Of a stretch of 64,000 nucleotides of DNA, positions 1 through 64,000 are shown piece after piece (within the stretch, counting starts at the first letter, position 1; each line of letters starts with the position of its first letter). This stretch comes from Tepidibacillus decaturensis. GTDB taxonomy: Bacteria > Bacillota > Bacilli > Tepidibacillales > Tepidibacillaceae. Made by a program: the position numbers and the translations under genes. The DNA is taken from the NCBI RefSeq assembly GCF_001561915.1, contig NZ_LSKU01000001.1:233065-297064 (forward strand). The letters run 5' to 3'. Below the pieces are notes generated by a model. The model was not told the DNA's origin, did not search any database, and worked only from the letters and a program-made list of their open reading frames with translations.

Positions 1-19
1 GTGAAGAAGTTATTAATTT

Positions 20-32
20 TATTAATTTTTTG
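20..32. repeat. Left 13-bp direct repeat flanking the IS30-like element
   Basis: The 13 bases TATTAATTTTTTG occur here and again at 1092-1104, exactly bracketing the element. This is longer than the 2-3 bp duplications usual for IS30, though some IS30 relatives are known to make long ones. The sequence is A/T rich, so part of the match could be chance. Confidence 0.5.
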
Positions 33-33
33 C

Positions 34-987
34 CTAAATTGCAATAATAAATGCAACAAAATATAAAATTCCAAATCCAGTAAGATTAAGCCACATTTTG
101 CAATTCTTTAAAAAATAAATCATTTGGTGTCTTGTAGCCAAGAATTTTCCTTTTGGAATGAATCGTCTGATTAATCCATTGTGACATTCATTGGAGCCGC
201 GTTCACTAAATTCAGAGCCATTATCCGATGTAATGGTTTTAAAAATCGAGGAGAAGGCTGTTTTGTATTGATTTCTTAACTGTTGTATTGCATGATGGAT
301 CGCAGTCGTTGTCTTTTGATCGATTTTCATGATCACTTCCTTGCGAGTCATGCGCTCAGTTAGGGTAAGGAGGACAGCTCCTTTTTGACGACTGCCTAAA
401 ACTGTATCAATTTCCCAGTGTCCAAACTCTGTGCGTTCGTTAATGTGAGAAGGGCGTTGTTCAATGCTTTCTCCAAGGATCTTCTTATTGACGCGGTTTC
501 GTTTTTTCTTTGTGTTTCTTGTTACTTTTAAAGGCAGATCAATATTTTTCACAGGTAGTGCACCAAGATCGATGTAGTTATAGAGCGTTTTTGTGCATAC
601 AACGACCCCAAAGAGTTGATTTGCCTTAGCAAAGCCGCAGACGGCATCAGGAGACCAATGTTCTTTTTGTATTTTCTCTACGGCAAAGCGAATAAAATCA
701 GATGCTTGGACGAGTTTATATTTAGCCCCGCAATGGGAGCGGTTGGCTTCATAACGTGCTTGTCCTGTTTCCGGGAAATAGGTCATATACTCAGATAAGT
801 CAGAACGACGCTGAATAACAGTTCCTCGCTTCAATTCTCGAGAAATCGTAGATTTGTGGCGATCAAGAAGATCTGCAATCTCTTGAAGGGTTTTTCCTTC
901 TTTTTGTAGCACTTGAATTTGACCTCGCTCATATGGAGTGAGATGTTTAAAATGACGTTTCTTTGTGTTATGATTAGAATAAGCCAT
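34..987 (-). pseudogene. IS30-family transposase, internally deleted
   Basis: The N-terminal helix-turn-helix region (LTPYERGQIQ, then LQEIADLLDRHKSTISREL) and the DDE core are recognisable: first Asp in HWEIDTVLG, second Asp in TSDNGSEFS, and the ERGSNECHNGLIRRF block. The roughly 25 residues normally separating SEFS from ERGSNE are missing, which destroys the spacing of the catalytic triad. A second deletion follows IPKGK: the expected C-terminus ILGYKTPNDLF is present in the DNA at about 100-150, but in another reading frame, so the translated tail from about residue 285 is nonsense. The protein is very unlikely to be active. The start ATG at 987 follows an AGGAGG ribosome site. Confidence 0.85.
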
Positions 988-1048
988 CGGTAAATCCTCC
1001 TGTTATGTATGGTTTTGGTCGACTTAATCATAACGGATTTACCATGGC
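983..1048 (-). promoter_or_regulatory. Hairpin in the transposase mRNA leader hiding start codon and SD
   Basis: Nested inverted repeats pair 983-987 with 1044-1048, 989-997 with 1035-1043, and 1002-1007 with 1029-1034, about 20 bp with one small bulge and one 4-base bulge. The stem contains the ATG of the transposase and the bulge contains part of its Shine-Dalgarno. Fold-back inhibition of transposase translation is known for several IS families; its use here is inferred. The apical loop at 1008-1028 carries the complement of a stretch in the neighbouring candidate RNA. Confidence 0.55.
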
Positions 1049-1064
1049 GTTTTCTATATATTTG

Positions 1065-1085
1065 TTGTTGCATTTAATTTTACAA
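1065..1085. repeat. Right terminal inverted repeat of the IS30-like element
   Basis: Reverse complement agrees at 18 of 21 positions with 39-59 at the other end of the element. It probably also overlaps the transposase promoter, since the gene is read leftward from here. Confidence 0.65.
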
Positions 1086-1091
1086 TGAACC

Positions 1092-1104
1092 TATTAATTT
1101 TTTG
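1092..1104. repeat. Right 13-bp direct repeat flanking the IS30-like element
   Basis: Identical to 20-32. Both copies sit exactly 6 bases outside the inverted-repeat blocks, which supports a target duplication. Confidence 0.5.
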
Positions 1105-1126
1105 TGAATTTTTTATTATAAAAAGG

Positions 1127-1155
1127 TTGCCCTAGGACAAAAGACATGGTATATT
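1127..1155 (+). promoter_or_regulatory. Strong sigma-A-type promoter of a candidate small RNA
   Basis: TTGCCC at 1127-1132 is followed after 17 bases by TATATT at 1150-1155, with an upstream TG giving an extended -10. No protein gene starts nearby; the next signal downstream is a terminator at 1222-1265. The expected start of transcription is near 1162. Confidence 0.5.
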
Positions 1156-1161
1156 ATATTT

Positions 1162-1266
1162 TGTCGTTACAAATGTAGAACTTTGTCGACTTAATCAAGT
1201 TACATAAGTATCGCTAGGACTAACGCGGTTTTTCGTTCCTTAAGGACGAAGGGTCGCGTTTTTTTA
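1162..1266 (+). ncRNA. Candidate ~105-nt small RNA next to the IS30 element
   Basis: The unit consists of a good promoter, about 60 nt with no plausible reading frame, and an intrinsic terminator. It contains GTCGACTTAATCA at 1185-1197, identical on this strand to 1018-1030 inside the IS element. Because the transposase is transcribed from the other strand, this RNA would be perfectly complementary over 13 nt to the loop of the transposase leader. I do not recognise an RNA family. Existence as a transcript is inferred from the signals only. Confidence 0.4.
1222..1265 (+). terminator. Intrinsic terminator of the candidate small RNA
   Basis: AACGCG at 1222-1227 pairs with CGCGTT at 1255-1260, with an inner hairpin built from TCGTTCC and GGACGA, followed by a run of seven T. 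Confidence 0.65.
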
Positions 1267-1277
1267 AAAAGATAAAA

Positions 1278-1412
1278 AAGTATAACTTTCTTCCACTTGT
1301 CATTTAGGGGTTTGTATATTCTATAAGCTGTGACCTTCAGAAGTGCCCTTCTCTCCATAATCTTTATTTATAGAAGGGTACGGATGACGGAGCGCGATGG
1401 AATATACAAACC
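1278..1412 (+). repeat. Structured repeat family A, full copy 1
   Basis: A conserved 5' head (AGTATAACTTTCTTCCA...) is followed by a 104-bp core at 1309-1412 with an outer inverted repeat of 16 bp (GGTTTGTATATTC at the left, its complement at the right) and an inner stem GTGCCCTTCT at 1343-1352 pairing with 1372-1381. Two stem positions differ from the other copies and both still pair as G-U on this strand. A T-rich tract follows the outer stem, so the element could end transcripts. Other full copies are at 12711 and 19419. Confidence 0.8.
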
Positions 1413-1432
1413 TTTTCTTAAAAGATAAGCAA

Positions 1433-1515
1433 GTATAACTTTCTTTTTATTATTTTAATGGGGCCCCACAAAAGTAGTCGAATTACGCTTCGAAGGAAGT
1501 CTCACTTTTGTGGGC
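1433..1515 (+). repeat. Hairpin repeat family B, copy 1
   Basis: CCCACAAAAGT at 1465-1475 pairs perfectly with ACTTTTGTGGG at 1504-1514 around a 28-base loop. The preceding head (AGTATAACTTTCTT) is the same as in family A. Related copies lie at 17979 and 40091. It occupies the space upstream of rnhA; no T-run follows, so it is not an obvious terminator. Confidence 0.6.
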
Positions 1516-1629
1516 TAATTTACACATTTGGATTTTTGAACGTTTAAGAGGATTTTTGTAGAACTAAAGCGAAAAAAGAGAGAAACTTAAAAAATAAAGT
1601 TAGAAATATGACGTATATAGGAGGAAAAA

Positions 1630-2211
1630 ATGAACATCGAAAAATACGAGGTTTATACAGATGGTGCATGTGCGAACAATCAAGCAGCTGGTGGCCAACC
1701 AGGAGGATGGGGAGCTGTTTTTTTGGATGGTAGACAGTTTTCTGGCGGAGAAATCTCTACAACAAATAACCGGATGGAATTAACTGCTGCCATTGAGGCG
1801 TTAAAAAATACCCCAAAAGGGAGTAAAGTCAAAATATACTCCGATTCAGCCTATCTAATCAATGCCTTTCAACAAAATTGGTTAAAATCTTGGATAAAAA
1901 AAGGCTGGATCACTTCACAAGGAAAACCTGTAGAAAACCAGGATCTATGGAAACGACTTTTACCATTGGTAGAAGAGAGGGTAGTTGAATGGGAAAAAGT
2001 AAAGGGACATTCAGGGAATAAGTGGAATGAAATGGCCGATCAGCTTGCGGTTGCAGCTATTCCATCCTCCAAAAGTCCTAAATCTGAAAAAATAGATAAA
2101 AAGAAGACAATTACGCTTTCCTATCAAAATTACGAACTCTTGGTTGATACTATCCAAAAATTAGCAGATAAAGATGAAAGGTTTCAATATCTATATCAAG
2201 AGATCAAATGA
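1630..2211 (+). CDS. rnhA: Ribonuclease HI
   Basis: This 193-residue protein degrades the RNA strand of RNA-DNA hybrids. The type 1 RNase H active-site acidic residues are visible in order: Asp in YTDGAC near residue 10, Glu in NNRMELTAA near residue 50, Asp in YSDSAYL near residue 73, and the terminal block KVKGHSGNKWNEMADQLA with its His and Asp near residues 125-138. About 45 residues of low-complexity, Lys-rich tail follow, longer than the minimal E. coli enzyme. The start is fixed by AGGAGG 6 bases upstream. It stands alone, separated by repeats from the IS element and by about 100 bases from queG. Confidence 0.92.
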   Translation: MNIEKYEVYTDGACANNQAAGGQPGGWGAVFLDGRQFSGGEISTTNNRMELTAAIEALKNTPKGSKVKIYSDSAYLINAFQQNWLKSWIKKGWITSQGKPVENQDLWKRLLPLVEERVVEWEKVKGHSGNKWNEMADQLAVAAIPSSKSPKSEKIDKKKTITLSYQNYELLVDTIQKLADKDERFQYLYQEIK

Positions 2212-2315
2212 AAAATAACCAAGATTTACAGACTTTAATCCAATATGCTGCTTAGGTTATAATAAAAGCCGATCTTATTCAGATTAATTCTAATATATAG
2301 AATTGAGTGGTTGTA

Positions 2316-3461
2316 ATGAATGAGAAACTAAAACAAAAAGTGATAGATTATGCACAGCAAATTGGAATAGATAAGATAGGATTTACTTCTGCAGAACCAT
2401 TTAGGGAACTAGAAAAAATACTACATCGTCATCGTGAATTAGGGTATGAATCAGGTTTTGAAGAAAAAGACATTGATAAGCGTGTAAATCCAAAATTTAC
2501 ACTAAAAAATGCAAAATCAATCATTGCCATTGCTATTGCATATCCTTCTAAGATCCCACAGCCACCAAAGGGAGTAGAAGGGGAATATAGAGGCTTTGTA
2601 GCCCGTTTAGCATGGGGAATTGATTACCATCTAATTCTTCAAGAGAAACTAAACCAATTAGGAATATATCTCAAACAAATGGTGCCTGACGCAGAATATG
2701 TGGCTATGACAGATACAGGAGTACTGTCTGATCATGCTGTAGCTGAACGAGCAGGAATTGGTTGGATCGGAAAAAACTCTTTGCTCATAACCCCTGAATT
2801 CGGATCATATGTCTATCTTGGGGAAATGATAACAAATATTTCTTTTCCTGAAGATCATCCTATGGAAAATCAATGTGGAGACTGTACAAGATGTTTAGAT
2901 GCATGTCCTACTCAAGCTATTGTTCAGGCTGGCCAAGTAAATGCAAAAAGATGTTTATCCTATATCACACAGAGAAAAGATATGTTAGAAGAAGAACTAA
3001 TGGAAAAGTTAGGGAATCGATTATATGGATGCGATACATGCCAAATCGTCTGTCCTAAAAATAAAGGGATAAACTTTGGCCACCAAGAAAAGACCTTACC
3101 TAATCCTGAATTGGCGAAACCCTTGTTGAAGCCTTTATTAACAATCTCTAATAAAGAATTTAAAGAAACTTGGAGACAGACGGCAGCTGCTTGGAGGGGA
3201 AAGAAACCGATTCAAAGAAATGTGATAATTGCCTTAGCTCATTTTAAAGATAAAACAGCATTACCTCTATTAAAGGATCTTTTAATCAATGATGAAAGGC
3301 CAGTGATCCGCCAAACCTCAGCGTGGTCTTTAGGGAAAATAGGGGGAAAAGAAGTAGAAGAAATATTGCTTCAAGCGAAAATTAAAGAAAAAGATGACAA
3401 AGTACTGCAAGAAATCATAAGATCATTAAATAAGCTTGCAAATGAAGGTATACTAAGTTAG
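2316..3461 (+). CDS. queG: Epoxyqueuosine reductase QueG
   Basis: The enzyme carries out the last step of queuosine synthesis, reducing epoxyqueuosine in tRNA with a cobalamin and two [4Fe-4S] clusters. The 381-residue product shows the family block DTGVLSDHAVAERAGIGWIGK near residue 135, the ferredoxin-like cluster motif CGDCTRCLDACP near 188, and the second CDTCQIVCPK near 240. The C-terminal ~90 residues form HEAT-like repeats (ALPLLKDLL, RQTSAWSLGKIGG), typical of the family. An in-frame GTG at 2307 is an alternative start; the ATG at 2316 has GAGTGG 5 bases upstream. A following amidase gene repeats the yhbA-yhbB neighbourhood of B. subtilis. Confidence 0.93.
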   Translation: MNEKLKQKVIDYAQQIGIDKIGFTSAEPFRELEKILHRHRELGYESGFEEKDIDKRVNPKFTLKNAKSIIAIAIAYPSKIPQPPKGVEGEYRGFVARLAWGIDYHLILQEKLNQLGIYLKQMVPDAEYVAMTDTGVLSDHAVAERAGIGWIGKNSLLITPEFGSYVYLGEMITNISFPEDHPMENQCGDCTRCLDACPTQAIVQAGQVNAKRCLSYITQRKDMLEEELMEKLGNRLYGCDTCQIVCPKNKGINFGHQEKTLPNPELAKPLLKPLLTISNKEFKETWRQTAAAWRGKKPIQRNVIIALAHFKDKTALPLLKDLLINDERPVIRQTSAWSLGKIGGKEVEEILLQAKIKEKDDKVLQEIIRSLNKLANEGILS

Positions 3462-3517
3462 CTAAAAACATAATAAATCGGTATGATAAGGAGAAACAAC
3501 CTCTTGGAGGGGATAGG

Positions 3518-4051
3518 ATGAAAGAATCATCTAAGATGGTTTATTATAAAGAGATGGATTCACCAATTGGACCTCTAACCATTGCTGCAACAACAAATGG
3601 TGTTTGCTGGATTGAATTTGGTATGATTGAGGATAGTTTGTTTTTGCTAAAAAGATGGGTTAAACAATGGATAGGTACAGATCAAATCGTAGAAGCAAAA
3701 AATGAGTTAAATACCGTTATCCAACAATTAATAGAATACTTTAGCGGGCAAAGAACGGAATTTAATATTGCTATTGAATTATATGGTACACCCTTCCAGA
3801 AAAAAGTTTGGGAAACTTTATTAACGATTCCTTATGGAGAAGTAAGAACCTATAAAGATATTGCAATTCAAATGAATGCCCCAAAAGCGGTTAGAGCAAT
3901 TGGTGGTGCAAACCACAATAACCCGATTCCTATTATTGTACCTTGTCACCGTGTAATCGGGTCAAACGGTAATTTAGTAGGCTATGGTGGGGGAATAGAG
4001 ATTAAGCAATATCTGCTTCAGTTAGAAGGTTATCTACCCAAAGATAAATAA
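3518..4051 (+). CDS. ogt: Methylated-DNA-protein-cysteine S-methyltransferase
   Basis: This suicide DNA repair protein moves the alkyl group from O6-alkylguanine to its own cysteine. The 177-residue protein has the invariant active-site block PCHRVIG near residue 145, preceded by the DNA-binding helix region (TPFQKKVWETLLTIPYGEVRTYKDIA) with its conserved Arg in KAVRAIGGANHNNP. The catalytic residue is the Cys of PCHR. Length and architecture fit Ogt-type proteins without an Ada domain. The start follows a strong GGAGGGG site. It sits between queG and an intrinsic terminator, so queG-ogt may form one transcript. Confidence 0.93.
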   Translation: MKESSKMVYYKEMDSPIGPLTIAATTNGVCWIEFGMIEDSLFLLKRWVKQWIGTDQIVEAKNELNTVIQQLIEYFSGQRTEFNIAIELYGTPFQKKVWETLLTIPYGEVRTYKDIAIQMNAPKAVRAIGGANHNNPIPIIVPCHRVIGSNGNLVGYGGGIEIKQYLLQLEGYLPKDK

Positions 4052-4057
4052 CTGAAA

Positions 4058-4088
4058 TAAAAGAAAGGAGAGTATCCTTTCTTTTTTG
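4058..4088 (+). terminator. Intrinsic terminator after ogt
   Basis: AAAGAAAGGA pairs with TCCTTTCTTT around a 5-base loop, followed by a T run. Confidence 0.8.
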
Positions 4089-4138
4089 TTCTATTTACAT
4101 CTTGAACACCATAGAGATGGGCATAGGAGGTGGTAAAA

Positions 4139-4645
4139 GTGGGGGTTTATAACCGTAAAAAGGCCGCTGAATATGCTGACCGATGGTGGAATAGTTATAA
4201 TCCTAGATTTCGAACTTTTGAAGTAGACTGTACCAACTATGTTTCCCAGTGTCTTTGGGCAGGAGGAGCGCCTATGACAGGTTTAGGACAAAAGGGAAAA
4301 GGATGGTGGTATCAAGGAAATGGGAATAAGTCTGACCGTTGGAGCTATAGCTGGGCTGTTGCTCACAGCTTGCGATGGTACCTACAGACTAGTAGAACAG
4401 GGTTAAGAGCGATTGAAGTTAAATCCCCAGAGCAACTAACGATTGGTGATGTCATTTGTTATGATTTTGATGGAGATGGTAAGTGGCAACATAATACCAT
4501 TGTTACAGCCATAGATCCTATTGGAATGCCATTAGTAAATGCCCATACTGTAAATTCAATCAAACGAAATTGGGCATACAAAGATTCTTATGCTTGGACA
4601 GAAAAGACTCAATATAAATATTTTCATATTGTAGATCAATTTTAA
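4139..4645 (+). CDS. Amidase-domain (Amidase_6-like) protein, YhbB-related
   Basis: The 168-residue protein matches the C-terminal amidase domain found in YhbB and other spore or envelope proteins: [19 protein letters not shown] at the start, the probable nucleophile Cys in [15 protein letters not shown] near residue 36, [21 protein letters not shown] with the His near residue 120, and a late NAHT block. No signal peptide is visible, so it is probably cytoplasmic (for instance in the mother cell) or anchored via a partner. It lacks the N-terminal domain of full-length YhbB. GTG at 4139 is chosen because GGAGG ends 8 bases before; an earlier in-frame GTG at 4130 overlaps the ribosome site. Substrate unknown; a peptidoglycan role is inferred. 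Confidence 0.75.
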
Positions 4646-4671
4646 TTTTTAGTTCAGAGAAAGGCTTGTCT

Positions 4672-4699
4672 TAGAATAGATGAGCCTATTCTTTTTAAA
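4672..4699 (+). terminator. Probable intrinsic terminator after the amidase gene
   Basis: AGAATAG pairs with CTATTCT over a 6-base loop followed by TTTT. Confidence 0.55.
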
Positions 4700-4785
4700 A
4701 GAATATCTTCACTTTTGTGAGCATGATCTTGTTGTAGTATAATGTAAGGTATTGATGGGATAGACTGATTTAGAGGTGAGGAGAA

Positions 4786-5250
4786 TTGGCACTAAATATC
4801 GTATTACATGAACCCGAAATTCCAGCCAATACAGGAAATATTGTACGTACTTGTGCTGCTACTGGTACTAGATTACATCTAATTAAACCCCTAGGTTTTT
4901 CAACGGATGATAAAATGCTAAAGAGGGCTGGTTTAGATTATTGGCATTTTGTTGATATTAAATACTACGATTCGATTCAAGAGTTATATGATACATACCC
5001 TCAAGGACGTTTTTTTTATGCTACAACAAAAACAGAGCGTTTTTATACCGATGTCCAATACCAGGATGAAGACTTTTTGGTTTTTGGAAAGGAAACCGCA
5101 GGAATACCTATGGATATTTTGAAAAAAAATTGGGATATGACGATCACCATTCCAATGGGAGAACTGATTCGTTCACTAAATTTGTCTAATTCAGCGGCCA
5201 TCATTGTTTATGAAGCGCTTAGACAACTCAATTTTCCTTATTTAAAATAA
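4786..5250 (+). CDS. trmL: tRNA (cytidine/uridine-34 2'-O)-methyltransferase TrmL
   Basis: This SPOUT-fold enzyme 2'-O-methylates the wobble base of tRNA-Leu isoacceptors using S-adenosylmethionine. The 154 residues are the normal length. Typical blocks are HEPEIPANTGNIVRTCAATG at the start, FLVFGKETAGIP near residue 100, and the knot segment IPMGELIRSLNLSNSAAIIVYEA near the end. Translation begins at a TTG codon, supported by GAGGTGAGGAG immediately upstream; no in-frame ATG is available earlier. An HAD phosphatase gene follows after 39 bases. Confidence 0.92.
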   Translation: MALNIVLHEPEIPANTGNIVRTCAATGTRLHLIKPLGFSTDDKMLKRAGLDYWHFVDIKYYDSIQELYDTYPQGRFFYATTKTERFYTDVQYQDEDFLVFGKETAGIPMDILKKNWDMTITIPMGELIRSLNLSNSAAIIVYEALRQLNFPYLK

Positions 5251-5289
5251 TCTAATAACCAATCAATAAAGAAAATAGTGGAGGTTCAT

Positions 5290-6012
5290 ATGGCAAAAGC
5301 ATTATTATTTGATTTAGATGGCACTTTATTACCGATGAATACCGATCAATTTATAGAACAATATATGAGAGCATTAGCACCAAACGTTGCTTCTTTTCTA
5401 GATCCAAAAGCCTTTATAAAAATAATCTGGGAATCAACGAATGATATGATAAAAAATACAGATCATAATCTTACTAATGAGCAAGTATTTATTGACTCTT
5501 TTGTAAAAAGGACAGGGATCCAGCAATCAGATATTTGGCCAACATTCGTTCGCTTTTATGAAGAAGAATTTCCTTTGTTAAAAATACATACCAACCCCTC
5601 TCCCCTATCAAAAGAAATTGTTGAAATCGCTAAAGAACAAGGAAGAAAAGTAGTGATTGCCACCAATCCTGTTTTCCCAAAAGCAGCTATTTATGAACGT
5701 TTAAAATGGCTGGATTTATTAGATTTTCCTTTTGATTTAGTTACGGTGTATGAAGAATCTCATTTCTGTAAACCCCAGCCAAAATACTATTTAGAGATTT
5801 TAGAGAAAATTGGAGTGGAACCACAAGAAGCGATGATGATTGGTAATGATATGCAAGAAGATATGATTGCTAGCAAACTAGGGATGCCAACATTTTTAGT
5901 AACAGATTATTTAATTGATCGTGGGACCTTAACTTATGAAGTCCATCAAAAAGGATCACTTGAAGAGTTAAAAGAAGATATAAAAGCTAAAAAAGGAGTT
6001 TTTGCACTTTAA
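5290..6012 (+). CDS. HAD-family hydrolase (phosphatase-like)
   Basis: The 240-residue product has the HAD motifs in order: motif I LFDLDGTLL with both Asp residues near residue 10, motif II IATNP near 125, and motif III/IV with MIGNDMQEDMIAS near 195. The first motif is DxDGT, the usual form of phosphatases. A helical cap of about 80 residues lies between motifs I and II. Substrate cannot be told from sequence. The ATG at 5290 follows GTGGAGG; an upstream in-frame GTG at 5278 lies before the ribosome site and is rejected. The gene ends 23 bases before a short family A repeat. Confidence 0.85.
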   Translation: MAKALLFDLDGTLLPMNTDQFIEQYMRALAPNVASFLDPKAFIKIIWESTNDMIKNTDHNLTNEQVFIDSFVKRTGIQQSDIWPTFVRFYEEEFPLLKIHTNPSPLSKEIVEIAKEQGRKVVIATNPVFPKAAIYERLKWLDLLDFPFDLVTVYEESHFCKPQPKYYLEILEKIGVEPQEAMMIGNDMQEDMIASKLGMPTFLVTDYLIDRGTLTYEVHQKGSLEELKEDIKAKKGVFAL

Positions 6013-6025
6013 AGTAAAGCATAGA

Positions 6026-6070
6026 TACATGGACAACGGAGCGCGTTAGAATATACAAACTTATTCTATG
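6026..6070 (+). repeat. Short derivative of repeat family A (S1)
   Basis: Positions 6036-6060 (ACGGAGCGCGTTAGAATATA...) match the right end of the full family A elements; the left half is absent. The flanks CATAG and CTATG form a small inverted repeat. Just downstream is TATAAT, so the element could also contribute a promoter region. Confidence 0.6.
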
Positions 6071-6139
6071 TTATAATACTGTAAAATATCTATCTTTTTA
6101 TGATAGTGGTTTGAATAAAAGCGAAAAGGGGAAGTCGAG

Positions 6140-6628
6140 ATGAAAATAACCGTGATTTCTGATACCCATCTGCCTAGAAAATCTACTTCATTGCCAGATT
6201 TTCTTTATGAAGCAATCGAAAAGAGTGACATGGTTATTCATGCCGGGGATTTTACCTCTATAGATATCCTTTATGATTTACAAGCGTTATCTTCTCGTCT
6301 TGAAGCAGTTGCAGGAAATAATGATGGTCCGGAAATCTTATTTCGATTAGGAAAAAAGAAAATCATTGACATAGGTAAATATAAAATTGGACTCATTCAT
6401 GGCGATGGTGTATATGGAACCACCTTACAACGGGCAAAACAAGCATTTGCTAATGAAAAGGCTGATATTGTTATCTTTGGACATAGTCACCAAGCGTTTA
6501 AAGAATGGGAAAATGGTGTACTGTATTTTAATCCTGGTTCACCTACAGATAAAAGAAGAAGTCCAAAGTATTCATATGGTGAAATCATTTTAGATGATAA
6601 GATTCAAGCCAAGATTCACTACTTTTAA
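6140..6628 (+). CDS. YfcE/MJ0936-family metallophosphodiesterase
   Basis: A 162-residue calcineurin-like phosphoesterase. Metal-binding motifs are present in order: ISDTHLP at residue 5, HAGDF near 35, GNNDGP near 58, IGLIHGDGVYG near 82 and IFGHSHQAF near 110. This architecture (DxH, GD, GNxD, H, GHxH) matches small bacterial phosphodiesterases that hydrolyse model phosphodiester substrates; the physiological substrate is unknown. The ATG follows AAAAGGGGAAG. It is followed directly by a strong terminator and appears to be a single-gene unit. Confidence 0.88.
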   Translation: MKITVISDTHLPRKSTSLPDFLYEAIEKSDMVIHAGDFTSIDILYDLQALSSRLEAVAGNNDGPEILFRLGKKKIIDIGKYKIGLIHGDGVYGTTLQRAKQAFANEKADIVIFGHSHQAFKEWENGVLYFNPGSPTDKRRSPKYSYGEIILDDKIQAKIHYF

Positions 6629-6631
6629 AGA

Positions 6632-6669
6632 ATCCAGATGTATAAATATAAATACATCTGGATTTTTTT
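6632..6669 (+). terminator. Intrinsic terminator after the phosphodiesterase gene
   Basis: AATCCAGATGTA pairs with TACATCTGGATT, followed by eight T. Confidence 0.88.
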
Positions 6670-6683
6670 TATAGTTTGAGGAG

Positions 6684-6712
6684 GAAACAAAGCATATCAA
6701 TAAGCATACATT
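6684..6712 (+). promoter_or_regulatory. Possible sigma-E promoter of prkA-yhbH-spoVR
   Basis: GAAACAA at 6684-6690, a 14-base gap and CATACATT at 6705-6712 resemble the sigma-E pattern, in which the -10 is close to CATACAAT. prkA, yhbH and spoVR belong to the sigma-E regulon in B. subtilis, which supports the call, but the -35 match is weak. Confidence 0.35.
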
Positions 6713-6847
6713 AAAATTAAACAAGGTTAGCTATGGAAATCCATCATGTTATTTTTTGTTTAGAATATAGTAGTAGAAAAAACAAAATAATTCCCATCTT
6801 ATGTTTTAGGTTTATTACATTTTGTGTGATGAGGAGAGGAGGCTACT

Positions 6848-8743
6848 ATGGATATATTAAAGCAAATAGCCGATTATCGTGCGAAGGAAAAAGAGTTGGC
6901 TTGGGAAGGCACTTTTGTAGATTATTTGCAAATTGTAAAAGAACGTCCTCATGTAGCTCAGACAGCTCATTCTCGAGTTTATCAGATGATTGCAAACAAA
7001 GGAAAGAAAATAGTTGATGGTAATAAACAATATGAATTTTTTAGTACAGAACTATTTGGATTAGATAAAGCGATTGAACGATTAGTCGAAGAATATTTGC
7101 ACTCAGCTGCTAAACGTTTGGATGTGAGAAAAAGAATTTTACTTTTGATGGGACCAGTAAGTGGTGGAAAATCGACAATTGTTACAATGTTAAAACGAGG
7201 ACTAGAAAAATATACAAGAACAGATGAAGGAGCATTATATGGTATCAAAGGATGTCCCATGCATGAAGATCCTTTGCATTTAATACCAAACGATTTAAGG
7301 CCTGAATTTGAAAAAGAATTTGCGATTAAAATTGAAGGGAATTTATGTCCGTTATGTCAACTACAACTTGAAAATGAATATCAAGGAAAAATAGAAAATG
7401 TCAAAGTAGAAAGAATCCTATTCTCTGAAGATAAGCGGATAGGAATCGGAACCTTTTCTCCATCTGACCCCAAATCTCAGGATATTGCTGATCTAACGGG
7501 TAGCATTGATTTCTCTACGATTGCTGAATATGGATCAGAATCAGACCCAAGAGCTTACCGATTTGATGGTGAATTAAACAAAGCAAATCGCGGTTTAATG
7601 GAATTTCAAGAAATGCTAAAGTCTGATGAAAAATTCTTATGGCATTTATTATCTCTTACTCAAGAAGGAAACTTTAAGGCAGGGCGTTTTGCCTTAATTA
7701 GTGCAGACGAATTGATCGTGGCCCATACGAATGAGGCAGAATATAAATCCTTTATCAGCAATAAGAAAAATGAAGCTTTGCAATCCAGAATTATCGTAAT
7801 GCCCATCCCCTATAATTTAAAAGTCACTGAAGAAGAGAAAATATATAAGAAACTAATCTTACAAAGTGAAATCAATGATGTTCATATCGCCCCACATGCT
7901 TTAAATACAGCTGCCATATTCTCCATATTAACTCGTCTTAAAGAATCTAAGAAACAAGGAATGGATATTTTAAAGAAACTACGTTTGTACGATGGTCAGG
8001 ATGTAGAAGGGTTTAATGAGGCGGATCTAGAGGAATTACACAATGAGTATCCTGATGAAGGTATGTCAGGAATCGATCCAAGATACGTGATCAATCGTAT
8101 TTCTAGTGCTTTAATAAAAGAAGGAGTAAAATGTATCAATGCTCTAGATTTATTAAGGGCATTGAAAGATGGATTGGACCAACATCCTTCTATCACTCGA
8201 GAAGAAAGAGAAAAATATTTAAATTATATTTCTATTGCTAGAAAAGAATATGATGAAGCAGCAAAAACTGAAGTACAAAAAGCATTTGTTTACTCTTTTG
8301 AAGAATCAGCAAAAACCTTAATGGAAAATTATCTAGATAATGTAGAGGCCTATGTGAATAACTCCAAAATAAAAGATCCAATCACCAATGAGGAACTACC
8401 ACCTGATGAGCGATTGATGCGATCCATTGAAGAGCAAATTGGGATCTCTGAAAATGCCAAAAAATCCTTTAGAGAAGAGATTTTGATTAGGATTTCTGCT
8501 TATGCACGCAAAGGAAAAAGATTTGATTATAAAAGTCATGACCGTTTAAGAGAAGCAATTCAGAAAAAATTATTTGCTGATCTTAAAGATGTTGTAAAGA
8601 TCACAACTTCAACAAAAACGCCAAACGAAAATCAGTTAAAAAAAATAAACGAAGTGAGTAAAAGCCTAATTGAAAAATATGGGTATTGCCCTGTATGTTC
8701 CAATGAATTATTGAAGTATGTGGGTAGCCTCCTAAATCGCTAA
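6848..8743 (+). CDS. prkA: PrkA family serine protein kinase
   Basis: PrkA combines an N-terminal AAA+ domain with a C-terminal kinase-like domain. The 631 residues match the full family length. The Walker A motif [13 protein letters not shown] lies near residue 101; a zinc-like Cys pair occurs in KGCPMHEDP and NLCPLCQLQ, and the terminal [18 protein letters not shown] block is highly typical. In B. subtilis PrkA acts in the mother cell during sporulation, and in enterobacteria the homologue YeaG works with YeaH and YcgB in starvation. ATG at 6848 follows GAGGAGAGGAGG. yhbH follows 16 bases later and spoVR after it, giving the three-gene set seen in proteobacteria. Confidence 0.93.
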
Positions 8744-8759
8744 AAAAGGAGGGAAACAA

Positions 8760-9911
8760 ATGACAGACCCCCTTTTCATCGTGTCTAAGGAAGATTGGTC
8801 ACTACACCGCAAAGGTTATGAGGATCAGATGAGGCATAAAGAAAAAGTTCGTGAAGCAATAAAGAAGAACCTTCCTGATCTAGTTAGTGAAGAAAATATT
8901 ATCTTATCCAATGGGAAAGAAATTGTAAAAATACCCATTCGCTCACTAGACGAATACCGCTTTCGTTATAATTACCATAAACAAAAATTAGGTGGGCAAG
9001 GAAAAGGAGATTCTAAAGTCGGTGATGTTTTAGGAAGAGATGCAACTCCAGAACCAGGGAAAGGTCAGGGAGCAGGTGACCAACCAGGTCAAGATATTTA
9101 TGAGGCAGAAATTACAGTGGAAGAGATTGAAGAAATGTTATTCAAAGACCTTGAACTACCTCATTTAAAGCGAAAGCCAAATCAAGAGATAATCGTAGAG
9201 GAAATTCGCTTTAATGATGTACGCAAAAAAGGCCTAATGGGGAATATCGATAAAAGAAGAACGATTCTTGAAAACTTAAAACGAAATAGTTTAAAAGGAG
9301 AAGCGAAAATCCATCAAATTTCAAACGATGACTTGCGCTTTAAAACATGGGAAGAAATTATCATCCCCCATTCAAAGGCAGTGGTGATTGCCATGATGGA
9401 CACAAGTGGTTCAATGGGGATGTTTGAAAAATATATTGCTAGAACCTTTTTCTTTTGGATGGTGCGTTTTCTAAGAACAAAATATGAACATGTTGAAATT
9501 GTATTTGTTGCTCATCATACTGAAGCAAAAGAAGTGACAGAAGAGGAATTTTTTACACGGGGTGAAAGTGGAGGAACGATTTGCTCATCTGCTTATCGCA
9601 AGGCGATTGAAATTATCGACAAACGATATCCACCTGATCGTTACAATATCTATCCTTTTCATTTTTCCGATGGAGATAATTTAACTTCAGATAATGAAAG
9701 AAGCGTTTATTATGTGAAAGAACTGATGAAACGTTCAAATATGTTTGGGTATGGGGAAGTAAATCAGTATAATCGCCATTCTACTCTAATGAACGTTTAC
9801 AAGAATATAAAAGATGAGAAATTCATCTACGCGGTGATTCGGGAAAAATCTGAGGTTTATCAGGCTTTGAGAACATTTTTTACTAAAAAAGAGCCTCAGG
9901 CCGCAGAATAG
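8760..9911 (+). CDS. yhbH: Sporulation protein YhbH (DUF444 family)
   Basis: The 383-residue protein belongs to the YhbH/YeaH group. The N-terminal third is charged and includes a Gly-rich linker ([13 protein letters not shown] near residue 100). The C-terminal half contains a von Willebrand A-like domain with the metal-site motif MMDTSGSMG near residue 214 and a later HFSDGDNL segment. The biochemical role is not known; genetic work links the family to sporulation or stress together with PrkA. It is preceded by GGAGGG at the normal distance and ends 11 bases before spoVR. Confidence 0.92.
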
Positions 9912-9922
9912 GAGGTCTGAGT

Positions 9923-11329
9923 GTGATGATCGATATGAACGAATTAGAAAAGGCAATTGCTGAGATTACGGAAATTGCCAAAGGATTTGGACTTGATCCA
10001 TTTCCAATGCGCTATGAAATTTGTCCACCGGAGATTATCTATACCTTTGGCGCTTATGGAATGCCAACCCGTTTTTCTCACTGGTCATTTGGTAAAGCCT
10101 TTCATCGAATGAAGCTTCAATATGATCTAGGACTAAGCAAAATCTATGAGTTGGTAATCAACAATAATCCAAGTTATGCCTTTTTATTAGAAGGAAATAC
10201 GTTCACTCAAAATAAGCTGATAGTGGCTCATGTTTTGGCCCATTCGGACTTTTTCAAAAACAATATTCGTTTTATGAACACACCAAGGGATATGGTAGAG
10301 AGCATGGCTAGAACAGCAGACAGGATACGCCATTATGAAAAAGAATATGGCAGACAAGAAGTTGAGGAATTTATCGATTCCGTATTGGCCATTCAGGAGC
10401 ATATAGATCCAAGTTTGTTTAAAAAGAAGGATCGGGAAAGAAAGATTGATGAGAAACCTAAACCGAAAAAAACAAGTGAGTATGATGATTTATGGAAAAT
10501 CGATAAAACCAATGAAACAGCATTAGTGAAAACCGATGAAGAGCAGAAGTTTCCTCCTTTCCCGGAAAAGGATATTGTTCTCTTTTGTGAAGAATATAGT
10601 CGAGTTTTAAAAGATTGGCAGCGAGATATTATGACCATGCTCCGTGAAGAAATGCTATATTTTTGGCCGCAGATTGAAACAAAGATCATGAACGAAGGGT
10701 GGGCTTCATATTGGCATATGCGAATCCTACGTGAACTTGATTTAAATGAAGAAGAAACCATTGAATTTGCTAAGTTAAACGCTGGCGTTGTACAGCCTTC
10801 AAGAACATCAATCAATCCCTATTATCTTGGCGTCAAAATCTTTGAAGATATTGAAAAACGGTGGGATCATCCTACAAAAGAGGAACAAGAGCAAATAGGA
10901 AGAAAGCCAGGAGAAGGAAGAAAGAAAATCTTTGAAGTAAGGGAAATAGATGCAGATATCTCGTTTTTACGAAATTACCTTACCAAAAAACTTGTGAACG
11001 ATCTAGATCTATATTTATATCAAAAACGTGGGAATGAATGGATAATTGTCGAAAAGGATTGGGAGAAAGTTCGTGACCAACTGGTTCAGACCAAAGTAAA
11101 TGGTGGATTCCCATACATTGTTGTGGAAAATGGAGATTATCTTAAAAATGGTGAGCTTTATTTGAAACACCATTACGAGGGAATAGAACTAGATATCCTG
11201 TATTTAGAAAAGACTTTGCCCCATGTTTACAAATTATGGGGACGAACGGTTCACTTGGAAACATTCGTTGAAAATAGACCTGTATTATTTTCCTATGATG
11301 GAAAGAAGACATTTAGGAAGTTTTTATAG
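9923..11329 (+). CDS. spoVR: Stage V sporulation protein R
   Basis: SpoVR/YcgB-family protein of 468 residues, needed for normal spore cortex formation in B. subtilis; no enzymatic activity has been assigned. Family hallmarks are the [22 protein letters not shown] block near residue 25, [18 protein letters not shown] near 255, [17 protein letters not shown] near 295, and [21 protein letters not shown] near 335. The protein looks soluble. A GTG at 9923 and an ATG at 9926 are both possible starts behind GGAGG. It is the last gene of the prkA-yhbH-spoVR unit and ends just before a terminator. Confidence 0.93.
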
Positions 11330-11333
11330 TGGT

Positions 11334-11383
11334 AAAAAGGGCAAATTCAAAAGTTAACATTACTTTTGAGTTTGCCCTTTTGT
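11334..11383. terminator. Terminator after spoVR, likely bidirectional
   Basis: AAAAGGGCAAA pairs with TTTGCCCTTTT, with a second inner pairing of CAAAAGT and ACTTTTG. A-run and T-run on the two sides allow use from both strands, fitting the convergent small gene at 11399-11584. Confidence 0.85.
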
Positions 11384-11398
11384 ATTCTAAATTAAAAA

Positions 11399-11584
11399 TC
11401 AATAAAAACAGGGCCGAAAATGAAAATTCAGCTCTGTTTTTGTTTTCTTTATTATCAAAAACAATTTCTTAATCATTAAATATTCAATTCTTAAAGTTGC
11501 TGCTCTTTTTTTCTTCCCGTAAAGCTCCTTTACATGTTCTATATATGCCAATCCCCAATTTGTATTTGTGTTATCCTTGGCCAT
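11399..11584 (-). CDS. Small protein of unknown function
   Basis: The 61-residue frame begins MAKDNTNTNWGLAYIEHVKE and is rich in Lys with a short hydrophobic stretch (KKLFLIIKK) near residue 40. I do not recognise a family. Support for expression is unusually good for so small a frame: AAGGAG lies 5 bases before the ATG, and a near-consensus promoter (TTGAGA-18-TATAAT) lies 45-75 bases upstream. The last ten or so codons run into a hairpin with a T run at about 11404-11443, which looks like the gene's own terminator, so the native C-terminus may be shorter or the frame may be disrupted near its end. Confidence 0.5.
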   Translation of the reverse strand: MAKDNTNTNWGLAYIEHVKELYGKKKRAATLRIEYLMIKKLFLIIKKTKTELNFHFRPCFY

Positions 11585-11629
11585 AGGCTCTCCTTTTAAT
11601 TTAGGATTTGGACAGGTCTAACAAACCTA

Positions 11630-11659
11630 ATTATAAGGAGTTTTTTTAACGATTCTCAA
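11630..11659 (-). promoter_or_regulatory. Sigma-A promoter of the small gene
   Basis: Reading leftward, TTGAGA (11659-11654), an 18-base spacer and a perfect TATAAT (11635-11630). Transcription would start near 11623, about 39 bases before the ATG at 11584. Confidence 0.6.
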
Positions 11660-11719
11660 TTCTCTATCCAATCAATTGTATAAACTTACCATTAATGATA
11701 TAGTTCTATTTAAAAATAT

Positions 11720-11749
11720 GAGTAATAAAAAATTACTCTAAAGGAGTAA
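11720..11749 (+). promoter_or_regulatory. Alternating hairpins over the degV ribosome site
   Basis: GAGTAAT at 11720-11726 can pair with ATTACTC at 11732-11738, or the same middle segment can pair with GAGTAA at 11744-11749, which contains the ribosome-binding GGAG. The two hairpins exclude each other, so one exposes and the other hides the site. Function is inferred only from the pairing. Confidence 0.35.
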
Positions 11750-11756
11750 GATCGTG

Positions 11757-12617
11757 ATGAATATCAAGATTATTACAGATAGTGCTGCAGATTTATCTAA
11801 AAATGTGATAGAGCAATATAATATTGATGTTATACCATTACAAGTATTCTTAAATGATCAACAATTTGAAGATGGGGTTACGATTCAACCAAATGAGTTA
11901 TTTCAGGGTATGAGGGAAGGAAACGTATATAAGACGTCACAGCCTTTATTAACACGTTTTAAAGATGTTTTTGAAAAATATGCAAAAGAAAAAACTAGCT
12001 GTATATATATTGCTTTTTCATCAGGTCTATCTGGTACCTATCAATCTTCTGTCATGATTAAAAATGAGGTGCTCGAAGAATACCCTGATTTTGATTGTGA
12101 GATTTTCGATACAAAATGTGCTTCAGTTGGTCTTGGCCTTGTCGTTTTAAAAGCTGCTCAACTGGCTGCTGATGGGAAAAGTAAAGCTGAAATTTTGGAA
12201 GCCATCGATTTTTATGCGAAACATATGGAACATGTATTCACGGTTGATAATTTAGAATACCTTTATCGTGGTGGAAGAGTTAGCCGAACAGCAGCGATTA
12301 TTGGAGGATTATTAAACATAAAACCAGTTCTTAATGTTGAGGATGGAAAGCTGGTACCAATTGAAAAAATACGTGGTAGGAAAAGGGTTTTTAAACGAAT
12401 GATTGAACTGATGGAAGAGAGGGGTAACAATCTTCGAGAGCAAACCATTGGGATTTGTCATGGGGATGATGAAGAGGGTGCAGAAACACTAAAAATAATG
12501 ATTAGAGAGAAGTTTGGAACAGATAAATTTTATGTAAATATCATTGGAGCTGTCATTGGAGCTCATGCGGGTCCAGGGACCCTTTCTGTTTTTTTTCTGA
12601 ATAAAGAGGCAAAATAA
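11757..12617 (+). CDS. DegV family fatty-acid-binding protein
   Basis: The 286-residue protein begins MNIKIITDSAADL, the DegV signature, and continues with the SSGLSGTYQSS block near residue 87, VDNLEYLYRGGRVSRTAA near 163 and the terminal IGAVIGAHAGPGT. DegV proteins bind a single fatty acid; many serve as FakB partners of the FakA kinase that phosphorylates exogenous fatty acids. No FakA-type kinase is nearby, so which role this copy has is open. GTG 11754 directly precedes ATG 11757; either could start behind AAAGGAGTAAG. The ribosome site lies inside a possible alternating hairpin. Confidence 0.9.
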   Translation: MNIKIITDSAADLSKNVIEQYNIDVIPLQVFLNDQQFEDGVTIQPNELFQGMREGNVYKTSQPLLTRFKDVFEKYAKEKTSCIYIAFSSGLSGTYQSSVMIKNEVLEEYPDFDCEIFDTKCASVGLGLVVLKAAQLAADGKSKAEILEAIDFYAKHMEHVFTVDNLEYLYRGGRVSRTAAIIGGLLNIKPVLNVEDGKLVPIEKIRGRKRVFKRMIELMEERGNNLREQTIGICHGDDEEGAETLKIMIREKFGTDKFYVNIIGAVIGAHAGPGTLSVFFLNKEAK

Positions 12618-12710
12618 TACTTAAACGAAATTTAGTTTTTCTTTTGATGAATATTATGACCCAGAAAATCTTAGTGAAAAAGGATATACTCTTTTTTTAA
12701 AGATTAAAAA

Positions 12711-12844
12711 AGTATAACTTTCTTCCATTTGTCATTTATGGGTTTGTATATTCCATAAGCTGCGACCTTCAGAAGTGCCCTTTTCTCCGTAATCTTTATT
12801 CATAGAAGGGCACGGATGACGGAGCGCGATGGAATATACAAACC
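12711..12844 (+). repeat. Structured repeat family A, full copy 2
   Basis: Same 5' head and 104-bp core (12741-12844) as the copy at 1278. Outer stem of 16 perfect bp: 12741-12756 with 12829-12844. The inner stem has one change relative to copy 3, a C-to-T at its ninth position, which becomes a U-G pair on this strand. The loop carries CTCCGT, complementary to ACGGAG downstream of the stem. It lies between degV and an operator-like site. Confidence 0.85.
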
Positions 12845-12853
12845 TTTCTTATT

Positions 12854-12871
12854 TTGTGAAATATATCACAA
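12854..12871. promoter_or_regulatory. Rex- or Fnr-type operator upstream of the DoxX gene
   Basis: TTGTGAAATATATCACAA is a perfect TTGTGA-N6-TCACAA palindrome. This matches both the Rex redox-repressor site and the Fnr/CRP half-site spacing known in Bacillus. It is 250 bp upstream of the doxX start, distant for a repressor, so its target is uncertain. Confidence 0.5.
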
Positions 12872-12962
12872 ACAGGTATTTTACCTTCAAAGAAGAGTTA
12901 TTTTTTCATTGGGAAAAACATTATTACTATTTTAATTAAATAAAGAACCCCTCACAATTTCA

Positions 12963-12986
12963 TCACAAAATGTGGCTATTTTGTGA
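12963..12986. promoter_or_regulatory. Outward-facing palindrome in the DoxX upstream region
   Basis: TCACAAAAT at 12963-12971 and its exact complement at 12978-12986 are separated by six bases. The half-sites resemble Rex/Fnr half-sites but point in opposite order. A TATAAT at 13027-13032 lies 40 bp downstream. Confidence 0.35.
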
Positions 12987-13121
12987 ATATTTAATCAAAC
13001 TTATGGTAGAATTGTGATGATAGGTTTATAATCAGAATTGAAAAGAAGTTATTCTAAATTAGAATGACTTCGAAAGTAATAGGACTTATATTTTAAAAAA
13101 ATTTATAGGAGGGGAAAGAAA

Positions 13122-13619
13122 ATGATTAAATTTTTAAAGGAAAATGTGTATGCTTCTTATGTTTTAACTCTTGTTCGTCTTTATCTAGGGTATGAATGGA
13201 TTCAAGCAGGGTGGCATAAGCTTACAAGTGCAGAACCATTCAATGCACAAGGATTTTTAATGGGAGCTGTAAAAAAGGCAACAGGTGATCATCCAGTAGT
13301 TCAAAGTTGGTGGGCAAATTTCTTAGACGCATTTGCTATTCCAAACGTAGGATTATTCAACTTCTTAGTCCCTTACGGTGAATTTTTAGTAGGTTTAGGA
13401 CTTATCCTTGGAGCATTAACGACAGCGGCAGCATTCTTTGGTATCTTAATGAATTATGCATTTATGTTTAGTGGTTCTACAAGCACAAACGTACAAATGT
13501 CTTTACTCACTATTTTCATTTTGGTTGCAGGATTTAACGCAGGTAAAATTGGCTTAGATCGTTGGATTATTCCTTACATTAAAAAAGCAGTTAAAAAAGA
13601 TGCAACATTAGAAGCGTAA
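13122..13619 (+). CDS. DoxX family membrane protein
   Basis: A 165-residue integral membrane protein with about four hydrophobic helices. The opening block VLTLVRLYLGYEWIQAGWHKL and the later VPYGEFLVGLGLILGALT are typical of the DoxX/TQO small-subunit family. Relatives include quinone-linked thiosulfate oxidoreductase subunits and uncharacterised redox-stress proteins; the exact role is not deducible. AGGAGGGG precedes the ATG. The upstream region has redox-type operator palindromes, consistent with oxygen- or NADH-responsive control, though that link is inference. A strong terminator follows at once, so the gene stands alone. Confidence 0.82.
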   Translation: MIKFLKENVYASYVLTLVRLYLGYEWIQAGWHKLTSAEPFNAQGFLMGAVKKATGDHPVVQSWWANFLDAFAIPNVGLFNFLVPYGEFLVGLGLILGALTTAAAFFGILMNYAFMFSGSTSTNVQMSLLTIFILVAGFNAGKIGLDRWIIPYIKKAVKKDATLEA

Positions 13620-13647
13620 AAAACATTCATAAATTTCACTTCCATAA

Positions 13648-13677
13648 AATAACCCTCCTGTTTTTAGGAGGGTTATT
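13648..13677. terminator. Bidirectional terminator between convergent genes
   Basis: AATAACCCTCCT pairs with AGGAGGGTTATT around a 6-base loop. It serves the doxX gene from the left and the carbonic anhydrase-like gene from the right. Confidence 0.85.
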
Positions 13678-13697
13678 TGCGTGATCTTAATGAACAA

Positions 13698-14225
13698 CTA
13701 TCCTTTCAATCGTGGTGAAATTGATTTGTAATATTGTCCCTTTTCTACATATTCTCTTCGAATTCGTTCCATCTCTTTTATTTCTTCTTCCGTTAATGGT
13801 CTTATGATATTAACTGGATGTCCGAAGGCTAAGGTGTATGGAGGAATTTTTTTTCTAGGTGGAACGAGACTTCCAGCACCAATCATTGCACCTTCACCAA
13901 TGTCAGCCCCATCTAAAATAATGGATCCCATACCAATAAGGGCACCCTTTCTAATCGTTGCACTGTGGAGAAGAACACGGTGTCCTATTGTTACATTATC
14001 TTCAATGATGAGCGGCGTATTAGGGCTTTGATGAAGAACAGAGTGATCTTGGATATTAACACGATTACCGATGATCGTAGGTGCTACATCTCCTCGGATC
14101 ACTGTATGAAACCAAATACTAGATTCTTCACCGATCGTTACATCTCCGGTAACGACTACGGAATCTGCAATAAATGCGCTAGTTGCAATTAATGGACTTT
14201 TTCCTTTATAGTTGTATAGTATCAT
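13698..14225 (-). CDS. Gamma-carbonic anhydrase family protein
   Basis: This 175-residue left-handed beta-helix protein is built of hexapeptide repeats. The three metal-ligand His positions of gamma-carbonic anhydrases are seen in QDHSVLHQ near residue 67 and 72 and GHRVLLHSA near 90. The Arg-Asp pair of VIRGDVAP near residue 45 is also conserved. B. subtilis YtoA is similar in length. Whether it hydrates CO2 or is one of the many homologues without proven activity is not known. The start lies about 100 bases from the divergent flavoprotein gene at 14346. Confidence 0.88.
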   Translation of the reverse strand: MILYNYKGKSPLIATSAFIADSVVVTGDVTIGEESSIWFHTVIRGDVAPTIIGNRVNIQDHSVLHQSPNTPLIIEDNVTIGHRVLLHSATIRKGALIGMGSIILDGADIGEGAMIGAGSLVPPRKKIPPYTLAFGHPVNIIRPLTEEEIKEMERIRREYVEKGQYYKSISPRLKG

Positions 14226-14345
14226 TGATTTATCACACCTTTTGAAATCATTATTCTTGGTTCAACGAAAGTCGATAGAAGTTTTTTTACAATAAGTGTA
14301 GCAAAAAATGATCAAGATATACAAATGAAAGTTGGTGAGGCTTGG

Positions 14346-15614
14346 ATGTACGATTGTATTGTGATCGGTGGTGGACCTTCAGGATTAATGGCTTCAATTG
14401 CAGCTGCTGAAAAGGGGGGCAAGGTTCTTCTTCTCGATAAGGGAAACAAGTTAGGTCGTAAATTAGGCATATCTGGTGGTGGCCGCTGTAATGTAACTAA
14501 TCGGATGCCTGTGAATGAGCTGATTCAACAAATTCCGGGTAATGGGCGATTTCTATATAGTGCATTATCAATGTTTAACAATGAAGATATTATTATCTTT
14601 TTTGAGAAACTGGGAATAACGCTGAAAGAAGAGGATCATGGGCGAATGTTTCCTGCTACTGATAAAGCTCAAACCGTGGTCAATGCTTTAGTCAATAGGG
14701 TAAAAGAGCTAGGGGTAGAGATTCGCACAGATGCTTCAGTTAAGACTGTTCATTATCATGATGGTCGTACAACTGGAATTGAATTGAAAAATAGGGAAGT
14801 GATTCTAGCAAAAACAGTGATTATAGCAGTAGGTGGGAAATCTGTACCCCAAACGGGTTCGACCGGTGATGGGTATGCATGGGTAGAAAAAGCTGGGCAC
14901 ACCATTACAGAGCTGTATCCGACAGAAGTACCAATTACCTCAAGCGAATCATTTATCCAAGAAAAAGTATTACAAGGCTTATCTTTACGAAATGTGGGTC
15001 TTTCTGTTTTAAATGAGAAGGGAAAGATTATCGTAACACATCAATTGGATATGATTTTTACCCATTTTGGAATTAGTGGGCCTGCAGCATTACGTTGTAG
15101 TCAATTTGTTGTAAAAGAATTGAAAAAGTCAAACGATCGTACTGTTACCATGATGATTGATCTTTTTCCTGATAAAAATGAAGAAGACGTCGTACAAGAG
15201 ATCACATCAGTTCTGGAAAAGGAGCCAAAAAAGGCAATCAAAAACGCTCTGAAAGGCTATATTCCAGAACGTTATTTGTTATTTTTACTAGGCCATATAG
15301 GTATTGAATCTGATATGATTTATGCTTATTTAGCAAAGGAAAAAATAAGATGGTTAGCTAAGACAATCAAAGGTTTTACCTTCAAAGTAAATGGTACTCT
15401 CTCGATTGAACAAGCCTTTGTTACCGGTGGTGGAGTATCCATCAAAGAGGTGGATCCAAAACGAATGGCCTCAAAAAAAATGAAAGGTCTTTATTTCTGT
15501 GGAGAGATTTTGGATGTACATGGGTATACAGGAGGATTCAACATTACAGCAGCTTTTGTAACAGGTCATGTGGCTGGAAAAAGTGCGGCAGAAGAAGCGA
15601 TTCAGCAACCATAG
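14346..15614 (+). CDS. HI0933-family FAD-dependent oxidoreductase (YtfP-like)
   Basis: The 422-residue flavoprotein begins [20 protein letters not shown], a classical GxGxxG dinucleotide site, followed by [20 protein letters not shown] near residue 40, the family hallmark. Later blocks are [16 protein letters not shown] near 165, [13 protein letters not shown] near 238, and the C-terminal second dinucleotide segment [15 protein letters not shown] near 390. Substrate is unknown. The ATG at 14346 is preferred because GGTGAGG lies 6 bases before it; an in-frame ATG at 14325 has no ribosome site. Confidence 0.9.
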
Positions 15615-15663
15615 TTGAACGGTATTCTGTATATGTTTGCTTAAGCTCAAGTTGCTTGTAACA

Positions 15664-16416
15664 CTAAATTTCCGCTTGTTCAGTTAAGATAAGTGGTCCT
15701 TTTTTTGTGATGGCAATGGTATGTTCATACTGTGCAGATAAACTTCCATCTACTGTTTTAGCCGTCCATCCGTTAAGCTCCATTCTTGTTTGGTAAGAAC
15801 CGATATTTATCATAGGCTCAATTGTAATGACCATTCCTTCTTTTAATCTAGTCCCTTTCCCAGGGGTTCCAAAATGAGGGACATAGGGAGTTTCGTGAAT
15901 CGTTGGACCTAAACCATGCCCGGTAAAATCTCTAACCACTGAAAATCCCTTCGATTCTACAAAACTTTGAATCTCGTAACCAATATCTCCTAAGCGATTT
16001 CCAATCACTGCTTTTTGTATTCCTCGGTATAAAGCTTCTTTTGTCACTTCTAATAATTCCTTAGCTTCTTTGGAGATTTTCCCAACCGGGTAAGACCATG
16101 CCGAATCAGCAAGATACCCATTAAAATTAACCACCATATCAATAGTAACAATATCTCCCTCTTTTAATGGGTTTGCATTAGGAAAACCATGACAAATTTC
16201 ATCATTCACAGATGCACAAGTAGCAAAGGGATAACCTCGATATCCTTTTTGTTCTGGTGTAGCCCCATGTTTTTTTAAATAATCCTCAACAAATAGGTCA
16301 ATCTCTAAAGTAGTGATTCCTGGTTTGATCATTTTAGCAATTTCTTTATGACAAGAAGCTAATAGTTCCCCTGCTTTTTTCATCATACTGATTTCTTTTT
16401 CACTTTTGGTGTTCAC
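15664..16416 (-). CDS. map: Type I methionine aminopeptidase
   Basis: The enzyme removes the initiator Met from nascent proteins. The 250-residue sequence has all five metal ligands: Asp in VTIDMVV near residue 96, Asp in LADSAW near 107, His in FTGHGLGPTIHE near 169, Glu in IEPM near 202, and Glu in QYEHT near 233, plus the second His of IHETP. It resembles the stand-alone second copy (MapB/YflG type) rather than the one beside adk and infA in ribosomal operons, because no ribosomal genes are near. It is monocistronic and divergent from the gerAB-like gene. Confidence 0.92.
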   Translation of the reverse strand: MNTKSEKEISMMKKAGELLASCHKEIAKMIKPGITTLEIDLFVEDYLKKHGATPEQKGYRGYPFATCASVNDEICHGFPNANPLKEGDIVTIDMVVNFNGYLADSAWSYPVGKISKEAKELLEVTKEALYRGIQKAVIGNRLGDIGYEIQSFVESKGFSVVRDFTGHGLGPTIHETPYVPHFGTPGKGTRLKEGMVITIEPMINIGSYQTRMELNGWTAKTVDGSLSAQYEHTIAITKKGPLILTEQAEI

Positions 16417-16565
16417 AGATAAACCTCCATTTCTAATTTTAAGGTCATATCACTATTTTATGCAGTATCTACTTCTTTCTACATCATTTTTTGACTTTGT
16501 GAATGAATAAAAAGGCTAATGTCAAAACTAAAAAAATGGAGATTAAACATAAAGGAGTACAAGCA

Positions 16566-17671
16566 GTGAATATTAATCCTTATCAATTATTTACATTGAT
16601 CGTCTTTTTTGAATCGAGTACCGCTATTGCTGTTGGTACCGGTTCTGGTGCGAAGCAGGCAGCTTGGATAGCCATTCTGATAGGAATGTTTGCTGGTATA
16701 CCATTATTTTTACTTTACCATTATCTATATCAAAAATTTCCTGAAAAACCTTTGATTAGTTATTCGCAAATGATTCTAGGTAAATATTTAGGCTGGCTCA
16801 TTGGAATCATATACGTTCTATATTTTATTTATATTGCTTCAAGAGACTTAAGGGATTTTGGTAGCTTAGTTGGGGTTACCTTACTAGGTAATACCCCTTT
16901 ATTGATTGTAAATATGTTTATGATTGTATCTGTAGCTTATGCGATAGGAAAGGGAATAGAAGAATTAGGAAGACTAGCTGAATTTTTCTTTATTCCAACC
17001 ATTATTCTTTCAACAGTCTTTATCACTGCGTTTCTTTATTTCTCTAAAGTGATTGAATGGAATCGATTATTGCCATTTTTAGGAGATGGGTGGAAATCGG
17101 TTCTCACAACAGCATTTCCCTTAACATTTACCTTTCCCTTTGGAGAAATGATCGTATTTACGATGATCCTGCCTAATCTCAGCCAAAAGAAAATGGCATT
17201 AAAAACAGGATTGGCAGGAATGGTTTTTAGTGGCCTTCTGATAAGCAGTGTACTTGTTCTAGAAATTATGGTTCTTGGAACCTATGAAATTCAAAACTCT
17301 CTATTTCCACTCATCCAAACTGTTGGATTAATACATATTGATTTTTTAACTCGCTTAGATGCGATTGCGGTTATCATATTATTATTCGGCGTTTTTTTAA
17401 AGTTTCGGTTTTTTATTATGCAGCTCTTCTTGGAACAGCAGATTTGTTTAAAATAAAAAACAAGAATCAACTGCTTATTCCAATTGGTTTTATCATTCTT
17501 CTTTCTTCAATCCTAATAGCAAGTAATATTTCGGAACACCTAGAAGAAGGTCTAAAAATTGTTCCCTATTATCTTCATCTTCCTCTTCAAGTAGGGATTC
17601 CTTTTCTTCTATTCGTTGTGACTTTGATTCGAAATCGTTTGAAAACGAAACATCGAATGAAGAATGGTTAA
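16566..17671 (+). pseudogene. GerAB-type spore germination permease, frameshifted
   Basis: This is a B-subunit of a nutrient germinant receptor, an integral membrane protein related to amino-acid permeases with about ten helices (NPYQLFTLIVFFESSTAIAV at the start). The frame stays open to about residue 285 and then reads into nonsense after GVFLKFRF. The expected continuation FYYAALLGTADLFKIKNKNQ lies one base out of frame and runs on to 17671. Adding one T to the six-T run at 17409-17414 restores a 368-residue protein, the normal length. GTG at 16566 follows AAAGGAG; an earlier in-frame ATG at 16503 lacks a ribosome site. No A or C subunit is adjacent. Confidence 0.8.
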
Positions 17672-17845
17672 TAAAAACAGGATAATTAGAACAATTAATT
17701 CACTTAGATTCATGTGTAAAATAGCCTCGACCATTTGATTGGTAGCCTTTTTCAGTGGTATTCCCATTAATATATCCATCAAGATATCGATGCTTAAAGA
17801 TGAAATAAGCAAGAGCAAAAAGATTCCTAAACCTTTCACTTTCAT
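17609..17845 (-). CDS. Small two-helix membrane protein, possible germinant receptor D subunit
   Basis: The 78-residue protein has two hydrophobic segments (GLGIFLLLLISSLSIDILM and LSELIVLIILFLLTIL) joined by a short amphipathic link, the topology described for the D subunits of Bacillus germinant receptors. It begins MKVKGLG behind GAGGAAAAAA, and its 3' end overlaps that of the gerAB-like gene by 63 bases in convergent orientation. The D-subunit assignment rests on size, topology and neighbour, not on recognised residues. It could instead be an unrelated membrane peptide. Confidence 0.5.
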   Translation of the reverse strand: MKVKGLGIFLLLLISSLSIDILMDILMGIPLKKATNQMVEAILHMNLSELIVLIILFLLTILHSMFRFQTISNQSHNE

Positions 17846-17978
17846 TTTTTTCCTCTTTTCTATGTGATGGTTTTATTTTTCCCTTTATTGATGGAAATAT
17901 TAAAACAAGCCATTTTTGTTGCATTTTTCGTTTAGCAATTAGGTAGATGAGTGACATTTCAGATGGTAAAAAATTTCT

Positions 17979-18028
17979 CCCCAAAAGTAATAGGAATTTG
18001 TTACGAAGTAAGACGTTACTTTTGTGGG
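17979..18028 (+). repeat. Hairpin repeat family B, copy 3
   Basis: CCCCAAAAGTAA pairs with TTACTTTTGTGGG with one bulged T. The loop resembles that of the copy at 1433 (CGAAGTAAGAC versus CGAAGGAAGTC). It is followed by TTTT-type sequence and lies just upstream of sleL. Confidence 0.5.
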
Positions 18029-18100
18029 TTTTGCTAACACCTTTTAGGCGAATGCAGAATACGATGAGGAGAGGGAATAAAAAAGAAGGAGGGAAAAAGA

Positions 18101-19384
18101 TTGCAGATCCATGTTGTTCGTAGAGGTCAAACATTATTTGGAATTGCTCAAGCATTTAATACGACTGCTCAAGCGATTACTGTGGCCAATGAAATACCCG
18201 ATCCTAACCGATTAGTCGTAGGGCAAGCATTGGTTATTCCAATTGTTGGAAGATACCATTGGGTTCAACCTGGCGAATCTTTGTATAGTATTGGACGACG
18301 TTATAATATTAGTCCTAGTGAGCTGGCAAGAGTTAATCGGATATCACTAACAACAATACTTCCTATTGGTTTTAGGTTATATATTCCCCCAAGACCAAAA
18401 CCTACGATTGAAGTCAATGCTTACCTTGAACCAAGGGAACGAATTACACCTGCCCAAAGACAAGAAGTAAGAAGGGTAGGGAGGTACTTAACTTATTTAG
18501 CACCATTTAGTTTTAGGGCAAATCGAGACGGTTCATTGACTCCGCCTCCACTCGATGATATTCCTAACATTGCCCGCTCTTTAGGGATTACGAATATGTT
18601 AGTTGTTACAAATCAAGAAGCAGGACAATTTAGCAAGGAGCTAGCACATATTTTATTTACGAATGAGAGCATATCTAATCGTTTCCTTAGTAATATTATC
18701 AATACTGCTAATCGTTTAGGTTTCAGGGATATCCATTTCGATTTTGAATTTATTGATCCGAACGATCGAGAGGCATACAACCAGTTTTTAAGAAGAGCTC
18801 AAAGCAGACTAAAACCAGCTGGCTTTTTATTATCTACGGCGTTAGCCCCAAAAACAAGTGCGGCACAAATAGGTGCTTGGTATACTGCACACGATTATAG
18901 AGCTCATGGTCAAATCGTTGATTTTTCCGTTCCCATGACGTATGAATGGGGATATACTTATAGTACACCACAGGCAGTTAGCCCTATTGGACCAGTTCGT
19001 CAAGTGATCCAATATGCTTTAACAGAAATGCCTGCCAAAAAGATTATGTTAGGGCAGAACTTATATGGTTATGATTGGCGAGCCCCCTTTAGGTATGGTG
19101 GAGAAGCAGCAAGAGCATTAAGCCCTCAGCAAGCGATTGAATTGGCTAAGAGGGAAAATGTAGCGATACAATATGATACCCGTGCCCAAGCCCCATTTTT
19201 TAAATATGTTGATGATCAAGGACGAGAACATGAAGTATGGTTTGAGGATGCAAGGAGTATTCAAGCTAAATTTGACTTAATCAAACAATTAGGGCTAAGA
19301 GGAATTAGTTATTGGAAATTGGGACTTTCCTTCCCGCAAAATTGGCTGCTTCTAGAGGATAATTTCAATATCACCAAAAGATAA
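18101..19384 (+). CDS. sleL: Spore cortex-lytic N-acetylglucosaminidase SleL/YaaH type
   Basis: The 427-residue protein has two N-terminal LysM peptidoglycan-binding repeats (residues 2-46, HVVRRGQTLFGIAQAF; residues 50-95, HWVQPGESLYSIGRRY) and a C-terminal glycoside hydrolase 18 domain from about residue 105. The catalytic segment DIHFDFEFIDPNDREAYNQF near residue 212 keeps the Asp-x-Glu pair with Glu as acid/base. There is no signal peptide, as usual for SleL, which is delivered to the spore surface. It cleaves cortex fragments during germination. Translation starts at TTG after GAAGGAGGG. The family A repeat downstream may terminate the transcript. Confidence 0.9.
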   Translation: MQIHVVRRGQTLFGIAQAFNTTAQAITVANEIPDPNRLVVGQALVIPIVGRYHWVQPGESLYSIGRRYNISPSELARVNRISLTTILPIGFRLYIPPRPKPTIEVNAYLEPRERITPAQRQEVRRVGRYLTYLAPFSFRANRDGSLTPPPLDDIPNIARSLGITNMLVVTNQEAGQFSKELAHILFTNESISNRFLSNIINTANRLGFRDIHFDFEFIDPNDREAYNQFLRRAQSRLKPAGFLLSTALAPKTSAAQIGAWYTAHDYRAHGQIVDFSVPMTYEWGYTYSTPQAVSPIGPVRQVIQYALTEMPAKKIMLGQNLYGYDWRAPFRYGGEAARALSPQQAIELAKRENVAIQYDTRAQAPFFKYVDDQGREHEVWFEDARSIQAKFDLIKQLGLRGISYWKLGLSFPQNWLLLEDNFNITKR

Positions 19385-19418
19385 TCATTACCTTATTTCT
19401 TCAGTGAATCCTGAAGCT

Positions 19419-19605
19419 ATAAAAACTTTCTTCCATTTGTCATTTAAGGGTTTGTATATTCCATAAGCTGCGACATAGCGTGACTAGCAGCTTTAGCTGT
19501 GTAGCACGACTTGTACACTTTGTGTGCCTTCAGAAGTGCCCTTCTCTCCGTAATCTTTATTCATAGAAGGGCACGGATGACGGAGCGCGATGGAATATAC
19601 AAACC
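19419..19605 (+). repeat. Structured repeat family A, full copy 3 with extra arm
   Basis: The core at 19449-19605 is identical in plan to the other two copies, with perfect 16-bp outer and 10-bp inner stems, but carries an additional 53 bases at 19475-19527. The insert itself folds: CAGCT/AGCTG within CGTG...CACG, then ACAC/GTGT. It looks like a variable helical arm added at one fixed position. The element starts 35 bp after sleL. Confidence 0.85.
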
Positions 19606-19683
19606 TTTTCTTATACTATTATGGGCTATATATTGAACAAATGGTGAACAAACATGATCCATCAAAAATAAAAAGAAAACGAG

Positions 19684-19697
19684 TGTAAACGGTTTAA
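19684..19697. promoter_or_regulatory. Possible CcpA (cre) site upstream of adhE
   Basis: TGTAAACGGTTTAA matches the cre consensus TGWAANCGNTNWCA at all but the penultimate base. It is about 280 bp upstream of adhE. Carbon catabolite control of adhE/pfl is common in Bacillota. Confidence 0.35.
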
Positions 19698-19779
19698 ATA
19701 GAAGATAAATTGCTCTAATTTCGTTAAATCAACTTTGTGTATAGAGTTAATACATATTAAGATAAAAACAACAATAACA

Positions 19780-19795
19780 TGTGAAATATTTCACA
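19780..19795. promoter_or_regulatory. Rex/Fnr operator upstream of adhE
   Basis: TGTGAAATATTTCACA is a perfect palindrome identical to the core Rex site and also compatible with Fnr. Rex represses adhE and pfl at low NADH/NAD+ in many Bacillota. Confidence 0.65.
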
Positions 19796-19928
19796 ATAAA
19801 ACAGAATAATTAAACCTATATAAATTTGAAGGCGCCATTTATAGTTGATAAGTTGTTGTTATAAGTAGGTTTATTTAATATTTTAGAAACAAATGAACAT
19901 TTTAATTCTTTTGCTTGTTACAATTTAT

Positions 19929-19944
19929 TGTGTATTTATTCACA
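19929..19944. promoter_or_regulatory. Second Rex-like operator next to the adhE ribosome site
   Basis: TGTGTATTTATTCACA has the same spacing as the site at 19780 with one half-site change. It lies 22 bases before the adhE ATG, where bound repressor would block early transcription. Confidence 0.5.
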
Positions 19945-19965
19945 TTAAAAATGGAGGAGAGCATA

Positions 19966-22605
19966 ATGGAAAAAGTGCTTGAGAAAGCAAATCATCAAAA
20001 TGAAAAGATGCAAGATGAAGGGAAAGAGATGGTTCAGACTACAATTGATGAATTAGTAAAAAACGCTAAAATTGCTTTACAAGAAATGATGAAATTGAAT
20101 CAAGAACAAATTGATGAGATTGTAAAGCAAATGGCTTTAGCTGGATTAGATCAACATATGCCACTTGCTAAAATGGCAGTTGAGGAAACTAGAAGAGGAA
20201 TTTATGAAGATAAGATCATTAAAAATCTGTTCGCTACAGAATACATCTACCACAGTATCAAGTATGACAAGACGGTAGGGATCATCGAAGAAAATGAACT
20301 AGAAGGCTACTTTAAAGTAGCAGAACCAGTGGGTGTTATCGCAGGGGTTACACCGGTAACCAATCCAACATCTACAACGATGTTTAAAGCAATTATCTCT
20401 TTGAAAACAAGAAATCCAATTATCTTTGCTTTTCATCCCTCTGCACAGAAATGTAGCGTAGCAGCTGCAACAGTTGTTCGGGATGCAGCAGTAAAAGCTG
20501 GTGCTCCAAAAGATTGTATTCAATGGATCGAAACGCCTTCGATTGAAGCAACACAATTATTAATGAATCATCCAGGCGTTGCGCTTGTATTAGCAACAGG
20601 TGGTTCAGGGATGGTCAAATCTGCTTATAGTACAGGAAAACCTGCATTAGGTGTGGGACCAGGTAATGTACCCTGTTATATAGAAAAAACAGCCAATATT
20701 AAACAAGCGGTAACCGATTTAATTCTTTCCAAGACCTTTGATAATGGAATGATTTGTGCTTCTGAACAAGCAGTTATTGTAGATCAGGAAATAGCAAAAA
20801 CGGTTAAACAATATATGATGGAAAATCATTGCTACTTCTTAAACAAAGAAGAAATAAAAAAACTTGAGAAACTTGTAATCAATCCAACCACTTGTGCAGT
20901 AAATGCATCGATTGTTGGTCAATCACCTATAAACATTGCAGAGCAAGCAGGCATTCAAGTACCAAAAGAAACTAAGATGTTAGTTGTTCCGCTAGAGGGA
21001 GTAGGAGAAGAATACCCCCTTTCTCGAGAAAAGCTTAGCCCAATTCTTGCTTACTATGAAGTAAAAAATGTGGATGAAGGAATTAAGCGAGCTGAAGAAA
21101 TGGTCTTGTTTGGCGGGATGGGTCACTCTGCTGTGATTCATAGTCAAAATGATGAAGTGATTCAAGCATTTGCTAGTCGAATTAAAACAGGCCGACTCAT
21201 TGTTAACGCACCATCAACTCATGGAGCGATTGGGGATATCTATAATGCCAATATTCCATCCTTAACCTTAGGGTGTGGCACTTATGGATCGAATTCAACA
21301 ACAGATAATGTATCCTCTGTCAATTTGATTAATGTTAAAAAGGTAGCTAGGAGAAAAGTAAATATGCAATGGTTCAAAATTCCATCCAAAATCTACTTTG
21401 AAAGTGGTTCTGTTCAATATTTAGAAAAAATGCCTGAGATTTCTCGAGCATTAATCGTAACTGACCCCATGATGGTGAAATTAGGTTATGTGGATCGGGT
21501 CTTATATTATCTAAGAAAACGACAAAATTACGTGCATAGCGAAATCTTCTCTGAAGTAGAGCCAGATCCATCTGTAGAAACCGTCTTAAAAGGAGCCGAA
21601 TTGATGCGTCAATTCCAACCAGACGTGATTATTGCTCTAGGTGGTGGCTCAGCAATGGACGCAGCAAAAGGCATGTGGCTATTCTATGAATATCCTGGAG
21701 AAAAATTCGAGCATATGAAACAAAAGTTTATGGATATTCGAAAAAGAGTCTATAAGTTCCCTAAACTTGGTGAAAAAGCAAAATTGGTTGCTATTCCAAC
21801 AACATCAGGTACAGGTTCAGAAGTAACTAGTTTTGCGGTGATATCAGATAAGAAAAATAATATTAAATACCCACTTGCAGATTATGAATTAACACCAGAT
21901 GTTGCGATTATTGATCCTGATTTTGTGATGACAGTACCAAAGAGTGTAACAGCCGATACTGGTATGGACGTACTCACTCATGCGATTGAAGCATATGTCT
22001 CGGTGATGGCGAATGATTATACGGATGCACTTGCAATGAAAGCAATCCAATTAGTCTTTGAATATTTACCAAAAGCCTACCACAATCCCAATGATAAAGT
22101 GGCCAGAGAAAAAATGCATAATGCTTCTTGTATCGCGGGTATGGCGTTTGCTAACGCATTCCTTGGTATCAATCATAGCTTAGCTCACAAATTAGGTGGA
22201 GAATTCCATATTGCGCATGGTAAGGCAAATTCAATTCTTCTTCCTTATGTGATTCGCTATAACGCAACGAAGCCAACAAAATTTGTCTCATTTCCTAAAT
22301 ATGATCACTTTATTGCCAATGAAAGATATGCTAAAATTGCTAGAATGCTAGGATTAAAAGCGAGAACAACAGAAGAAGGAGTGCAAAGTTTAATTGAAGC
22401 CATTATTCAGTTAGCAAAAGAATTAAATATGCCACTCACCATTAAAGAAGCAGGAATCGATGAGAAAACATTCGAAGCGAAAGTGGAAGAGTTAGCAGAA
22501 AAAGCGTTTGAAGATCAATGTACAACAGCAAATCCAAGATATCCACTTGTAAGTGAACTAGCAACGATTTACCGAGAGGCTTTTCAAGGAAAAGGAATTG
22601 TATAA
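19966..22605 (+). CDS. adhE: Bifunctional acetaldehyde-CoA/alcohol dehydrogenase
   Basis: AdhE converts acetyl-CoA to acetaldehyde and then ethanol, oxidising two NADH, and forms spirosomes in the cytoplasm. The 879 residues contain an N-terminal CoA-acylating aldehyde dehydrogenase (catalytic Cys in DNGMICASEQAVIV near residue 255) and a C-terminal iron-dependent alcohol dehydrogenase (GGGSAMDAAKGMW near 560; iron-ligand His residues in NHSLAHKLGGEFHIAHGKANS near 740). ATG at 19966 follows GGAGGAG; the frame is open 17 codons further up without a ribosome site. pflB and pflA follow closely, making a fermentation operon behind two redox-type operators. Confidence 0.95.
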   Translation: MEKVLEKANHQNEKMQDEGKEMVQTTIDELVKNAKIALQEMMKLNQEQIDEIVKQMALAGLDQHMPLAKMAVEETRRGIYEDKIIKNLFATEYIYHSIKYDKTVGIIEENELEGYFKVAEPVGVIAGVTPVTNPTSTTMFKAIISLKTRNPIIFAFHPSAQKCSVAAATVVRDAAVKAGAPKDCIQWIETPSIEATQLLMNHPGVALVLATGGSGMVKSAYSTGKPALGVGPGNVPCYIEKTANIKQAVTDLILSKTFDNGMICASEQAVIVDQEIAKTVKQYMMENHCYFLNKEEIKKLEKLVINPTTCAVNASIVGQSPINIAEQAGIQVPKETKMLVVPLEGVGEEYPLSREKLSPILAYYEVKNVDEGIKRAEEMVLFGGMGHSAVIHSQNDEVIQAFASRIKTGRLIVNAPSTHGAIGDIYNANIPSLTLGCGTYGSNSTTDNVSSVNLINVKKVARRKVNMQWFKIPSKIYFESGSVQYLEKMPEISRALIVTDPMMVKLGYVDRVLYYLRKRQNYVHSEIFSEVEPDPSVETVLKGAELMRQFQPDVIIALGGGSAMDAAKGMWLFYEYPGEKFEHMKQKFMDIRKRVYKFPKLGEKAKLVAIPTTSGTGSEVTSFAVISDKKNNIKYPLADYELTPDVAIIDPDFVMTVPKSVTADTGMDVLTHAIEAYVSVMANDYTDALAMKAIQLVFEYLPKAYHNPNDKVAREKMHNASCIAGMAFANAFLGINHSLAHKLGGEFHIAHGKANSILLPYVIRYNATKPTKFVSFPKYDHFIANERYAKIARMLGLKARTTEEGVQSLIEAIIQLAKELNMPLTIKEAGIDEKTFEAKVEELAEKAFEDQCTTANPRYPLVSELATIYREAFQGKGIV

Positions 22606-22631
22606 AAGATTTTAAAAGGGGCTGAATACTA

Positions 22632-24878
22632 ATGATCAGTGAAAAAGTAATTCCAGCTTGGGCTGGATTTAAAGCAGGTAAATGGATGGAAGAGGTGAAT
22701 GTTAGAGACTTTATTCAATTGAACTATACACCATATGATGGGGATGGAAGTTTTCTAGCAGGGCCATCTGATCGTACTAAGAAACTATTAGACAAAGTAT
22801 TTATTTTAATCGAACAAGAGAGAAAGAATGGGGGAGTACTAGATGTTGATACAGCAACCCCATCTACGATTACCTCCCATGGTCCAGGATTTATCGATAA
22901 AGATTTAGAAGTGATTATAGGGTTACAAACTGACGAAGCTTTTAAACGTTCTATTCATCCAACAGGCGGTATTCGCATGATTGAGGCTGCTTGTGAAGCC
23001 TATGGCTATGAAATGGATGAAAAGGTTCAGGAGATTTTTACGAAGTATCGTAAAACCCATAATCAAGGGGTATTTGATGCATATACAGAAGAAATGAAAA
23101 AGGCGAGAAAAACTGGGATTATTACCGGTTTACCAGATGCTTACGGTAGAGGCAGAATTATTGGGGATTATCGTCGTGTGGCATTATATGGAGTCGATTT
23201 CTTAATCGAACAGAAAAAACAAGAAAAAGCGGCAACAGAAGATGACTTTATGTCTGAAGATACGATTCGCCTTCGCGAAGAATTAACGGAGCAAATTAGT
23301 GCATTAAAAGAATTAAGGGAAATGGCATTATCTTATGGTTATGACATTTCAAAACCAGCAACCAATGCAAAAGAAGCAATACAATGGCTTTATTTTGGTT
23401 ACTTAGCGGCTATTAAAGAGCAAAACGGGGCAGCTATGAGTATTGGCAGAATTTCAACCTTCTTAGATATTTATCTTGAAAGAGACCTTCAAAATGGGTT
23501 GATCACTGAAGAAGAAGCTCAGGAAATGATTGACCAACTTGTTATTAAGCTTCGTATCGTTAAATTTTTCCGTACTCCAGAGTATAATGAACTCTTTAGT
23601 GGTGATCCAACTTGGGTAACGGAATCCATCGGTGGAATCGGTGAGGACGGTAGACATTTAGTTACTAAGAACTCTTATCGTATTCTTCATACCTTATATA
23701 ATTTGGGGCCTGCACCAGAACCTAATTTAACGGTATTATGGTCCACTCAGTTACCAGAGAACTTTAAAAAATTCTGTGCTCAAGTCTCGATTGATACTAG
23801 TTCCATCCAATATGAAAACGACGATATCATGCGACCAGAATATGGTGATGATTATGGGATTGCTTGCTGTGTATCTGCCATGAGGATAGGAAAGCAAATG
23901 CAATTCTTTGGTGCAAGGGCAAATCTTGCAAAGGCATTACTCTATGCGATCAATGGTGGAATCGACGAAAAGAGTGGCGATAGAGTTGGGCCTTATTTTG
24001 AGCCAATTGTCGACGAAGTACTTGATTTTGATACTGTGATGGAACGTTATGACAAAGTATTAGATTGGCTAGCTAATCTTTATATGAAGACTTTAAATGT
24101 AATCCACTATATGCATGATAAATATTCTTATGAACGGATTGAGATGGCATTACATGACCGTGATATCTTAAGAACGATGGCATGTGGAATCGCCGGACTT
24201 TCCGTTGTTGCAGACTCTTTATCTGCGATTAAATATGCAAAAGTAAAACCTGTACGTAATGAAAGTGGCTTAACGATTTCATATCAAATTGAAGGAGATT
24301 ATCCTAAATTTGGAAATGACGATGAACGTGTTGACAGCATAGCTTCAGAGCTAGTGGAAAGGTTCATGAATAAATTACGTCAAAATAAAACTTATCGTAA
24401 CGCATTACCAACCATGTCAATTTTAACCATTACATCCAATGTCGTCTATGGTAAGAAAACAGGGGATACGCCTGATGGAAGAAAAGCAGGAGAACCTTTT
24501 GCACCAGGAGCAAATCCAATGCATGGCAGAGATATAAAAGGTGCTGTAGCTTCTTTCAACTCGGTATCCAAGCTACCTTACGAACATTCTCAAGATGGAA
24601 TTTCTTATACCTTCTCGATCGTGCCAAAAGCACTGGGAAAAGAAGAAGAAAGTCGTAATTCCAATTTAGTTGCGCTCTTAGACGGTTATGCTTATCAAAG
24701 AGGGCACCATGTGAATGTAAACGTCTTTGACCGAGAATTATTACTAGATGCAATGGATCATCCAGAAAAATATCCACAATTAACGATTCGTGTATCTGGA
24801 TATGCGGTCAACTTTACCAAATTAACTAGAGAACAACAATTAGATGTCATTCATCGAACATTTCACGAAAGTATGTGA
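22632..24878 (+). CDS. pflB: Formate C-acetyltransferase (pyruvate formate-lyase)
   Basis: This glycyl-radical enzyme splits pyruvate plus CoA into acetyl-CoA and formate under anoxia. The 748-residue protein has the adjacent catalytic cysteines in [12 protein letters not shown] near residue 417 and the radical glycine in the C-terminal [12 protein letters not shown] near residue 724. The end IHRTFHESM is typical of true PflB rather than glycerol or choline lyases. It starts 27 bases after adhE behind AAAGGGG. Its stop overlaps the possible GTG start of the activase gene, so translation is probably coupled. Confidence 0.96.
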
Positions 24879-24883
24879 TAGCA

Positions 24884-25618
24884 ATGAAAGGGTATCTTCA
24901 TTCTATAGAAACCTGTGGGACTGTTGATGGTCCTGGTATCAGATTTGTCGTTTTTATGCAGGGCTGTCCTCTTCGCTGTCAATATTGCCATAATCCTGAT
25001 ACATGGCAGTTGAAAGATGGAAAAGAAACCGAAGTAGAAGAGTTAATGAAAGACATTAGAAAATACATCCCCTATATGAAATTTTCTAATGGAGGGGTTA
25101 CCATCTCTGGTGGAGAGGCCACCATGCAAAAAGATTTTGTTATCGAATTGCTGAAGCGTTGTAAAGAAGAGGGAATTCATACAGCAATTGATACATCAGG
25201 GTTTGTTTGCTTGGAAGATGCCAAAGAAATCCTCGCTTATACCGATTTAGTTTTACTAGATATCAAACATATCTCAGCGGAAAAGCATCTGCAGATTACA
25301 GGGGTTTCTAATGAATGGACTCTACAATTAGCAAAGTATTTACATGAGCAAAAAATCCCCTTTTGGATTCGTCATGTGCTTGCACCTGGAATCACCGATA
25401 GAATCCAAGATCTTCAAGCTTTAAGAGCATTTATCAATACAATCTCATCCGTAGAAAAGGTAGAAGTATTGCCATATCATACAATGGGAAAATACAAATG
25501 GGAAAAACTTGGTTTACCAGAACCATTGCCTGGTGTGAAACCACCAACAGAGGAACAAGTAAAAAGAGCAGAACAAATCCTCGTTCCTCAAGTCACAAAT
25601 CAATTGGTTGTATCGTAA
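24884..25618 (+). CDS. pflA: Pyruvate formate-lyase-activating enzyme
   Basis: A radical-SAM enzyme of 244 residues that installs the glycyl radical in PflB. The cluster motif CPLRCQYCHNPDTW near residue 27 is the CxxxCxxC of the superfamily; SNGGVTISGGEATMQ near residue 70 binds S-adenosylmethionine, and VLLDIKH near 125 and LPYHTMGKYKWEKLG near 200 are typical of PflA. A GTG at 24875 overlapping the pflB stop is an alternative start; the ATG at 24884 gives the standard N-terminus MKGYLHSIETCGTVDGPG. A terminator follows. Confidence 0.95.
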   Translation: MKGYLHSIETCGTVDGPGIRFVVFMQGCPLRCQYCHNPDTWQLKDGKETEVEELMKDIRKYIPYMKFSNGGVTISGGEATMQKDFVIELLKRCKEEGIHTAIDTSGFVCLEDAKEILAYTDLVLLDIKHISAEKHLQITGVSNEWTLQLAKYLHEQKIPFWIRHVLAPGITDRIQDLQALRAFINTISSVEKVEVLPYHTMGKYKWEKLGLPEPLPGVKPPTEEQVKRAEQILVPQVTNQLVVS

Positions 25619-25640
25619 ACAAAAAAACGAAGCATTAGTT

Positions 25641-25676
25641 GAGGAAACCTGATTTAAACTGGCTTCCTCTTTTTTT
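25641..25676 (+). terminator. Intrinsic terminator of the adhE-pflB-pflA operon
   Basis: GAGGAAACC pairs with GGCTTCCTC (one mismatch) and is followed by seven T. Confidence 0.8.
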
Positions 25677-25702
25677 CCTTCTTTATCTATTATCTTTTTT
25701 TA

Positions 25703-26791
25703 TCATCGTTTCTGTTTAAAATAGCTGATTGCTAACAAGATGGATGGGATTACAAAACCAAACATTAGGGCATAAGGTGTCCATGTCGTTGTAGCAAATT
25801 CAAAGGTTTCAACAATATTTTTATTTAGAATGACAGATAAAGCAACCACGATAAAGACTAATGGCATGGCAATAGGACGATAATCAGATAAATGGAACAC
25901 CTGAGCGATTACTAATATTCCCGCATAAAAGCTGATTGTCATTTTTATAAAGATCGTTAACATATAGGATAAAGCAATAACTGCTTCCACTCTTGTTAAA
26001 AATCTTCCAACATCAATCAATCGAGCCATATTAAATGTAGCAAAAAGGGACATTTCGGTTGGGCGAACATTTAAAACAAGGATCGTTCCTAATACCACAA
26101 AAAATAAAGATAAGCCACCTACGACTACTCCGCTGATAAAAACAGATTTGATTCGTTTTCGTTGATTCACAAATGGGAGAATCATTAAAAATGCAATCGT
26201 TTCTGCAAAGGGAAAACCAAGGGTAGGAACGGTCCCCCTTAATACAGGTTTAAAACCCTCTGCAAAGATGGGATACACATTTTTAAATTTCATTTCAGGA
26301 ATCAGTAAAAAGAGGGTGATCCAAAATCCTCCTGATGTAAAAAGAGAAAAAAATTCATTGGAACGCCCTATTCCTTCAATTCCTTGATTTATGACCATAT
26401 AGAGTAATACTCCCGCCATTATGCTGAAGAGAATCATTGGTGTCTCAGGGAAAATAGCTGTTGTGACAAAATCAGTTGCATTCCGCATGACAAGTGCAGA
26501 AAGATGGAGAAAGAACCAAGCATAAAGCAAACCAATACCTTTCCCCAACATTGTTCCAAGAAGCGTCTCTGTAATTCCAACTAGGGTTTGATTTGGGAAT
26601 TGTTCAGCTAAAGAAACCATAATATAAGTTAAACCAATTGCCAAAAGTGTTCCTAAGAACATCGAGATCCAACCATCTTGCTTTGATTTAGCAACGATGG
26701 TTGAAGGTATGATCAGCAAAGCACTACCAATGGTAAAATTAACCTCTAATAACCATAGTTGAAACCGATTGATCACTCCATTTTCTAACAT
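25703..26791 (-). CDS. Germinant receptor B subunit (GerAB family permease)
   Basis: A 362-residue integral membrane protein of the spore germination permease family with about ten helices. It begins MLENGVINRFQLWLLEVNF and has the family segments SALLIIPSTIVA, GRSNEFFSLF near residue 140 and FPFAETIAFLMILPF near 195. In the receptor it is thought to bind germinants in the inner spore membrane. The ATG at 26791 is chosen since GGAGG lies just upstream; an in-frame ATG at 26806 contains that ribosome site. It is the last gene of an A-C-D-B operon and, unlike gerC, is intact. Confidence 0.9.
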   Translation of the reverse strand: MLENGVINRFQLWLLEVNFTIGSALLIIPSTIVAKSKQDGWISMFLGTLLAIGLTYIMVSLAEQFPNQTLVGITETLLGTMLGKGIGLLYAWFFLHLSALVMRNATDFVTTAIFPETPMILFSIMAGVLLYMVINQGIEGIGRSNEFFSLFTSGGFWITLFLLIPEMKFKNVYPIFAEGFKPVLRGTVPTLGFPFAETIAFLMILPFVNQRKRIKSVFISGVVVGGLSLFFVVLGTILVLNVRPTEMSLFATFNMARLIDVGRFLTRVEAVIALSYMLTIFIKMTISFYAGILVIAQVFHLSDYRPIAMPLVFIVVALSVILNKNIVETFEFATTTWTPYALMFGFVIPSILLAISYFKQKR

Positions 26792-26817
26792 AAGTGGTTC
26801 CTCCATATAGAAGTAAG

Positions 26818-27048
26818 TTAGCTTAATAGCTTATCTATCCAATGTTTGATTGGTTGAAAAATTAGTCTTAAGCCATTGGTTGGATTGGGAATGTAGAGAT
26901 CTAACATTTTACCAATCGATAGATAAGCTGCAATCGCCATTAACCCTAGATATACATAGGCATCCCTCTTTTGTTTTTTCACCAAGAGATTCTTCACTTG
27001 TCGGTAAGAGATGATGATGATCAAAAAACCTAATCCTACAACCATCAT
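26818..27048 (-). CDS. Germinant receptor D subunit-like small membrane protein
   Basis: The 76-residue product has two hydrophobic segments (GLGFLIIIISY, then VYLGLMAIAAYLSIG) separated by a basic stretch KNLLVKKQKR. Its size, topology and position between the C and B genes match YfkS, the D subunit of the B. subtilis yfkQRST receptor operon, which has the same A-C-D-B order. D subunits modulate receptor response. The start codon overlaps the gerC stop, so translation is coupled. The call rests mainly on context. Confidence 0.65.
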   Translation of the reverse strand: MMVVGLGFLIIIISYRQVKNLLVKKQKRDAYVYLGLMAIAAYLSIGKMLDLYIPNPTNGLRLIFQPIKHWIDKLLS

Positions 27049-28270
27049 TTATTTCCTTTCATTTCGATTTGGAATGATTTATTTTTCATTCCTATTTCTC
27101 CTATTGTTGTATTCACTTTAACATGAACTGTTAAATCGACAAATTCCTTTTCCCAGTCTTTTTTCAAGGTTTTCCATTCTTTTGAATGCTGGCGTTCAAA
27201 GGCTTCACCAAAACCAAAAATATCAACTTTATAGCTCTTTTGCACCTTTTTCAGAACATGCTCTATGTTCTTTTTGACTGTAGCATTGGTAGCCTTCTCT
27301 AAGTCTTTAATCACCGATTGTTTCGTTAAATCAATGGGGCCTAGGACAGATCCAACATTGGCATCGATTTTTATTTCTAAGTTAACCTCAGGCTTGCCAT
27401 GAATCAATGTTGTTTTTATTTTTGTTTTAGAATTTATGATTTCAATCGAATGGTCTTCTCCTTGATAGGGGACAACGATGACAGTCTTATCAATTTCATC
27501 GGTTACCCAAAGAACTGCTCTTGCTTCCTCGCTATTTAGATAACCAATCACCTTATCTTGTTTAAAGACAGCAAATCCTTCAGTCTTGATCACTGATTCC
27601 TGTTTTGATGCTTGTGTTGCTTCTAAGGTATCCTTTTTTGGATTGATCGGGTTCGAGACAAAGATATAGGGAACAATTGCACTCCTTGTTGGACTTGTCA
27701 ACATATTGATCAATTCTCTTAACTCCACTTGACGAGTAAAACTACCAGACTTTTGGGTGCTTTCCAGATGCTTTTTAATTGTAATCCCATTAACAGAGTC
27801 GATCGGAAATTGGGTAGATAAGACACTTTCTACCTTGCAATTTTTTGTAATTAAAATTGGAATGTCTTCACGAATTTCCGGGTCGCGATATAATAAGTCA
27901 AGGAAATCTCTGACACCGCTTTTTTTGCTAAATTTTCATCGATCACCCATGCTTGGAGATGGGCGAAGTATAATCTCCTAGACATTTCCTTTGTCGCCTT
28001 GCGAATTGCCTCAAACTGCGTTCTTCCAGAAGTTTTTAGTGTGATAAACGGAGTCATTGAGCTACTTACCCCTTGCTTTCCTGAGATAGATGAAGGGTTT
28101 ACAATTTGGTAGACCAAGGTGATTTCCCCTTTTTTGGGGCCAGGATCAATACCAGCAGCTGTCACAATCGCGATTTCATTGAGCTCTCGCCGATTCCAAC
28201 AGCCAGTCGTCAATAAAGTGAATATAATCATCATGAGAAGAATCATTATTTTCTTTCTCTTTCTCTTCAT
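27045..28270 (-). pseudogene. Germinant receptor C subunit (GerAC lipoprotein), frameshifted
   Basis: GerAC-family lipoprotein with an N-terminal signal and lipobox LLTTGCWNRREL near residue 22. The first frame (28270 to about 27851) runs off after LAKKAVSEISL. Adding one A to the seven-A run at 27920-27926 (T run on the plus strand) gives GVRDFLDLLYRDPEIREDIP, the normal GerAC sequence, which continues unbroken through VELRELINMLTSPTRSA to 27045. The restored length, 408 residues, is standard. The gene overlaps gerA by ATGA and gerD by 4 bases, so the operon is otherwise compact. The lesion is either genuine or a homopolymer read error. Confidence 0.85.
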
Positions 28271-29874
28271 GATTGATCTTCCTTCCTATTAATACGTTGA
28301 TGACCTTTAGGTGGTTTAGGCATCTCCGTATCTTCCCTCACTTCATTTGCTTGGCTAAATAAGCGAGGGCGAGTTAACATCATAAACCATGGTACTCGTG
28401 CAAAAATATCTTTTTGATCGCTAAGATTAAATGGGGCAATACCATTTAAATAGGGGATACCAAAGGAACGAAGGCCAACTAAATGAATGACAATCACCAT
28501 TAAACCAAATAAAATGCCAAATAAACCAAAGCTTGCACTTAAAACAAGTAAGACAAAGCGAATGAGCCGTGCAGCGATGGCGATATCTACGACGGGTGTA
28601 GTAAAACCAGCAATTGCTGTCATTGAAACAATAATGACCATGGCTGCTGAGACAATACCTGCTTCTACTGCTGCTGTACCTAATACAAGTGCACCAACAA
28701 TCGAGACCGCTTGTCCCACTGCTCTTGGCATTCTAACTCCAGCTTCCCGTAATATTTCAAAAGTTAATTCCATTAACACGGCCTCAATAAAAGCTGGAAA
28801 TGGAATTCCTTCCCGTTGGGCAGCAAGGCTGACTAGCAAGGTTGTAGGTAATAGCTCTTGGTGAAAGGTAGTGATCGCAACATAAAGGGAAGGTAAAGTC
28901 ATTGAAATTAAAAAAGTTATAATCCGTAAGAAACGTAAAAATGAAGCCATTCCTGAACGCATATAATAATCATCGGCAGATTGAAAAAGCATAGCTATGG
29001 TTACAGGGACAATTAAAACAAAAGGAGTTCCATCGACGAGGATGGCTATTTTTCCCTCCAATAATTGAGCTGCGACGATATCTGGCCGTTCTGTATTGTA
29101 AACTGTTGGGAACACAGACCATGGTGCATCTTGAATAAGTTCTTCAATATAGCCACTTTCTAAAACACCATCGATTTTAATTTTGATAAGTCGTCTTCTT
29201 ACTTCTTCAACGATTTCAGGGTTTGCATTTCCTTGAATATACATGATGGCAATACTTGTTTCCGTTATGGTTCCAAGACGCATTTGTTCCAGCCTTAACT
29301 TAGAACTAGGTATCTTTCTACGGATTAAAGCCGTATTGGTGCGGATATTTTCTGTAAAACCCTCTCGTGGCCCCCGTAAAACCACTTGGTTATCAGGCTC
29401 TGTGACCCCCCGATTTTCCCATCCTTTGGTGCTGGCAATCAGCGTCTTATTTTCTCGATCGATTAATATTGCTGTTGAACCCCTAAGAATTTCATTGATG
29501 ATTTGCGTTTTGTCTTGTGCTATTTTCACATCGCCAATATTTAAGAGGTGTTCTTTTATAAAATTTATAGGAGATAAGGAGATTTGGTCACTTGGATATT
29601 GGGTGAATAGGGTTTTTAAAAAGTCATTGATATCGCCGTTACTAACAAGACCGTCTGTATAAATAAGGGCAGCAGAAACCTCTTTTTCTTTTCCTAAAAT
29701 AAAACGACGAACGATAATATCAGGACTATTCCCTAAATCTGTCGTAATCTCCTGAATGGCTTTTTCAAGATGACTAGGGATAGGTTGAATACTAGATTGA
29801 GTTTGAGTATTTGCATCAGGCTTTGAAGTCTTGGGATTTCTGTGTAATTTTTTGATCCATCTCCAGATTGACAT
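28267..29874 (-). CDS. Germinant receptor A subunit (GerAA family)
   Basis: The 535-residue protein has a long hydrophilic N-terminal region (residues 1-290) and about five to six C-terminal membrane helices (from SMASFLRFLRIITFLIS onwards). Family blocks are KEHLLNIGDVKIAQ near residue 105, GSTAILIDRENKT near 130, EPDNQVVLRGPREGFTENI near 160 and REAGVRMPRAVGQAVSIVGA near 375. GerAA proteins form part of nutrient-sensing receptors in the inner spore membrane and probably an ion channel. It is the first gene of the A-C-D-B operon, behind a sigma-G-like promoter. Confidence 0.93.
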   Translation of the reverse strand: MSIWRWIKKLHRNPKTSKPDANTQTQSSIQPIPSHLEKAIQEITTDLGNSPDIIVRRFILGKEKEVSAALIYTDGLVSNGDINDFLKTLFTQYPSDQISLSPINFIKEHLLNIGDVKIAQDKTQIINEILRGSTAILIDRENKTLIASTKGWENRGVTEPDNQVVLRGPREGFTENIRTNTALIRRKIPSSKLRLEQMRLGTITETSIAIMYIQGNANPEIVEEVRRRLIKIKIDGVLESGYIEELIQDAPWSVFPTVYNTERPDIVAAQLLEGKIAILVDGTPFVLIVPVTIAMLFQSADDYYMRSGMASFLRFLRIITFLISMTLPSLYVAITTFHQELLPTTLLVSLAAQREGIPFPAFIEAVLMELTFEILREAGVRMPRAVGQAVSIVGALVLGTAAVEAGIVSAAMVIIVSMTAIAGFTTPVVDIAIAARLIRFVLLVLSASFGLFGILFGLMVIVIHLVGLRSFGIPYLNGIAPFNLSDQKDIFARVPWFMMLTRPRLFSQANEVREDTEMPKPPKGHQRINRKEDQS

Positions 29875-29905
29875 CCGACCACTTCCTAAAAATGCTTATT
29901 AGTTA

Positions 29906-29935
29906 TAGTGTGGTAAGAATCATGGTAAATTATGC
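29906..29935 (-). promoter_or_regulatory. Possible sigma-G promoter of the germinant receptor operon
   Basis: Reading leftward: GCATA (29935-29931), 18 bases, CACACTA (29912-29906). This agrees with the forespore sigma-G pattern except at one -10 position, and germinant receptor operons are normally sigma-G dependent. The start would be about 25 bases before gerA. Confidence 0.45.
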
Positions 29936-30022
29936 ATCGTTTAAAAACTATTATTTGACTGCATGCTGTGTGATTAGATAGATAGAAAGAAAATGAAACA
30001 AAAATAAGGAGCAAAATTCTCC

Positions 30023-30496
30023 TCATTTTTGTTCTTGAGCCCATTCGCTTGCATCCCAGTTTCCAATGCCTAAGACAAAGGTTGGTTTTCCGGTTGGACC
30101 CTTTGTTAGGTCAAATGCCTTCATCCCAGCGGCAAAGCATAGTTTCAAGCTTGGTACATTATCATTGGCCACTTTAACATAATATCGGTCAATATCTTCT
30201 AACGCTTCTGTTACTAATTGATAGGCTACCCCTCTATTTCGAACTTCAGGGTGAACCACAATGATTGCCTGATCTAGGCCAAAACGAGCAATGGCCAATA
30301 CACCTACTATTTTTTTTCCCTCTAAGATGACGTGAATCAGATCGCCATTGCTTTGGTTAAGCTTTTGAAAAGGGGTTTTCTTTAACCACTCTATTGCTTT
30401 CCTCGTAATATGTCCATCCCCATATTTATTGATAAAACGGATTAAGGGTTGTTTGAAGCGTTCTGGTACAGAGGCATTGATCTTCATCTTTCTCAT
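30023..30496 (-). CDS. GNAT family N-acetyltransferase
   Basis: A 157-residue acetyltransferase-fold protein. The acetyl-CoA-binding segment is visible as IIVVHPEVRNRGVAYQLVTEAL (V-x-x-x-x-R-x-x-G/A form) near residue 80, followed by the C-terminal strand-helix NVPSLKLCFAAGMKAFD. The start ATG overlaps the stop of the upstream YheC/D gene (ATGA), so the two are translationally coupled; this implies a shared function, perhaps modification of the product made by the ATP-grasp enzymes, but that is inference. Substrate unknown. Confidence 0.78.
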   Translation of the reverse strand: MRKMKINASVPERFKQPLIRFINKYGDGHITRKAIEWLKKTPFQKLNQSNGDLIHVILEGKKIVGVLAIARFGLDQAIIVVHPEVRNRGVAYQLVTEALEDIDRYYVKVANDNVPSLKLCFAAGMKAFDLTKGPTGKPTFVLGIGNWDASEWAQEQK

Positions 30497-31796
30497 GATT
30501 TCACCTCTTTTGGAACAAATCCAGACAAATATCTAAAATATTGCAACAATCTGAGTAATGAGGTTTGACGAATATTAGGTTCATCAAATTCCATGGGTTT
30601 GGCATTTGCCTCAAAAAACCATATATCTCCGTTTTTATCGATGCCTAAATCCATCGACATTTCTCCTAATGAATGTCCTACCTTTTTTTCAATGTGTTGA
30701 GCAATTTTTGTCGTTAAAAGAGCAGTTTTATGTTTCCATTTCTCAGTTAATTCGTTGCCAAAGGTTTCGTGAAAAACAGTATCGACAGATTGAATATAAC
30801 CACCTTGTGGTACATGAGTTGTAATACTTTGCTCTCCAGCAACGCGTATACCCATTCCTGTCATATGCCATTGACCTTTACCATTTTTTTGAACAAGTAC
30901 CCGGATATCGTAAGGTCTTCCTTGGTATGTGCTTAAATGGATTCCTTGCTGAATAATATATTCTTTGTTATTTGCTAGTTTTTTTACCTTTTTCCATAAG
31001 TGATTAAATTCAACAAATTGCTGATGATAGGTAATTTGCTGGGCTTGATACGTTAGATTGAATAAGTTATCTTTTTTTGAACTTTCATAAATCCAATTCC
31101 TGCTTTACCATGAATCGGTTTAAGATATAGCATTTGATACTTTTTTAATAGGTTTTGTAAACGAGTCCTTTCTAAAATCGCTGTATCTGGTAAAATCGGT
31201 GCAAGTTCATGTGATTCACCCATCCATTGATAAAGGGACCATTTGTTGAAAAAATGGGGATTAAAAAAGGGAATTCCTTCAGTTTCTAAAAATTGAATCG
31301 TTTGTTGAACGATAGGTAAACGTTCTTCTCTTCTTGTGGGAATACGATTATATACTACATCTGGTAGAGGCATTGAGACAGAATCCCATTTTTTTTGTTC
31401 AGGATAATAGAGGTGAGCTTTTACTGTTTTTGATCCTTGTTCTATTGATTCAGGAGTGAATACATAAACTAGCACTCCTGTTTTAATCCCTGTTTGGATG
31501 ATGTCGATAAAATTCTTTCGATTTCCTCTGAAAGTTTTGAAGCCACTTGTAGTTAGAATACCAACGATTGGACCAATTTTATATTGAAGATTTTTTTTGA
31601 TTACACGTACAGGGAATGCTCCTCTAAGATCGGAGACATTTTTTTTAGAACTGATAATGAAAGATTTACTTTGGTTATTATGGCCGATTGTGTAGGCCAT
31701 TGACGAAATCTTAGCGGTTTGATTATAGTGAGGAAGGATTAATTTCCAAGGTTTGATAGATGAGACTCGAACCCAAGCATAATGTGATGAATTCAT
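30493..31796 (-). pseudogene. YheC/YheD-type ATP-grasp protein, frameshifted
   Basis: One of four tandem paralogs of the Bacillus endospore coat-associated YheC/YheD family. The N-terminal frame (from 31796, behind GGGAGGGG) runs through YKIGPIVGILTTSG and MLYLKPIHGKAGIGFMKVQ, then stops shortly afterwards. Adding one A to the seven-A run at 31072-31078 restores KKDNLFNLTYQAQQITYH and continues to the ATP-grasp end DLGIDKNGDIWFFEANAKP at 30493, a normal 434 residues. Substrate is unknown; the ATP-grasp fold suggests ATP-dependent ligation. The GNAT gene is coupled to its stop. Confidence 0.82.
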
Positions 31797-31843
31797 AAAT
31801 TTATACCCCTCCCTGCTACTTTATTTTTTCATTCAAAAGAAAT

Positions 31844-31884
31844 ACATAGATAACGGAGCGCGTTGGAATATACAAACTTATCTA
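31844..31884 (+). repeat. Short derivative of repeat family A (S2)
   Basis: 31853-31877 matches the right end of family A (ACGGAGCGCGTTGGAATATA...), preceded by ACATAGATA as in S1. AGATAA and TTATCT flank it as an inverted repeat. It is in the same plus orientation although the surrounding genes run leftward. Confidence 0.6.
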
Positions 31885-33264
31885 GAAACCAGATAAATAA
31901 ATCGGATACTCAAGCAAAGATTTAATCGATTCCTCATTTGCCTGTTTTAAACTTGGATGCTTAAAAATAGAACGACCTGGTTTTGAATTGACTTCAAAAA
32001 GCCAAACATGATGATTTTTGTCTACACCTACATCTAATCCTAATTCACCAAGGGGTTGGTTTAGGTTTTGTTCTAAATGTTTAGCAATCTGGATACTTTT
32101 ACTTTTTATTTCTTCAAGCACATAGGAAGTATCCTGTTTAAAGATTTCTTTTATAAATTCCGATGCATTGATCAGTTGGCCACCTGTTCGAATATGGGTA
32201 GTTACACTACCTTTTCCTGCAGCTTTTGCACCGATTGCAATCAATTTCCATCGATTCCTTTTATTTTTGTGTAATTGTACCCTAAAATCGACCGGCCTGT
32301 GTTGATATTCAACTAAAGTGATTCCTTGCTGAATAATATAACGGTTAAGTCTAATTGGCTGTTTGGTTAGAAAGGTAAAGAGGGCATTTATTTGTTTAAA
32401 ATCAAATGATTGATTGAACTGTTTATTTCTAAATTGAAGCGTATACGCGTTGTTGGTTTTTGTTATTTTGTAGATTCCTTTGCCTAAACTTCCTCCAGCT
32501 GGTTTTAAATAAACGATCGGGTACTTCTTGAGCATATTTTTTAACAAAGGGAGTGAGGGATTGGCATGCGTTTCTGGAATCGAACTTTTTATAGTAGGAT
32601 CGTTAGTTAAGATCTGATTAATCTCCCATTTATTAAAAAAATTATCGTTAAATAGTTTACCTCCTGATTGAAGATACTGTTTTTTAAATTGTTGCACGGA
32701 TGGATGTTGTTCACTTCCACGGTTTAAAACCCGATTATATACAACGTCTGGTAAAGAAATGGTAGCATATTCCCATGTTTTATTTTGATTCGCTGTTGGA
32801 AATAGAAAAATTCCTTTAACCGTTTTATCTCGCCAATTGACGGCACCTGGTTGAAATACAAAGTAATAGGCTGGATAAGAACCCTCTTTTGTTAATAGGT
32901 CAAAAAAGAATTTACTAAAGGGATGTCGAAAGTGTTTCAGTGATTCCAGAAAATTCGTTCCTGAATAATTAGAAGTTAAAATCCCAATAATTGGCCCAAT
33001 TTGTAGACCACGGTGATCACGCTTGATCATGAGCTTTTTGTGATAGGGCAGTTTGATTTTCTTTTCGATTAAAGACGAAATGAGAAGTAAATCTTGATTT
33101 GATTGGTGTTGAAGAACACGAACCATGATAGGCTCTTTTAAGCCAAAATAAATAGGGATGGTTTGATTAGGTGTTAAATGAAGTTGTTGCAATAAAGATT
33201 TTGAAAGCCAGATCGTGTCTTTATGCTGATTTACTGTTTTAATGTGGATTAAAATGGGAACCAC
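31882..33264 (-). CDS. YheC/YheD-type ATP-grasp protein
   Basis: About 460 residues: an N-terminal ~100-residue beta-rich domain, the linker block GLQIGPIIGILTSNY, a middle region with SLPDVVYNRVLNRG, and an ATP-grasp domain with VYLKPAGGSLGKGIYKI near residue 270 and LGLDVGVDKNHHVWLFEVNSKPGR near 415, where metal-binding Glu and Asn are expected. The 5' end is uncertain: an in-frame ATG at 33294 would overlap the upstream gene by 56 bases; a GTG at 33264 or even an ATT at 33255 behind AAGGTGG fits the paralogs better. Spore coat association is known for B. subtilis relatives. Confidence 0.82.
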   Translation of the reverse strand: MVPILIHIKTVNQHKDTIWLSKSLLQQLHLTPNQTIPIYFGLKEPIMVRVLQHQSNQDLLLISSLIEKKIKLPYHKKLMIKRDHRGLQIGPIIGILTSNYSGTNFLESLKHFRHPFSKFFFDLLTKEGSYPAYYFVFQPGAVNWRDKTVKGIFLFPTANQNKTWEYATISLPDVVYNRVLNRGSEQHPSVQQFKKQYLQSGGKLFNDNFFNKWEINQILTNDPTIKSSIPETHANPSLPLLKNMLKKYPIVYLKPAGGSLGKGIYKITKTNNAYTLQFRNKQFNQSFDFKQINALFTFLTKQPIRLNRYIIQQGITLVEYQHRPVDFRVQLHKNKRNRWKLIAIGAKAAGKGSVTTHIRTGGQLINASEFIKEIFKQDTSYVLEEIKSKSIQIAKHLEQNLNQPLGELGLDVGVDKNHHVWLFEVNSKPGRSIFKHPSLKQANEESIKSLLEYPIYLSGF

Positions 33265-34336
33265 CTTCTTTAAATAGAAATTCCATATATTCAATCGGTT
33301 GAGTCATTGATTTTCTACTTAACTCAACCTCGCCTAATAAAGAAAAAACTTGACGACCAGGTTTGGAGTTTGCCTCAATCACCCATACTTTACCTTGACG
33401 ATTTATACCTAAATCCAGGCCTACTTCAAATAAATGACCATGATTAGATTCGATAAAAGGTGGAATGCTTTCAGACAGTGATGAAATAAGGTTTTGAATT
33501 TTATTCGCTTTTGCTACGCCAAACTCTTTAAGAAGCAGTTTATTTACTGGTTGAACTGTACCACCACCATGGAGATTAGAAGTAATATTGGTGGAGTCGC
33601 CTATTCTTGCTGCCATTCCTGTGATTTCCCATCTTCCAACATAGTTTTTTTGGACTAAGACTCTAATATCATAGGGCTGTTTTGATTTTGTAGTAAGGTC
33701 TAAATATTGCTGAATAATATACTTTTTTCCACTGATAAAATTTAATATCCATTGACTTAATTGTCTACGATTGAGAAATATTTGTTGAATTTTTTGATTG
33801 GCTTGATTACGTCCAACGATTTCATATTGATGATGTTTTTTTTGAACCCTGATGATTCCTTTACCATGACTACCACCTATGGGTTTGAGAATGATAGGGA
33901 AGTGGTCTAACCACGTGAATAATTGTTGAACTCCTTTAAAAATATCTGTTTTAGGAAGGTGTTCCTTATAGATTGGATTCGCTGATAGAATTTGATAGAG
34001 TTGCCATTTCCCATGTAAAGCTTCACTAAGGAAGGTGATTTGTTTTTCCTTTTTCATTCGCTCAATATAAGGTCTATATTTGCTATAATCCGTAAAAATC
34101 CGGTCATAAACAAAATGGGGAATGGGGAACCAACCTTCCACCCATTTTTTTGAAGGTAGATTAAATTGAAATCCTCGTACTCGTTTATTTTTCCAATCGA
34201 TTTGATCGGGATAAAAGACATAAACCAGTATATTACGTTGTTTTCCTATTAGTTGAAGGTTTTGATAAAAACCCTTTTCGAAGAATAGACGATTTTTTAT
34301 TTTTCCCACCATAATACCTAATATTGGTTTATTCAT
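33239..34336 (-). CDS. YheC/YheD-type ATP-grasp protein, short form
   Basis: The 365-residue paralog lacks the N-terminal ~90-residue domain of its neighbours and begins directly with NKPILGIMVGKIKNR, equivalent to the GPIIGIL block. The ATP-grasp elements are intact: IILKPIGGSHGKGIIRV near residue 150, IIQQYLDLTTKSKQPYDIRVLVQKN near 215, and VGLDLGINRQGKVWVIEANSKPGRQ near 315. Its start overlaps the stop of the next upstream paralog and its end overlaps the following gene, so the four genes form a tight operon. Function unknown, spore-related by family. Confidence 0.85.
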   Translation of the reverse strand: MNKPILGIMVGKIKNRLFFEKGFYQNLQLIGKQRNILVYVFYPDQIDWKNKRVRGFQFNLPSKKWVEGWFPIPHFVYDRIFTDYSKYRPYIERMKKEKQITFLSEALHGKWQLYQILSANPIYKEHLPKTDIFKGVQQLFTWLDHFPIILKPIGGSHGKGIIRVQKKHHQYEIVGRNQANQKIQQIFLNRRQLSQWILNFISGKKYIIQQYLDLTTKSKQPYDIRVLVQKNYVGRWEITGMAARIGDSTNITSNLHGGGTVQPVNKLLLKEFGVAKANKIQNLISSLSESIPPFIESNHGHLFEVGLDLGINRQGKVWVIEANSKPGRQVFSLLGEVELSRKSMTQPIEYMEFLFKEGGSHFNPH

Positions 34337-35733
34337 TGGTTTCCACCTGACTTCAAGCGTTTTTTCCCTATTTTTGTTTTCAAATGATTTTTAAATCCGG
34401 ATACAAAAAGCACATATTTTAATAGTTGCATCACAGATGGCCTTGGTTCATTTAATTGAGATTCTTCCGTTTTTGAAGGTTTTGAATTAACTTCTAAAAG
34501 CCACACATTTCCGTTTGTGTCTAAGGCGAGATCAATTCCAAATTCAGCAAAATTTCCCGTGGATGATTCTTCAAGATGTTGTGCAATCGCTAATGCAAGG
34601 GTTCTAAATCTCTGCTTAGAGATTTTTTTGTCTTTCACAGAATCAGACAAACGGATCGTTTTCATTACACCACTTTGTGTGCCTCCACGAGCCAAATTTG
34701 AGACAAAATGTTGATCACTGGCTATTCTAGCAACCATCGAGGTGATCGCCCATTTTCCATATTTGTTTTTTTGAGTGAGAATGCGGAAATCAATGGGTCT
34801 TTTTTCAATTTGAATCAGTGGTAAGCCTTGCTGAACCAAGTAAGGCTCTGTATTTAGTCTGGGTTGTAAGTGTTTAAACATTTGCCCGATAGAATGAAAA
34901 GTATGGGTAATCGAACCTTGGGAACGGGAATATTGGACGATAAACAAATGATTATTTTGCTTTTCGATTCTGATAATCCCCCGTCCTAATGCACCATTTG
35001 TTGGTTTTAAATAAAGGATAGGATATTTGACTAACATCTCTTTTATAGTTAAGATTCCTTTATAATATCTCGTTTCTGGCATCATTGAGTGGATGGGGGT
35101 TGGCTTTAATATTTCGTAGACTTGCCATTTATTCAAGAAATGTTCATTAAAGAAATGAAGATGGTATTGTTGTTTTAAGTTTGTAATCGATTCTTTTAAG
35201 GATTTCTCAATGTTTCGTGAGGATATTCTGTTGTAAACAACATTGGGAATAGGAAAAATATGTTTTAGCCAATGTTTGTCTTTAAGTACCCACCCTGTCA
35301 CACTTTGTGTTTGTTTGTTGATATCTTTCATTGTAAAAACATAGGTTAATAATCCTTTGCTTTTTGATACCATGGAAATTTCCTCACAAAAGGTAGTTAA
35401 TTTCCCAAAGGGTGCTTGTGGGTGTGAGGAGTCGATATGCTGAACGAGAATGCCAAGTATGGGTCCTAATTTAAGGCCTTCTGCTGTATCGTATCGAGCA
35501 TGGATTTGTAAACCATTTGGTATTAATAATTCTGTAGCGATAGAAGAAGGGATTCTTAACAAATGACCGAAGTTTGAACTTACTCTTACCATCACCTCAG
35601 TTTTTTTGTTGCCAAAGGAAATAGAAAATGGTTTTTGAAGTGGAAGGTTTAATTGACTGATCAGTGTTGGATTCACATAGATGATATTGTTTTTGATTTC
35701 ATGTTCCTCTACTTGAATGGCCAATACTGTCAT
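34333..35733 (-). CDS. YheC/YheD-type ATP-grasp protein
   Basis: First gene of the four-paralog operon, 466 residues. N-terminal domain begins MTVLAIQVEEHEIKNN; then LKLGPILGILVQHID, FPIPNVVYNRISSRN, LYLKPTNGALGRGIIRI near residue 225 and the terminal FGIDLALDTNGNVWLLEVNSKP near 410. The ATG at 35733 follows AAGGAAGGGG and is preferred over the upstream in-frame ATG at 35769. The divergent neighbours yheB and yheA are the same genes that sit beside yheC and yheD in B. subtilis, confirming the family. Biochemical role not established. Confidence 0.87.
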   Translation of the reverse strand: MTVLAIQVEEHEIKNNIIYVNPTLISQLNLPLQKPFSISFGNKKTEVMVRVSSNFGHLLRIPSSIATELLIPNGLQIHARYDTAEGLKLGPILGILVQHIDSSHPQAPFGKLTTFCEEISMVSKSKGLLTYVFTMKDINKQTQSVTGWVLKDKHWLKHIFPIPNVVYNRISSRNIEKSLKESITNLKQQYHLHFFNEHFLNKWQVYEILKPTPIHSMMPETRYYKGILTIKEMLVKYPILYLKPTNGALGRGIIRIEKQNNHLFIVQYSRSQGSITHTFHSIGQMFKHLQPRLNTEPYLVQQGLPLIQIEKRPIDFRILTQKNKYGKWAITSMVARIASDQHFVSNLARGGTQSGVMKTIRLSDSVKDKKISKQRFRTLALAIAQHLEESSTGNFAEFGIDLALDTNGNVWLLEVNSKPSKTEESQLNEPRPSVMQLLKYVLFVSGFKNHLKTKIGKKRLKSGGNQ

Positions 35734-35845
35734 GTTTTTTATCCCCTTCCTTAGGTTGTGCCAAAGCAAAATAAGCTACTTCATAATATGTTTAGGTGAC
35801 TAACATGGTGTTAGGCTAAGGTCACATAGAAAGAGGGAATTATTT

Positions 35846-36949
35846 ATGCTTTTCATTATGATATCTATAGGAATAGGCGCGTTGATTGGTGCTTTTACCA
35901 ATGCATTAGCGATCAAAATGTTATTTCGACCATTCAAATCATGGAAGATTGGAAGCTGGCAAGTTCCTTTTACCCCTGGTTTGATTCCAAAAAGAAGAAG
36001 TGAGATTGCAGAACAACTGGGACATATGGTTGAGAACTATTTATTTACCGCAGAAGGGTTAAAACAATTTATTGAAAAATCGGGAATCAGGAACCAATTA
36101 TTAAAGAAATTACAGCTAAACATACAGGGGTTGGTTCAACAGAATCAAACAGTCAAAGAGATGATGAATCCATTCTTACCTGAGGAATGGAAGGCAAAGA
36201 TAAAAGGGATGATTCAACAAAAGGCTCTAGATTATTTATCTAGAGATGAGGTAAGGGCAAAATCCTTAGCAGACTTCTTATCTGAACCAGCTTTAATCAA
36301 AATTGAAGATCGTTTAGGACAGCTTTCCCAAATGTTTATTCAGGAAATTAAAGACTTTCTACATTCATTTAAGGGAAAAGTTTGGCTTGATTCGATTGTT
36401 AAACAATTATTTGAAGGCAAAAGAATGATTGGTTTTTTAGCTGGTATGCTGTTAGAAGGCGAACAAATTCAGCAAAAACTTTTATCGTATTTTGATCAAA
36501 TCCTTGAAAAGCCTGATACACAGCAAGTTTTTCAAACTTTTTTAGTCAATGAGTGGAACCAAATGAAAGAGAAACCGATTGGCGATTGGCTAGATGACTT
36601 CGACCCTATCTTACATACGCAATTGGAGGAGATCTTAGATAAAGGATTGGAGAAGGCTCAGAATCTCCCCTTCCAGCAAGTGATTGATCTATTAAATAAA
36701 TATAACTTTTTAGAAAGAGCCTATCATTGGTTTTTTGAGCTTTTTCAAGAAAAAATGGACAAGATCTTTTCCTATTTATCGATTGCAGAGGTAGTGAAGA
36801 CCGAGGTTAACGCTTTTTCTTTAGAAGAATTTGAAAAAATGATTTTGGAGATTACCAATCGAGAATTAAAGATGATTACTTATCTTGGAGGAGTATTAGG
36901 GGGATTTATCGGGCTTTTCCAAGGGGTTTTGTTTCTTTTCTTTAAATAA
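35846..36949 (+). CDS. yheB: DUF445 family membrane protein YheB
   Basis: A 367-residue DUF445 protein, close to the length of B. subtilis YheB. An N-terminal helix (MISIGIGALIGAFTNALAIKML) is followed by the hallmark FRPFKSWKIGSWQVPFTPGLIPKRR, a long helical, probably extracytoplasmic or cytoplasmic coiled middle, and a C-terminal helix (GGVLGGFIGLFQGVLFLFF). The function is unknown, with a link to sporulation in B. subtilis. The start is behind AGAGGGAATT. It is divergent from the yheC/D operon and followed by yheA after 61 bases. Confidence 0.88.
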   Translation: MLFIMISIGIGALIGAFTNALAIKMLFRPFKSWKIGSWQVPFTPGLIPKRRSEIAEQLGHMVENYLFTAEGLKQFIEKSGIRNQLLKKLQLNIQGLVQQNQTVKEMMNPFLPEEWKAKIKGMIQQKALDYLSRDEVRAKSLADFLSEPALIKIEDRLGQLSQMFIQEIKDFLHSFKGKVWLDSIVKQLFEGKRMIGFLAGMLLEGEQIQQKLLSYFDQILEKPDTQQVFQTFLVNEWNQMKEKPIGDWLDDFDPILHTQLEEILDKGLEKAQNLPFQQVIDLLNKYNFLERAYHWFFELFQEKMDKIFSYLSIAEVVKTEVNAFSLEEFEKMILEITNRELKMITYLGGVLGGFIGLFQGVLFLFFK

Positions 36950-37010
36950 AAAAGGTTTTAAGATGGAAAACGATAAATATATATAAAAAGAAAAAAAGGA
37001 GGGAAGTATC

Positions 37011-37355
37011 ATGTCATATCCTTATGACAAGGCTTATGAACTAGCGAGAGTGATTGAAGAAAACGAAAATTATAAGACGGTGAAGGAATTAACAATAAAA
37101 GTGATGTCAAATCCGGAACAGATGAAGTTGATTGAAGAATTTCGCAGGAAACAGTTTGGCATGCAAGAAAAACAACTAAAAGGCTTACCCATTGAACAGC
37201 ATGAGCTTGAAGAGACTAATCAATTATATAAAAACTTAAGTGCAAATCCAGAGATTAAGAAATTACTTGATGCAGAAGAAAGGCTAAGCATGTTATTTGT
37301 AGATATCAATCGAATTTTAACTGAACCATTAGACAAAATTTATAAAAAATCATAG
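37011..37355 (+). CDS. yheA: YlbF family protein YheA
   Basis: A 114-residue all-helical protein of the YlbF/YmcA/YheA family, with [23 protein letters not shown] at the start and [25 protein letters not shown] near the end. Paralogs YlbF and YmcA act with YaaT on RNase Y; YheA itself has no settled role. It sits after yheB exactly as in B. subtilis and is preceded by AAAAGGAGGG. The ytkL gene begins 15 bases downstream. Confidence 0.9.
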
Positions 37356-37369
37356 AAAGGGTGGAAAGA

Positions 37370-38056
37370 ATGGAAATTCGTTATCATGGACATAGTTGTC
37401 TAGAATTAAGGGGACAAAAAGGCTCTCTAATCATTGATCCTTTTATTACGGGAAATACCCATGCAAAAGTTTCTGTAAGTGAAATTAAGGTAGATTATAT
37501 TTATCTTACTCATGGGCATGGAGATCATATTGGCGATGCTGTACAAATAGCTAAAAATAATGATGCTACCATTATTGCCCCCTTTGAACTATCCACTTAC
37601 ATGGGATGGCAAGGTGTGAAGGCCCATCCATTACACATTGGTGGAAGTTTTGCTTTTCCTTTTGGTCGTGTTAAGGCAACCCAAGCATTTCATGGCTCAG
37701 GATTTGTGAATGAAGCGAATCAACAAATCGTCTATCTCGGTATGCCAAGTGGTGTAGTTGTGGAGATGGATGGAAAAAGGATCTATCATGCAGGTGATAC
37801 CGGGCTATTTGGTGATATGAAGTTATTAGAAAACGAACAACTTGATATTGCCTTTCTACCGATTGGAGATAATTTTACGATGGGGCCAGAGGATGCTCTG
37901 CTAGCAGCAGAATGGATTAAAGCGAAAAAGGTGGTACCAATTCATTTTAATACATTCCCAGTCATTCAACAGGATCCAGAGCAGTTCGTTGCTCGCCTAA
38001 AAGCCAAAGGGATGGATAGCGAAGTCATACCAATGAATCAGTGGATAAAGCTTTAG
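37370..38056 (+). CDS. ytkL: UPF0173 metal-dependent hydrolase YtkL
   Basis: A 228-residue metallo-beta-lactamase-fold hydrolase. The metal motif [10 protein letters not shown] lies near residue 48, with the later ligands in FHGSGFV near 108, [10 protein letters not shown] near 140 and PIHFNTFP near 190. The family is widespread; the substrate is unknown. ATG at 37370 follows AAAGGGTGG; a GTG three codons earlier is inside the ribosome site. The gene opens the ytkL-ytpI-ytoI segment in the same order as other Bacillales. Confidence 0.9.
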
Positions 38057-38104
38057 TTCTTTTTTACCATCTTTGGACATACATTGGATGTGGGAGGGAT
38101 TAAA

Positions 38105-38383
38105 ATGAAAATATTTAAAACGATTATTTATCTCATTCTCACATTAGCTGTTATTTTTTACGCGATTCCAAGGGTTCCCTTATTTGATTCGTCTAGTTTG
38201 GCAAAAGCCTTTAGTATCGTTTGGTTCTTCTTTGCATTACTCATTCTAGGTTCCCATTTAGACCATTTGCTAGGATTAGATGAGGAGAAAAGAATACGCT
38301 TAGCACACTTAGAAAAGGTTCGGCTTTGGAGAAAAGAACAACATTTCTTACAATCTTCTAAAAGGCATTACGAAAAAGCGTAA
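38105..38383 (+). CDS. ytpI: YtpI-like small membrane protein
   Basis: 92 residues with two hydrophobic segments (TIIYLILTLAVIFYAIP and AFSIVWFFFALLILGSHLDHLLG) and a basic C-terminal tail (LEKVRLWRKEQ). The position between ytkL and ytoI and the two-helix plan match YtpI of B. subtilis; no function is known. ATG at 38105 is preceded by GGGAGGG. Its last codons form one arm of the terminator at 38360-38391. Confidence 0.65.
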   Translation: MKIFKTIIYLILTLAVIFYAIPRVPLFDSSSLAKAFSIVWFFFALLILGSHLDHLLGLDEEKRIRLAHLEKVRLWRKEQHFLQSSKRHYEKA

Positions 38384-38391
38384 TGCCTTTT
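38360..38391 (+). terminator. Intrinsic terminator overlapping the ytpI stop
   Basis: AAAAGGCATTAC pairs with GTAATGCCTTTT, a 12-bp stem with an 8-base loop, followed by TTTTGT. Confidence 0.8.
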
Positions 38392-38493
38392 GTCTTCATT
38401 GAATCCAAATCATTCTTTTTGTTATAATTGATTATAACAGAAATGATAGCTGATGTTAGAACAGCTATTTTTAAGAAAGTTTGGGTGAAAAAA

Positions 38494-39807
38494 TTGACGA
38501 CAAAACATGAACAGATTCTAAGATATATTGAAGAACTTCCAGTAGGGACAAAAATTTCTGTACGACAGATGGCAAAAGAACTAGAAGTTAGTGAAGGAAC
38601 TGCCTATCGGGCAATTAAAGAGGCAGAAAATCAAGGATATGTAAGTACGATTGAACGGGTTGGGACAGTAAGGATCGAAATGAAACAAAAAGCAAATATA
38701 GAAAAGTTAACTTTTGCCGAAGTGGTTAATATTGTGGATGGCCAGATTTTAGGAGGTAGGGGAGGCTTACATAAAACCCTAAATAAGTTTGTGATTGGCG
38801 CGATGAAATTAGAGGATATGATGAAATATGTTGATCCTGGCAACCTATTGATTGTAGGTAACCGGGTTCAAGCACATAAACTCACATTAAAACAAGGAGC
38901 AGCTGTTCTTATTACTGGCGGATTTGATACAAGCGAAGAGGTTAAAGAGTTGGCAGATGAAATGGAATTACCGATTATTTCATCAAGCTATGATACCTTC
39001 ACTGTCGCTTCTTTGATCAATCGCGCAATTTATGATCGTTTAATTAAAAAAGAGATTGTCATGGTGGAAGATATTATTCCTGAACAGGCTGAAGTGACTT
39101 ACTTGAATGATGATCAGACGGTTGGTGATTGGCAACGTTTAGTTGAGAAAACCCATCATAGTCGTTTTCCTGTTGTAGATCATCAATTAAAATTAGTAGG
39201 AATTGTCACGCCAAAGGATATTGTGGGGAAGGAATCTTCAGTCCCCATTGATAAAGTGATGACCAAAAACCCAATCTCTGTTACAGCAAAAACCTCTGTT
39301 GCTTCAGCAGCCCATATGATGGTTTGGGAAGGTATCGAGTTGCTACCAGTCGTAGATACTTACCGTCGTCTGATTGGAGTGATTAGTCGTCAAGATGTGA
39401 TTAAGGGTTTACAGTATATTCAAAAACAGCCGCAAATTGGAGAAAAGATTGATGACTTGGTGAATAAACAATTTGAGGAACGTAAAATAGAAGATGGCTC
39501 GATTATCTTTGTTGGAGAAGTAAATCCGCAAATGACAAACCAGTTGGGGGCATTATCAAGCGGACCCCTTATTAGCCTGATTACAGAAGCAGCTCATCGT
39601 GTATTAAGGCACCATAAAAAAGGAGATCTTGTCCCTGAAAATTTAATGATCTATTTTGTAAAACCTGTGCAAATCGAAAGTGAGATCGAAATACGACCTA
39701 AAGTGATCGAAGTTAGCCGTAAATTTGGGAAGGTCGATGTAGAAGTCTATCATAAGAACCAATTGGTGAGTAAGGCCATGATTACTTCTCAAGTATTAGA
39801 ACGTTAA
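38494..39807 (+). CDS. ytoI: YtoI: HTH-DRTGG-CBS-hotdog domain protein
   Basis: A 437-residue multidomain protein: N-terminal winged helix (TKHEQILRYIEELPVG, then SVRQMAKELEVSEGTAYRAIKEAE), a DRTGG domain (ITEGF-like AAVLITGGFDTSEEV near 150), two CBS repeats (SRFPVVDHQLKLVGIVTPKDI and ELLPVVDTYRRLIGVISRQDV), and a C-terminal hotdog thioesterase-like domain (YFVKPVQIESEIEIRPKVIEVSRKFGKVDVEVY). CBS domains usually bind adenine nucleotides, so it may sense energy state; the target is unknown. TTG at 38494 behind TTGGGTG gives the family N-terminus; the frame is open 22 codons further upstream. Confidence 0.88.
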   Translation: MTTKHEQILRYIEELPVGTKISVRQMAKELEVSEGTAYRAIKEAENQGYVSTIERVGTVRIEMKQKANIEKLTFAEVVNIVDGQILGGRGGLHKTLNKFVIGAMKLEDMMKYVDPGNLLIVGNRVQAHKLTLKQGAAVLITGGFDTSEEVKELADEMELPIISSSYDTFTVASLINRAIYDRLIKKEIVMVEDIIPEQAEVTYLNDDQTVGDWQRLVEKTHHSRFPVVDHQLKLVGIVTPKDIVGKESSVPIDKVMTKNPISVTAKTSVASAAHMMVWEGIELLPVVDTYRRLIGVISRQDVIKGLQYIQKQPQIGEKIDDLVNKQFEERKIEDGSIIFVGEVNPQMTNQLGALSSGPLISLITEAAHRVLRHHKKGDLVPENLMIYFVKPVQIESEIEIRPKVIEVSRKFGKVDVEVYHKNQLVSKAMITSQVLER

Positions 39808-39817
39808 CCATCAAGAT

Positions 39818-39850
39818 AACCCGACATTTCATAGGAAGAGATGTCGGGTT
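39818..39850. terminator. Terminator between ytoI and a convergent small gene
   Basis: AACCCGACAT pairs with ATGTCGGGTT, suited to both directions. Confidence 0.75.
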
Positions 39851-39871
39851 TATTAGGTAGATTCTTTTTTG

Positions 39872-40060
39872 CTATTCATCGGCTTTGACGGGAATAAACC
39901 AGCAACCTTTTTCTGTTTCATCAATATGAACAGAAATATTTTCTTCTTCTAACATTTTTTTAACTAATGAGATGACCTCTTGTGTTTCAGCAAACGCAGA
40001 GAAACCATTTTTAATTTCTGCTACCTTTCCCCTAGCAATCTCTTTGCGATTTATTACCAT
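39872..40060 (-). CDS. Small conserved-looking protein of unknown function
   Basis: 62 residues beginning MVINRKEIARGKVAEIKNG, acidic and Lys-rich, ending CWFIPVKADE. It has a strong ribosome site (AAAGGAGGG, 7 bases upstream of the ATG at 40060) and a terminator beyond its 3' end. It resembles no family I can name with certainty. Many Bacillales carry a similar-sized unnamed gene between ytoI and ytrI, so it may be part of that conserved neighbourhood; nrnA, often here, is absent. The open frame extends 36 codons upstream without a ribosome site. Confidence 0.6.
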   Translation of the reverse strand: MVINRKEIARGKVAEIKNGFSAFAETQEVISLVKKMLEEENISVHIDETEKGCWFIPVKADE

Positions 40061-40090
40061 TTCTTTTCCCTCCTTTTTAATCATTAAAGA

Positions 40091-40170
40091 AAGTACTACT
40101 TTCTTTTCATTATCATAATGGGACCCCACAAAAGAAATCAGAATAACACTTATACCTATTTTACACAAGG
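40091..40170 (+). repeat. Hairpin repeat family B, copy 2 (degenerate)
   Basis: The head and left arm (AAGTACTACTTTCTTTTCAT..., then GGGACCCCACAAAAG) align with the copy at 1433 with few differences, but the right arm of the hairpin is lost. A following TTTTACACA segment also matches the sequence after copy 1. Confidence 0.5.
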
Positions 40171-40210
40171 TTAAACGTTTTTGCGACCTACAAAGTAAAA
40201 TTTCACAGGA

Positions 40211-40692
40211 TTATGAATCTTGTTCATGGGCAGATAGCCAGATCTCTGTCGTCGATTGAATATATATAATCTTTACCTTGACTAAAAAAGTTTTATCCTT
40301 TGTTTTGAATGATTTATTATTTAGCAGCTGGTAGATAAATTCAGGATTTTTTCCTACCTCTATTACATTCTTACCTACAAGAAAACGAATTTCAGCCGTT
40401 AATGTTTCCAACAAGGCGGTTTCGTCGAATGGATCTAACTTATTTTCAATATGGAAAGTAACGATCCTTATCAATTGGTTTTGTTTTCGTTCTTTTTTTC
40501 TTGTTCTAAACTACTGATATATAATTTGTTATCATTCAATTCTTTTTGCAACTGAGCATTTTTAATATGAAGTTGGTCTAATTGGTTGCCATGTAAAAAT
40601 AATGCAATGAACATACCAAAGTAAATTCCCATCATAAAAAATAACAAAGTGCGGATCAATGGTTTATGAAGGACCCAGGAAATATATCTCAT
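40211..40692 (-). pseudogene. ytrI: Sporulation membrane protein YtrI, frameshifted
   Basis: The first part (from 40692) has an N-terminal membrane helix (TLLFFMMGIYFGMFIALFLHG) and a coiled coil (LHIKNAQLQKELNDNKLYISSLEQEKK). It then stops after 73 codons. Adding one A to the seven-A run at 40493-40499 joins it to RIVTFHIENKLDPFDETALL and the rest, ending at 40211, for a 160-residue protein close to the length of YtrI. It overlaps ytrH upstream by 4 bases, as in other Bacillales. YtrI and YtrH are sporulation proteins of unknown mechanism located beside dnaE. Confidence 0.75.
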
Positions 40693-41021
40693 GATGTAAT
40701 ATCCCCTTTTGCTAACAAAACGATGACTAATTTTCCTGAGTAGGCACCTGCTAATCCCATAATAATATAGATGATTTGTTTCATCATCGGTGATAAGTCC
40801 CCACCCAGTACACCTGTTTCAAGTATTTTAAATGAATCAAACGTTCCTCCAAGAGCAACAACTAGTGCCCAAATACGCAATTTATCTGACAAGTCTATCA
40901 TGGTATGGATCGGAGGCTGTTTTGTAAATAATGCGCCTAATCCGCCAAAAAGAGAACCTCCAATCATGACGCCAAAGGCAACAAAATAATTCATAAAGAG
41001 ATTTCTGATAAATTCTTGCAT
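40689..41021 (-). CDS. ytrH: Sporulation protein YtrH
   Basis: A 110-residue membrane protein with about three hydrophobic segments (YFVAFGVMIGGSLFGGLGALF, LRIWALVVALGGTFDSF, IIYIIMGLAGAYSGKLVIVLLA). These blocks and the divergent position upstream of dnaE are those of YtrH, a sigma-E-dependent protein required for efficient sporulation in B. subtilis. A GAGGGGATTAAG ribosome site precedes the ATG. A short family A repeat lies just upstream and may have replaced part of the promoter region. Confidence 0.88.
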   Translation of the reverse strand: MQEFIRNLFMNYFVAFGVMIGGSLFGGLGALFTKQPPIHTMIDLSDKLRIWALVVALGGTFDSFKILETGVLGGDLSPMMKQIIYIIMGLAGAYSGKLVIVLLAKGDITS

Positions 41022-41056
41022 CTTAATCCCCTCTAACCTATAATCATTTTTTTTTA

Positions 41057-41077
41057 CCGCGTTAGAATATACAAACC
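41057..41077 (+). repeat. Short derivative of repeat family A (S3)
   Basis: CCGCGTTAGAATATACAAACC matches the terminal 20 or so bases of the family A right end. It lies between divergent ytrH and dnaE, again in plus orientation. Confidence 0.5.
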
Positions 41078-41208
41078 TTTTTATACTTAAACTTATGGAA
41101 AAAACCTTAAGAACATGAATGAAAAACGTAGTGTATAAAACATAGGCTACCTTGACGAAAAAGGTATAATAGGAATGATTAGAAGTTTTTTATGAAGGAG
41201 AAATTACG

Positions 41209-44200
41209 ATGGTAGAAATGGTGGAATTCGTCCATCTTCATGTACATACAGAATACAGCTTATTAAATGGAGCTTGTCGAATTGAGCCGCTAGTAAATAA
41301 GGCAAAAGACTTAGGGATGACTTCTTTAGCCATTACCGATCATAGCGGTATGTATGGTGTGATTCCTTTTTATAAAGCATGTCAAACTGCTGGGATCAAA
41401 CCAATTATCGGTGTAGAAATCTTAGTGAACGGCTTCCCGCTTGTACTTCTTGCTGAAAATAATCTAGGGTACCAGCATTTAATGAAACTTGTTTCTATTT
41501 CTCATCTAGAATCTTCATCTTTTCAACCCACTATCGATAAGAAAGCATTGCAACAGTATCATGAAGGAATCATCGCTTTAAGTGGTGGATTAACTAGTGA
41601 AATTAGTCAATATTTGGTTCAACAACAATATAAAAAAGCACTGGAAACTGCACTTGAATATCAAAAATTGTTGGGTACCGATCACTTCTACTTAGAAATA
41701 CAGAATCATGGATTACCTGAACAAAAACAAGTGAATCCTTTATTCATTCAGTTAAGTGAAGAAACGGGAATCCCATTGGTTGCAACAAATAACGTACATT
41801 ATATTGAGAAAGAAGATGCATTGATACAAGAAGTATTAGAAGCGATTGGAGCAGGGCATACATTAGATCAATCAGAGCAGGCAAAACTTCCTACAAAGGA
41901 ATTTTATTTAAAAGATCAAGAAAAGATGAACCAGCTATTTGCAACTGTAAAAGGTGCGGTTGAAAATACAGTTCATATTGCCAATCGATGTGATGTAACG
42001 ATCGAATTTCATCAATTGGCTTTACCAAAATTCCCTTTACCATCTTCTATTCGTGCAGAAGAATATTTAAAAGCGTTGGCACAAAAAGGATTACAAAAAA
42101 GGTATAAGCAGATTACTGATCAGCTACAAAAACGATTAATGAAAGAATTAGCGGTCATTGAAAAAATGGGATTTGCCGATTATTTTTTAATCGTTTGGGA
42201 TTATATGAAATTTGCCCATCAACAGGGAATTATGACAGGACCTGGGAGAGGATCAGCTGCAGGAAGCTTGGTTGCGTATGTCCTTGGGATCACAAATGTT
42301 GATCCGATAAAGTATGGGTTATTATTTGAACGTTTTTTAAACCCTGAACGAGTAAGTATGCCAGATATAGATATTGATTTTAATTATGAGAGACGTGACG
42401 AGGTGATCCAATACGTTTCAAAAAAATATGGACATGACCGAGTTGCACAGATTATTACGTTTGGTACATTTGCTGCAAAAGCAGCGATTCGCGATGTGGG
42501 TAGGGTATTAAATATTCCTTATATCGAAGTGGATAAAGTGGCCAAATTAATTCCTTCCCAATTGGGGATTACGTTGGAGCAAGCATTGACAGAAGTTGAT
42601 GAATTAAGAGAGCTTTATCAGAAAAATGAACGAATGAGGGAATTGATCCAGATTGCTATGAAAATTGAGGGAATGCCAAGGCACCATTCTACCCATGCAG
42701 CTGGAGTTGTCATTGCTGACCAAACATTAACGGTATATACCCCTTTACAAAAGGGGCAAGAGAAGGTTTCCTTAACCCAATATCCAATGGGAATCTTAGA
42801 ACAACTAGGCATGTTAAAAATGGATTTTTTGGGATTGAAAAATCTCACGATTATCGAAAAAACATTGGCTTGGATCAAAAAATCAAGAAATAAACAAATT
42901 CAATTGCATCATTTAGATGATTCAGATCCATTAACCTATCAATTGTTGAGTCAGGGACATACAAAAGGGGTGTTTCAATTAGAATCACCTGGAGTAACTA
43001 AAGTGTTAAAAGAGCTAAAACCTAGCCATTTTGAAGATATTGTAGCGATTTTAGCTTTATACCGCCCTGGCCCAATGGAATCTATTCCAGACTATATTCA
43101 GGCAAAACATGGTAAAAAGACCGTTCAATACCCAGACCAAAGTTTAGAGCCGATTTTAAAAGATACCTATGGAATCATCGTCTATCAAGAACAGATCATG
43201 CAAATTGCATCGAAAATGGCTGGTTTTAGTCTAGGTGAAGCTGATTTGCTTCGAAGGGCTGTAAGTAAAAAGAAAAGGGAGATTTTATTAGAAGAAAGAA
43301 ATCACTTTGTTCATGGTGCCATTCAAAACGGAATTGAAGAGAAAAAAGCAAATGAAGTATATGATTTGATCGTTCGCTTTGCAGACTATGGTTTTAATCG
43401 ATCCCATGCAGTTGCTTATGGTGTGCTTGCTTTTCAAACCGCATATTTAAAGGCACACTATCCAGTAGAATTCATGACAGCCCTTCTCTCTGAATCGATG
43501 GGTAATCAAGATAAAATAGCAGAGTATACGGATGAATGCAGGAAAATGGGGATTGAAATTTTGCCTCCAGATCTTTTGCAAAGTGATGCTAGCTTTACTG
43601 TCCAGGATGGGAAGATTCGATTTGGTCTAGCAGCCATTAAAAATATTGGTATCCAAGTGATTGAATCGATCATTCTACTACGTCAAAAACATTCGACTTT
43701 TTCTTCACTTTTCGATTTTTGTATGAAGGCTGATTCTAAGGTGTGTAATAAAAAAACGTTAGAATCGCTTATTTTAAGCGGTGCATTAGATCGATTTGGG
43801 ATTCATCGGGCAAAACTGATGGCTAATTTGGATGATTTGATCGAAAGGGTTCAAAAAAAGAAGAAATTACAGGAAGATTTGCAAATTCATTTGTTTGCAG
43901 ATTTAGAAGTAGGTACAAAAGAAGAGGATTTTGATTGGTTTGAGGTTCCACCCTTTTTAGAACAGGAACAATTACAAAAGGAAAAAGCAGTTTTAGGCAT
44001 TTACGTATCAGCACATCCTCTTAGTGCCTTTAAAGAGATTCTAAATGAATACACTACACATTCTTACGATGTGCTGGTTCAGCTTAGCGAAGGAACCTCT
44101 GTTGTAATCGGAGGATTGTTAAATGATCTAAAGCTGATCTTGACAAAAAAGGGGCAACAAATGGCTTTTGGCCAAATAGAGGTTGATTCAAATCTGTTAG

Positions 44201-44628
44201 AATTAGTGATATTTCCTAAAGTTTATGCTACCTATCGGAATCAATTAGTAAAGGATGAGGGAATTCTTGTTCAAGGAAAAGTTCAACATCAAGAGCAACG
44301 AACAAAACTGATTGTAGAAAAAATTACTTTATTGTCCCAAGTAAAAGAAAAAAGAAACATAAAAAAACAGTCAAATCATAAACATAAAACAAGCCCTAGA
44401 ATGGTGATTAAAATTAGTGAAGCTAATGAAAACAGTAAAACTCTAAACCAATTGAAACAAGTCTTAGCAGACAACTCTGGAACCATACCAGTCATCCTCT
44501 TTTATGAAAAAAATAAAAAAACACGACAGCTAGCGAAGGAATACTGGGTAGAGGGAAGACCATCATTATTCCAAACCATTGAAGAAATATTAGGTAAAAA
44601 CTCTTTTGTTATGCAGGAAAAACTTTAA
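41209..44628 (+). CDS. dnaE: DNA polymerase III alpha subunit, DnaE type
   Basis: A 1139-residue C-family polymerase without an internal proofreading exonuclease, as in Bacillus DnaE. Domains in order: PHP (FVHLHVHTEYSLLNGACRI at residue 5), palm with the catalytic acids in GPGRGSAAGSLVAYVLGI near 345 and PDIDIDFNYERRDEVI near 385, fingers (LALYRPGPMESIPDYI near 620 and VSKKKREILLEER near 690), tandem HhH region, and a C-terminal OB domain from about residue 960. In Bacillus, DnaE extends RNA primers before PolC takes over. ATG at 41209 follows AAGGAGAAAT. It is the conserved anchor next to ytrH and the malic enzyme. Confidence 0.96.
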   Translation: MVEMVEFVHLHVHTEYSLLNGACRIEPLVNKAKDLGMTSLAITDHSGMYGVIPFYKACQTAGIKPIIGVEILVNGFPLVLLAENNLGYQHLMKLVSISHLESSSFQPTIDKKALQQYHEGIIALSGGLTSEISQYLVQQQYKKALETALEYQKLLGTDHFYLEIQNHGLPEQKQVNPLFIQLSEETGIPLVATNNVHYIEKEDALIQEVLEAIGAGHTLDQSEQAKLPTKEFYLKDQEKMNQLFATVKGAVENTVHIANRCDVTIEFHQLALPKFPLPSSIRAEEYLKALAQKGLQKRYKQITDQLQKRLMKELAVIEKMGFADYFLIVWDYMKFAHQQGIMTGPGRGSAAGSLVAYVLGITNVDPIKYGLLFERFLNPERVSMPDIDIDFNYERRDEVIQYVSKKYGHDRVAQIITFGTFAAKAAIRDVGRVLNIPYIEVDKVAKLIPSQLGITLEQALTEVDELRELYQKNERMRELIQIAMKIEGMPRHHSTHAAGVVIADQTLTVYTPLQKGQEKVSLTQYPMGILEQLGMLKMDFLGLKNLTIIEKTLAWIKKSRNKQIQLHHLDDSDPLTYQLLSQGHTKGVFQLESPGVTKVLKELKPSHFEDIVAILALYRPGPMESIPDYIQAKHGKKTVQYPDQSLEPILKDTYGIIVYQEQIMQIASKMAGFSLGEADLLRRAVSKKKREILLEERNHFVHGAIQNGIEEKKANEVYDLIVRFADYGFNRSHAVAYGVLAFQTAYLKAHYPVEFMTALLSESMGNQDKIAEYTDECRKMGIEILPPDLLQSDASFTVQDGKIRFGLAAIKNIGIQVIESIILLRQKHSTFSSLFDFCMKADSKVCNKKTLESLILSGALDRFGIHRAKLMANLDDLIERVQKKKKLQEDLQIHLFADLEVGTKEEDFDWFEVPPFLEQEQLQKEKAVLGIYVSAHPLSAFKEILNEYTTHSYDVLVQLSEGTSVVIGGLLNDLKLILTKKGQQMAFGQIEVDSNLLELVIFPKVYATYRNQLVKDEGILVQGKVQHQEQRTKLIVEKITLLSQVKEKRNIKKQSNHKHKTSPRMVIKISEANENSKTLNQLKQVLADNSGTIPVILFYEKNKKTRQLAKEYWVEGRPSLFQTIEEILGKNSFVMQEKL

Positions 44629-44678
44629 TAAAATTGTGAAAAAATTAGAATTTAGTTTTATATCCTAATATCTTTTGA

Positions 44679-44701
44679 TATAATGGTGGTGGTCAGACCA
44701 C
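44679..44701 (+). promoter_or_regulatory. Promoter -10 and FadR-type operator of the malic enzyme-GntR operon
   Basis: TATAAT at 44679-44684 is followed at 44689-44701 by GTGGTCAGACCAC, a 13-bp palindrome containing TGGTCAGACCA. TGGT-N3-ACCA is the site type of FadR-subfamily GntR repressors such as FadR and PdhR. The operator covers the expected transcription start, and a FadR-subfamily gene is encoded second in the unit, so autoregulation is likely. Confidence 0.65.
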
Positions 44702-44751
44702 TTCCTAGTTTTTAGCAACCATCTAAATTATAATCGGGGAGATGAATATCT

Positions 44752-45984
44752 GTGTCTACATTGAAAGAAGAAGCATTAAAAATGCATCGCGAAAACCAAG
44801 GAAAACTTGAAGTGCATGGAAAAGTTGCTTTGGCAAATTCCCATGACTTAAGTTTGGCTTATTCGCCTGGGGTTGCTGAACCATGTATGGCTATTCATGA
44901 TGACAAAGAAAAAGCTTACGATTACACCATGAAGGGGAATTTTGTTGCTGTTGTATCTGATGGAACAGCAGTATTAGGGCTTGGACATATTGGTCCTGAA
45001 GCTGCACTACCAGTAATGGAAGGCAAATCCGTATTGTTTAAAAACTTTGCAGGTGTTGATGCTTTTCCAATCTGTCTTAACACGACAGATGTGGATAAAA
45101 TTGTAGAAACAGTTAAATTATTAGAACCTACTTTTGGTGGTGTAAACTTAGAGGATATTGCTGCTCCAAATTGTTTTATCATTGAAGAAAGACTAAAAAA
45201 GGAATTAAACATTCCTGTTTTTCATGACGATCAGCATGGAACAGCAATTGTAACTTTGGCTGGACTCATCAATGCTCTTAAATTGGTTAACAAAAAAATG
45301 GAAGAAATAAAAGTCGTTGCAAATGGAGCAGGGGCTGCAGGTATTGCCATTATCAAATTATTAATGAGTATGGGTGTAAAGAACGTGATTATGTGCGATA
45401 CCAAAGGAATTATTTATGAAGGTCGCCCTAATGGGATGAATCCTGTGAAAGAACAAATCGCAAAAATTACAAATCATGAGAAAATCCAAGGTTCATTAGT
45501 AGATGCGCTTAAGGGGGCAGATGTTTTTATTGGGGTATCTGTCGCAGGTGCAGTTACTCAGGATATGGTAAGATCCATGAATCAAGATGCAATCATTTTC
45601 GCTATGGCAAACCCAGTTCCAGAAATTTTCCCAAATGAGGCAAAAGAAGCAGGGGCAAGAATTGTAGGAACTGGTCGATCTGATTTACCAAACCAAGTGA
45701 ATAATGTATCCGCTTTCCCGGGTATTTTTAGAGGGGCGCTAGATGTTCGAGCTAAAGAGATTAACGAGGAAATGAAGATTGCAGCCGCTTATGCAATTGC
45801 TAACTTGATTGAAGAAAATGAACTTCATGACGATTATGTGATTCCAGATGCTTTCGATCCTCGCGTAGCACCAAAAGTTGCAGCTGCTGTTGCTAAAGCA
45901 GCGATGGACTCAGGAGTTGCTAGAATCACTGTGGATCCTCAAGAAATTGAAGAAAAAACAAAAAGATTAGCTGTAATTAAATAG
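44752..45984 (+). CDS. NAD(P)-dependent malic enzyme
   Basis: The enzyme decarboxylates malate to pyruvate and CO2. The 410-residue short bacterial form shows SLAYSPGVAEPC near residue 35 with the catalytic Tyr, NLEDIAAPNCF near 130 with a metal-ligand region, FHDDQHGTAIVTLAGL near 160, and the dinucleotide site VVANGAGAAGIAI near 188. The C-terminal phosphotransacetylase domain of long forms is absent. The position after dnaE equals that of ytsJ in B. subtilis. Translation starts with GTG behind GGGGAG. A FadR-type regulator follows after 48 bases. Confidence 0.93.
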   Translation: MSTLKEEALKMHRENQGKLEVHGKVALANSHDLSLAYSPGVAEPCMAIHDDKEKAYDYTMKGNFVAVVSDGTAVLGLGHIGPEAALPVMEGKSVLFKNFAGVDAFPICLNTTDVDKIVETVKLLEPTFGGVNLEDIAAPNCFIIEERLKKELNIPVFHDDQHGTAIVTLAGLINALKLVNKKMEEIKVVANGAGAAGIAIIKLLMSMGVKNVIMCDTKGIIYEGRPNGMNPVKEQIAKITNHEKIQGSLVDALKGADVFIGVSVAGAVTQDMVRSMNQDAIIFAMANPVPEIFPNEAKEAGARIVGTGRSDLPNQVNNVSAFPGIFRGALDVRAKEINEEMKIAAAYAIANLIEENELHDDYVIPDAFDPRVAPKVAAAVAKAAMDSGVARITVDPQEIEEKTKRLAVIK

Positions 45985-46032
45985 TTGTAGGATAAGTTGA
46001 TGAGATGGTTTTGAGATAGGAGAGGTGGCTTA

Positions 46033-46710
46033 ATGCTCGATGATACTAAAGAGCTTAAATTATATCAGGAAGTTTTACTAAGGATCAACCAAATCATTGA
46101 AGCAGACAATCTATCTACAGGAGACCGGTTACCTTCTGAAAGAGAACTTGCTGAAAGATTAGGTGTGGGAAGATCTTCTGTAAGGGAAGCGTTGAGAGCA
46201 TTAGAGTTATTAGGTTTAATTACTACCCGTCGTGGTGAAGGAACGTTTATCGAAGATTATACTGCCCACCACTTAGTAGAAATTCTAGCTTTTTATATCC
46301 TTAGAAATGAAAAATCAAAAAAAGATCTTTTAGAGATTAGAAAAATCATTGAGCTTGATGCCGTACGATTAGCGGCTGAGCGGATGGATGAGAGTAAGAT
46401 TAGGCAAATAGAAATGGTGATTGAGGAATCCGTCAAAAAACTTGAGTCTGGTATCCTTCCATTAGAGGAAGACTATTTTTTCCATGAATCAATTGCATTG
46501 GCTAGTCGTAATTATCTTCTTTATCGAATTTGGAAACCTGTCTTTGATTATGGGAAAACGATATTGAAAGAATCGTTAGGGCGAAATGGAAGACCTGAAG
46601 TATCCATACAAGAGCATCAAAATATTTTAAAAGCATTAAAGGCACGTAATGTAGAAGAAGCAGTAATACAAATGAGATTGCATCTGGAGAAAAGTGAATT
46701 TTTTGCTTAA
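46033..46710 (+). CDS. FadR-subfamily GntR transcriptional regulator
   Basis: A 225-residue repressor-type protein: an N-terminal winged helix (GDRLPSERELAERLGVGRSSVREALRALELLGLI near residues 30-65, then RRGEGTFIED) and a C-terminal all-helical FCD ligand-binding domain (LLEIRKIIELDAVRLAAERM, FFHESIALASRN, EHQNILKALKARNVEEAVIQMRLHLEKS) with metal-ligand Asp/His positions. The likely operator TGGTCAGACCA lies at the promoter of the upstream malic enzyme gene, which suggests control of malic enzyme and itself. The inducer is unknown; position between malic enzyme and accDA fits a carboxylate or acyl effector. GAGGTGG precedes the ATG. Confidence 0.9.
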   Translation: MLDDTKELKLYQEVLLRINQIIEADNLSTGDRLPSERELAERLGVGRSSVREALRALELLGLITTRRGEGTFIEDYTAHHLVEILAFYILRNEKSKKDLLEIRKIIELDAVRLAAERMDESKIRQIEMVIEESVKKLESGILPLEEDYFFHESIALASRNYLLYRIWKPVFDYGKTILKESLGRNGRPEVSIQEHQNILKALKARNVEEAVIQMRLHLEKSEFFA

Positions 46711-46798
46711 AATATGACATTTTTGAGGCTATTCTTTGAAATCTTGATAAATATCGCTATAATGAAAGTATTGTTAAGGTTTTTGAGGAGGATACTTC

Positions 46799-46981
46799 AT
46801 GTGGACTGTCATTTATATTGCACCTAATGAAAAGATAGCTGAAAAAATTCGAGATCAATTAACTACTGAAGGATTTTTAGTCAAAATTAGACAAAGTCAT
46901 GTTTTGAAACAGTATGAGATCCTAGTACCAGAAGGAGAATTAGATGAAATAAGAGAGGTATTGGCGACGATTCTTCCTTAA
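46799..46981 (+). CDS. Small putative signal-transducing-like protein upstream of accD
   Basis: 60 residues: [20 protein letters not shown], then [12 protein letters not shown] and [21 protein letters not shown], a beta-alpha-beta-like pattern resembling the small DUF2007-type fold. A GAGGAGG site lies 8 bases before the ATG. Similar tiny genes are common just before accD in Bacillales, with no known function; a role linked to acetyl-CoA carboxylase is only inferred from position. Confidence 0.7.
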
Positions 46982-47005
46982 AACCATCCTATGTGAGGTG
47001 TTGGT

Positions 47006-47871
47006 GTGTTAAAGGATTTTTTTATAAACGAAGAAAATATGCAACGATCCCTTCTGAGAAGGCTAGAAAAGATATTCCAGAAGGAATGATTGTCAAATGT
47101 GACAAATGTGGCAAAATTACTTTTGCGAAAGAAATACAAAAAAATCTTCATGTATGCCCTCATTGTGATCATCATATGTCTGTTTCTTCTCCTGAACGCC
47201 TTATGATGACGCTGGACCAAGGAAACTTTTTTGAATATGATACGGATTTGATCTCTTCTGATCCTCTTCATTTTGAAGGCTATATCGATAAGTTAAAAAA
47301 GGATATGGATAAGACGAATTTAAATGAAGCCGTTGTGACTGGTGAAGGAACGATTGGTGGTTTTCCTGTGGTCGTTGGTGTAATGGATTCACGCTTTCGT
47401 ATGGGAAGTATGGGTTCTGTTGTTGGTGAAAAAATTGCAAGGGCAATTGAGAAAGCAATTGTAAAAAAATATCCCTTTATTTTATTTTCTGCATCCGGTG
47501 GAGCAAGAATGCAAGAAGGTATTTTAAGCCTAATGCAGATGGCGAAAACAAGTGCCGCATTAGCAAAATTGCACCAAGAGGGTATTCTATTTATCTCTGT
47601 ATTAACGAATCCTACGACAGGTGGGGTGTCTGCTAGTTTTGCATCCTTAGGTGATATCAATATTGCAGAACCTAACGCATTGATTGGTTTTGCTGGCCGG
47701 AGAATTATTGAACAAACGATCCGCCAAAAACTACCTGATGATTTTCAAACAGCAGAATTTTTATTAAAGCATGGTCAATTAGATATGATTGTTCATCGAA
47801 AAGATATGAAACAAACATTAGCGAAACTTTTGGATTTACATATGGTAAGGGGGGAAGCTAATGGCTTTTGA
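47006..47871 (+). CDS. accD: Acetyl-CoA carboxylase carboxyltransferase subunit beta (one-base frameshift near 5' end)
   Basis: AccD with AccA transfers carboxyl from biotin to acetyl-CoA, the first step of fatty acid synthesis. The zinc finger [24 protein letters not shown] near residue 30 and the carboxyltransferase blocks [11 protein letters not shown] and [13 protein letters not shown] are intact. The expected start is GTG 47006 behind GTGAGGTG, reading MLKDFF, but the seven-T run at 47017-47023 is one T short: an eighth T gives [22 protein letters not shown] in frame and a standard 288-residue protein. As written, only a GTG at 46993, without ribosome site, is in frame with the body. Since accD is essential, the lesion must be tolerated or an error. 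Confidence 0.88.
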
Positions 47872-48820
47872 GCTACCTTTTGAAAAACCCCTCATAGAAC
47901 TACGTAAAAAAATCGAAGAGTTAAAACAATTTACATCTAAAGAAGGTATCGACTTTTCAAAAGAAATTGAAGAGCTAGAAAAGAAAGCAAGAAATCTTGA
48001 ACAAGAAATTTATGGACAACTTACTCCATGGCAAAAGACGCAAATTGCTAGACATGGACAAAGGCCTACTACATTAGACTATATTGAGCATATTTTTACT
48101 GACTTCATTGAGTTCCATGGAGACAGAGTTTTTGGCGACGATCCAGCGATTGTTGGTGGAATCGCAAAATTAAATGGGAAACCGGTTACTGTTATTGGTC
48201 ACCAGAAAGGAAAAGATACGAAGGATAATATTCTACGTAATTTTGGTATGCCTCATCCGGAAGGCTACCGAAAAGCTCTACGGCTAATGCAGCAGGCTGA
48301 TAAGTTTCATCGACCTATCATTTGCTTTATTGATACACCTGGTGCATATCCTGGAATTGGTGCTGAGGAAAGGGGGCAAAGTGAGGCCATTGCTAGAAAC
48401 TTAAGAGATATGGCTTTATTTAAAGTACCGATGATTTGTATCGTAACAGGCGAAGGTGGAAGTGGTGGAGCTCTTGCTTTAGGGGTGGGTAACCATTTAT
48501 ATATGTTAGAAAACGCGATTTATTCTGTCATCTCTCCAGAGGGAGCAGCAGCTTTATTATGGAAAGATGCGACTCAAGCTTCAAAAGCAGCCAATACAAT
48601 GGGAATTACTGCTCACCATGCCTTTGAGTTTGGAATTTCAGATGGTGTGATTAAAGAGCCTCTAGGCGGGGCACATAAAGACATTAAATTTCAATCGAAG
48701 GAAATTAAGAGGTATATTGAAGAATCGCTTGCAACCTTATCTTCGCTAAGTCCAACTCAGTTGGTAGAACAACGTTATCAAAAATTTAGAAAAATCGGTC
48801 AATACTCCTCATTGATCTAA
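47861..48820 (+). CDS. accA: Acetyl-CoA carboxylase carboxyltransferase subunit alpha
   Basis: A 319-residue partner of AccD. Family blocks: [17 protein letters not shown] at the start, [20 protein letters not shown] near residue 57, [19 protein letters not shown] near 84, [18 protein letters not shown] near 157 and [14 protein letters not shown] near 200, the oxyanion-forming glycines. The ATG lies within the last codons of accD (11-base overlap), indicating coupled translation and 1:1 production of the two subunits. pfkA and pyk follow but with their own regulatory region. Confidence 0.95.
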
Positions 48821-48861
48821 ATGAAAAGAAAGTCTATAAAAGTCTATAAAAAGTTTGATTT

Positions 48862-48884
48862 CATGGTATAATAATGTTGATCAA
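48862..48884 (+). promoter_or_regulatory. Extended -10 promoter upstream of pfkA
   Basis: TGGTATAAT near 48864-48872 is an extended -10 without a clear -35. Direct repeats of AAAGTCTATAA lie just upstream (48829-48850), and a GTACCC/GGGTAC hairpin follows at about 48886-48903. A second TGGTATAAA at 48954-48962 offers another start. Confidence 0.4.
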
Positions 48885-48894
48885 GGTACCCTAA

Positions 48895-49944
<1,050 letters not shown>

Positions 49945-49992
49945 AAAAGATAAGAAGAGTTATTAATGTTGTAGAAGGGTGGAAAAAAGAGA

Positions 49993-51744
49993 ATGAGAAA
50001 AACAAAAATCGTTTGTACGATTGGCCCTGCGAGTGAAAAGGTAGAAGTATTAAAAAAACTCATTCATGAAGGAATGAACGTAGCTAGACTTAACTTTTCT
50101 CATGGGGATCATCAAGAACATTTAGCAAGGATTCATAACATCAGGCAAGCTGCAAAGGAAACAGGAAAAACAGTTGCCATTCTCTTAGATACGAAAGGTC
50201 CTGAAATTCGCACAGGTGTGATAGGTGCACCTGAAGTTGAATTAAAACAAGATGGGACGATAATTTTAACCACGGATGAAATCATTGGCGATGAAAATAA
50301 AATTTCGATTACATATGCAGGTCTTCCAAATGATGTACAACCTGGTTCTAAAATCTTAATTGATGATGGATTAATTGGGCTAGAGGTTATAAAGATTGAA
50401 GGCAATGAAATTCATTGTAGAATTTTAAATGGTGGTATTCTCAAAAGCAAAAAAGGTGTAAATGTACCGGGAGTAAAAATCAATTTGCCTGGTATCACAG
50501 AAAAGGATGCAAAGGATATCCTATTTGGAATCGAGAATGACCTTGATTTTATAGCTGCTTCTTTTGTGAGAAAAGCGAGTGATGTACTTGAAATTCGCAA
50601 GATTTTAGAGGAACACAATGCAGATATTTTGATTATCTCCAAGATTGAAAATCACGAGGGTGTTGAAAATATTGATGAAATCCTACAAGTTTCCGATGGG
50701 ATCATGGTGGCTAGAGGGGATTTAGGTGTTGAAATCCCAGCTGAAGAGGTACCTCTTGTTCAGAAGATGATTATTGAAAAGTGTAATAAAGCTGGTAAAC
50801 CAGTCATCACCGCTACCCAAATGTTAGATTCCATGCAAAGAAATCCACGTCCAACCCGTGCTGAAGCAAGTGATGTGGCAAATGCAATTTTTGATGGTAC
50901 TGATGCCATTATGTTATCAGGTGAAACTGCTGCAGGGAAGTATCCTGTAGAATCAGTTGCAACGATGGCAAGAATCGCAGTAAGAACAGAAGAGGCTCTT
51001 AATTACAAAGAAATTTATAATAAGAGAAGCTCATTACAGCAAACTACTGTAACCGATGCCATTAGTCAGGCAGTAGCTAATACTGCTATTGATCTAGAGG
51101 TAAATGCAATTTTAACGCCGACTGAAAGTGGACAAACTGCAAGGCTTGTTTCTAAATATCGTCCAAAGGCTCCGATTATTGCGATCACACCAAATCCGAA
51201 AGTGATGAAGAAATTAAGTGTTAGTTGGGGAGTATATCCCATCTTAGGGCAACAAATTAGAACAACGGATGAGATGATCACACATGCTGTTGACGAGGCT
51301 CTAAATGCGGGAGCTATTAATCAAGGGGACTTGGTCATTATTACAGCAGGTGTTCCAGTAGGCAAAACAGGTACGACAAATTTAATCAAAGTACATTTAG
51401 TTGGTGATATCGCAGTAAGAGGACAAGGAATTGGAAATCGAGTCGTAACCGGGAAAGTAATAAAAGGGAAAACAGTTGAGGAAATAGCGAGTAAAATGGA
51501 AGATGGAGCAATCCTTGTTACTTACTCCACAGATAAGGACATGGTAAGTTCTTTTGAAAGAGCAGCAGCTGTAATTACTGAAGAAGGTGGACTAACCTCA
51601 CATGCAGCGGTGGTAGGGATTAACTTAGGAATTCCTGTGATTGTCGGTGCTGAACAAGCTTATGAAAAATTTGAGGATGGTATGATCGTTACAGTTGACC
51701 CAGAACGAGGCTATGTCTATGCGGGACAAATTCCAATGATGTAA
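49993..51744 (+). CDS. pyk: Pyruvate kinase with C-terminal PEP-utilizer-like domain
   Basis: The enzyme makes pyruvate and ATP from phosphoenolpyruvate. The 583 residues include the canonical barrel ([13 protein letters not shown] start; LNFSHGDH near 35; [15 protein letters not shown] near 218 with the catalytic Lys; [12 protein letters not shown] near 240; TATQMLDSM near 276) and the Bacillus-type extra C-terminal domain from about residue 475, ending in [22 protein letters not shown], the phosphohistidine-domain sequence of PEP synthase. In this position the His is part of a domain not needed for catalysis in characterised Bacillus enzymes. AAGGGTGG precedes the ATG. Confidence 0.95.
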
Positions 51745-51768
51745 TAAATAGATAAGATGATACATCAA

Positions 51769-51794
51769 GAGACCGTTATTAAGACGGTCTCTTT
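51769..51794 (+). terminator. Intrinsic terminator after pyk
   Basis: AGAGACCGT pairs with ACGGTCTCT around a 5-base loop, followed by TTCT. Confidence 0.8.
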
Positions 51795-51835
51795 CTCTAG
51801 AATTTTATTGTTAAAGAAGTAAGGGGGAAATAACA

Positions 51836-52255
51836 GTGGAATGGACAGAGACACCGATTCGTGTTCGCTATCAAGAGACTGATCAAATGGGTGTTGTGTA
51901 TCACGCTAATTATTTTGTTTGGTTTGAAGTGGCGAGAACGGAAATGATCAAAAAATTTGGGATCAGTTACAAAAAACTAGAAGAAAAAGGCTTACTATTA
52001 CCAGTTTTTGATGTATCCTGCAAGTATAAGGTTGCGGCAAAATATGATGATGATTTGTTGATTCAAGCCCGATTAAAAGCATATAGTAGTTTAAGAATGA
52101 CCTTTGAGTACCAGGTGATACGTGTTACTGATGAAAGATTACTAGCGATAGGTGAAACAAGTCATGTCTGGATAGACAAGAACTTTAAACCTGTTCGATT
52201 AGAAAAAGTAGCACCAGAAATTCATCAAACATTAATCAGTTTAGTTAATCGTTAA
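51836..52255 (+). CDS. YbgC/FcbC-type acyl-CoA thioesterase
   Basis: A 139-residue hotdog-fold protein. The signature IRVRYQETDQMGVVYHANYFVWFEVAR near residue 7 includes the catalytic Asp of the 4-hydroxybenzoyl-CoA thioesterase type. It probably hydrolyses short acyl-CoAs, perhaps as housekeeping for the adjacent malonyl/acetyl-CoA pathway; substrate is not determined. GTG start at 51836 behind AAGGGGGAA. The fxsA-like gene follows after 12 bases, so they may share a transcript. Confidence 0.88.
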   Translation: MEWTETPIRVRYQETDQMGVVYHANYFVWFEVARTEMIKKFGISYKKLEEKGLLLPVFDVSCKYKVAAKYDDDLLIQARLKAYSSLRMTFEYQVIRVTDERLLAIGETSHVWIDKNFKPVRLEKVAPEIHQTLISLVNR

Positions 52256-52267
52256 GGGGGAGAATTT

Positions 52268-52668
52268 GTGTTCAGAACCATTGTATTTTTAATGATTGTG
52301 ATTCCTGCCTTGGAGATTTGGGGGCTTATCAAAGCTGCTCAATTTATCGGTGGGGTGCAAACGTTTTTGGCTGTCATTTTAACTGGGGTTATTGGAGCCT
52401 TTTTAGCCAAAAAGGAAGGATTAAAAACATGGAATAAAGCTCAGATTGAGCTTAGAAATGGACAACTACCAGGAGATGCGATCTTAGATGGGATTAGTAT
52501 TTTTGCAGGAGGACTTTTATTACTCACGCCAGGTTTTTTTACAGACACAATCGGTTTTTTATGATTTTTCCCGTTACAAGGAAACTGATAAAGGGGTATC
52601 TAAAAAGATGGTTAGAACGAAAAATTCAAACAGGACGATGGTATTTTTATGATCCAAATTCCAAATGA
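52268..52668 (+). pseudogene. fxsA: FxsA family membrane protein, frameshifted
   Basis: FxsA proteins are small membrane proteins with four hydrophobic segments; E. coli FxsA relieves phage exclusion by the F plasmid. The frame shows IVFLMIVIPALEIWGLIKAA, TFLAVILTGVIGAFLAKKEG, DGISIFAGGLLLLTPGFFTD and then stops at GFL. One more T in the six-T run at 52555-52560 restores MIFPVTRKLIKGYLKRWLE and ends at 52668, giving 133 residues, the usual size. The corrected end overlaps the ytwI start by 20 bases. GTG start behind AAGGGGGAG. Confidence 0.82.
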
Positions 52669-53128
52669 AATCATTTTTCTAATTTTATTGTTAGGAATTG
52701 GTCTACTAAGTAAGAATCAATCGATTGTGATAGCCGTGGCCATTCTTCTGGTTATTCGCTTAAGCCATTTGGGAGACCGCATTTTTCCGCTGTTGGACAA
52801 GCATGGAATGAATATCGGCATTATAATGATCACGATTGCTGTATTAGTCCCTATTGCTAAAGGAAAAATCCAACTGCAAGATTTAATCGAATCCTTTAAG
52901 TCAAGCTATGGTATCATTGCGATTATATCTGGAATGATCGTCGCTTTGTTTGCAGCAAATGGCATTCAATTATTAGAAAAAACACCGCAAATCACAATAG
53001 CCTTAGTATTAGGCACGATTTTTGCCGTGGTTTTCCTTAAAGGAATTCCCGTTGGCCCTTTGATTGGTGCTGGGATTGCAGTGACATTGATTAAAATCTT
53101 TGAATGGTTAAAATACTTTTTCGACTAA
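52649..53128 (+). CDS. ytwI: DUF441 family membrane protein YtwI
   Basis: A 159-residue protein with four to five hydrophobic segments (EIIFLILLLGIGLLS, SIVIAVAILLVIRLS, NIGIIMITIAVLVPIA, GIIAIISGMIVALFAANGIQ, TIFAVVFLKGIPVGPLIGAGIA). This is the DUF441/YtwI plan, and its place between fxsA and citZ is as in B. subtilis. Function unknown. The ATG lies inside the 3' end of fxsA. The intervening ytvI gene of B. subtilis is absent. Confidence 0.85.
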   Translation: MIQIPNEIIFLILLLGIGLLSKNQSIVIAVAILLVIRLSHLGDRIFPLLDKHGMNIGIIMITIAVLVPIAKGKIQLQDLIESFKSSYGIIAIISGMIVALFAANGIQLLEKTPQITIALVLGTIFAVVFLKGIPVGPLIGAGIAVTLIKIFEWLKYFFD

Positions 53129-53137
53129 GAGAAGAGG

Positions 53138-53171
53138 GAATGAATCTATGTAAGCATGATTTATTCCTTTT
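53138..53171 (+). terminator. Probable intrinsic terminator after ytwI
   Basis: GAATGAATC pairs with GATTTATTC (one G-T) over an 11-base loop, followed by CTTTTTTT. Confidence 0.65.
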
Positions 53172-53557
53172 TTTGTTCAATTTTAAACAAATTAGGCAAA
53201 GGCATAAAAAATGAAAAAAGAAGTAAGTGTTAAACAAGATTTCTAAAAAGATTATACTACTTCGTAATCCAGAAATTCTCCATCTTCAAAAAGCCTTGGT
53301 AATTCTATTTTTGCACAAAGTTTAATATAATAGAGGATATAAATGTCAATATATACAAAAGAATATAATTTTTAAGAAAAATTAGAATAGTAGTTCACAA
53401 AATTGCAATAATATATTACAATATATTCAAGATATTATTATTTAACTAAAATTCTGAAAATATAGAGATCATATTTTGGTTCGTTGATTTGAGGATATGT
53501 ATCTTTCATATCTTCTAATTATAAAAATGAAAAAAGGGGAGAGGGTGAGGTGTTTAT
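53172..53557 (+). promoter_or_regulatory. Long A/T-rich leader upstream of citrate synthase
   Basis: This 390-base stretch holds no credible reading frame. The only notable pieces are an inverted repeat at 53403-53421 (TTGCAATA and TATTACAA, 7 of 8 positions symmetrical) and a small hairpin GATATG/CATATC near 53490-53510. A regulator-binding role for the palindrome is possible but unproven. I could not identify a convincing -35/-10 pair. Confidence 0.3.
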
Positions 53558-54895
53558 ATGTCTACTTTAAAGAACGTACTCGCCAAAAAAATTGAGGAGC
53601 ACAGAAAAAGAACGACAAAGCTCTTAGTTGAAAGTGGCGATGTCAAAATTAGCGATGTGACGATCGCACAAGCAATTGGTGGGATGAGAGGAGTCAAAGG
53701 TCTAGTTACTGACATCTCTTATTTGGATCCATTTGAAGGGATTCGCTTCAGAGGGTATACAATACAAGAAGTTATGGAAGGTCTTCCAAAACCTGAAGGC
53801 AAAGATTACCCTTATGTAGAAGGATTCTTTTATTTACTTTTAACAGGTGATATCCCCACAAAAGAACAAGCTGAAGAAGTAGTAGAGGATATGAAACATA
53901 GAGCAAAAGTACCAGAGTATGTGTTTGATATTCTTAGGGCGATGCCGAGAGATTCACATCCTATGGTAATGTTTTCGGCAGCAATTGTATCGATGCAAAG
54001 AGAGTCAGAGTTTGCTAAAGCCTATAACGAGGGAAAATTTAATAAATATAATAGTTGGGAATACATGTATGAAGATGCATTAAACCTGATGGCAAGATTA
54101 CCACAAGTTGGAGCTTTTATTTATAGGCTAAAATACAAAGGTGATACACAAATTGATCCAGATCCAACTCTTGATCTTGGTGGAAACTTTGCTCATATGA
54201 TGGGATTAGAACCTCCTTATGATGAAGTAGCTAGAATGTACTTTATTCTTCATTCAGATCATGAAAGCGGCAACGTATCTGCTCATACCACTCACTTAGT
54301 CGCATCAGCTTTATCTGATGCTTATTATTCGCTATCTGCTGGCATCAATGGATTAGCTGGTCCTCTTCATGGCCTTGCAAACCAAGAGGTGCTTGCATGG
54401 ATTCAACAATTTATGGAAAAATTAGGTGGTCAAGTTCCTACAACAGAACAATTGAAAAAAATTGTATGGGATACGCTTAATAGTGGCCATGTTATACCTG
54501 GATATGGTCATGCAGTTCTTCGTAAAACTGATCCAAGATATACTTCTCAAAGAGAATATTGCTTAAAGCATTTACCAGACTATCCTCTATTCCAACTTGT
54601 CAGTAAGCTTTATGAAGTTGTTCCTGATATTCTAAAAGAGCAAGGCAAAGCAAAAAATCCATGGCCAAACGTAGATGCTCAATCTGGTGTTATCCAGTGG
54701 TATTATGGTCTTACCGAATATGATTTTTATACAGTTCTATTCGGAATTGGTAGAGCACTAGGTGTTCTTGCTAATATTACATGGGATAGAGCGCTTGGTT
54801 ACCCAATTGAAAGACCAAAATCTGTAACAACTGATATGTTGGAAGAATACGCAAAACAGGCACAAGAAGCAAAGAGTAACGAACATAGAGCCTAG
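53558..54895 (+). CDS. Citrate (Si)-synthase, eukaryotic/mitochondrial type
   Basis: The enzyme condenses acetyl-CoA and oxaloacetate. At 445 residues it is about 70 longer than B. subtilis CitZ and reads like the mitochondrial enzyme: GGMRGVKGLVTDISYLDP near residue 40, IRFRGYTIQE near 63, HSDHESGNVSAHTTHLVASA near 235, NGLAGPLHGLANQEVL near 265, VIPGYGHAVLRKTDPRYTSQRE near 312, and NPWPNVDAQSGVI near 367. The two His and the Asp of the mitochondrial catalytic triad lie in the last three blocks. It occupies the normal citZ position before icd and mdh. Start ATG 53558 is behind GGGGAGAGGGTGAGG. Confidence 0.94.
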   Translation: MSTLKNVLAKKIEEHRKRTTKLLVESGDVKISDVTIAQAIGGMRGVKGLVTDISYLDPFEGIRFRGYTIQEVMEGLPKPEGKDYPYVEGFFYLLLTGDIPTKEQAEEVVEDMKHRAKVPEYVFDILRAMPRDSHPMVMFSAAIVSMQRESEFAKAYNEGKFNKYNSWEYMYEDALNLMARLPQVGAFIYRLKYKGDTQIDPDPTLDLGGNFAHMMGLEPPYDEVARMYFILHSDHESGNVSAHTTHLVASALSDAYYSLSAGINGLAGPLHGLANQEVLAWIQQFMEKLGGQVPTTEQLKKIVWDTLNSGHVIPGYGHAVLRKTDPRYTSQREYCLKHLPDYPLFQLVSKLYEVVPDILKEQGKAKNPWPNVDAQSGVIQWYYGLTEYDFYTVLFGIGRALGVLANITWDRALGYPIERPKSVTTDMLEEYAKQAQEAKSNEHRA

Positions 54896-54923
54896 ATGAT
54901 TTTGTTGTTTATAATAAGAAAAC

Positions 54924-54937
54924 TGGAAGCGTTTGCA
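54924..54937. promoter_or_regulatory. cre-like CcpA site between citrate synthase and icd
   Basis: TGGAAGCGTTTGCA fits TGNAANCGNWWNCA at every position. CcpA represses citZ in B. subtilis. Here the site lies 70 bp upstream of the putative icd promoter. Confidence 0.5.
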
Positions 54938-54992
54938 TCATAATTTATTTGTAAAGGAATATAAAAAAAATTAACAAAATTTTAAAAATGGA

Positions 54993-55021
54993 TTGACGTT
55001 CTAGTTTTTAATGTGCAGAAT
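54993..55021 (+). promoter_or_regulatory. Probable sigma-A promoter of icd
   Basis: TTGACG at 54993-54998, a 17-base spacer, and CAGAAT at 55016-55021 with an upstream TG. The -10 is imperfect. Confidence 0.45.
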
Positions 55022-55032
55022 AGGAATTAATT

Positions 55033-55059
55033 GGGGTGTTTAAGTTTTCTTAAACCCCC
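55033..55059 (+). terminator. Hairpin between citrate synthase and icd
   Basis: GGGGTGTTTAAG pairs with CTTAAACCCC over a short T-rich loop with one extra base. No strong T run follows, so it could be a weak terminator for the upstream gene or, since it begins about 5 nt after the predicted icd start, a 5'-end stabilising structure. Confidence 0.45.
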
Positions 55060-55113
55060 TTGATTCATTCATATTAGACAAAAAACAATGGGAGAAATGG
55101 GAGGTAACAGACG

Positions 55114-56409
55114 ATGTCAATTTTTGAAAAGTTTGACATGCCAACAAGAGGGGAAAAGATTACCATTGAAAATGGAAAATTAAATGTACCAGACAATCCA
55201 ATCATTCCATTTATCGAGGGGGACGGGACAGGGCCAGATATTTGGGCAGCTTCTGTTCGAGTGCTAGATGCAGCAGTTGAAAAGGCATATGGCGGCAAAA
55301 GAAAAATTGAATGGTTTGAAGTTTACACTGGAGAAAAATCTTTTGAAAAATGGGGAGAATGGCTTCCAAAAGATACTTTAACAGCGATGAAAGAGTATTT
55401 GGTAGGAATAAAGGGTCCATTAACTACACCGATTGGTGGTGGAATTCGTTCCTTAAACGTTGCATTACGCCAAGAATTAGATTTATATGCTTGCGTTCGC
55501 CCTGTTCGTTATTTCCAAGGGGTTCCTTCTCCGATTAAGCATCCAGAATGGACAGACATGGTGATTTTCCGTGAAAATGCGGAGGATATTTATGCAGGTA
55601 TTGAATGGCAAGAGGGAACAGAAGAAGTTCAAAAAATTGTCCGCTTTCTAATCGATGAAATGGGCGTAAAGAAAATTCGCTTCCCTGAAACCTCGGGTAT
55701 TGGAATTAAGCCTGTATCCAAAGAAGGTACATACCGTTTAGTTCGTTCAGCTATTGACTATGCCTTAGAAAATAATCGTAAGAGTGTAACGTTGGTTCAT
55801 AAAGGAAATATTATGAAATTTACTGAAGGGGCTTTCAAAAACTGGGGTTACGAAGTAGCTGAAAAGGAATATGGTGATAAAGTATTTACTTGGGCACAGT
55901 ATGATCGCATTGCGGCTGAACAAGGTACAGAAGCTGCAAATAAAGCACAAGAAGAAGCATTAGCATCAGGCAAACTATTGATTAAAGATGTGATTGCAGA
56001 TGCATTCTTACAACAAATCTTAACTAGACCAAAAGAATATGATATCATTGCTACCTTGAACTTAAATGGTGATTATATTTCTGATGCTTTAGCCGCACAA
56101 GTGGGTGGAATTGGTATTGCACCTGGAGCCAATATTAACTATACAACAGGTGTTGCATTGTTCGAGGCTACTCATGGTACAGCACCAAAATATGCGGGAT
56201 TAGATAAAGTGAACCCATCATCTGTTATTCTATCTGGAGAAATGATGTTACGTTATATGGGATGGACAGAAGCTGCAAACCTCATTATTTCTGCTATGGA
56301 GAAGACCATTTCCAATAAAACAGTAACTTATGATTTTGCTCGTTTAATGGAAGGTGCAACGGAATTGAAATGCTCCGAATTTGGAACAGAATTAATTAAA
56401 AATATGTAA
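55114..56409 (+). CDS. icd: NADP-dependent isocitrate dehydrogenase
   Basis: Oxidative decarboxylation of isocitrate to 2-oxoglutarate. The 431-residue homodimeric bacterial type has [14 protein letters not shown] near residue 31, [28 protein letters not shown] near 105 (phosphorylatable Ser and substrate Arg residues), [16 protein letters not shown] near 150, [16 protein letters not shown] near 225 with the catalytic Lys, DAFLQQI, and [28 protein letters not shown] near 310 with metal-ligand Asp residues. It is followed by mdh after 25 bases. GGGAGG precedes the ATG. Confidence 0.95.
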
Positions 56410-56434
56410 TTCCAAAAAAATGGAGGGAATCACA

Positions 56435-57373
56435 ATGGCAATGAAACGGAATAAAATTTCTGTGATTGGTGCTGGTTTTACTGGAGCTACAACTGCCTTG
56501 TTTTTAGCTCAAAAAGAATTAGGAGATGTTGTACTAGTTGATATTCCTCAACTAGAAAACCCAACAAAAGGGAAAGCCTTAGATATGTTAGAAGCTACTC
56601 CAGTTTTAGGGGTGGATGTAAATATTGTCGGTACAAGCAACTATGAAGATATTACTGGCTCTGATCTTGTGATTATTACTGCGGGAATCGCTCGTAAACC
56701 TGGAATGAGCCGTGATGATCTTGTTAATACAAATGCGGGTATTATAAAATCCGTTGCAGAACAAGTAGCAAAATATGCACCTAATTCCTATATTATCGTC
56801 TTATCCAATCCTGTAGATGCAATGACCTATGTTGCTTATAAGACAACAGGTTTCCCTAAAGAGCGCGTGATAGGTCAATCGGGTGTACTTGATACTGCTC
56901 GTTTCCGTACCTTTGTCGCCCAAGCTCTTAATGTTTCTGTTGAAGATGTAAATGGGTTTGTATTAGGTGGCCATGGAGACTCGATGGTTCCTCTTGTTAG
57001 ATATTCATTTGCTGGTGGCATTCCGTTAGAAACATTATTATCAAAAGACCAATTAGATGCGATCGTTGAACGGACACGTAAAGGTGGTGGCGAGATCGTC
57101 AATCTATTAGGAAATGGTAGTGCTTATTATGCACCAGCTGCTTCACTTGTTCAAATGGCTGAAGCCATTCTAAAAGATAAAAAACGAATCATTCCAACCA
57201 TCGTTTATTTAGAAGGTGAGTATGGATACAATGATATTTATCTTGGTGTGCCAACATTGATTGGTGGAAATGGTATTGAAAAAGTATACGAATTAGAATT
57301 AACAGAAGAAGAAAAGGCTGCACTTAATAAATCTGCAGAAGCCGTTGAAGCAGTTATCAAGTTAGTTCGATAA
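56435..57373 (+). CDS. mdh: Malate dehydrogenase
   Basis: NAD-dependent oxidation of malate to oxaloacetate. The 312-residue LDH-like form typical of Bacillus shows the dinucleotide site [18 protein letters not shown] near residue 8, [13 protein letters not shown] near 47, [16 protein letters not shown] near 82 with substrate Arg residues, [14 protein letters not shown] near 117, and [14 protein letters not shown] near 174 with the catalytic His. ATG 56435 follows GGAGGG; an ATG at 56420 precedes the ribosome site. It closes the citrate synthase-icd-mdh set and ends before a GC-rich hairpin. Confidence 0.95.
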
Positions 57374-57398
57374 AAAAATAGATTACGCTTCAAGAGAT

Positions 57399-57422
57399 AA
57401 ACCCCGGGATTCCCGGGGTTTA
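57399..57422 (+). terminator. GC-rich hairpin terminator after mdh
   Basis: AAACCCCGGGA pairs with TCCCGGGGTTT with a minimal loop; the T run is short. Confidence 0.7.
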
Positions 57423-57556
57423 TAACCGTATAAGAAGGTATAAGCTTATTAAAGTAATAAAGTAAAGTTTAACAAAAAAATTGAGTGAATATTAAAAAAG
57501 CTATGATAAAATAAAGTTAGACAGTGAAGAATTCAAAAAGGTTGGAGGGGAGATCT

Positions 57557-58399
57557 GTGAGGGAGATTCACGTAGATAGCATTATTGATGCAGTAGCAGA
57601 AATGGTTCAAACAGCTAACTTTGACTTAGGTGAAGATGTTGAAAACGCTTTCAAACAAGCGTTAAAAACAGAAGAATCTCAAACAGGTAAAGATGTTTTA
57701 AACCAATTATTAGAGAATGTCAGCATTGCAAGAAACGAAAGGGTGCCAATCTGTCAAGACACTGGATTTGCTGTGTTTATTGTTGAGTTAGGCCAGGATG
57801 CACATATTGTTGGTGGAAACTTAAATGATGCGATTAATGAAGGCGTACGTCGTGGGTATAAGGATGGTTACCTCCGCAAGTCAATCGTAGGCCATCCACT
57901 TGAGAGAAAGAATACTGGAGATAATACACCTGCCGTTATCCATATCGAAATAGTAGATGGAGATCAAGTGAAGATACATATGGCTGCAAAAGGTGGCGGT
58001 AGTGAAAATATGTCGTTTGTCAAAATGATGAAGCCTTCGGATGGGGTTGAAGGGGTAAAAGATTTTATCGTTGAATGCGTGAAGACAGCTGGACCCAATC
58101 CATGTCCTCCAATTGTGGTTGGTGTGGGAATTGGTGGTACATTTGAAAAAGCTGCATATTTAGCTAAAAAGTCTTTATTTAGAGAATTAGGAAAACGAAG
58201 TCACCTAGAAGATATTGCACAGTTAGAAGAAGAATTACTAGGTAGAATCAATAAATTAGGTATCGGGCCTCAAGGTTTAGGTGGTCGAACCACTGCTTTA
58301 GATGTTCATATAGAAATCTATCCCGCACATATTGCTTCTCTTCCAGTAGCAGTAAATATCAATTGCCACGCTGGAAGACATAAAGAAGTAGTATTGTAA
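57557..58399 (+). CDS. Class I fumarate hydratase, alpha subunit
   Basis: The [4Fe-4S] half of a two-subunit fumarase (TtdA-like), about 280 residues. The three cluster cysteines are in RVPICQDTGFAVF near residue 58, GPNPCPPIVVGVGIGG near 183, and NINCHAGRHKE near the end. The TtdA/FumA-alpha family also includes tartrate dehydratase; placing it directly after the TCA genes favours fumarase. GTG 57557 is preferred since GGAGGGG lies 7 bases before it; an earlier in-frame GTG at 57524 has no ribosome site. The beta subunit follows after 17 bases. Confidence 0.88.
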   Translation: MREIHVDSIIDAVAEMVQTANFDLGEDVENAFKQALKTEESQTGKDVLNQLLENVSIARNERVPICQDTGFAVFIVELGQDAHIVGGNLNDAINEGVRRGYKDGYLRKSIVGHPLERKNTGDNTPAVIHIEIVDGDQVKIHMAAKGGGSENMSFVKMMKPSDGVEGVKDFIVECVKTAGPNPCPPIVVGVGIGGTFEKAAYLAKKSLFRELGKRSHLEDIAQLEEELLGRINKLGIGPQGLGGRTTALDVHIEIYPAHIASLPVAVNINCHAGRHKEVVL

Positions 58400-58416
58400 G
58401 GAAAGGAGTGACGAGG

Positions 58417-58974
58417 ATGGCAACCGTTCATATAACAACACCTGTTTCTGCGGAGGAAATTTCAAAATTACAAGCTGGAGATCAAGTATTCATTTCTGGA
58501 GTGATCTATACAGCTAGAGATGCTGCTCATAAAAGATTAGTAGAATTGGTGGCAGATGGAAAAGATTTGCCGTTTGACATCAAGGATCAATTTATCTATT
58601 TTGTAGGACCAACACCTGCAAAGCCTGGAAAAGTCATTGGATCAGCTGGGCCAACGACAAGCTATCGAATGGATAAATATTCTCCTATATTACTAGAGTT
58701 AGGACTTCGTGGAATGATTGGAAAAGGGAGTCGAAGTCAGGATGTGAAAGACTCTATGGTGAAAAATAAAGCAGTATATCTTGCAGCTGTTGGTGGAGCA
58801 GCCGCATTAATTGCCAAAACGATCAAAAAAGCAGAAGTAATTGCTTATGATGATTTAGGACCAGAAGCGATTAGAAGATTAGAAGTAGAAAATTTCCCAG
58901 CAATCGTTGTAAATGATGTGCATGGCAATGATCTTTATATTCAAGGAGCAGAACAATATAAAATCGTAGATTAA
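58417..58974 (+). CDS. Class I fumarate hydratase, beta subunit
   Basis: The 185-residue TtdB-like subunit that completes the active site: VFISGVIYTARDAAHKRL near residue 30, FVGPTPAKPGKVIGSAGPTTSYRMDKY near 67, GLRGMIGKGSRS near 100 with substrate-binding residues, and VGGAAALIAKTIKKAE near 130. ATG 58417 follows GAAAGGAGTGACG; an in-frame GTG at 58408 overlaps the ribosome site. Split subunits of this kind are common in anaerobic Bacillota and thermophiles, whereas B. subtilis has a class II fumarase. Confidence 0.9.
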   Translation: MATVHITTPVSAEEISKLQAGDQVFISGVIYTARDAAHKRLVELVADGKDLPFDIKDQFIYFVGPTPAKPGKVIGSAGPTTSYRMDKYSPILLELGLRGMIGKGSRSQDVKDSMVKNKAVYLAAVGGAAALIAKTIKKAEVIAYDDLGPEAIRRLEVENFPAIVVNDVHGNDLYIQGAEQYKIVD

Positions 58975-59196
58975 CCGTGTATTTTCATTTGTTTAACATT
59001 TATTTAACATTATTTTAATATAGTTTTAAACAAGCGAAAAATTCCACTTGTCAATTAGCCGATATTCAGTATAATTATTGATATAGTTTAAATAATATTT
59101 TCTAATTACACTATATATATAAAATATTCAGAAAATAAAGTATTCAGTGATTAGAAAAAAAGATGACGTGGTATCTATTTCTACTATTTTTTAAGT

Positions 59197-59215
59197 AAGG
59201 TTGAATTTCAACCTT
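59197..59215 (+). promoter_or_regulatory. Inverted repeat in the oppA leader
   Basis: AAGGTTGA-ATT-TCAACCTT is a perfect 8-bp stem with 3-base loop, 36 bases before the oppA start. Operator or mRNA structure cannot be told apart. The rest of 58975-59250 is A/T-rich with no gene. Confidence 0.4.
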
Positions 59216-59250
59216 TACTATAAAAAAACATAACATAAGGGGGTCTTTTA

Positions 59251-60894
59251 ATGAAGAAAACTAGCAAATGGCTAGTGCTAATGATTGCAATCATTATGGT
59301 TGCAAGTGTTGTACTTGCTGGTTGTGGTGGTGGAACCAGCACAGATGGCGAGAAAAAAGATCAAACTGCAGGAGAACAGCCTGCGAAAGAACAAGTTTTA
59401 AGGCTTAATGCAAAGACTGAACCACCAAGTTTAGACCCAGCTACTACGACTGACTCAACCTCTGGAGACATCTTACGCGAATTGATGGAAGGTTTAGTCC
59501 GTCTAGATGAAAATAGCCAGGTAAAACAAGGTTCTGGTATGGCTGAAAGCTGGGAAATTAGTGAAGATGGCTTAAAATATACTTTCCATCTAAAAGATGC
59601 TAAGTGGTCTAATGGTGACCCTGTTACTGCACATGACTTTGAATTTGCATGGAAACGTGTATTAAATCCTGAAACAGCATCTGACTATGCTTACCAATTA
59701 TATTACTTAAAAAATGGTGAAGCTTATAATGCAGGTAAAGCAAAAGCTGAAGACGTAGGGGTTAAAGCACTTGATGACAAAACTTTAGAAGTAACGTTAG
59801 AAGCTCCTACACCTTTCTTCTTACAATTAACTGCTTTCTACACTTTATTTCCTGTAAACCAAAAAGTAGTAGAAGCTAATAAAGATTGGGCTGCTGAAGC
59901 TGCAACATATGTTAGTAATGGTCCTTTCAAATTAACAAAATGGGAACATGATTCCGAAGTAGTGATTGAAAAGAACGAAAACTACTGGAATAAAGACAAA
60001 GTGAATTTATCCAAAATTTCTTGGGTTATGATCAATGATGATAACACTGAGTATCAATTATTTCAAAACAATGAGTTAGATATCGCACAACCACCAACTG
60101 AATTAACCAAAGAGTTAATCGACAAAGGTGAAGCAACAAGTAAACCAATCTTAGGTAACTACATGTTTGTCTTCAATGTTGAAAAAGAACCATTTACTAA
60201 CAAGTATGTTCGTCAAGCCTTTGCTGCTGCGATCGACCGTGAATCATTGATTAACAATGTAACTCAAGGTGGCCAAATACCTGCATATGCTTTTGTACCA
60301 CCGGGGGCATCTCCTGATATGGGAGTAGATTTCCGCGAGAAAAATGGAGACTTCGTTAAGAAGCCTGCTGAAGCAAAAGCATTATTAGAAAAAGGAATGC
60401 AAGAGTTAGGGTTAAAAACATTCCCTAAAGTAACATTATCTTATAACACAAATGATGGTAATAAGAAAATTGCTGAAGCAGTTCAAGCAATGTGGAAACA
60501 AAATCTTGGTGTTGATGTAGAATTAACAAACCAAGAATGGAAAGTTTACTTAAAAACTTTAAGTGCTGGAGACTACCAAATCGGACGTTATGGATGGTTA
60601 GCTGACTACATGGATCCAATGACATTTATGGATATGTGGGTAACTGATGGCGGAAATAACGATACAAACTGGAGTAATGCTAGATACGATGAATTGATCA
60701 AACAAGCAAAATCAACTGGCGATCAACAAGTTCGTTTAGCTGCATTCCAAGAAGCTGAACAAATCTTAATGGATGAAATGCCTATCATTCCAGTTTATTT
60801 CTATACTCGTGTGTTCATGCAACATGACAATGTCAAAAATGTTGTTCGTCATGCTGATGGAAGTTCCGACTTTACATGGGTAACGATTGAGTAG
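59251..60894 (+). CDS. oppA: Oligopeptide ABC transporter substrate-binding lipoprotein
   Basis: A 547-residue cluster C binding protein. The N-terminal signal peptide ends in a lipobox, VVLAGCGGG, with Cys near residue 25, so it is anchored to the outer face of the membrane. Family blocks are LRLNAKTEPPSLDPATTTDS near 50, GMAESWEISEDGLKYTFHLK near 90, WSNGDPVTAHDFEFAWKRVLNP near 113 and YVSNGPFKLTKWEHDSEVVIEKN near 222. It captures peptides for the permease encoded downstream. AAGGGGG precedes the ATG. No dipeptide-specific trait can be read with confidence. Confidence 0.93.
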   Translation: MKKTSKWLVLMIAIIMVASVVLAGCGGGTSTDGEKKDQTAGEQPAKEQVLRLNAKTEPPSLDPATTTDSTSGDILRELMEGLVRLDENSQVKQGSGMAESWEISEDGLKYTFHLKDAKWSNGDPVTAHDFEFAWKRVLNPETASDYAYQLYYLKNGEAYNAGKAKAEDVGVKALDDKTLEVTLEAPTPFFLQLTAFYTLFPVNQKVVEANKDWAAEAATYVSNGPFKLTKWEHDSEVVIEKNENYWNKDKVNLSKISWVMINDDNTEYQLFQNNELDIAQPPTELTKELIDKGEATSKPILGNYMFVFNVEKEPFTNKYVRQAFAAAIDRESLINNVTQGGQIPAYAFVPPGASPDMGVDFREKNGDFVKKPAEAKALLEKGMQELGLKTFPKVTLSYNTNDGNKKIAEAVQAMWKQNLGVDVELTNQEWKVYLKTLSAGDYQIGRYGWLADYMDPMTFMDMWVTDGGNNDTNWSNARYDELIKQAKSTGDQQVRLAAFQEAEQILMDEMPIIPVYFYTRVFMQHDNVKNVVRHADGSSDFTWVTIE

Positions 60895-61001
60895 TAAAAT
60901 AGTATAGTTAATGTTTGAAAACAGGTTAGGGTTAGAGAGGTATGCCTATGGGTATGCTTCTCTACTTCTTTGTCTGTGCCATTTTTATGGAGGTGTTAGA
61001 C

Positions 61002-61930
61002 TTGCTAAGATTCATACTTCAAAGATTAGGGATGTTAATCATCACCCTTTGGGTTATTGTGACATTAACCTTTTTTTAATGCATGCAATCCCTGGGGATC
61101 CATTTACACAAGAGAAGAAATTACCGCCGCAAACGATTGAAAACTTAAAGAAGCATTATGGGTTGGATAAATCACTGCCTGTACAATATTTAGATTACTT
61201 GGGAAACGTTGCAAAATTAGAACTAGGTCCATCTTTTTCATCTAAGACATTGACGGTTAATGATATTATCAATAATAATTTTCCTGTTTCTGCACAATTA
61301 GGGTTACAATCTTTAATCATTGCTTTAGGTATAGGACTTACATTAGGAATAATCGCGTCATTAAAGCATAATTCAGGACTAGATTATACAGCGATGGTTA
61401 TTGCTGTATTAGGCGTATCTGTTCCTAATATCGTCTTGGCTCCAATTTTGATTGACATATTTGCAGTGAAACTTGGGTGGTTTCCAATCGCAAGATGGGG
61501 AACTTTTGCACATACTATTTTACCTTCAACAGCACTAGGTATGCACTCAATGGCAGTTATCGCTCGATTGATGCGTTCCAATATGTTGGAAGTTTTAGGA
61601 CAAGACTATATTCGTACAGCGAAATCGAAGGGACTTAATTCTTTCCAAGTGATTTGGAAGCATACCATTCGTAATGCCATTATGCCTGTTATTACGATTT
61701 TAGGTCCATTAACTGCTACACTTTTAACGGGTACTTTTGTTGTTGAACAAATTTTCGGTATCCCTGGATTAGGTAAATATTTCGTAACTAGTGTGACAAA
61801 TCGTGATTACCCAGTTATTTTAGGTACAACTATTTTCTATAGTGCAGTTTTAATTTCTGCGAATTTTCTAGTTGATCTAGCCTATGGATTTATTGATCCA
61901 AGAATCAAAATTGGAGCTAAGGGGGAATAA
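61002..61930 (+). CDS. oppB: Oligopeptide ABC transporter permease OppB (one-base frameshift near 5' end)
   Basis: A 309-residue inner-membrane permease with about six helices. The proper start is TTG 61002 behind GGAGGTG, giving LRFILQRLGMLIITLWVIVTLTFF, the family's first helix. There the seven-T run at 61071-61077 is one T short; an eighth T joins it to LMHAIPGDPFTQEKKLPPQTIENL, the normal continuation. The remainder is intact, with the EAA-loop DYIRTAKSKGLNSFQVIWKHTIRNA near residue 205. As written, the in-frame body starts only at an unsuited upstream ATG (60911). oppC follows after 2 bases. Confidence 0.88.
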
Positions 61931-61932
61931 GC

Positions 61933-62853
61933 ATGCCAGAAATCACAAATCAAAGCTTTCAACGTATCAGTCATGACCGTGACCAGGCTGAAAAAATTGT
62001 TCGTCCTAGCTTAAACTTCTGGCAGGATGCATGGAGACGTTTGAAGAAAAATAAGCTTGCTATGTTAGGTTTATGGATAATCGTTTTTTTGGCAATTATG
62101 GCTCTTATAGGTCCGCATTTAACACCTTATGATTATAGAACTCAAGATTTAACTATTACCAATCATCCAATGAGTGCTGAACATTGGTTTGGGACAGATG
62201 ATCTTGGCCGTGATGTGTTTGCGCGACTTTGGTCAGGAGCACGAATTTCATTATTCATTGGTTTAACTGCAGCATTAGCCGATCTGCTTATTGGTGTCAT
62301 CTATGGTGGAATTTCTGGTTATGCAGGTGGCAAAGTTGACCAGTTTATGATGAGGGTTGTTGATGTATTATATGGGCTTCCATATTTACTTGTTGTTATT
62401 CTTTTAATGGTCGTCATGGATCGTGGTTTGGGAACGATTATTCTTGCATTAATTGCAACTGGATGGATTGGTATGGCGCGTTTGGTCCGTGGCCAAATCC
62501 TACAAATAAAAGAAATGGAATTTATATTAGCAGCTAGAACATTAGGTGCGAATACAACCAGATTATTATTTAAACACTTAATTCCAAATACATTAGGGCC
62601 AATTATTGTTAGCATGACTTTAACTGTTCCTGGTGCAATTTTCTCAGAAGCATTCTTAAGTTTTATTGGTTTAGGTGTACCCGCGCCTTTAGCAAGTTGG
62701 GGTACAATGGTAAATGAAGGAATTGTTACAATTCTTTCTGGCCATTGGTGGAGATTGGCATTCCCTGCCTTTATGATTTCATTAACGATGTTTGCCTTTA
62801 ACGTATTTGGCGATGGTTTGCGAGATGCGTTAGATCCTAGATTAAGAAAATAA
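61933..62853 (+). CDS. oppC: Oligopeptide ABC transporter permease OppC
   Basis: A 306-residue permease partner of OppB. It has an N-terminal helix (NKLAMLGLWIIVFLAIMALIG), the characteristic periplasmic-type segment HWFGTDDLGRDVFARLWSGARISLFIG near residue 75, and the EAA loop EFILAARTLGANTTRLLFKHLIPNT near 195, which contacts the ATPases. The gene begins two bases after oppB with GGGGG upstream, and the ATPase genes follow, so all belong to one transcript. Confidence 0.94.
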   Translation: MPEITNQSFQRISHDRDQAEKIVRPSLNFWQDAWRRLKKNKLAMLGLWIIVFLAIMALIGPHLTPYDYRTQDLTITNHPMSAEHWFGTDDLGRDVFARLWSGARISLFIGLTAALADLLIGVIYGGISGYAGGKVDQFMMRVVDVLYGLPYLLVVILLMVVMDRGLGTIILALIATGWIGMARLVRGQILQIKEMEFILAARTLGANTTRLLFKHLIPNTLGPIIVSMTLTVPGAIFSEAFLSFIGLGVPAPLASWGTMVNEGIVTILSGHWWRLAFPAFMISLTMFAFNVFGDGLRDALDPRLRK

Positions 62854-62867
62854 GGGAGGAGAGAATC

Positions 62868-63896
62868 ATGGCAGAAAAAGTGTTACAAGTCAAAGATCTA
62901 GAAGTCTCCTTCTTGACATATGCTGGAGAAGTAAAAGCCGTTCGTGGCTTATCATTTGATGTTGAAAAGGGAGAAGCTGTCGCAATCGTAGGAGAATCTG
63001 GTAGTGGAAAAAGTGTTACCTCTCAATCGATTATGAAGCTGATTCCAACACCACCTGGTGTATATAAAAACGGAGAAATCATTTTTGAAGGTAAGGATTT
63101 GATTAAATTATCCAATAAAGAAATGGAAGAAATCCGTGGTTCTTCAATTGGTATGATTTTCCAAGACCCAATGACATCATTAAATCCAACAATGACAGTA
63201 GGTAGACAAATTTCTGAGGGCTTAATTAAGCATCATGGAATGAATAAAGCAGAAGCTTTAAAACGATCTGTTGAGATGTTAGAACTTGTAGGAATTCCTA
63301 ACCCTGAACTACGTGTTAAACAATACCCACATGAATTTAGTGGTGGGATGAGACAAAGGGTTATGATTGCTATTGCCTTGGCATGTAGTCCAAAACTGTT
63401 GATTGCAGACGAACCAACGACTGCTTTGGATGTTACAATTCAAGCGCAAATTCTTGATTTGATGAAAGATTTGCAAAGTAAATTAGATACTTCGATTATT
63501 ATTATTACTCACGATTTAGGCGTTGTAGCTGATATTGCACAAAAAGTAATTGTTATGTATGCGGGTCAAGTTGTGGAACAAGGATATTTAGATGATATCT
63601 TCTATAACCCACAACATCCATATACCTGGGGATTATTAAAATCCGTACCACGCTTAGATTCTAAAGGTCATCGTTTAGATTCAATCGAAGGAACGCCACC
63701 AGATTTATTAGCCCCGCCAAGTGGATGTCCGTTCCATCCAAGATGTCCTTTTGCAATGGAGATTTGTACAAAGGAATTCCCTGAAGCGTCGATCATTGGC
63801 CCAGGTCATAAGGTTCATTGTTGGCTACAACATCCGCAAGCATCTAAAGAGGGTACACCATTAGCGGTAGGAGGTGCGAAGCATGAGTCAAAATAA
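62868..63896 (+). CDS. oppD: Oligopeptide ABC transporter ATP-binding protein OppD
   Basis: A 342-residue ATPase: Walker A GESGSGKSVTSQS near residue 40, Q-loop FQDPMTSLNPTMTVG near 97, signature FSGGMRQRVMIAIAL near 157, Walker B LLIADEPTTALDVT near 177 and the H-loop ITHDLGVV near 210. The C-terminal oligopeptide-type zone GCPFHPRCPFAMEICTKEFP near 287 contains the Cys residues that in related ATPases hold an iron-sulfur cluster. GGGAGGAG precedes the ATG; the end overlaps oppF by 14 bases. Confidence 0.95.
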   Translation: MAEKVLQVKDLEVSFLTYAGEVKAVRGLSFDVEKGEAVAIVGESGSGKSVTSQSIMKLIPTPPGVYKNGEIIFEGKDLIKLSNKEMEEIRGSSIGMIFQDPMTSLNPTMTVGRQISEGLIKHHGMNKAEALKRSVEMLELVGIPNPELRVKQYPHEFSGGMRQRVMIAIALACSPKLLIADEPTTALDVTIQAQILDLMKDLQSKLDTSIIIITHDLGVVADIAQKVIVMYAGQVVEQGYLDDIFYNPQHPYTWGLLKSVPRLDSKGHRLDSIEGTPPDLLAPPSGCPFHPRCPFAMEICTKEFPEASIIGPGHKVHCWLQHPQASKEGTPLAVGGAKHESK

Positions 63897-64000
63897 ACAA
63901 AGTGGCAATAGTGAAACGATTTTAGAGGTAAAAAATTTACAAAAGCACTTTAAAGTTGGAAATGGTGTTGTAAAAGCGCTAGATGGTGTTACTTTTAGCA
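63883..64000 (+). CDS. oppF: Oligopeptide ABC transporter ATP-binding protein OppF (partial)
   Basis: Only the first ~39 codons are inside the window: MSQNKQSGNSETILEVKNLQ, then HFKVGNGVVKALDGVTF, the usual OppF N-terminus before the Walker A motif. The ATG lies within the final codons of oppD behind GGAGGTG. The partner ATPase of OppD is expected; the rest of the gene lies beyond the window. Confidence 0.85.
   Translation, partial: MSQNKQSGNSETILEVKNLQKHFKVGNGVVKALDGVTFS

Follow-up and report, generated by a model that had tools for sequence, protein, structure and literature searches.

Copies of the repeat in the window

The window, by which we mean the whole 64,000-nucleotide stretch of Tepidibacillus decaturensis DNA that was analysed, contains three full plus-strand copies of a repeat picked out by a first-pass annotation, all of which are covariance-model matches. 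Copy 1 is preceded directly on its 5′ side by a plus-strand terminator-like hairpin with a T-run (1222-1266; 17 pairs, tail TTTTTAAAAA; shuffle mean 0.1). Its head hairpin, AAAAAAGTATAACTTTCTT, lies at 1274-1292 (+; G000:C1:234338-234356 in genome coordinates), and its core at 1306-1419 (+; 124.8 bits with model R1), where the model match of about 1306-1415 is close to the span of 1278-1412 first proposed. Within this core, the 5′ arm of the outer stem P1 (1308-1323) pairs with 1398-1413, and this 3′ arm is followed by a T-rich tail, TTTCTT. Inside P1, the P1a arm GCTGT (1327-1331) pairs with GCGC (1392-1395), leaving its third base in a bulge; the P1b arm CCTTCA (1334-1339) pairs, apart from a U.C mismatch, with TGACGG (1385-1390); and the inner-stem P2 arm GTGCCCTTC (1343-1351) pairs with GAAGGGTAC (1373-1381), all on the plus strand. 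The predicted fold of this core has an energy of -48.1 kcal/mol and a z of -7.6.

Copy 2 has the same head hairpin, AAAAAAGTATAACTTTCTT, at 12706-12724 (+) and a core at 12738-12850 (+; model match about 12738-12847, 130.2 bits with R1), with a DegV-family gene (11754-12617) before it and a DoxX-like gene (13122-13619) after it. Copy 3 has a LysM/GH18 gene (18101-19384) on one side and an AdhE-like gene (19915-22605) on the other, with a core and insert at 19446-19612 (+; model match about 19446-19608, 122.3 bits with R1). The head had been described as common to all three copies; the full hairpin, AAGAAAGT-ATA-ACTTTCTT or a near variant located 13 nt 5′ of the core, is present in copies 1 and 2, and copy 3 retains half of it (AACTTTCTTCC..., 19420-19435, +). 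Copy 3 also carries an optional 53-nt module (19474-19526, +), absent from the earlier description, with two arms: CGTG..CACG with GCAGC-UUUA-GCTGT, and GTACAC-TTT-GTGTGC. Plus-strand 3′ fragments of another subfamily occur at 6021-6067 and 31838-31883, and a plus-strand 3′ outer-stem fragment at 41058-41087. Close to copy 1 is a minus-strand gene for an IS30-type transposase (HTH_38, rve; 34-987), whose end repeats lie near 38-65 and 1059-1086. We rejected it as a partner of the repeat, as these end repeats are unlike the element and the gene does not recur at other copies.

Distribution of the repeat family

The genome-wide covariance-model search that the first-pass annotation had proposed recovered approximately 57 confident loci in the host genome (model R1; 2.96 Mb, three contigs), together with some twenty weaker matches or fragments; a repeat this frequent, with folds as stable as those given below, is well outside chance expectation. 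Because the copies are near-palindromic, most score weakly on both strands, and raw match counts are inflated by opposite-strand shadows. Each of the five genomes examined from the window's bacterial family carried copies, with about 83, 84, 33, 15, and 3 matches per genome, shadows included; an exact-pattern search of named genomes gave a single matching record, a T. decaturensis MAG. Among 400 Bacilli genomes, the matches beyond the window's family fell in three genomes of one genus of a second family (f4), and within that genus the repeat was found in 24 of 40 genomes, two of them with nearly 50 matches. BLAST of an f4-type copy led to replicons of Paenibacillus cellulosilyticus, and f4 is therefore most likely Paenibacillaceae. 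A second model, R2, was built solely from these Paenibacillus-like sequences, and it retrieved copies from the window's family with E-values down to 6.5e-13, so that R1 and R2 find each other's sequences. Searching 399 Bacillota genomes with R2 matched two further f4 genera, and the remaining genomes outside f4 and the window's family gave no matches.

The repeat had no match among Rfam covariance models or in searches of phages and viral contigs, and a literature search drawn mostly from papers outside subscription journals returned no description of it in Paenibacillus. Together with the deep covariation described below, the lack of an Rfam match bears out the proposal of an undescribed structured repeat family. 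Its members are short, non-coding, and present in many copies, and carry no transposase, which are the features of a MITE. Many copies are truncated, have lost the core, or are reduced to P1 arms with unique internal deletions; such deletions and truncations are as expected for palindromes without site-by-site maintenance. We found no constant target duplication by eye in the flanks, and none at a cross-species empty site. Solitary outer-stem arms were considered as insertion-sequence ends and rejected in favour of decayed copies or chance. Overall, the repeat looks like an undescribed family of parasitic, structure-recognised mobile repeats.

Several local arrangements were also evident. Within 53 kb (G000:C1:2208270-2261615), the TTGTGTTTTGCA-like subfamily has five copies, all in lagging orientation, a case of local spread. 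Tandem arrays occur at L136 (G004), L179 (G002), and L184 (G003), their repeat periods being 90-113 bp or roughly 300 bp. In the Paenibacillus-like genomes G434 and G432, inverted pairs of copies approximately 400-1300 bp apart (L213, L214, L215, L216, L222, and L195) enclose related non-coding sequence and possibly form a larger compound element. Two copies lie in rRNA operons (L193 in G395 and L131 in G001), one in a 16S-23S spacer identified by Rfam and one beside a 5S-like rRNA.

A conserved fold with internal loops

The predicted fold is a single long imperfect hairpin, P1-P1a-P1b-P2, with conserved internal loops, following the plan P1 - UAA/GU - P1a - GA/A - P1b - GRA/GGA - P2 - loop. 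P1 is 16 bp long and variable in sequence (GTTTGTATATTCC, TTGTGTTTTGCA, GCTTGTATGTTCT, and others), as is P2 (9-10 bp); P1a consists of GCNGC with GC(N)GC, and P1b of CYUUYR with YRACGG. The P1a helix, overlooked in the first-pass annotation, shows double changes in four of four pairs and is 89% paired. The third base of P1a bulges out in most copies and pairs where the opposite arm has an extra base (GCAGC/GCTGC in L141, GCTAC/GTAGC in L179). Between P1a and P1b, 13 of the 33 copies in the A1 alignment hold the optional module, whose own stems are compensated (CGTG/CACG, CACG/TGTG, GACG/CGTC), with helices 2 and 3 paired at 95.5% and 98.4%.

Covariation was evaluated in several alignments. 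First, in A1 (33 diverse copies aligned with MAFFT, with no structure fitting), 96% of cells in the 47 pairs were paired and 23 pairs had changes on both sides, versus 9.6 in shuffles (0 of 500 reached the observed value) and 4-8 when partners were slid. Second, A5 (103 copies, 99 distinct) showed double changes in 31 of 34 pairs and 95% of cells paired, although this alignment leans toward the structure because it was fitted to R1. Lastly, Paenibacillus copies aligned separately had double changes in 20 of 27 pairs and an identical fold plan, and single-copy minimum-energy folds matched the plan with z values of -7.2 to -10.5 against shuffles. Aligning the copies and examining covariation, as suggested at the outset, revealed very strong covariation. 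Since the fold persists in both bacterial families even as the stems change, structure rather than sequence is likely the unit of recognition. It is the interior core that is conserved rather than the ends. Such a pattern is uncommon among transposase substrates and counts against a mobile-repeat reading.

Strand-specific changes and the loop pseudoknot

The three stem differences that the first-pass annotation cited as strand-specific do exist. Each is a C>T change that leaves the plus strand with a G-U pair; a fourth difference in copy 1, GCTGC>GCTGT, lies in P1a. The first three had been taken to favour an RNA over a DNA-only element, an argument that fails, given a similar C>T skew in unpaired columns. 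In the main subfamily (27 copies) we counted 25 G-U cells versus 5 A-C cells (12 versus 4 distinct kinds), and every G-U change is C>T on the plus strand. The ratio of C>T to G>A is 26:7 in paired columns and 10:2 in unpaired columns, where the numbers are small. Since the unpaired columns are similarly skewed, the G-U excess looks like a mutational strand asymmetry. In the deep set, with the two outermost pairs left out, there were 177 G-U versus 45 A-C cells; the 177 include a U.G pair in P1b that is retained in 61 of 99 sequences. This kept pair favours folding of the plus strand, as RNA and as single-stranded DNA alike.

Such conservation, and that of the internal loops and covarying stems from Tepidibacillus to Paenibacillus, would also suit a functional RNA module, transcribed within the 3′ UTR of the gene upstream or of read-through transcripts, in which the core would be bound by a cellular protein or cleave the RNA and mobility would be secondary. 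The T-rich tail that follows P1 in many copies adds to this alternative, but it is not retained in Paenibacillus or several subfamilies, for which reason we also rejected the element as a terminator in itself. Moreover, the stems of recent copies gather changes much as unpaired sequence does, and many copies are truncated or without the entire core. A functional RNA on these grounds seems doubtful, a judgement to which the placement of the copies contributes on both sides (see below).

The further proposal that the loop CTCCGT pairs with ACGGAG in a pseudoknot did not extend to the family. With at least five complementary bases required between the loop and the right core, 19 of 91 copies could form it, almost all of them from one subfamily (loop TCTCCGTA). 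The loops of other subfamilies (TTACCTTA, TCTCCTTA, and so on) have lost complementarity while ACGGAG in the right core is mostly unchanged, and we therefore rejected the pseudoknot as a family feature.

Position relative to terminators, genes, and replication

Head-bearing copies start 2-20 nt 3′ of a terminator-like hairpin and T-run in 15 of 25 cases; random anchors in the same loci fell within that distance of a terminator in 26 of 959 cases (2.7%), and such a hairpin was present at the 3′ flank in 2 of 54 copies. Three headless copies (L022, L029, and L044) also lie directly 3′ of a terminator-like hairpin. The head itself is also found behind terminators where the core is missing or where a different repeat, family B, accompanies it: the dnaJ-prmA gap holds terminator, head, and core in G003 versus terminator, head, and family B in the host, which belongs to a different genus. 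Family B (GGGACCCCACAAAAGTAATCGGAATACGCTTCGAAGGAGGTCGTCACTTTTGTGGG; window 1421-1513 and 40087-40139, and also L072, L076, L093, and L097) has the same head hairpin and terminator position, and its ends resemble IS1182-type TIRs (CAAAAGTA...ACTTTTG).

Group IIC introns target a terminator hairpin followed by a T-run, and the resemblance of the target raises the idea of a retro-element whose RNA would be copied back 3′ of terminator hairpins. No reverse transcriptase was found in the host genome, which largely refutes a resident enzyme, and the copies show neither a poly(A) tail nor a series of 5′ truncations, their deletions being mostly internal; we regard this origin as highly improbable.

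Relative to the element, the genes flanking 54 copies were oriented (+,+) in 22 cases, (+,-) in 11, (-,-) in 12, and (-,+) in one, with eight incomplete, as judged by simple ORF calls. Divergent promoter gaps are thus nearly empty of copies (1 of 54). Antisense genes downstream mostly have their stop codon 0-44 nt from the 3′ end of the element. Many copies of older subfamilies abut such a stop codon and not a terminator, which counts against the terminator model, and adjacency to terminators could in part reflect selection against other sites. For the RNA module, the sense orientation behind genes is favourable, but the copies often sit behind a terminator that would be expected to halt transcription. 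In the flgL-fliW flagellar region, copies in three genera (L137 in G002, L139 in G001, and L149 in G004) are apparently independent insertions. This region and alaS-ireB-ruvX were examined as orthologous ancient sites and rejected, since positions and orientations differ between genomes, which points to independent insertion at both.

The position of dnaA puts the replication origin near 2.70 Mb, and GC skew puts the terminus near 1.2 Mb. On this map, 24 copies of the main subfamily are leading and 1 is lagging, compared with 19 and 11 in the other, older subfamilies, a weaker bias that counts against the mobile-repeat reading. The main-subfamily skew, which L001 and L009 hold even though their upstream genes point the opposite way, and the conserved fold with internal loops are what one might expect of a single-stranded-DNA hairpin that is a recombination substrate (as in REP/RAYT systems, IS200/IS605 ends, or integron attC sites) and is inserted at the replication fork. 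Part of the skew arises because genes themselves are leading-biased, however, and the host genome yielded no Y1 (TnpA/RAYT) transposase, nor did we see by eye a conserved end tetranucleotide or the attC layout RYYYAAC/GTTRRRY. We consider such a substrate unlikely.

A candidate mobilising enzyme

No transposase or partner gene recurs beside the copies, so that a neighbouring gene as autonomous partner was rejected, and we found no insertion sequence with the element's ends, though the P1 arms form an inverted repeat. A different association came from P. cellulosilyticus, where one copy (NZ_CP054609.1; R2 E-value 7.6e-23) lies inside an IS1182-family element, between the transposase (PF05598, PF13751) and the right TIR (GGGGCTGTCCCAAAAGT...ACTTTTGGGACAGCCCC). 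The element including the copy recurs elsewhere at 97% identity over the full 1945 bp. The copy is cleanly missing from the P. lautus homologue of this IS, which is about 70% identical; we therefore rejected the repeat as a standard part of the IS1182 family and conclude that it inserted into the IS and is carried as a passenger. Its insertion point is approximately 20-25 nt after a hairpin and TTTTT.

IS1272, a member of the IS1182 family, targets terminator hairpins and leaves no target duplication (PMC4923244), and the repeat likewise is found inserted at hairpins or terminators. The carriage within an IS and the hairpin targeting of IS1272 therefore point to an IS1182-type enzyme as a good candidate, though not as a demonstrated cause. 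In the host, fragments were the only IS1182-type transposases found within the 1.3 of 2.96 Mb searched. We hold the identification of the mobilising enzyme as IS1182-type to be tentative.

Discussion

Taking together the family and its fold, its placement behind terminators, its avoidance of promoter gaps, and the carriage of one copy in an IS1182-family element, we think it probable that these are small non-autonomous mobile repeats of a MITE- or BOX-like kind, mobilised in trans and recognised as a folded plus strand. The P1-P1a-P1b-P2 hairpin with its internal loops would be the form recognised, perhaps by an IS1182-type DDE transposase that targets hairpins. Head-bearing full copies would insert immediately 3′ of an intrinsic-terminator hairpin and T-run in a fixed orientation, and through insertion at such sites copies would collect behind genes and cause little harm. 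A stronger proposal is that Tepidibacillus relatives and Paenibacillaceae may share an undescribed system of structure-guided mobility in which the core does the work: the folded plus strand, as a catalytic RNA or a single-stranded-DNA hairpin, would direct its own insertion behind hairpins, with the interior loops rather than the ends being recognised; we give this little credence.

The nearest known kind, likened by description, appears to be the small structured interspersed repeats such as BOX and bcr. BOX elements of Streptococcus pneumoniae, described together with RUP and SPRITE, are small repeats with a predicted RNA fold that are enriched behind genes, and they may include a separately folding boxB within a boxA/boxC frame (PMC3049150). 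The repeat described here is similarly modular, with a conserved fold and an optional internal module, but it forms one long hairpin with conserved internal loops, occurs in two bacterial families of other hosts, and has head-bearing copies directly 3′ of terminators. The bcr repeats of the Bacillus cereus group are, by description, also short, interspersed, structured, and mobile-looking elements of Bacilli; compared to both BOX and bcr, the present family has deeper fold conservation, a conserved interior rather than conserved ends, and a terminator-linked site. It resembles IS1182-family elements such as IS1272 in its terminator-hairpin target, and one Paenibacillus element carries a copy, yet it lacks a transposase, and its ends differ from the IS TIRs. 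REP/REPIN-RAYT systems likewise comprise small palindromic extragenic repeats that are mobilised in trans and kept behind genes, but the host here lacks their Y1/RAYT transposase.

Most bacterial interspersed repeats are bound to one lineage and their fold is merely predicted, whereas here dozens of compensated pairs and conserved internal loops mark a fold that spans two bacterial families while the stem sequences drift. The IS1182 link offers a concrete candidate enzyme, and the terminator-linked target suggests how such repeats may spread without damaging genes.
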